A stretch of 22,935 bases of DNA from a virus. The notes below the pieces were generated by a model. It had not been told where the DNA came from, ran no database searches, and saw nothing but the letters and a program-made list of their open reading frames with translations. This document shows, piece by piece, positions 1-22,935 of this stretch; position 1 is the first letter of the stretch, and every line of letters starts with the position of its first letter. The translations under genes and the position numbers were made by a program. Location of the stretch: positions 1 to 22,935 of the IMG/VR virus record IMGVR_UViG_3300033064_006336, one strand, 5' to 3'.

Positions 1-441
1 AAAGTCTGGTTGAACCATTAAAGTTCCTTCATTTGTTTGTGTTACTGATCCTGTACCTCGAGAAGAAATTCCAATTGTATGCCCTCCTCTTAGTATTTCT
101 TTTACGATGTTTCCTGAAGGTGTGTTTAGTAATTCTACTTTTCCCATTAAATCATCTCCATCCCACCAAAGTTCTTTTACAACATGTGATGCATTTTTCA
201 AAGATACAATTGCTGATTCTGGATGATCTAATTCTCCATAAGCATTTCCTATTTTAACAAAATTCTCTACGTAGTTTTTTACTTCTTCTTCAAGAATTTC
301 TCTTTTGTAGATTCTTCCATTTTGATTCTTTGCTCCTGCTCTTTGCATAACTCCTGTTACCTCAAAAACTCCTGGTTTAAGTTTTGATTCGGTAAGAAGT
401 CCTTTGAAAGGAGTTACATTTATTAATAGTGGATTGTTCAT
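1..441 (-). CDS. 21: Prohead core protease, T4 gp21-like (3' end outside window)
   Basis: The first 147 residues are visible and the reading frame runs off the left edge. The protein matches the T4 gp21 / peptidase S80 family, the serine-type protease that digests the scaffold and trims head proteins during capsid maturation. Visible family signatures are NGRIYKREIL (41-50), GELDHPESA (69-77, with the probable catalytic His73), ELWWDGDDLMGKV (90-102) and GGHTIGISSRGTGS (119-132, with the probable nucleophile Ser126 or Ser127). Residues 15-19 read LLTES, which fits the family's own cleavage rule (L/I-x-E then A/G/S), so self-trimming near the N-terminus is likely. The gene starts 5 bases after the acidic 378-residue protein and is the last of the portal-to-protease run, as in T4, where the scaffold and major capsid genes follow. 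The family call is firm; the exact catalytic residues are by analogy. Confidence 0.9.
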   Translation of the reverse strand, partial: MNNPLLINVTPFKGLLTESKLKPGVFEVTGVMQRAGAKNQNGRIYKREILEEEVKNYVENFVKIGNAYGELDHPESAIVSLKNASHVVKELWWDGDDLMGKVELLNTPSGNIVKEILRGGHTIGISSRGTGSVTQTNEGTLMVQPDF

Positions 442-446
442 CTTAG

Positions 447-1583
447 TTACTTTAATAATTGAGATAACGATTTTGCTTTTCTAACTTCGTAAAACTCATC
501 ATACTCTGCAGTATCGTCTGGGTCTGGCTGTTCTTTACGGTCTCTATAAGGAATTGTAGGCTCTTCTTCTTCATCCTCATCACCATCCTCTTCATCGTCG
601 TCCATACCATAGTTTGAGAAATAGTTTTCATTTACTTCTCCTCTACTATTCCAAATATCTTGAAGGTCTTTGATGTCTCTTCTTATATCTACGTCTGGGT
701 GTTGCTGCTTTACTGCTATTAAAAAGTCTTTTAAAGTATCTGATTCTTGAGCTAAGATGTAAACGTCTCCCATTTTAGATTTATCCATTTTATCCTCTCC
801 GTACATTTCATACACGTCCTCTTCTTCACGTTGTTCTGGTTCATCACCAAAATCTGTTTCATCTCCAAAATCTCCGTCATTATTAAAAGTAAATCTTGGC
901 TTTTCTTGCTCCTTTTCTTTTTTATAATTTTCTGGGTCTGAGAAGAATTCGTACTCGTCTTGTCCTGGCTGTCCGTAGTTTGCTTTTCTTTGAGCTGTTT
1001 CCTCATCTCCAAACATATCACCCATATTCTCAGATAATACTTTTTTGATTAGTTTTTTAAATCCTTCTTTCAATGCAGCTTTTTTCATACCGTTAAAAGT
1101 ATCAACTTTAGCTTTATCTGTAAAAGGAACCATTTTATCGTGAAGGTCTACTTTTGGATTAACACCTGCTACTTGATTTGTATAAAAGATTGAATCTTTT
1201 TCTAAGTTTTTAGATACCTTTGCTAATGCTTTTGAATATTCTTCTGCAGTTGGTGTTCCTAGAACTTGTAATGCTTCTAACTCAACTCTAATTCCTCTTA
1301 GGATTTGTTCGTATGGATATTTATCCATATCGTTAGTTGGTTTGTATCTATAATCTGTTAAGCTTTTTTTCGTAAGCTTAGCTTCTGTTACAACTTCTTT
1401 TGTACTATCCTCTGCCTTACTCTCTCTGATCATTCCCTTATTCTTAAGGATCTGAACTGTATCATCGTATCCATTAAAACGAGTAATCAACTGCGGTTGT
1501 TGCATTCTAGCTTCAGCTAAAAAATGTTCCTTAGAGAATTTTCCCTCCTGAATACCGTTATATTTTTCTTGTAATGTTCTCAT
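447..1583 (-). CDS. Acidic prohead core/scaffold-like protein (378 aa)
   Basis: I do not recognise a named family with certainty. The protein is strongly charged. Residues from about 185 to the C-terminus are dominated by Asp and Glu, with an almost purely acidic stretch near residues 326-343. No membrane segment or signal peptide is visible. The N-terminal 70 residues carry three sites fitting T4-type prohead protease specificity: FLAE then A (24/25), MIRE then S (54/55) and VVTE then A (67/68). It lies directly upstream of the protease gene, 5 bases away, and 1 base after the 74-residue gene. In T4 the same interval between portal and protease holds core proteins gp67 and gp68. I infer a prohead core or scaffold-associated role; sequence similarity to gp67/68 is not evident by eye. 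Confidence 0.6.
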   Translation of the reverse strand: MRTLQEKYNGIQEGKFSKEHFLAEARMQQPQLITRFNGYDDTVQILKNKGMIRESKAEDSTKEVVTEAKLTKKSLTDYRYKPTNDMDKYPYEQILRGIRVELEALQVLGTPTAEEYSKALAKVSKNLEKDSIFYTNQVAGVNPKVDLHDKMVPFTDKAKVDTFNGMKKAALKEGFKKLIKKVLSENMGDMFGDEETAQRKANYGQPGQDEYEFFSDPENYKKEKEQEKPRFTFNNDGDFGDETDFGDEPEQREEEDVYEMYGEDKMDKSKMGDVYILAQESDTLKDFLIAVKQQHPDVDIRRDIKDLQDIWNSRGEVNENYFSNYGMDDDEEDGDEDEEEEPTIPYRDRKEQPDPDDTAEYDEFYEVRKAKSLSQLLK

Positions 1584-1584
1584 G

Positions 1585-1809
1585 TTATTTTTTATTTTCG
1601 TCTAAGTAATCAAATCCTTTTGTATGTGAAGGTCGTTTTGGTCTTGAAACTGTTTTAAATCCTAATTTTTCTGTTGCTTTAGTAGCAATATTCTTTCCTT
1701 GTCCTTTTTTTGCAAAAGCATTTGGTGTAGAATATCCTCCAACTGCTCCTGTTGTGCTCATTTCTTGTAACACTTCTTGTATTGCTTTTACAATCTGTGA
1801 CCTTTTCAT
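1585..1809 (-). CDS. Small basic protein in prohead operon (74 aa), unknown function
   Basis: This short, basic protein starts MKRSQIVKAIQEVLQEMS and then has a Gly/Ser/Thr-rich segment (TTGAVGGYSTPNAF, 19-32) and a Lys-rich tail. The N-terminal amphipathic helix resembles those of other small proteins in this window (MKKSQLKQLVLEA, MKLIQLLKEA), which look like capsid-targeting peptides. It overlaps the stop of the upstream 284-residue gene by four bases (ATGA) and is followed after 1 base by the acidic 378-residue gene, so the three are probably translated as one operon. A head core or internal head protein is plausible by position and N-terminus only. Confidence 0.6.
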   Translation of the reverse strand: MKRSQIVKAIQEVLQEMSTTGAVGGYSTPNAFAKKGQGKNIATKATEKLGFKTVSRPKRPSHTKGFDYLDENKK

Positions 1810-2660
1810 AAATTTTTCAACTCATTTACTAATTCATAGTACTGCATTAAAGACACTAAATGATTATCGTCTACTTTTTGAGTATTTTTTATCGGAACAA
1901 TTGCTTTTTGTATTTCTTGTAATTTAATTTTAACTACCTTATCGGTAACGTTATTTTTTAATTTAGAAATTTGTGTTTGTAGCTTTGTCATTTCTTCGTT
2001 TACTACATTTCTCAATCTTGTAGAAGAGTTAACTGAAACTATAAATTCTTTTAGGATGTTTTTTTGTTGTGGAAGTAAATCTTTGTACTGGTCGTTAAAC
2101 TTTTCCAATAAGATTTTGTACGTTAAAAGTCTTAAATCTTTATCGTATTTTGAATATTCTTCAATTAATGCATTTTTTACTTGCCCCTCTGCACTTTTAC
2201 TTTGGGTTAAATGTTCTAGTATTGTAGTTTTATTATCAACAAATACATCTAAATCTACAAGTCCTGCTGTTGATTGTGCTTCCATTAAACAATAAAGTGC
2301 TGCTAATGGTTTGTATGATTCCACTTTAATAGAAAAGAATTCCTCTAAATCATAATGACTTTTAAGCTCTTTTATTAATTCGTATTTCTGTTTGTTAAGT
2401 AATTTGACATCTAGCTTTCTAGAAATCTCTACAATTGTGCTAAGGATTGATTCTGCTTTTTTTGGTCCTACCCCTTTATTTTTTAATACAAAATCGTATA
2501 ATTTAAACTCTCGTACTAGTGCTGTATTTCCTGTATAGAACTTTCTTAGTACTGTTAGAGCCGGGGAGTCTCTTTTGGATAAAGTATCCGCAGCTATTTG
2601 CTTTACTAATAGTTCAAATATTAACCCCGTATTCTTATATTTCGAATGTTTGATTCGCAT
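1806..2660 (-). CDS. Conserved helical phage protein between portal and protease (284 aa)
   Basis: No named domain is recognised. The protein starts MRIKHSKYKNTGLIFELL and is Lys/Leu/Glu-rich throughout. Its predicted character is almost entirely alpha-helical, with a probable coiled coil around residues 217-252, where MTKLQTQISKLKNNV shows heptad-like Leu/Ile spacing. There are no cysteine clusters, membrane segments or nuclease motifs. It begins 29 bases after the portal stop, and that gap holds a CTATTTATA element 17 bases before the ATG, so it may have its own late transcript. It overlaps the next gene by four bases. The position suggests a prohead assembly or core protein, possibly standing where T4 has gp67/gp68; this is inference. 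Confidence 0.65.
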   Translation of the reverse strand: MRIKHSKYKNTGLIFELLVKQIAADTLSKRDSPALTVLRKFYTGNTALVREFKLYDFVLKNKGVGPKKAESILSTIVEISRKLDVKLLNKQKYELIKELKSHYDLEEFFSIKVESYKPLAALYCLMEAQSTAGLVDLDVFVDNKTTILEHLTQSKSAEGQVKNALIEEYSKYDKDLRLLTYKILLEKFNDQYKDLLPQQKNILKEFIVSVNSSTRLRNVVNEEMTKLQTQISKLKNNVTDKVVKIKLQEIQKAIVPIKNTQKVDDNHLVSLMQYYELVNELKNL

Positions 2661-2677
2661 CTTAGGTATGTCTTTGC

Positions 2678-2686
2678 TATAAATAG
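2678..2686 (-). promoter_or_regulatory. CTATTTATA late-promoter-like element
   Basis: The coding strand reads CTATTTATA, 17 bases before the ATG of the 284-residue gene and just after the portal stop codon. The same nine bases at nearly the same spacing precede the portal gene and the 418-residue gene. There is no conserved -35-like block upstream, as in T4 late promoters, which need only a -10-type element. Confidence 0.55.
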
Positions 2687-2689
2687 CGT

Positions 2690-4555
2690 TTAGTTATCTA
2701 AATCTTTAATGTTATCTTCATTTAGAAGATCTGACTCACTTTCTACTTGTTGTTCAAAAATATTTTGCTTTTTGATTGGAAACAAATTTTTATTTCTTAG
2801 AAAAACTGACATTGTATTATTTATACCTTCTCTTACATTTTCACTATCACTTGGATACCCACCTTTCATTCCATGAACTCCTAACCTATCTCTTCCTCCT
2901 ACTGGATCTGCTTGTGTTCCTATTATTGACATTTTCTCTCTTGGTCTTCCTATAGTTTGATTTTCAGTCTCATCGTATCCTGCTGGTAAGTCTCCTTGCT
3001 CTCTTGATCCGTATATTGATGCTAAGTCGTGTGGTGTTCCAAACGATTGTCCAGTTGATACTGGATCGTTTCCTTCGTTCTCTATTTGAGATATTCTAAA
3101 GCCACGTTTAGCATCTTCTCTAATAAGATCTCTCATTTCGTTATAACTGTCCTCTGAAATGTCGAATAGAGTGTCGTAAATGTAATCTGATGAAAATAAC
3201 TTAGTTGATTGCATTTGAGTTGCTAAGTCAACTTTTTCTTTCCAAAGAGCTATCTTTTCTTGCTCATAAATAATGGAAGGAGTTGTTAGCTTAATTTCAA
3301 AATTGGTAAGAGATTCTTTTGTAAATCCTTGAGCATATAAATGTACTAAGCCAATTTTTGTTAATTCACTCTCTACAATTCTTTGAAGTCTTTCTACTGT
3401 TCTAGCAAAACGAATATCTTCTGCTGCAAGAGTTGCTTTACCTGTTAAATCTTTTTCGTATCCAAAATAAGCTTTTGGTACTTTTAAAGCTGCAAACATT
3501 TTATCTCTTAAGTATTCAATATCGTTTGTACCGTCATACTCTAATCCTTTTGTAGTATCAATACGAGTTGAAGTATCCCCTCCACGAACTGGAAGATAAA
3601 AATCCTCCATCATGTTTTGCATATTAAACTTTAAATTATATTGACCTGTTTGTGGATCAACATAAGGAGTTTTTTTAATACTGTTGATAGTTTTTTGCAT
3701 AAACTGCTCAACTTCATTTGGTGGAATAGAACCTACATTAATATAAAACATTCTCTTTTCAGGAGCTCTCATGATTCTGTGAATCAACATTGCATCCTCC
3801 ATTAAAGTTAATTGTTTGTAGATTTTTCTAGCTGGTTCAATATAAGATCTACCGTATGGTAAGTAATTTGTATCTGATAATAATCTAAAATGTGCTACTT
3901 CATAATTGTCTAATGAAATAGTTTGCTTACTATTATTTGGAATATAGTTTGGATCTGCTGAAGATGCTAATCCATCTGGATCAATTGAGAATGTTACTTT
4001 AGTTGGATCTTCTTTATCCATCCCCTCATGTCTTACCATGTGGTAAACTGTATATGGAAGTACATTATAAACTCCAAACTTTTCTGAGATTTCTAATTTT
4101 AAGAAAAAGTCCCCATACTTACACATATTTCTAACCCATGACCATAGGTTAAATTCGATATTTAGTACATCGTAATAAAGATTATAAAGGACTCTTTGTA
4201 TATTTTCGTCTGTAGATTTAATGGAAAGAACTTCTCCCATTGCACTTTTTAAAGTTGATTCATCCGCAAGTACGTCCAAAGTGGAAGCTATAATTGCATC
4301 TGTATCCATTGCTTCATAATCGGAATAAAGCTGTACCCTAAGTGTTTGGTAGTTAAGGTTCGGATTAAATATATTTTTGTTATTATATATGTATAAACGA
4401 GAAAATCTATCCAATAGTGAATTGGTTTGATACTTCCCTGTTGATTGAATGTGGTTAACATCAGCAATCTTCAACTCGTCCCCTCCTACGTTTCTAACTA
4501 ATATATCTGTTGAGAACAGTCTTTGGAGTGAGGTGAATAAATTTCTTTCTGCCAT
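2690..4555 (-). CDS. 20: Portal vertex protein, T4 gp20-like
   Basis: At 621 residues this is close to the usual T4-like portal length. The portal is the dodecameric ring at the special vertex through which the terminase pumps DNA and to which the neck attaches. Family signatures are clear: RAPEKRMFYINVG (263-275), a conserved MMEDFYLPVRGG (315-326) and the following STRIDTTKGLE region, then FAALKVPKAYFGYE. The first 60 residues, with a Phe/Leu-rich start, and the Gly/Asp-rich C-terminal tail are more variable. The tail ends SDLLNEDNIKDLDN. The gene follows the terminase nuclease half by 30 bases with nothing in between, unlike T4, where sheath and tube genes separate them. The start is supported by a CTATTTATA element 17 bases upstream. 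No Shine-Dalgarno sequence is evident before the ATG. Confidence 0.95.
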   Translation of the reverse strand: MAERNLFTSLQRLFSTDILVRNVGGDELKIADVNHIQSTGKYQTNSLLDRFSRLYIYNNKNIFNPNLNYQTLRVQLYSDYEAMDTDAIIASTLDVLADESTLKSAMGEVLSIKSTDENIQRVLYNLYYDVLNIEFNLWSWVRNMCKYGDFFLKLEISEKFGVYNVLPYTVYHMVRHEGMDKEDPTKVTFSIDPDGLASSADPNYIPNNSKQTISLDNYEVAHFRLLSDTNYLPYGRSYIEPARKIYKQLTLMEDAMLIHRIMRAPEKRMFYINVGSIPPNEVEQFMQKTINSIKKTPYVDPQTGQYNLKFNMQNMMEDFYLPVRGGDTSTRIDTTKGLEYDGTNDIEYLRDKMFAALKVPKAYFGYEKDLTGKATLAAEDIRFARTVERLQRIVESELTKIGLVHLYAQGFTKESLTNFEIKLTTPSIIYEQEKIALWKEKVDLATQMQSTKLFSSDYIYDTLFDISEDSYNEMRDLIREDAKRGFRISQIENEGNDPVSTGQSFGTPHDLASIYGSREQGDLPAGYDETENQTIGRPREKMSIIGTQADPVGGRDRLGVHGMKGGYPSDSENVREGINNTMSVFLRNKNLFPIKKQNIFEQQVESESDLLNEDNIKDLDN

Positions 4556-4572
4556 TTGTGAAATGTTTTATT

Positions 4573-4581
4573 TATAAATAG
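4573..4581 (-). promoter_or_regulatory. CTATTTATA late-promoter-like element upstream of portal
   Basis: The coding strand reads CTATTTATA followed by AATAAAAC, 17 bases before the portal ATG, in the 30-base gap after the terminase stop. The overlapping sequence also contains TATAAATA, the exact T4 late promoter -10 consensus, in the same orientation. Confidence 0.6.
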
Positions 4582-4585
4582 TAGG

Positions 4586-5746
4586 TTATCCCAATAGCCA
4601 TGTAAGATCCTCTTGGCCACCAGGTGTTTCCATAAGATACGGATTATTGTGCATTGGAGCAACGTTATAAACACCTTGATTTCTTTGATTAAGATTTACA
4701 AAAGAGTTCATGGTAGCTCTAGAGAGATCCATTCCTTGCTGTTTCATTCTAATTGCTGTGTCTCTTACGTATAGTGCTGTAGCAAAAGACATGATTAAAT
4801 CATCATTATATCCAGATTGTGCTTGTGCTTTGCCATTTCTCCATATGAATACTCGCATTTCTGCTAACAATCTTTTTGATTGTACTACAACTGATCTTTC
4901 TCGTATGTATTCTGTCATCTTGGCAATAACAAGTGGTCTAGTTTTTAAAGACATTGTAAAACCAGGTACTAATTTATCTCTTTCAAATTTAGCCATGTAT
5001 GATTCAACTGTTTCAGTATCTGATCTTGATGAGTAGTATAAGTTTTTATATTCTCTCGATATTACTTGTTCGATTGTTGACCATCCTATGTTTGCATTCT
5101 CTATTACAAGTAGTGCATCGCAGTACTCTGTTGCTATTCCTACTAATACATTTCCATATTCTTTAGGTGATATTTTTCCTTTATACTCTGCAACTTGTGT
5201 ACATGTTTCAATATCAAATACATGAAATCCAGAATAATCGGTAGAATCTCCTCTTGCGACATCGGCAACAACCATATATGATCTTGCATAATCTGGTGAT
5301 TCCCATATCCAAAGATTTCCATCTACTCCTCTTCTTTCTATTGGATCTTTTACATATGTTTCTTCATAGAAAGTCATATTTTCAACCTCTATTACAGTAT
5401 CTCCAGATGACATGAAATCGCAGTTGTGTGATACCACCCCATCTGCAATATACAAACTATCCTCCCCTACATCTGTCAAGTCGTACAGTACCGAATCCTT
5501 TTCTTCAGTTTTTAATTTTAATACGAATACATTTGGCAGTAGTTCCTGACCTTCGTATAAATCTTTTGCAAAGGTCTCCTTTCCTTTAATTACGAATTTA
5601 TGATCTTCTGATGCTTCTAGGTATTTGTTATTTGAGAAGCTTATTTGAACTACTTTAGATTTTGTAGTTTTTCTCATTCCTGAGAAATTTTTAAATCCTG
5701 AAGGTGTTTGTATTTGGTACCTGGTATTTTGTTTAAATTGAATCAT
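4586..5746 (-). CDS. terL: Terminase large subunit, C-terminal half: C-intein plus RNase H-like nuclease
   Basis: Residues 1-108 are the C-terminal part of a split intein and residues 109-386 are the terminase nuclease domain, which cuts packaged DNA. Intein marks are a block B-like SEDHKF (46-51), a block F-like region LYDLTDVGEDSLYIADG (87-103) and the splice end VVSHN (104-108), followed by Cys109 as the +1 nucleophile. The extein opens CDFMSSGDTVIE, matching the start of this domain in T4-like terminases. Its RNase H-like metal ligands are visible as Asp162 (VADVARGD), Glu216 (VIENANIG) and Asp315/Asp316 (SGYNDDLIMSFA). Joined to residues 1-246 of the other half it would give a 524-residue terminase, a normal length. 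The start overlaps the endonuclease gene by 14 bases, with no promoter element in front, so it is probably translated from the same message. Confidence 0.95.
   Translation of the reverse strand: MIQFKQNTRYQIQTPSGFKNFSGMRKTTKSKVVQISFSNNKYLEASEDHKFVIKGKETFAKDLYEGQELLPNVFVLKLKTEEKDSVLYDLTDVGEDSLYIADGVVSHNCDFMSSGDTVIEVENMTFYEETYVKDPIERRGVDGNLWIWESPDYARSYMVVADVARGDSTDYSGFHVFDIETCTQVAEYKGKISPKEYGNVLVGIATEYCDALLVIENANIGWSTIEQVISREYKNLYYSSRSDTETVESYMAKFERDKLVPGFTMSLKTRPLVIAKMTEYIRERSVVVQSKRLLAEMRVFIWRNGKAQAQSGYNDDLIMSFATALYVRDTAIRMKQQGMDLSRATMNSFVNLNQRNQGVYNVAPMHNNPYLMETPGGQEDLTWLLG
5423..5746 (-). other. C-intein of a split terminase intein (108 residues)
   Basis: This segment encodes the intein residues of the C-terminal gene, ending at Asn108, with Cys as the first extein residue. 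A short N-piece plus a long C-piece of this size matches the atypical split of the AceL-TerL intein, which has an N-part of about 25 and a C-part of about 104 residues. Most natural split inteins instead have about 100 residues in the N-part. Confidence 0.92.
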
Positions 5747-6467
5747 ATTTAATTCTTATAAATTTACATTGAAGCAGTTCTCTTATCTGCTTCTCTCTTT
5801 CCACATCTTGTCGTTTTAGGTTTCCTTCTGAATCAAAGTGATGTTTTTCGTCAAATTCTATGGCTATATTATTTATTGGATCATATCCATCTAAAAAATA
5901 TCCTAATCCACTTACAAAATATTCTCCTCCATTTTCTGCATGCATAAATTTTAGGTTGTTAATCCTTCCATACTCTTCTATATGCTTTATACTATCTCTA
6001 TTGTATCTTGGAGCCAGTTGGCCATTTTGCTGCTTCAAGTACTCCAGTGTTGACAACCTCATTTTTCTTTTAGTTTCTTCTGTATGTGGTTTTCCTAATT
6101 GATTCCTTTTATAGTCAGGACAGTGTCTACAGTAATTTGTCCATGTATACTTTTTTCCACAACTACACCTAAGTGCTTCTAAATTTAGATTATGCTCTAC
6201 AATAAATCTAATTCTATGTGAAAAATTCCAAAAGGTTTTATACGAATTCTGTGATTGGAAGGCTTGTTGTAGTATCTGGGTGTGGTGCATTATTGATTTA
6301 TAGAGTTTTGGATCTTCCTTTATCATTGTTCTGTTCTTAGCTTTTCCTAAAAACTTCTCAAAATAATTATTCTTTCTTAGTATTTCCTGTACATTTACAT
6401 ACGGCATTACCTCTAATCCCTCTAATTTATCTTTTACTGTATCCCAGTGTTGTTTTGTGTTGTTCAT
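5733..6467 (-). CDS. Free-standing homing endonuclease, Vsr/EDxHD-like, inside the split terminase
   Basis: This 244-residue protein lies between the two terminase halves. In order it shows a helical N-terminal region, a small zinc ribbon (CSCG at 101-104 and CRHC at 113-116), a NUMOD3 DNA-binding motif GKPHTEETKRKMRLS (125-139), and a C-terminal nuclease domain. That domain has Asp193 and Asp196 in GYFLDGYD, then IAIEFDEKHH (201-210), then an Arg/Asp-rich helix and FIRIKYD. The pattern resembles the Vsr-like/EDxHD nucleases found as free-standing endonucleases in 'fractured genes' with split inteins. It would cut terminase alleles lacking the insertion and so spread the cassette. A CTATTTATA element sits 21 bases before the ATG, overlapping the end of the N-terminal terminase gene. 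The nuclease call is confident; the target site at the terminase intein position is inferred. Confidence 0.85.
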   Translation of the reverse strand: MNNTKQHWDTVKDKLEGLEVMPYVNVQEILRKNNYFEKFLGKAKNRTMIKEDPKLYKSIMHHTQILQQAFQSQNSYKTFWNFSHRIRFIVEHNLNLEALRCSCGKKYTWTNYCRHCPDYKRNQLGKPHTEETKRKMRLSTLEYLKQQNGQLAPRYNRDSIKHIEEYGRINNLKFMHAENGGEYFVSGLGYFLDGYDPINNIAIEFDEKHHFDSEGNLKRQDVEREKQIRELLQCKFIRIKYDSI

Positions 6468-6487
6468 ATATCAAGAGTGTGTCTTTA

Positions 6488-7336
6488 CTATAAATAGTCG
6501 CATTCTTGCATTCCATCATACAAATCCTCTAATTTTATTGTTTTTATCTCTCCAGTTAAAGTATCTTTAACAACTACTTCACTATTTCCCCACAGACAAT
6601 CACATTCCTGTGCTGCATGCTTTTCTCCTAATTGCCTTGTTTGCTCATCTCTCCAATCTTGTTGTCTTTCAGGATGAACATCCCATTTTAATTTAATAGG
6701 AACGAATCCATTCTCTCCTGCTTCAGCTCTTTCCCATGTTTTATGAAACCAGTTACCTATACCATTTGGAGTTGAAAGTGCCATACATTGTCCCCCTGTT
6801 GCTAGGGTTTGTTGAGCTGCTGTAAATGTTTCTTCAATGTTTTCAATAAATGCAGCCTCATCTATTAGTAGAAGTGATACTGCTTCTGAACGAGCTGCAT
6901 CTGAATTGGATGATTTAGCTGTTATTTTAGAACCATTCTTAAGCCTCATTGATAGCTTATTCTTTTCTACGAAGGGAAGTTGTAGCCATTTTGGTAGATT
7001 CTCATACATGAAAATCGTTTTGGTTACAAGGTTTCTAGCTGTAGCTTGAGTAATTGCTAATGCTAAAACGTTTTTATCTTTGTGAAAGATCATTAACCAA
7101 AGCGCATATGCTGAGGCTAATGTTGATATTCCTAACTGTCTTGACTTTAGGGTTATTAGCATTTTTTCATCTCTGAATAAATGTAGTACTCCTTCTTGAA
7201 ATGGGTATAGGTTGAATAAGATTCTACCTCTTGTTGGATGTTGGATGTAGCAATACTTCTTCATGAAGTACGCTGGATCTTTTGCACATTTTACGTACTC
7301 CTGTGCAACTATTTGTTTTATATCTGGTTGTGACAT
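6488..7336 (-). CDS. terL: Terminase large subunit, N-terminal half: packaging ATPase plus N-intein
   Basis: Residues 1-246 are the ATPase motor of a T4 gp17-like large terminase. The deviant Walker A reads SRQLGIST (65-72), Walker B is SLLLIDEAAF (154-163) with Glu160 as the likely catalytic base, and the coupling motif is ALSTPNG (186-192). At residue 246 the terminase sequence breaks after AAQECD, and Cys247 begins a 36-residue N-intein: CLWGNSEVVV resembles block A, and IKTIKLEDLYDG is the usual next strand and helix. The gene stops there, and the nuclease domain is supplied by a separate gene about 740 bases downstream. Splicing in trans would restore ...QECD-CDFM.... It is the first gene after a strong terminator and carries a promoter-like ATATTTATA 18 bases before its ATG. 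Confidence 0.95.
   Translation of the reverse strand: MSQPDIKQIVAQEYVKCAKDPAYFMKKYCYIQHPTRGRILFNLYPFQEGVLHLFRDEKMLITLKSRQLGISTLASAYALWLMIFHKDKNVLALAITQATARNLVTKTIFMYENLPKWLQLPFVEKNKLSMRLKNGSKITAKSSNSDAARSEAVSLLLIDEAAFIENIEETFTAAQQTLATGGQCMALSTPNGIGNWFHKTWERAEAGENGFVPIKLKWDVHPERQQDWRDEQTRQLGEKHAAQECDCLWGNSEVVVKDTLTGEIKTIKLEDLYDGMQECDYL
6489..6497 (-). promoter_or_regulatory. CTATTTATA element overlapping the end of the N-intein
   Basis: The nine bases, read with the next base as TAT-TTA-TAG after a C, encode the last two residues (Tyr-Leu) and the stop of the N-intein half. They lie 21 bases before the endonuclease ATG. This would give the homing endonuclease its own late transcript, which could also carry the C-intein/nuclease half of terminase. 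Confidence 0.5.
6491..6598 (-). other. N-intein of a split terminase intein (36 residues)
   Basis: The segment runs from Cys247 to Leu282 of the N-terminal terminase gene. Cys as residue 1 and the GNSEVVV strand fit intein block A. Its last six residues, QECDYL, repeat the extein sequence QECD-C that precedes the splice site, which is unexpected in an intein. Confidence 0.9.
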
Positions 7337-7354
7337 ACTATATACTTATATATC

Positions 7355-7363
7355 TATAAATAT
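7355..7363 (-). promoter_or_regulatory. Promoter-like ATATTTATA element upstream of terminase
   Basis: One base different from the CTATTTATA element, 18 bases before the ATG of the terminase ATPase half and directly after the terminator of the preceding operon. A promoter is needed here because of that terminator. Confidence 0.5.
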
Positions 7364-7371
7364 ATGGATAT

Positions 7372-7397
7372 AAAAAACCCACCTTTATGAGGTGGGC
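7372..7397 (-). terminator. Rho-independent terminator after the 418-residue virion protein gene
   Basis: On the minus strand there is a 7-base-pair GC-rich stem, CCCACCT with AGGTGGG, around a CATAA loop, followed by six T. It lies 22 bases after the stop of the 418-residue gene and ends the upstream operon before the terminase promoter. Confidence 0.9.
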
Positions 7398-7418
7398 TTG
7401 CTTATTTAGTTTAAAATA

Positions 7419-8675
7419 TTACTTTCTATTTTGTATTAAGAATTTTCTTAGATCAAAGTTTCCTTCTGCTAAAGCTACCGGTTCTTTTTCTGCTTTTGGA
7501 GCTGAAGCTGGCTTTTCTTTTTTGTTGAATTTTTTATCAAATACTCCTTGAAGTTTTGCTGCTGTTTTTTCTAAAGCTGCAATATCTCTTCCAAACTGCT
7601 TAACAGCTTTTTGATCAATATGCTTTGCGTGCTCTCCTTCTTCAAGATTCTTTACCTTAGCTCGCAATGCTTCAGCAATCGCTTTCATTTTCTTAATCTT
7701 ATGCTCTTCTGCTATTTTACTAGTTCCAAATTCAATCTCCTTCATCAACTCTTCAATTGAGTGGTATTCTGGTATTACGTTTTCGTCAGCCATTTCACCA
7801 TTATCCTCTCCTTCTGGAATGTTTAATTCTGGAGCAGGGTTTGGAAGTTGGTTTGGATCGTCGTGACGTCCCATTGTATAATCTACGTTATCTTCTTCCC
7901 GCATTCCCATGGCATTGTTTACCATTTCTACTAAGCGTCTTTCTTTAGCAGTTAATTTTGCTTCTTTCATCATTGGTTTTTTGTTTTCGGTAGTGGCTGG
8001 TTCTTTGATGCTAGATCTTTCTGGATTTAGTACCTTTCCGATAGCGTTTATTTTAATAAATTTTCCGTCTGTAAATGGATCACCTTTTTCAGCTTTCTCT
8101 TCAAAGTGTTTTTGAATTAGCTGTGCAGCTCTTTGCTCTGCATCTTCTCCTTTTTTAACAGAAGCTCTGATGTTTTGAACATATTGTCTACCATCTTTCT
8201 CTCCTAGTGTAACACTTGCTGAGTATGCTACGTGAGTTCTGGCCATCTTACCTTTGTCGTCTGCTCCTTCTTCCATTTCACCTTCTTCTCCTTGTTGTTG
8301 ATCATCTGCTTTGTATTGTGCTACAATTTCTGGATCTGTTATTAAATCTTCATCTGATACTGATACTAGGAGTGGTGGTTGTTGTCCTGGTTTTTCACCT
8401 GGTCCTATTAGAAGGTAGCAAGGTCCGTCAAAGTCTAAGTGCTCTAGCTCTGCTTCTTTCCACTGATCAAATGTTACTGTTACGTTTCTATGGTCTAAAT
8501 AATCCTCTACTCCTTGTATGGCAGCTTCTAGGTCTGGATATCTAGCTTGTATGTTGAATAGAATATCATCGTAATACACTTCTTGTTTCTGTGATTCTTG
8601 CTCTTTAAGAAGTTGTGCGTTTTTTGTAAGTTTATTCTCTGTTAAGAATGATCTTAAATTAAAATTATCTGCCAT
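7419..8675 (-). CDS. Acidic virion-associated protein with the same motif at both ends (418 aa)
   Basis: No named family is recognised. The N-terminus reads NFNLRSFLTEN (4-14) and the C-terminus reads NFDLRKFLIQN (406-416), so the same short helix-like tag is present at both ends. Between them are a folded-looking region (33-115), an acidic Gln/Glu-rich linker (about 122-142), a strand-rich region around 145-215 and a helical C-terminal third. Sites fitting prohead-protease specificity occur at MMKE-A (238/239) and, directly before the C-terminal tag, at LAE-G (404/405). The gene has a CTATTTATA element 17 bases before its ATG and a strong terminator after it, so it can be expressed as a single late transcript. 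A head-packaged or core protein is my inference from the cleavage-like sites and composition. Confidence 0.6.
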   Translation of the reverse strand: MADNFNLRSFLTENKLTKNAQLLKEQESQKQEVYYDDILFNIQARYPDLEAAIQGVEDYLDHRNVTVTFDQWKEAELEHLDFDGPCYLLIGPGEKPGQQPPLLVSVSDEDLITDPEIVAQYKADDQQQGEEGEMEEGADDKGKMARTHVAYSASVTLGEKDGRQYVQNIRASVKKGEDAEQRAAQLIQKHFEEKAEKGDPFTDGKFIKINAIGKVLNPERSSIKEPATTENKKPMMKEAKLTAKERRLVEMVNNAMGMREEDNVDYTMGRHDDPNQLPNPAPELNIPEGEDNGEMADENVIPEYHSIEELMKEIEFGTSKIAEEHKIKKMKAIAEALRAKVKNLEEGEHAKHIDQKAVKQFGRDIAALEKTAAKLQGVFDKKFNKKEKPASAPKAEKEPVALAEGNFDLRKFLIQNRK

Positions 8676-8692
8676 TGTGTTTTATTTTTGTT

Positions 8693-8701
8693 TATAAATA
8701 G
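8693..8701 (-). promoter_or_regulatory. CTATTTATA late-promoter-like element
   Basis: CTATTTATA followed by AACAAAAA on the coding strand, 17 bases before the ATG of the 418-residue gene, in a 30-base gap. The spacing is identical to that at the portal and 284-residue genes. Confidence 0.6.
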
Positions 8702-8705
8702 TTTG

Positions 8706-9758
8706 TTATTTTGTAAGTTGATCTATTTGAGGAGATTTGTTAGTTGCAGTAAAACTTTTAAAAGTAACCTCTCCTTTAGTAGCTGCTTGTTTAAATTCTT
8801 CTTTTGTAAAAAGTCTATACCCTTGTCCTACTACTACTAGTATGTAGTTTGCCGTTTTTGCTTCATTATTTAAAAAGAAATCTACATACCAACTTATCAT
8901 TGCTACGTATACAGACTTTTCAGATGTAAAATCTAGGGTTGTATTACTAGGAAATTCTTGGTTAAATATCTCTTCAATTTCATTTCGTACTTCTGGTTTT
9001 TGAGATAAAATATAAGGAATATATGTATGGACTGCTTCTCTTCCTCCTCTTCTAGCTGGTACTCCTAGCTGCGATAGTTGTGTATAGAAGTTTACTAAAG
9101 GTTCTGCTCTTCCAATTAACCTTGCCCCATGTCCTTTTACCTCAATTTCCTTACCCTCTATTTCAACATCTCCTACTCTTAGCTTAGCTCCTTGCTTTCC
9201 TACAAGTGCTAATAATGCTTCGCCATTTCCTACTCCTTTTCCTCCTTCAGATGACTTTCCTGCAGTTATTAAAGTATTTATAAAATCCTCTGGAAGTCCT
9301 GTCAATTGCTGTACTGTTCCTACTATGTTTGTTCCTGTCTTAAGCTGTGCAAGTGTTACCTGCTTATCTCTATCTTTGAAGAATTCCAACAGCTGTTCTT
9401 CTAGGCCTGCATACTGGTGTATAATGTTGAATAGTTCGTTTGAAGATCCGCCTAATCCTTTTTGTTGTAAAATTGCTAATATTTGAGAGCCTAGCTTTTG
9501 TCCCTTACTTGCAATTGTATAGTATATTTTTTGTATAAAATCACTATCTAATTCAGATTGTTTATCCTGTAGTAGTTTAATTAAATCTTCGGTTGTATAC
9601 TTTTCGGTACCCTTTTCAGACTTGTCTTTTTCCATCACTATTCCATACTCAGAATAAATCTCTTTCAATATTTTCATATCGTCTAGATTATTGATATCTG
9701 GGTATCCTTTCTTGCATCGAAAAGCCCACTCATTTACTACTTTGTCTACTACGCTCAT
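8706..9758 (-). CDS. Phage protein with PD-(D/E)XK-like motif, function uncertain (350 aa)
   Basis: The N-terminus (MSVVDKVVNEWAFRCKKGYPDINN) looks like a conserved phage virion or packaging-region protein. In the centre, GNGEALLAL (about residues 178-186) is followed by LRVGDVEIEGKEIEVKGHGARL (about 194-215). The order Glu, then Asp in GDV, then Glu-x-Lys in IEVKG resembles the active-site layout of PD-(D/E)XK nucleases. No Cys cluster or membrane segment is seen. The gene lies 10 bases after the 601-residue gene and 30 bases before the next one, within the run of virion-like genes. The nuclease reading is tentative; it could be a structural protein that keeps the fold without activity. Confidence 0.55.
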   Translation of the reverse strand: MSVVDKVVNEWAFRCKKGYPDINNLDDMKILKEIYSEYGIVMEKDKSEKGTEKYTTEDLIKLLQDKQSELDSDFIQKIYYTIASKGQKLGSQILAILQQKGLGGSSNELFNIIHQYAGLEEQLLEFFKDRDKQVTLAQLKTGTNIVGTVQQLTGLPEDFINTLITAGKSSEGGKGVGNGEALLALVGKQGAKLRVGDVEIEGKEIEVKGHGARLIGRAEPLVNFYTQLSQLGVPARRGGREAVHTYIPYILSQKPEVRNEIEEIFNQEFPSNTTLDFTSEKSVYVAMISWYVDFFLNNEAKTANYILVVVGQGYRLFTKEEFKQAATKGEVTFKSFTATNKSPQIDQLTK

Positions 9759-9768
9759 AACCTATTTT

Positions 9769-11574
9769 TTATAATTCTTCTGGTGTTTCAGGTTCTGCTC
9801 CTGCTTCTTCTCCTCCTGCTGTTGTATCTTCTCCCGGTGTTTCAAAGTCAGCTGCGGCATCTTCTCCACCACCTGCTTCTCCGCCTGGAAAGTCTCCACC
9901 TCCACCACCTCCTGCTGCAGGTTCTGCTGGTGCTCCTGCGAAGTCTTCTCCACCTGGTTCTTCACCGGTTGTAATTGGACCTGTTTTAAGGATGTCGTTT
10001 ATTTTGTCTAATGCTTGTTGGTAATCCGATACGTTGTTTAGGAAATACTTCTTACCTTCTACTTGTGCTTGAAATCCCTTACCCATCCATTTAATATTAA
10101 ATGATTGGCCATTTTTTAAATCAATTGCAAATGTGGAAGGTTTAGGAACCACCCATCTTACGTCTGTTACAAATTCTGGATACTCTCTTGTAAATAGTGA
10201 TATTAGTGTTTTTTTAACTGTAGGAAATTTTCCTAACATTTCCTCAGTAGATGTTTTTAGAACTGCTCCTTCTTCTTCTTGGAGAACTTCAACGTATGCT
10301 TCTAGCATTATTTGTTTTAGTTGTTGTTTAGAAATTAATTCTGAAATGTTGTATCCTTTTTTAGAAGATATTTTTAGACCTTTCTTTGTAGCATATTTTT
10401 TTGCTTCTTCTGTTGAAGTAAACATCATATCTATTTGCTTTGAACCGTCTGGTTTTTCTAATACAAAGTGGGGATTGCTTTTAGTCCCACTTTTAGATAT
10501 CATATAACTATCACCATTAGATGCTTCTGCTAGTTTTTTAGAAACAACGTTTCTTCTATTTTTTAAATACTTATCTGTTTTATCAACTTTTCCGTCATTG
10601 TTAACATCGTCATCTTCTTTTCCAACTGGATCTAATCCTTCCTTAAAAGGTCTTGGACAAGGTGTACCCTTAACATGAGTATGCCCACATCTTCCGCAAT
10701 ATGTAGCTTTCTTTTCATTTAATGCTACTGCAACTATTGTTTGCCCTTGTTCATCTTGTTCTGATTCTAAATATCCTGCTACTGCATCTAAATAATCTTC
10801 TGCTTTTGTTAGTTTGGATTGAACCCAAGCATCTAATTGCTCATCATCGTGAAGTATATCCATTAACTTACTTGCATTTGATTGAATGGATTTTAATTGT
10901 GACTTAGCCATTGAAGATTCGTCATCTGATTGTAGGTGATGATTTTCTGGAATATTCTGATTTACTTGTGATTCGTCACCTGGTGGTTGTTGTGCTGCCA
11001 TTTGATCGTACTGATCATTTGACGGTTCTCCGACGTACTTTTTCATTGCATCACTCAACTTATCTTCTAGTTCAGGGGTTGGCAGAGAAACAATGTTACC
11101 CTGTGTTATTACAAAGTCAACAAGTTCCATTGGTTCGCTTCCTAAATCTAATATGATTGCTGTTCCTTCTGGATTGAGGTTGAATTTAAAAGTATCGGAT
11201 CCTCTTTCGTTTCCGTATTCAACATGAATGTTAACTTTATTTGCTCCTAGTCCTGTAAGTTTTATATTTACAACTTCATCTCCTTGAGCTCTAAGAACTT
11301 TTAACAGCGACTTTGCAACTGCTTTTCCAACTGCTGCTGATTCCTCTGTAGTGTATTTTTTTGTTTGTTCTTTTAGTTCTCTAGTTCCTTGAGTGACTGC
11401 TTTTATTTTATTATCTTTTTTCAACGTATCTATAGTTGCTGAATCGCTTGGGTCAATATTTAATATTTTATCTGGAGTGTTTGGGTTTTCGTAATCGACG
11501 GTTGTGGCTACTGTTGACTCTTTTATTAAAGTTGTAATTTTTCTAACTACCTCTCTTAGTTGATTTTTTTTCAT
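9769..11574 (-). CDS. Modular acidic virion-like protein with Cys motif and Ca-loop-like repeat (601 aa)
   Basis: This is a multi-segment protein. Residues 1-20 ([20 protein letters not shown]) look like a capsid-targeting peptide with an IKE-S site at 19/20. Residues 75-160 form a strand-rich domain. Residues 221-272 ([12 protein letters not shown]..., [16 protein letters not shown]) are a helical segment I associate with phage virion proteins. CGRC (293-296) and Cys306 may bind zinc. [12 protein letters not shown] (323-334) matches an EF-hand/dockerin-type calcium loop. An LAE-A site lies at 350/351. A second targeting-like helix, [18 protein letters not shown], follows at 416-433, then a folded domain to about 530 and a Gly/Glu/Pro/Ala-rich acidic tail. 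It overlaps the upstream gene by 32 bases. Overall it reads like a processed structural or internal head protein. Confidence 0.65.
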
Positions 11575-12187
11575 TTTCTAAAGTATAATAATAAATATTT
11601 TCATTTCCTTTTTCCATTGTCCATTTATCAGAAACTGATTCACAGAACCATTCTTTATCGTCAATCATCCAATCTGGTTTATCAGGAAATGGTTGAGTTA
11701 CAAAAGACATATCTCTCCACATTAACCTATTATTAGGCTGAAGAGTAAAGTTTCCATTATCTAATTTAATTAGATGTGCTGCTTTATATTGTGTAGGTTC
11801 GTTAGAATATGGATTGTTATACCAATCAAAAGTCATGATATAATTTCCCCACTCATTACTTCCATCTTTAAATATTGCTTTTACTCTTGATTGGAGTAAG
11901 TAATCATAAGCTGTACATGATACATCATGACCGAAGCAGTCCCACAATTGCAAATGGTCTAAAGCCATTCTAGGTGCATCATCTTTCCAAGCAAGCATAT
12001 GAATTGGAACTCTCGATCTAACAGCTCCTTCATCAGTCATTACATGAAAGGTAAGAGCTCTTCCTCCTATAGATTGTACTCCAAATATTATTACATCTTG
12101 CATACCTTCTCTTGCGTCATGCTGATAAAGATGTTCAATTCTCATCTTAGCATAGAAATGGGGTATGGGTGTATTTAATGTTGGCAT
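11543..12187 (-). CDS. Conserved phage protein of unknown function (214 aa)
   Basis: No family is recognised. The protein is rich in Trp, Tyr, Asp and Asn and looks like a compact, strand-rich soluble fold, without targeting peptide, signal peptide or membrane segment. Notable stretches are [21 protein letters not shown] (17-37), [15 protein letters not shown] and [14 protein letters not shown]. His and Cys residues are scattered and do not form a clear metal site. Its start overlaps the previous stop by one base (TAATG) and its end overlaps the next gene by 32 bases, so it is translationally linked to both. An alternative in-frame start at Met15 exists, but the longer form fits the overlap. 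Confidence 0.6.
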
Positions 12188-12501
12188 TATTCTTCTCTTA
12201 TTAATAGTTCACCTAATACCTCTAAACGTCCCATTTCAATTTGGAATTCATTTTGAGTCATATCTAATGAAATTTTCTTATATGTTTGTTCAAACTCTTT
12301 TTTAGCAGCTTCTTTGTCTAATTTACCTGCTACTGCTTTTTTATAGTATGGAAGTTTAACTTTATAATGTTTATATGTTAGAAGAGATAATCCGCCAGCT
12401 TCTTGAGTAGTGCTAGCTATTTTTTCAGCGCCTGCTAAACGTTTTGTAGCAAATTGTTCAAAGCTTTCTTTAGCTTCAGTTAGTAGTCGTAGTAGTCTCA
12501 T
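12187..12501 (-). CDS. Small helical protein with capsid-targeting-like N-terminus (104 aa)
   Basis: The protein begins MRLLRLLTEAKESFEQF. Residues 7-10 read LTE-A, a T4-type prohead-protease site nine residues from the start, as in T4 internal proteins whose targeting peptide reads MKTYQEFIAEA. The remainder is Lys/Glu/Ala-rich and mostly helical, with a Gly/Leu-rich patch at about 36-42 (GGLSLLT). It follows the 73-residue gene by 2 bases and overlaps the next by 1. I infer an internal head protein, possibly injected with the DNA; the downstream function is unknown. Confidence 0.6.
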   Translation of the reverse strand: MRLLRLLTEAKESFEQFATKRLAGAEKIASTTQEAGGLSLLTYKHYKVKLPYYKKAVAGKLDKEAAKKEFEQTYKKISLDMTQNEFQIEMGRLEVLGELLIREE

Positions 12502-12503
12502 AG

Positions 12504-12725
12504 CTATTTTGTTATCTTTATGCAGATATCTTTTCCATTCTTGGTGCCTGCATATCTATATCCCTTCCAACAAGCCTTACCATCGACACCTTTTACTTTT
12601 TCTGCAAGAATTTCTTTTAATAGTTCTTGGATTGTTTGCTTTACTTTTGCATATCCTGAACCGTAAGGTGCTGCTTTACCTGCTTGAGGGTCGTCTGCTT
12701 CTTTTAATAGTTGTATTAATTTCAT
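12504..12725 (-). CDS. Small protein with capsid-targeting-like N-terminus (73 aa)
   Basis: It begins MKLIQLLKEADDPQAG, with LKE-A at residues 7-10, the same position as in the next gene. A second helix, KQTIQELLKEILAEKV (29-44), follows, and then a short C-terminal part with Cys52 and Cys67. The mature form after cleavage would be about 64 residues. It is preceded by AGGA at a reasonable distance from the ATG, one of the few Shine-Dalgarno-like sequences in the window. The 97-base gap upstream holds a CTATTTATT element and an inverted repeat. Confidence 0.6.
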   Translation of the reverse strand: MKLIQLLKEADDPQAGKAAPYGSGYAKVKQTIQELLKEILAEKVKGVDGKACWKGYRYAGTKNGKDICIKITK

Positions 12726-12784
12726 ATTATTCCTGTGTAGTTCTTACTGCGTTAAGTATATTTAGCCACAGTTTGTTTTTGTTG

Positions 12785-12809
12785 CTATTTACTGTTTAAA
12801 AATAAATAG
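12785..12809 (-). promoter_or_regulatory. Inverted repeat overlapping a weak CTATTTATT promoter-like element
   Basis: CTATTTA and TAAATAG form a perfect 7-base inverted repeat around an 11-base spacer. The left arm on the coding strand is part of CTATTTATT (12801-12809), one base off the common promoter-like motif. The ATG of the 73-residue gene lies about 75 bases downstream, farther than usual. It may be an operator, a weak terminator-like structure or a diverged promoter. Confidence 0.3.
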
Positions 12810-12822
12810 TAGTAAAAACTTA

Positions 12823-13404
12823 TTACGAATCTATATGGCTTTTTAAGTGCTTTAAGTATTGCTGAAGGTTGTCTGTGATTTGTTGTTTAAATTTAGAGTC
12901 ATTGCTATTCCAATCTTCTACATCTCCTTGCTCTGTTACAAAAGTGTTTGTTGATTCTAAACTATCCAATACCCACTGCTCGACATCTCTAGCAAATGCT
13001 TTCATACTTCCTTGCATCATATTTTTTTCATACGATTCATATAGGCCTGCATTTCGTAGTTCTGCTTCATAATCTACCACACATTCAAAACACATTTTAT
13101 GTATCTTATACATTTTTTGTGCTAGGTGATGTTTCATTGATCTATTGCATTTTGGACATGTTAGTGGTATTTCAAAAGCCTTTTTAGCTGCATCTAATTT
13201 AGTAACATTTTGTCTTAAGCCGTTTTTAATAGTCCAAGTTCTTCCACTTTCCTCCCAAACATCTCCTTCTGTATATGCTACGTGTGCTTTTGCATATCCT
13301 ACTCCGTCTACAGTCTTTGCATTGAAGTCTTTCTTTACTAGGTTTCTTGCACGGTTAACGTCACGAGATGTAAATTCTTTTTTAAGTAAGCTCTCTTTGG
13401 CCAT
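12823..13404 (-). CDS. Cys4 zinc-ribbon phage protein, unknown function (193 aa)
   Basis: A likely zinc-binding site is formed by CPKC (83-86) and CFEC (105-108), about 18 residues apart, with His and Lys between. The N-terminal part is basic and helical, with FTSRDVNRARNLVKKDF at 11-27. A strand-rich patch with TWTIKNGLRQNVTKLD (56-71) precedes the Cys pairs. The C-terminal half is helical. The start overlaps the HAD-phosphatase gene by 23 bases. Such proteins are common unassigned members of phage auxiliary operons. Nucleic-acid or protein binding through the ribbon is possible but not shown. Confidence 0.6.
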   Translation of the reverse strand: MAKESLLKKEFTSRDVNRARNLVKKDFNAKTVDGVGYAKAHVAYTEGDVWEESGRTWTIKNGLRQNVTKLDAAKKAFEIPLTCPKCNRSMKHHLAQKMYKIHKMCFECVVDYEAELRNAGLYESYEKNMMQGSMKAFARDVEQWVLDSLESTNTFVTEQGDVEDWNSNDSKFKQQITDNLQQYLKHLKSHIDS

Positions 13405-13963
13405 ACCCGAGTTGTTTTAATTGGTTTATAACTGAGATTGAATCTCCTTTTTTACATTGTATTGCTATTCCTCCTGCTGCTTGAAAAGCTCGTAGGTTGC
13501 TTGGTTTATCGTCTATCAATATACTATTTTCATTTGCAAAATCCGCCTTTGCATCTCCAAATCTAAATAATACTTCAGGTGCAGGTACTAAATTATCCTT
13601 TACCCAAAGTCTTTTTCCTAGTCTTGAGGTGTTATCTCTTGAAGGAGATGTTAGTAATTTTGGACCATAAGGTTGTATAAAATCCCACAATGCTCTTCCG
13701 TTTGGCATCCATGGCATGTCAGACCAAAATTCTAATCCAATGTACTGGTCGATAAACTTCCAAAATTCTGTAGTTCCTTCAAGTTTATCAAAATGTTTAG
13801 GTCTTGTTACTTGTGCAATAACTGCTTTTGAGTAGTATTTTGGACCTTCTTTTCTTAGTAAAGTAATAAATCTTTTCTCAAAGTCTGTTAGTACTCCGTC
13901 CATATCGCAGTATATTTGGTATGGAATTTTTGCTTCTAATAATTTTATGATGCTTGTTTCCAT
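13382..13963 (-). CDS. HAD-superfamily phosphatase (5'-nucleotidase-like)
   Basis: From the ATG the protein is 193 residues. HAD motif I is YCDMDGVLTDFEKRF (Asp20 as nucleophile and Asp22 as acid/base), motif II is probably LLTSPS, and motifs III/IV are near the Lys of WVKDNL and ILIDDKPSNLRAF, followed by GGIAI. This layout resembles small 5'(3')-nucleotidase-like HAD proteins acting on nucleotides or other phosphate esters. I chose the ATG at 13961-13963 over an in-frame TTG four codons upstream. The N-terminus METSIIKLLEAK contains an LLE-A site at 10/11, similar to the targeting peptides elsewhere. The start overlaps the metallopeptidase gene by 19 bases. The substrate is not determinable from sequence. 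Confidence 0.8.
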   Translation of the reverse strand: METSIIKLLEAKIPYQIYCDMDGVLTDFEKRFITLLRKEGPKYYSKAVIAQVTRPKHFDKLEGTTEFWKFIDQYIGLEFWSDMPWMPNGRALWDFIQPYGPKLLTSPSRDNTSRLGKRLWVKDNLVPAPEVLFRFGDAKADFANENSILIDDKPSNLRAFQAAGGIAIQCKKGDSISVINQLKQLGYGQRELT

Positions 13964-14319
13964 ATTGTCTGCCAATTTTCTTCTTCGTTATATGCTGCAA
14001 CTTCGTATGGATGATTTGAGTAATCGTATCCCATTTTATAATACCTAGTCATCCAAGATGGTGACTGGAGGTAATGTTGGTATTCATGAATAACTGTTCG
14101 TATTAGTTCTTCTAAACTTGCTATATTTTTATAATAAATTGTTATCTCATTAATCATATAGCAATACTCTCCCTTTATGTCATCTATAATATCCTTACTT
14201 AAAAAGATGTGAGGAAAAGTTGTTTGATGTTTTGAAGGACCATAGTGACTTTCTACTTGTCCTATGTACTTTTCAACGTACTCAATAATCTTTTTTGTTG
14301 TAACCTTTTGTTTTTTCAT
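13945..14319 (-). CDS. Small HExxH zinc metallopeptidase-like protein (124 aa)
   Basis: The protein carries VIHEYQHYLQS, with HExxH at 78-82, and a downstream Glu106 in HPYEVAAY as a likely third zinc ligand. This is the gluzincin-like minimal layout seen in SprT- and IrrE-like phage peptidases. The N-terminal half is Lys-rich, with a strand pair around FPHIFLSKDII and EYCYMINEITIYY before the active-site helix. At 124 residues it is near the minimum for such a fold. It lies 17 bases after the 708-residue protein, which ends in its own HExxH domain, so two peptidases are encoded back to back. The start has AAGG upstream. The substrate is unknown. Confidence 0.75.
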   Translation of the reverse strand: MKKQKVTTKKIIEYVEKYIGQVESHYGPSKHQTTFPHIFLSKDIIDDIKGEYCYMINEITIYYKNIASLEELIRTVIHEYQHYLQSPSWMTRYYKMGYDYSNHPYEVAAYNEEENWQTIWKQAS

Positions 14320-14336
14320 AACCTTTTTTATTTATT

Positions 14337-16463
14337 TTACTCATTTTTAATTTGATCTTCCCAGTTTCGGAAAGTCATATTTCCCTTTAGATACGCCTCT
14401 TGTTCTATTTCTTGTAAGTTAGTATCTTCGTTTGTATTTGTAGTGCTAATATTTCCTAACCTTCCTTCTACATTTTGCATGTGATGAATCATTTCATGTG
14501 TAAAAGATCTACAAACATCTTTTGGAAGTCTTCCCATTGCATATAGGATTACTTCTTTATTATTTGGATCGTAATAAGCTGTTTTTCCAAAGAAGTCATT
14601 TGCTTCTTGTTCGTCATATCTTATTTTTACTTCTGGGAGTGGTTGTATTTTCATCCCCTGATCCAACATGTATTCTAAAATTGATCCTATATATGGAGTA
14701 TAGTTAAACTTTTGTTGCTGTGGTGTTTCTGATAAACGTTTTTGGTATGGTGTGTAGTCAAAACTTACATCCGAATATGTCTTAATGTATATGTCGATTC
14801 TATCTTGATTAAATACTATTGTGTACTTATCTGGATCAATGGTTGCTTTTAGGTCATCGTAAAGGTGCTCCAAGGAAGCTCTATCTTTTGAAGGAATGGC
14901 TCCTGATGGTCTAATTGCTGTTCCCGATGATCCTTCTTTTATTATTTTTGTTTTCTTTGGAAAGAAGCTCTCAAACACTTCATCAACTGCACTTAGCATT
15001 TTATCTTGTACTGAGTCTTGTTTTTGTGGTGCTATAATGTTAACAATTGCTTGTCTATCTTGCTTTGACACTTCTGATGGAATCCATTTTCCAGATAATA
15101 AAAAGTCTTCAGATGTCCTAATATCTGTTGCTGAGAATTTATCATCTTCTTCGTTTGCAACAACTGGAAGCTCTTTTATTTCTACGTTTTGATATGTCCC
15201 TTTTGCTTTTCCTTTTTCTATACCTGCAAATTTTTTCATTTCATCAGCCATAGCTCCTGTTACAATCTTTGTTACCTTGTCTTGATTTGCATCAATCCAT
15301 TCGTAAGTATCTAATACAGGTGTTACTTTGCTTACTTGAATATCTACTGGTACGTCTAAGTATTTAGCATAAATTCGCCAAATTGCTTTTGACTGCTCAG
15401 CTGTAACTGTTACTCCTTCTCTTATTTTAGGTCCAATAAAAACTACAATCTTATCTGCTTGATTAGATAAAAATTTAGCATTTGCAAAGTGAGCTAAATG
15501 TGGTGGTTTAAATCCTCCAGCATAAAGTGCTACTATTTCTGATCCGTCATCTAATGCTTCTGATAGTAGTTGATTTACTTTTTCAAGTGCAGCTTCTTTG
15601 TCGGCTCCTTTTGCTGTTCCTACTTCTCCTGCTCCAATTACTAGCATTGATTTAAAAGTTCCTTTAATTCTATTTTTAGATCTTTGGCTTTTCCACTGCT
15701 TACTTGCTAATTGATCTAATAACTCTTTAAAAGATCCATTTATGGCGTAATCTTTAAATAATGTTTCAACATCTGACCATTTATATGACATCCAAATATC
15801 CTGTCTTGCTGTTTCTTTAAAGTTGTCTAATGTGACAATTCTTAGAGTAAGCCCTTTTGATGATAGTACAAACTCATACTCTTGGTTTTCTTGTAATGGT
15901 GGTACATCGTTTATTGCTAATCTTTGAAAAATGCCATTAGGATCTTCCTCAATACACATTGTTTTTGCTAGTCCTATTAATAGGGCTTGCTTTGGGCCAG
16001 GTATATCCAAGAAAGAAGTTCGATAAGTTGACTCTTCTTGGGAAGAAACAATCATGTTATCAATCTGAACTGTTAGGTCTGGGAATCCTTCTATATGGTA
16101 TTGTGTGATTACAATGTCTCCTGTTCCTGCTGTTTTCTTTCCTGTGTGTCTTCCTGCTCTAAAAGGCACTGTTATGTCATCTGAAAGGGAGTTAAGATAC
16201 GCTGCAAAATCTGCTTTTATCTTTTTCATATCAGCTCTATCGCCTTCTAGTTCTACTACTAGGTCAATATCACCATGTCCTTCTGGTTTTTCTTGTCCTC
16301 CTACTACATCTCCATTTTCGTCTTTTGGAATAATGTTATAAGATCCAGTTATCTTAGCACTTTTAAAAGTTGGATATTTGCTCAGTACTCTATCTATAAA
16401 CGATTGTACTGTAGCTTTCACTGCAGAACTTGGTATTCTATTTGCTCCTATTGATCCCGACAT
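14337..16463 (-). CDS. Three-domain fusion: nucleotidyltransferase + NMN-adenylyltransferase-like + HExxH metallopeptidase
   Basis: A 708-residue protein with three enzyme-like domains. Residues about 1-295 form a polymerase-beta-type nucleotidyltransferase with GSYN (40-43), GHGDIDLV (62-69; Asp65, Asp67) and VQID (132-135; Asp135). Residues about 308-490 form a HIGH-type cytidylyl/NMN-adenylyltransferase domain with YAGGFKPPHLAHF (314-326) and FSATDIR (443-449, like the usual ISxTxIR). Residues about 515-708 end in a metallopeptidase with FTHEMIHHMQ (HExxH 656-660) and EIEQEAY as a third-ligand region. LLSE-A (302/303) and IIKE-G (510/511) fit prohead-protease cleavage and fall exactly at the two domain borders. 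The gene begins 1 base after its paralogous neighbour. NAD metabolism or tRNA/RNA modification are possible roles, but neither is shown. Confidence 0.85.
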   Translation of the reverse strand: MSGSIGANRIPSSAVKATVQSFIDRVLSKYPTFKSAKITGSYNIIPKDENGDVVGGQEKPEGHGDIDLVVELEGDRADMKKIKADFAAYLNSLSDDITVPFRAGRHTGKKTAGTGDIVITQYHIEGFPDLTVQIDNMIVSSQEESTYRTSFLDIPGPKQALLIGLAKTMCIEEDPNGIFQRLAINDVPPLQENQEYEFVLSSKGLTLRIVTLDNFKETARQDIWMSYKWSDVETLFKDYAINGSFKELLDQLASKQWKSQRSKNRIKGTFKSMLVIGAGEVGTAKGADKEAALEKVNQLLSEALDDGSEIVALYAGGFKPPHLAHFANAKFLSNQADKIVVFIGPKIREGVTVTAEQSKAIWRIYAKYLDVPVDIQVSKVTPVLDTYEWIDANQDKVTKIVTGAMADEMKKFAGIEKGKAKGTYQNVEIKELPVVANEEDDKFSATDIRTSEDFLLSGKWIPSEVSKQDRQAIVNIIAPQKQDSVQDKMLSAVDEVFESFFPKKTKIIKEGSSGTAIRPSGAIPSKDRASLEHLYDDLKATIDPDKYTIVFNQDRIDIYIKTYSDVSFDYTPYQKRLSETPQQQKFNYTPYIGSILEYMLDQGMKIQPLPEVKIRYDEQEANDFFGKTAYYDPNNKEVILYAMGRLPKDVCRSFTHEMIHHMQNVEGRLGNISTTNTNEDTNLQEIEQEAYLKGNMTFRNWEDQIKNE

Positions 16464-16464
16464 A

Positions 16465-17376
16465 TTATACTGTTTTATACTTTACTAAGTTAGAATCATC
16501 CGGTAAAAACTTACCTGTAAATCCTAATCTTTTTTGGTTATCAATCCAATATTGTTGTAAATCTTCTGGTATATCTGCTCTTGTACTTTCCATAATTTTC
16601 AAGTAAACATCAAAAATTCCATGTAGATCTTGTTCGGATAAGTTGCTTTTCAAAGCTTCCATTACATCAAAATAATTTGCTACAGAGTCTTTTGTGAGCT
16701 GTAATCCGTATCTTTTATTCAATACTTCAATTGCTTGTTGAGGAGTTGTTGCAACTACCTCTCCTGTATCTTTTCTCTTTACTCCATTTGCATGAGAGAA
16801 TGTATATCCTCCATATGAAAACATTGCTACTAGTAGCTGTGTTCTATGAAGTCCTTTTACATTACCTTTGTATACTGCTGAGTAGTATGAGAATTCTAAC
16901 CAATCTACATCTCCAATATTAATATCAATTTGTACACTAGTTCCAATTCTTTCACCTGCTTCATTGTATTGTGGAGCCATTAGAAATAGCTGACCTGAGC
17001 CTGCGCCTTTCATGTCTGGTACGATGTCTGTATCAGAATTTTGAATTATTTCTGCTGCTGCAACTACTACAGCTCTTCTCATTAATTGTTCATCAGAAGC
17101 TGTTCTAGCTCTTTTCTTAAACGCTACAAATAGATCTTGAACGTGTTTCTCATCCAATCCCCAATCATCTATATTATCAAAAGATGACCCAGCAAGTACT
17201 AGGTCAATGTCTCCTGATATTTCTTTTTTTCCTACAGATCCTATAGTTTTTATTCCTGTAAAGTGTGTATGTGCTTTTGGAAAAATCTTTTTAAATTCTC
17301 TAAAAAACTCTAATAGAGTTGGTTTTATATCTTCTCTTTTTATGGACGCTGTAGTTCCAAATACGTTTCCTCCCAT
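16465..17376 (-). CDS. Nucleotidyltransferase-fold protein (303 aa)
   Basis: Polymerase-beta-type nucleotidyltransferase signatures are visible: IGSVGKKEISGDIDLVLAG (45-63; Gly46-Ser47 and metal ligands Asp56 and Asp58) and VQIDINIGD (148-156; Asp151 as third ligand). The same order and nearly the same words (GDIDLV, VQID) occur in the N-terminal domain of the next gene, so the two are probably tandem paralogues. The C-terminal half is helical, without another recognisable domain. The gene ends 1 base before the 708-residue gene. A 71-base leader upstream carries a CTATTTATT element. Its substrate could be a nucleic-acid end, a tRNA or a small molecule; sequence alone does not say. Confidence 0.75.
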   Translation of the reverse strand: MGGNVFGTTASIKREDIKPTLLEFFREFKKIFPKAHTHFTGIKTIGSVGKKEISGDIDLVLAGSSFDNIDDWGLDEKHVQDLFVAFKKRARTASDEQLMRRAVVVAAAEIIQNSDTDIVPDMKGAGSGQLFLMAPQYNEAGERIGTSVQIDINIGDVDWLEFSYYSAVYKGNVKGLHRTQLLVAMFSYGGYTFSHANGVKRKDTGEVVATTPQQAIEVLNKRYGLQLTKDSVANYFDVMEALKSNLSEQDLHGIFDVYLKIMESTRADIPEDLQQYWIDNQKRLGFTGKFLPDDSNLVKYKTV

Positions 17377-17436
17377 TTACTTTTTTTATTTACCTAAAGA
17401 TACGCACAATATATTTATTATGCAACAGTTATATTA

Positions 17437-17445
17437 AATAAATAG
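17437..17445 (-). promoter_or_regulatory. Weak promoter-like CTATTTATT element
   Basis: One mismatch from CTATTTATA, in the 71-base gap between the Cas4-like nuclease and nucleotidyltransferase genes, about 60 bases before the ATG. In the same gap the coding strand has TTG (17423-17425), then 20 bases, then TATCTTTA (17395-17402). This is near the Bacteroidetes host promoter pattern TTG-N19-21-TAnnTTTG, so the true promoter may be that one. Confidence 0.3.
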
Positions 17446-17447
17446 TA

Positions 17448-18230
17448 CTAAAGTTTGATAGTAGTTGGATATGATGTGTACTTTGGCTCTGTTGTTGGAT
17501 GATCTATTTCATATAGTCTGTAAATTAATTTGAATAATTCAAAGTTTTTTTCTATATCGTCAATTACTTTTAATTCCCATCCTTTGCCCTGAATCTTTTT
17601 ACCTGCTTTATCTTCTCCTCGAGTAGCTGCTTTTAGCCAAAGGATTGCTGTTCTATCAATTTTAACTCCCTTTGCTTCTTCAATTGATTTTGCATAAGCT
17701 GCTAGTTGTAGATCGTATGATTTATGTAAATGGTTTGATGTCTTAAAATCTATAAGCCAAGTCTCTCCGTTTATCTTTACAACTATATCGGCTGTTCCAG
17801 CATACTTGTGAATGTCTGAGTATGTAAATTCTTCTGTGAATATTAGTTCAGGTTTGGCTAATGCCCAAAACTCTTTAAACTTCATAATCATTCCCCATAC
17901 TAATTCATTGTACCGGGCATTACCATAATCATCCATCCAACTAACTTCTTTACCTTCTAGTAATTCTTCAATTGCATTATGAACTTGAGTACCTTCATCT
18001 CCGGCTCTTCTCATTATAATATCTGAATTGTGTCCTACATCTTTCAACCAAGATTCAAAGAACTTATTCTTTGGCATGTGTTGTAAAATTGAAGTAACTG
18101 AAGGGTAGTACACTCCTCCTGATCTTTCATAGCATCTGCGATCAAGAAAATTTACCTGCTTAAGTGTTGCGTCAAATTTCAAATTCCTTTTCTTATGCTC
18201 TGTTAGTATGTTATTACCTTTCTGTAACAT
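17448..18230 (-). CDS. PD-(D/E)XK exonuclease-like protein, Cas4/RecB nuclease family
   Basis: The 260-residue protein shows the family motifs in order: a His in GTQVHNAIEE (80-89), Glu133/Glu134 in FTEEFTY, GTADIVV (145-151; Asp148), LIDFKTS (159-165; Asp161 and Lys163) and LQLAAYA (174-180; Gln175, Tyr179). No Fe-S cysteine set is seen, unlike true Cas4. Phages of this type use such nucleases in replication and recombination, and the gene lies in the same transcription direction as the primase. Originally it probably sat directly behind the promoter element at 19113-19121; a homing-endonuclease cassette now separates them. Its immediate leader (TTAAATAAAGA before the ATG) repeats the sequence following that promoter. 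Confidence 0.85.
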   Translation of the reverse strand: MLQKGNNILTEHKKRNLKFDATLKQVNFLDRRCYERSGGVYYPSVTSILQHMPKNKFFESWLKDVGHNSDIIMRRAGDEGTQVHNAIEELLEGKEVSWMDDYGNARYNELVWGMIMKFKEFWALAKPELIFTEEFTYSDIHKYAGTADIVVKINGETWLIDFKTSNHLHKSYDLQLAAYAKSIEEAKGVKIDRTAILWLKAATRGEDKAGKKIQGKGWELKVIDDIEKNFELFKLIYRLYEIDHPTTEPKYTSYPTTIKL

Positions 18231-18233
18231 ATT

Positions 18234-18245
18234 TCTTTATTTAAT
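18234..18245. repeat. Direct repeat, right end of GIY-YIG cassette (copy 1)
   Basis: TCTTTATTTAAT on the plus strand, identical to 19102-19113. The copies are 868 bases apart and bracket the GIY-YIG gene and its hairpin leader. They look like a target-site or recombination footprint, though the sequence is AT-rich and so of limited specificity. Confidence 0.45.
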
Positions 18246-18286
18246 TATTATTTTTCAAAAGTACCCTACTCCTAGTCTATTTGTTT

Positions 18287-19009
18287 TTAGTTTTTGTATT
18301 GCCAAATAAATCCTCCTACTGATTTTATCCTCCCTGTTAGGCAGGATGAGATACCTCCTGCACTTACTCCAATAGCCTTACTAGCTTCCAATATTGCTGA
18401 CCATTCTGCTATATTTACGCCTTCTTTGGATAGTTGTATAATAGGCTTTCTGCACTTTTGCCCTGCTGCAACCCTATCTCTACTACCCTCTGCTCTCGTA
18501 CCTATTCCAGGTATGTTGCCTACTCCTACTACTGCATACTTCCAAATAAATCCTCCTGCCGATAGTTGCCGATTTATTAAACATGCCGATATGCTATCTT
18601 TTCGTATGTCTAAGGTTTCTGCTGCTTTCTTTATTGAAGGCCACTTTTTTATAAATGCTCCATTTTTTTCGTATTGATTTACCTCTATATATCGCTTTTT
18701 AATACTATCCTCAGACATTTTCCCTGACCTGTCCCCAGTTTTTGTCAACTTACAATTAAGTCCATCAGGCCCTAACACTACGTAGTAGTCTTGCCAGTAC
18801 CGCTCTCTCTTGTTTAGGTTCTCAACAAAGCACTCCTCTATAGTTACAAAAGTGTGCATATTCCAGCCATACTTTGCTAGTGAGTTATACAATCTTCGTT
18901 GACCTTGGCAATCTAGCCTTCTATACCTCTCCACTCTCTTATCCATATTAACAGTCTGTCCAATATAAATTTTTCCACTCGGACTTGCTATTTTATAAAT
19001 CCCTATCAT
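18287..19009 (-). CDS. GIY-YIG homing endonuclease with two NUMOD1 repeats
   Basis: This 240-residue protein opens with a canonical GIY-YIG domain: GIYKI (3-7), IYIGQT (14-19), conserved Arg in NMDKRVERYR (21-30), and the metal-binding Glu69 in NKRERYW, then Asn85. A short NUMOD3-like basic segment (SGKMSEDSIKKRY, 95-107) follows, and then two NUMOD1 DNA-binding repeats at about 110-158 and 189-238, each ending in GGFIW-K/Q-Y. It is inserted between the primase and nuclease genes, both of which are intact, so it acts as a free-standing mobile endonuclease rather than an intron- or intein-borne one. By eye its base composition is less AT-rich than its neighbours, consistent with recent transfer. 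Confidence 0.93.
   Translation of the reverse strand: MIGIYKIASPSGKIYIGQTVNMDKRVERYRRLDCQGQRRLYNSLAKYGWNMHTFVTIEECFVENLNKRERYWQDYYVVLGPDGLNCKLTKTGDRSGKMSEDSIKKRYIEVNQYEKNGAFIKKWPSIKKAAETLDIRKDSISACLINRQLSAGGFIWKYAVVGVGNIPGIGTRAEGSRDRVAAGQKCRKPIIQLSKEGVNIAEWSAILEASKAIGVSAGGISSCLTGRIKSVGGFIWQYKN
18302..18317. repeat. 16-base direct repeat coding the NUMOD1 GGFIW core (copy A)
   Basis: CCAAATAAATCCTCCT is identical to 18542-18557, exactly 240 bases apart. Both copies encode the end of a NUMOD1 repeat, so this marks an internal duplication in the endonuclease gene. Confidence 0.8.
18542..18557. repeat. 16-base direct repeat coding the NUMOD1 GGFIW core (copy B)
   Basis: Second exact copy of the repeat at 18302-18317, at the end of the first NUMOD1 unit. 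Confidence 0.8.
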
Positions 19010-19040
19010 ACTAAATAAAAAAGGAGAAATTAAAAATAGC

Positions 19041-19100
19041 TACCTCGTCCGTAGTGTCATTTTAAAATCTCCGTAATGTTTTTATTGGTAGGACGAGTAC
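19041..19100 (-). promoter_or_regulatory. Structured leader of the GIY-YIG gene (inverted and direct repeats)
   Basis: CTCGTCC (19044-19050) and GGACGAG (19091-19097) form a 7-base inverted repeat about 40 bases apart. Inside it CCGTAGTGT (19049-19057) is imperfectly repeated as CCGTAATGT (19071-19079). The element lies between the promoter-like motif at 19113-19121 and the endonuclease ATG. RNA secondary structure controlling endonuclease translation is possible, as known for some T4 free-standing endonucleases. Confidence 0.35.
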
Positions 19101-19101
19101 C

Positions 19102-19113
19102 TCTTTATTTAAT
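19102..19113. repeat. Direct repeat, left end of GIY-YIG cassette (copy 2)
   Basis: TCTTTATTTAAT, identical to 18234-18245. It directly abuts the promoter-like element. Confidence 0.45.
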
Positions 19114-19121
19114 ATAAATAG
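19113..19121 (-). promoter_or_regulatory. CTATTTATA element now stranded upstream of the GIY-YIG cassette
   Basis: A perfect copy of the motif, but 103 bases before the endonuclease ATG instead of the usual 14-21. If the cassette is removed between the 12-base repeats, the motif falls 14 bases before the ATG of the Cas4-like nuclease gene, the same spacing as at 21035-21043. Confidence 0.55.
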
Positions 19122-19158
19122 TAACTTTTTATAAAAACCTTGATATATTTGCCTCATT

Positions 19159-20079
19159 TTATCTTAATTTATATCTTAATAACTTTCCTAAGTCCATTTC
19201 TTCGGCTTGTTGAATACGGTGTGTAAAAACGACAAAGCCTTCTTCACTTGGATCTTTCTCCTCCATGTCTACTAGGTATACCCTTTTCCCCATGTTTAAG
19301 AATTGCTCCACGTATTGTAAAGCTTTCTTAAGTGCATCTTTATCCAATGCTATGTACACATCTTCAACTGCACTAGTTGCTATTTTTTTTATTAATGAAT
19401 TTGATAGTGATTTTCCTAATATTGGTATTGCATTTCTCTTAACCGCTATTGCATCAAATACCCCCTCTACCAATATAATTGGTTGAGACCAGTTAATTAA
19501 GTTTTCAAATCCTATTATATCTTTTGAACACTCTGGGTTTCTGTATTTGTGATAAGCGTCTTCAAATGTTCTTGCTACAAAAAAGTTTAACTGATTGTTT
19601 TCTCCGTATGAAGGCACTACTATTCGTCCTGTGTATTGTCCTGAGGTGCAGTATCCTATGTTGTATTTTAAGAAATCTCTATCTGTAAATCCTCTTTTGT
19701 ACAAATAGTTTCTTACTTTATTTGCTATAATAGAAGTGGTTGTTGCTGTGTAAAGTGGTTGGAATTCTTTTGGAAGTTCTACTGTAGATGCTGGTGTATA
19801 TCCTACCTCATCTCCTTTTCTTACGTACTTTAGGATTTCATATGCCTGCTCTGCAGGTACTTGAAGTTGCTTTAGAAGAGATTTTATTGTTCGTCCTTTA
19901 AATCCACATACCCAACACTCAAATGGATTTTGTCCATTCTCATCTGTATGGAGATTTACTTCTAGTTTTGGTTTGTGGTGATTGCATTTAGGACAGTTAA
20001 ATGCATAGTTTTCTCTTGCCCTTTTGTGGGACTTTCCTAATACATTTTCTATAAAACCTAATAGTATATTGCTACTCAT
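19159..20079 (-). CDS. DNA primase, DnaG/T4 gp61-like
   Basis: A 306-residue primase with an N-terminal zinc-binding domain (CPKC at 29-32 and CWVC at 55-58) and a C-terminal TOPRIM domain: LVEGVFDA (203-210, catalytic Glu205) and ALDKD (244-248; Asp246 and Asp248). The linker between them contains GYCTSGQYTGRIVVPSY, typical of the DnaG core. It makes RNA primers for lagging-strand synthesis. The short length and absence of a helicase domain match phage gp61-type primases working with a separate helicase, not seen in this window. It starts after a terminator, with an AT-rich gap that must hold its own promoter. Its stop is followed by the CTATTTATA element and the GIY-YIG cassette. Confidence 0.9.
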   Translation of the reverse strand: MSSNILLGFIENVLGKSHKRARENYAFNCPKCNHHKPKLEVNLHTDENGQNPFECWVCGFKGRTIKSLLKQLQVPAEQAYEILKYVRKGDEVGYTPASTVELPKEFQPLYTATTTSIIANKVRNYLYKRGFTDRDFLKYNIGYCTSGQYTGRIVVPSYGENNQLNFFVARTFEDAYHKYRNPECSKDIIGFENLINWSQPIILVEGVFDAIAVKRNAIPILGKSLSNSLIKKIATSAVEDVYIALDKDALKKALQYVEQFLNMGKRVYLVDMEEKDPSEEGFVVFTHRIQQAEEMDLGKLLRYKLR

Positions 20080-20113
20080 ATTTGTACATAACCGATTGAC
20101 ATTATAATATACG

Positions 20114-20138
20114 AAAAAAGACTTGAATAAACAAGCCT
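20114..20138 (-). terminator. Rho-independent terminator between kinase-like gene and primase
   Basis: On the minus strand AGGCTTG pairs with CAAGTCT (7 pairs including one G-U) around a TTTATT loop, followed by a run of T. It lies about 14 bases after the stop of the kinase-like gene and separates that operon from the primase. Confidence 0.8.
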
Positions 20139-20151
20139 TTCTCTATTTTCT

Positions 20152-20589
20152 TTATACGTCTATTACTTTTATTCTACCTTTGTTATCTTGCATTAGATTA
20201 CTCAGTCTAATTGAACCACCTGGTCCTTCTAGGTCTGGGTATATTCCTAGCATGTCTGCTTCTTCCATTATATCGTCAATTGGAACATCTTGTTCAGATC
20301 CTGTAAAAGGGTCTAGATCTTGCATTGTTATTATTCCTAGTTTTGAATTTATAACCTGTACGTCGTATATGTATACAAAGTATTTTGTTTTTAGTTGTTT
20401 TATTTGCTGTGCATCCTCTAATTCTTCTGAATCAGTGGTAACTTTTACCACCTTATCTCCTACTAGAAATACTGTTCCATACTCCCCTTGCCCTAAATGC
20501 TTCCCTCCTTGAGCGATTATATCATCTACAAGTTGTTGGTATTGTGGGGTTGGATCTAAAATTTCTTTTAGTATAGAAATTAATTTCAC
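20152..20589 (-). CDS. Minimal protein-kinase-fold protein with capsid-targeting-like N-terminus (145 aa)
   Basis: The gene starts with GTG, giving MKLISILKEILDP, nearly the same N-terminus as the 73-residue protein (MKLIQLLKEADDP). Then follow a kinase glycine loop HLGQGEYGTVFLV (31-43), a likely beta-3 lysine Lys49 in VVKV, a Glu-rich helix, and a hinge-like IITMQDLDPF. The protein ends SNLMQDNKGRIKVIDV, which aligns with the catalytic-loop Asn and the metal-binding Asp of kinases (Asn131 and Asp144). The usual catalytic-loop Asp five residues before Asn131 is replaced by Ser126, and the protein stops right after the DFG-like position, so the whole C-lobe is missing. It may be a pseudokinase or a nucleotide-binding fragment. 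It overlaps the previous stop by one base. Confidence 0.65.
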   Translation of the reverse strand: MKLISILKEILDPTPQYQQLVDDIIAQGGKHLGQGEYGTVFLVGDKVVKVTTDSEELEDAQQIKQLKTKYFVYIYDVQVINSKLGIITMQDLDPFTGSEQDVPIDDIMEEADMLGIYPDLEGPGGSIRLSNLMQDNKGRIKVIDV

Positions 20590-21020
20590 TATTTATTTAA
20601 TACTTTAGCAGAAAAACTTCTAGCAAGTCTAGGTAAATTTTGTCCGTAGGCTAATTTTACCTCTCCTGATTTAACTTTTTGAATGGCTTGTTCTGGTGAA
20701 GATGCCTTTACTTCTACGTCATCGTCTCCATCTTCTCCTACTGTAAAAGATACTAAGTATGTTTGCTGGTCTTCTTGTTCGTATATTGGTTTTTCACCTC
20801 TAGAAATTCTAGCTACGTTGTCTGGATTAGCCTTATCTAAGATTTTATTTCCTCTTACTGGATCACCTTGTTCTGGGCGTTGCTTTGCAATTCTAGTTAA
20901 AATATTCATGAAGTCATTTGATGTACCTCCTTGGGTAGTTTCAATTTCTCCTGTTTCAGGATTCTTAGTGTACCCTTTCATGGCTTCTAGTACTAACTGT
21001 TTTAGTTGTGATTTTTTCAT
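20589..21020 (-). CDS. Small virion-like protein with capsid-targeting-like N-terminus (143 aa)
   Basis: I place the start at the ATG at 21018-21020, giving MKKSQLKQLVLEAMKGY, rather than 51 codons upstream. The long version would read through the promoter element and the end of the previous gene, and this start gives the shared N-terminal pattern. LVLE-A at 12/13 is a possible prohead-protease site. The middle is polar and Gly/Asn-rich. The C-terminal 60 residues (TYLVSFTVGEDGDDDVEVKASSPEQAIQKVKSG) look like a small alpha/beta domain common in phage proteins. A CTATTTATA element lies 14 bases before the ATG. The stop overlaps the GTG of the kinase-like gene. The function is unknown. Confidence 0.65.
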   Translation of the reverse strand: MKKSQLKQLVLEAMKGYTKNPETGEIETTQGGTSNDFMNILTRIAKQRPEQGDPVRGNKILDKANPDNVARISRGEKPIYEQEDQQTYLVSFTVGEDGDDDVEVKASSPEQAIQKVKSGEVKLAYGQNLPRLARSFSAKVLNK

Positions 21021-21034
21021 GCTCTGTATTTGTA

Positions 21035-21043
21035 TATAAATAG
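21035..21043 (-). promoter_or_regulatory. CTATTTATA late-promoter-like element
   Basis: Perfect motif 14 bases before the ATG at 21020, in a 26-base gap between genes. Its position decides the start codon of the downstream gene against the longer reading frame. Confidence 0.6.
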
Positions 21044-21046
21044 ATG

Positions 21047-21307
21047 CTATAATTCTAATATCCTTAAATCTAAATCTTGTGTTCCTTTTATTAAACGGTG
21101 ATAAGTATTTTTTGGAATGAAGATTTTGTCTTGCAATTTTTGTGGTATGCAATCTTCTAGTTGAAATTGCCAATCTGTATCTCCTACTACCGCTACCTCT
21201 CTGTCATTTTGATCTCTATGCCAAACTAATTGTTGCTCATCTACATCTTGAGTAAACTTTCTGTAAATAAAATCAAACGTTTTTAGCTCCTGGTAAGGTG
21301 TTTTCAT
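21047..21307 (-). CDS. Small cupin-like protein (86 aa)
   Basis: A short, strand-rich protein with WHRDQNDREVAVVGDTDWQF (29-48) and IFIPKNTYHRLIKG (63-76). The pattern of an early His, a turn, and a late 'P-x-x-x-x-H' strand resembles the minimal cupin barrel. His30 and His70 could bind metal. It starts 1 base after the zinc-ribbon gene and ends just upstream of the promoter-like element at 21035-21043, so it is likely the last gene of that upstream run. The role is unknown; a sugar- or small-molecule-binding fold is only suggested. Confidence 0.55.
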   Translation of the reverse strand: MKTPYQELKTFDFIYRKFTQDVDEQQLVWHRDQNDREVAVVGDTDWQFQLEDCIPQKLQDKIFIPKNTYHRLIKGTQDLDLRILEL

Positions 21308-21308
21308 A

Positions 21309-22010
21309 TTACCAATATCCGCTAAAGTTCTTTTCTCCTCCTAATGATTTCCAGTACCTTCCAATATGACATCCCCAGTAGTTCGGAGATAATTTGTTCT
21401 TTTCTGTAGCACAGTTATGGCGAGCTGCAAAAGATGCTCTTGCTTTTGGATCATCTATCTTAACTGATAGTCCTGTAGTGTCTCCAAATTGTACTTTCTT
21501 TACTTTTTTTGTTTTAGGATTCATTACATAAACGTAGAATTTTTTAGTTCCACCTCTTTTAGGTTTTCCTAATTTAACTTTCTCTCCGTGATAATCTGCT
21601 TCTTGAAGACTTTTCCAATTCTCAAGAGCCTTCATGTCGTATACTTGTTTTTCATTATCGTATCCACACTTATGACAAAGGGCTGGGTTGTTGTCTTGAG
21701 GTGTTGCTTCCCAGTCGTGTTTGCATTTTTTACAAATAACCTCTTCACCTACTTGCATTGGAAGGTCTAGTGGAACTTCTTGTCCTTCAAACATTCCATA
21801 CTCACCTATATTTGTTTCTTCTAACAATACTCTATCATTTTCACATAACTGTAAATAACCGTCTCTATGAAGAGTTCTTGCCTCAGTGAATAGTTCCAAG
21901 AATCCTTTAGACGAATACCTGTAGATATTCTCAGATAAAGGCAGTTCGTGCTTTAAATGGTAGTTTAAGCCAGGTGTTGTATCAACTAATAGGTTAAGTA
22001 GTTTTATCAT
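21309..22010 (-). CDS. Zinc-ribbon protein with conserved phage C-terminal domain (233 aa)
   Basis: Residues 93-115 form a Cys4 zinc ribbon (CKKC at 93-96 and CHKC at 112-115). The last 95 residues form a separate basic domain with KLGKPKRGGTKKFYVYV, FGDTTGLSVK, ASFAARHNC and YWGCHIGRYW. I have seen this type at the C-termini of many phage virion or protease-linked proteins; I think it corresponds to DUF5872 but am not certain. Between them lies SLQE-A (137/138), a prohead-protease-like site exactly at the domain border. The N-terminus (MIKLLNLLVDTTPG) is hydrophobic but too short to call a signal. The start overlaps the upstream stop (ATGA). Confidence 0.65.
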   Translation of the reverse strand: MIKLLNLLVDTTPGLNYHLKHELPLSENIYRYSSKGFLELFTEARTLHRDGYLQLCENDRVLLEETNIGEYGMFEGQEVPLDLPMQVGEEVICKKCKHDWEATPQDNNPALCHKCGYDNEKQVYDMKALENWKSLQEADYHGEKVKLGKPKRGGTKKFYVYVMNPKTKKVKKVQFGDTTGLSVKIDDPKARASFAARHNCATEKNKLSPNYWGCHIGRYWKSLGGEKNFSGYW

Positions 22011-22447
22011 AGAAAATCTTTCTTAAAGAAGCGGCCTGAAATATTATCATTAAAGTAGTTAGAACCTGGTTCAATTACCCCTTTCATATACAAGTATTTA
22101 TCTTCGTAGTATGTTAGCTGTTTCTTTGTTGGTACAAACATAACAATTTCTCTCGTAAATTCCAACTGTTTGCCTTGTTTTATTAATTGCTTTATTTCTG
22201 GATGAGAACCATAGTATGTTTTCCAATCTGTTTCTTTCTTTACAGTTTTCTTTTTTGATAACCTTTTATCTGTTTGTAAAGCTAGTTCTTTTTTACCTAA
22301 AGCTTTCGTTGTAACTGAAATAAGTTGTTTTCTTCCTATGTATTTTCTGCCACTTGCAATATGAGTAACTTCGTAGATAAATCCAAAAGGAGTAATATCT
22401 CCCATGTCCTCTATACTGTTAATTTGCTTTTGTTTATATTTCCACAT
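22007..22447 (-). CDS. GIY-YIG-fold phage endonuclease-like protein (146 aa)
   Basis: The protein has GFIYEVTH (22-29) and KYIGRKQ (35-41), the two strands of a GIY-YIG domain with Arg39, followed by a Lys-rich insertion, WKTYYGS (75-81), a Glu115 in LTYYEDKYL as the likely metal ligand, and NYFNDNISG (130-138). No NUMOD or other DNA-binding module is attached, so the domain stands alone. Such single-domain proteins are common in T4-like phages and may act on phage or host DNA; mobility is not indicated. It begins 13 bases after the fibre-like gene and overlaps the next gene by four bases. Confidence 0.75.
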   Translation of the reverse strand: MWKYKQKQINSIEDMGDITPFGFIYEVTHIASGRKYIGRKQLISVTTKALGKKELALQTDKRLSKKKTVKKETDWKTYYGSHPEIKQLIKQGKQLEFTREIVMFVPTKKQLTYYEDKYLYMKGVIEPGSNYFNDNISGRFFKKDFL

Positions 22448-22460
22448 TTTTTAATATATA

Positions 22461-22934
22461 CTATGTTAACGTTGCTCTTTGCCATCCATTTCCTATAGTT
22501 CCAGCCCCTGTATATAAATATAACCCTAGATCTGCTCCTGAACTTCCTGACATCATTATGCTACCGGTTTCTGATGTTGTAGGTGTTCTAGTTCTTGGAA
22601 CTAGTACTAGTATATTATTAATAATGGCTGAATCTGTTATTACAAGTGAACCTGTTATTGTTTGATTTCCTCTTACTGTATTTGATCCTGTTATTATAAG
22701 TGAACCTGATATTACTACTTGTGAATCTGAGGCGAAGATTAGGTTTCTAGCATTTCCACCTGTGCCAGTTCCATTGCCGTGAATAAAAGCTGATTGTGCT
22801 GTTGATAGACTGTTACTTTTGCCTTGAACATGTTGGTAATTTCCGTTTGCGTTTGTATCATATCCTTCTGCATGTGAATAGGATCCTGATGATGCTGAAG
22901 AGAATCCTTCTGCGTGTGAGTACTCACCGATTGC
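22461..22934 (-). CDS. C-terminal part of a fibre/adhesin-like virion protein (5' end outside window)
   Basis: The last 158 residues are visible. They open with YadA-head-type left-handed repeats (GEYSHAEGFSSASSG, then GSYSHAEGYDTNANG, then GNYQHVQGKSN), continue with ISGSLIITGSNT and ITGSLVITDS strand repeats, and finish with a compact end, GADLGLYLYTGAGTIGNG and WQRATLT. The repeats are characteristic of trimeric beta-helical fibres in phage tails and trimeric autotransporters. The gene therefore most likely encodes a tail or head fibre, or another host-contact protein. The frame is open through the right edge. The repeats also show at DNA level (GCAGAAGGAT twice, TTCACTT twice). Confidence 0.8.
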   Translation of the reverse strand, partial: AIGEYSHAEGFSSASSGSYSHAEGYDTNANGNYQHVQGKSNSLSTAQSAFIHGNGTGTGGNARNLIFASDSQVVISGSLIITGSNTVRGNQTITGSLVITDSAIINNILVLVPRTRTPTTSETGSIMMSGSSGADLGLYLYTGAGTIGNGWQRATLT

Positions 22935-22935
22935 G

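Follow-up and report, generated by a model that had tools for sequence, protein, structure and literature searches.

Fractured genes, in which split inteins occur together with a free-standing Vsr-related endonuclease, were reportedly described by Dassa and co-workers in 2009 (NAR). Atypical split inteins of large terminase (TerL) genes have a short N-terminal fragment (IntN). It comprises 37 residues in GOS-TerL, where it can be trimmed to 27, and 25 residues in AceL-TerL (PMC11766414). An intein-split TerL is also annotated in the GenBank record of Aeromonas phage PX29, which lists gp17 as "putative N-intein" and "GIY-YIG endonuclease and C-intein". The homing endonuclease I-TevI of phage T4 represses itself; a site resembling its homing site in 15/20 positions lies over its own late promoter (PMC2988022). 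Natural split inteins are widely used tools, and their origin is unsettled.

Organization of the split terminase locus

We analyzed 22,935 nucleotides of the IMG/VR virus record IMGVR_UViG_3300033064_006336 (positions 1 to 22,935, referred to as the window). In this sequence TerL is encoded by two separate genes, and a homing endonuclease gene (HEG) lies between them. A slash marks the point of insertion or the end of the intein.

7336-6488, minus strand: TerL N-half, 246-residue N-extein, 36-residue intein start and stop codon
6599-7336, minus strand: TerL N-extein, ATPase half, 246 residues, ending in AAQECD (Terminase_6N; boundary from intein-less relatives)
6491-6598, minus strand: IntN, 36 residues, Cys1 first, CLWGNSEVVVKDTLTGEIKTIKLEDLYDGMQECDYL (TAG stop at 6490-6488)
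6518-6598, minus strand: probable functional IntN core, CLWGN...EDLY, 27 residues (from shorter homologues and the GOS and AceL lengths)
6596-6610, minus strand: insertion site CAGGAATGTGAT/TGT (QECD/C)
6494-6508, minus strand: echo of the insertion site, CAAGAATGCGACTAT, encoding QECDY at the IntN tail, one mismatch to CARGARTGYGAYTGY
6489-6496, minus strand: TATTTATA box, 21 nt ahead of the HEG start; shares bases with the echo and with the IntN stop
6472-6486, plus strand: inverted copy of the echo, CAAGAGTGTGTCTTT, two mismatches (window-wide pattern search)
5733-6467, minus strand: free-standing HEG, probably EDxHD/Vsr-like, 244 residues
5736-6008, minus strand: putative nuclease domain of the HEG, residues 154-244 (VIA-align to 3r3p and 1cw0)
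6120-6167, minus strand: Cys cluster CxC...CxxC of the HEG, residues 101-116 (four Cys invariant in 20 homologues)
5746-4586, minus strand: TerL C-half, 108-residue intein end MIQFKQ...DGVVSHN and 278-residue C-extein CDFMSS...
5423-5746, minus strand: intein C-fragment (IntC), 108 residues, ending in SHN (match to 6dsl; Asn codon at 5423-5425)
4589-5422, minus strand: TerL C-extein, nuclease half, 278 residues, Cys+1 first (codon at 5420-5422; stop at 4588-4586; 3c6a, 3cpe)
2678-2685, 4573-4580, 6489-6496, 7355-7362 and 8693-8700, minus strand: TATTTATA boxes, 17-21 nt before five gene starts, including TerL and the HEG

The original prediction described a TerL that is split after QECD, with a 36-residue intein start, a 108-residue intein end (SHN/C) and an endonuclease between them. 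This layout was confirmed, with exact empty sites present in relatives that are 94-97% identical. N- and C-extein abut with zero bases between them in many intein-less TerL genes (the best 80 IMG/VR relatives and Flavobacterium phage immuto, L082), and the immuto TerL runs in a single frame across QECD/CDF. The boundaries between intein and exteins are fixed because such intein-less relatives represent natural empty sites. The exteins sum up to 246 + 278 = 524 residues, exactly the ligated length that had been proposed. The HEG occupies nearly the whole gap between the two intein fragments and its end overlaps the start of the C-half by 14 nt.

By its Pfam match the N-half is the ATPase part of a T4-type terminase (Terminase_6N, E 5.9e-15), and the C-half matches nuclease domains of T4-type terminases (3c6a, 3cpe). 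In each of 11 related contigs of up to 176 kb, exactly one match to the N-half and one to the C-half was found; a second, intact TerL did not appear in any of these contigs, which are perhaps incomplete. The phage can probably package its DNA only if the two halves are spliced in trans.

The split intein

IntC is similar to CatC (6dsl), a consensus sequence of atypical split inteins, with an E-value of 3.1e-14 as a single sequence and 9.6e-26 as a profile, and the C-half passes the intein_Cterm model TIGR01443 (17.6 bits, cut-off 15.6). Residues of class 1 inteins are in place: C1 is found in the window, and S46, H49 and SHN/C are invariant in eight relatives. An AlphaFold model (pLDDT 83) of the natural contiguous homologue L003 shows the HINT fold, and its top Foldseek hits are inteins, including Cat (E about 1e-7). 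The proposed AceL-TerL-type atypical split intein is supported by the CatC matches and by this model, in which the contiguous homologue stands in for the N/C pair of the window. The insertion site is presumably the same as in AceL-TerL, judging from the CatC match and the AceL flanks.

The same IntN piece is present in L002, L063, L096, L099, L103 and many others. Searched alone against the PDB, IntN retrieved designed trefoils only, by chance, and an IntC profile search of bacterial genomes gave no match. There are also homologues of IntN that end at 28-33 residues and lack the QECDYL tail; these last residues of the 36-residue IntN are probably not needed by the intein. Comparison of the window with L002 gave dN/dS values of 0.06 for IntC and 0.12 for the HEG, and both are therefore under purifying selection. 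Sequence, fold and selection agree, and we infer that the window intein splices.

According to the proposed mechanism, TerL would be a fractured gene, of which the N-half bears Cys1 and the short IntN and the C-half the long IntC ending in His-Asn, followed by Cys+1. The two polypeptides would associate, the intein fragments would fold into a single HINT domain, and class-1 splicing would ligate the 524-residue TerL, as suggested by sequence, homology and selection.

We hold this reading of the broken TerL, a split intein plus a HEG and leaving aside the operator discussed below, with high confidence. The halves might instead act as a non-covalent two-subunit terminase with a dead intein, like the "genes-in-pieces" ribonucleotide reductase of T4-like phages, and working enzymes that remain split are on record (Friedrich 2007, cited in PMC3322345; PMC10448857). 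However, the intein shows no variation in its catalytic residues, IntC evolves under purifying selection, split inteins stay intact after loss of the HEG, and the extein ends fit the empty gene exactly, which makes a dead intein very improbable. An RNA intron at the break, an assembly artefact or a pseudogene is hardly credible as an explanation. Introns do occur in the TerL genes of other phages (PMC3322345; PMC10448857), but the space between the intein fragments is nearly all HEG and the same layout is seen in dozens of independent contigs. An intron instead of an intein was also searched for directly, and no Rfam family reached threshold within the window.

The endonuclease gene in the break

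In the 20 HEG homologues the Cys cluster (CxC, CxxC) is accompanied by a C-terminal domain in which E, D and H are conserved. From its sequence, the Cys cluster likely binds zinc and DNA. In the AlphaFold model of the HEG product (85.7), residues 154-244 lie near I-Bth0305I and Vsr by VIA-align, with Z 7.2 over 78 residues (I-Bth0305I, 3r3p) and Z 7.2 over 83 residues (Vsr, 1cw0); these values are moderate, as Z below 8 can mean merely a common arrangement. The HEG sequence had no match in the PDB, including I-Bth0305I, and Foldseek of the model gave no match below 0.001. Weak DUF559, MTES_1575 and PvuRts1I-like matches appeared in single homologues. The predicted Vsr/EDxHD-like endonuclease is thus borne out by likeness of fold, without a significant match by sequence or Foldseek, and we regard the assignment as good but not firm. 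Four pairs gave dN/dS values of 0.08-0.16 for the HEG and a more distant pair gave 0.28, so that the gene is under purifying selection. By analogy, the nuclease would cut intein-less terL near QECD/CDF, and repair would copy intein and HEG into the break. Its nuclease domain also recurs at numerous further positions of large phage genomes (L104-L109, L238-L269 and the Prevotella Lak phages H102-H107).

The trees of intein and HEG hold the same groups, namely the window with L002; L100, L063, L099, L096 and L128; and L103, L131, L132 and L133. The TerL tree conflicts with this grouping: the window and L002 are surrounded by empty alleles, whereas L100, L131, L132 and L123 are placed at a great distance, in a tree with some long branches. 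This conflict indicates that intein and HEG travel as one unit between terminases. Between L078 and L064, synonymous divergence is 0.09 in the HEG and 0.26 in IntN versus 0.01-0.02 in the flanking exteins, as if the insert had been exchanged.

Loss of the endonuclease gene and contiguous alleles

After removal of duplicates, a mechanical classification of alleles at the insertion site, with sampling biased by the queries, gave 52 empty sites, 42 split alleles with HEG, 5 split alleles with a partial HEG, 3 split alleles without HEG and 3 contiguous inteins. L003-L005 represent one contiguous lineage and L173 another. The near-identical phages L145 and L146 differ by the HEG, which L146 lacks; their IntC is identical and their TerL is 98.5-98.8% identical. 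At the L146 junction, found in four contigs, the end of IntN meets the final bases of the HEG (AAATTTTATAGAATAAAGATATG). All that L142 retains of the HEG is its final portion. The IntN stop of L123 leads straight into TTTATAAGACTTAAGTATGAT, a HEG 3' end of the window type (TTTATAAGAATTAAATATGAT); this junction fits a deletion between short TTTATAA repeats, and L123 is a single stop codon away from a contiguous intein. L003 has the length of L123 at the junction, with TTA for TAA and AGA for ATG, and reads through as one protein.

The intein tree groups L003 with the window, L002 and L123, from which the HEG is deleted, in a well-supported clade (99/89); the branch of L003 beside the window is weak (83/45). 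We take L003 to be a re-fused contiguous intein, on the basis of this weakly placed branch and of the equal length rather than of strong DNA identity. HEGs would accordingly often be deleted, some lineages keeping the bare split intein and one having fused it back to a contiguous form; the series of alleles is seen in the sequences and its order is our interpretation. Alleles at a single insertion site include empty sites, split forms that carry a HEG, a decaying HEG or none, and contiguous inteins, so that birth and repair of a split intein become traceable in sequence and testable.

An echo of the insertion site and a promoter-like box

The tail of the window IntN, CAAGAATGCGACTAT (QECDY), repeats the insertion site CAGGAATGTGATTGT (QECDC) over 15 bp of DNA. 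Its single mismatch to CARGARTGYGAYTGY was equalled by 0/500 shuffles and 0/387 background stretches. In 26/33 related loci, the stretch from IntN codon 28 to the start of the HEG contains a match to CARGARTGYGAYTGY with at most three mismatches, and with 0-2 mismatches in all but L096. Each of these matches was reached by at most 3/500 shuffles and, among about 370 background stretches from its own locus, by no more than 4. The remaining 7/33 loci have more than three mismatches. The loci are often related, so that independent lineages are fewer than these counts, and the statistics are flattering and exploratory because the pattern was drawn up after seeing the leaders. Independent checks came from a window-wide search and from HEGs at other places. 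With up to two mismatches, the pattern occurs in the window only at the insertion site, at the echo and as the inverted copy just before the HEG. It is absent at about 40 places with related HEGs elsewhere, except for one weak three-mismatch match in two contigs. By strict identity of each leader to its own whole extein, the best match starts at the site in 15/37 loci, the window not among these, where about 0.8 would be expected at random (an estimate); a clearer test came from the degenerate site written at codon level, compared with shuffles and background stretches. The echo is read as IntN tail in the group of the window and follows the IntN stop in most others. After loss of the HEG it is gone in L146, decayed in L003 (five mismatches) and kept in L123 and L158. 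A repeated QECD peculiar to the window was ruled out by the occurrence of the echo across lineages.

The TATTTATA box occurs 11 times on both strands of the window compared to 3.7 expected copies, and it is also found ahead of TerL, portal and other genes. In immuto, 9/11 copies precede an annotated gene by at most 40 nt, where 0.48 would be expected. Judging from its position, the box probably belongs to the promoters of this phage group. The exact box is present in 10/29 HEG leaders, and the order of box and echo differs between lineages. A homing-site-like sequence is located at the putative HEG promoter, as assigned from the box. A candidate RNA hairpin that would hide the HEG start had a z of -0.5 in the window, too weak to support it there, and of -2.2 to -4.8 in relatives, with little covariation (one pair only).

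By analogy to T4 I-TevI, the echo beside the box of the HEG could function as an operator by which the nuclease keeps its own expression in check. We put the chance of such self-limitation at about even. The operator is our preferred hypothesis for the echo because the HEG box overlaps it and I-TevI represses itself via a homing-like site; a relic of HEG capture comes as a close second. In the wider and more tentative form of the hypothesis, which has slightly less than an even chance, the IntN tail codons (QECDYL and stop) would be a nuclease-target decoy with a promoter box, the endonuclease would be self-repressing, and loss of the HEG would free the split intein to persist or to fuse back. 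If true, the end of a split intein would double as a control switch, and the life cycle of natural split inteins would be complete. From an echo beside a promoter-like box one would predict that the homing nuclease inside the intein limits itself, a prediction accessible to direct tests. The echo also suggests that part of the so-called IntN at such loci is regulatory DNA and not intein.

The echo may well be a mere relic of the initial capture of the HEG, through short homology to the target as in collaborative homing, although we rate this below even. A HEG pre-adapted to the intein site could bring such a flank, and related HEGs at other loci are without echo. In 13 of the listed loci, however, the echo lies past the IntN stop and before the HEG, in apparently mostly non-coding sequence, and still has 0-1 mismatches. 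It has been kept although synonymous sites are near saturation between many of these phages, and in the window it overlaps the TATTTATA box, all of which argues against a mere relic. The decay of the echo to five mismatches in L003 would be in line with L003 being the ancestral state before insertion of the HEG, and contiguous mini-inteins are common. This order is nevertheless unlikely, as L003 belongs to the 99/89 clade with the window, L002 and L123, nested in a clade otherwise bearing the HEG, and as its linker has the length of the L123 linker and retains QExxYL. Re-fusion thus remains our interpretation of L003.

Other inteins and homing genes

A GIY-YIG/NUMOD homing endonuclease gene was found at 18287-19009 (minus strand) of the window, between primase (19159-20079) and exonuclease (17448-18230). 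It is a free-standing insertion, since primase and exonuclease are adjacent in immuto with one base between them. At 22007-22447 (minus strand) the window encodes a SegE-like GIY-YIG protein (Pfam 1.8e-25). Its PHROG label "NAD synthetase", which is also given to an immuto gene in the same region, looks wrong. TerL genes with inteins at two different sites occur in the viral contigs L232, L233 and L234 and in L083 (Vibrio phage VP-1). In L113, L114, L115 and L117 (T4-like phages of E. coli, Yersinia and Pseudomonas) TerL is split elsewhere, near N-extein residue 162; a TnsA-like nuclease domain is located at this residue-162 split in HY03 and kaaroe.

Comparison with known systems

The original prediction regarded the arrangement as rare and unusually complete. 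With 42 distinct split alleles carrying a HEG, it is not rare in T4-like phages, and its completeness is matched in dozens of such loci, the PX29 record already annotating a split gp17. No description of the echo with its box, of the scars left by HEG deletion or of the re-fused allele was found in the literature examined, a scope to which Dassa et al. (2009) does not belong.

The locus shares with AceL-TerL, GOS-TerL and Cat-TerL the large terminase as host, a short IntN with a long IntC, and Cys+1, with fragments of 25/104 residues in AceL, 37/115 in GOS and 36/108 here (PMC11766414). In contrast to AceL- and GOS-TerL it has a distinct sequence, and kinship was judged via the CatC consensus. 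As in the fractured genes reported by Dassa et al. (2009), the gene of a conserved phage enzyme is broken by a split intein with a HEG between the fragments; here the host is a terminase, and the present analysis contributes the allelic series with loss of the HEG and re-fusion, as well as the site echo. The cultured T4-like phages Aeromonas PX29, Providencia PSTRCR_127, Serratia 92A1 and Vibrio K469 also have an intein-split TerL with an endonuclease at the break, but their endonuclease is of the GIY-YIG type and is fused to one half in PX29 and K469. E. coli phage HY03 differs from the window in a TerL split at another site and a TnsA-like nuclease. With T4 I-TevI the locus has in common a homing-site-like sequence at the endonuclease's own promoter (PMC2988022), whereas I-TevI combines a group I intron with a GIY-YIG nuclease and the window a split intein with an EDxHD-like one and a putative operator. 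Fractured genes with split inteins, atypical TerL split inteins (PMC11766414) and split TerL genes in GenBank are already known, and the window is a further member.
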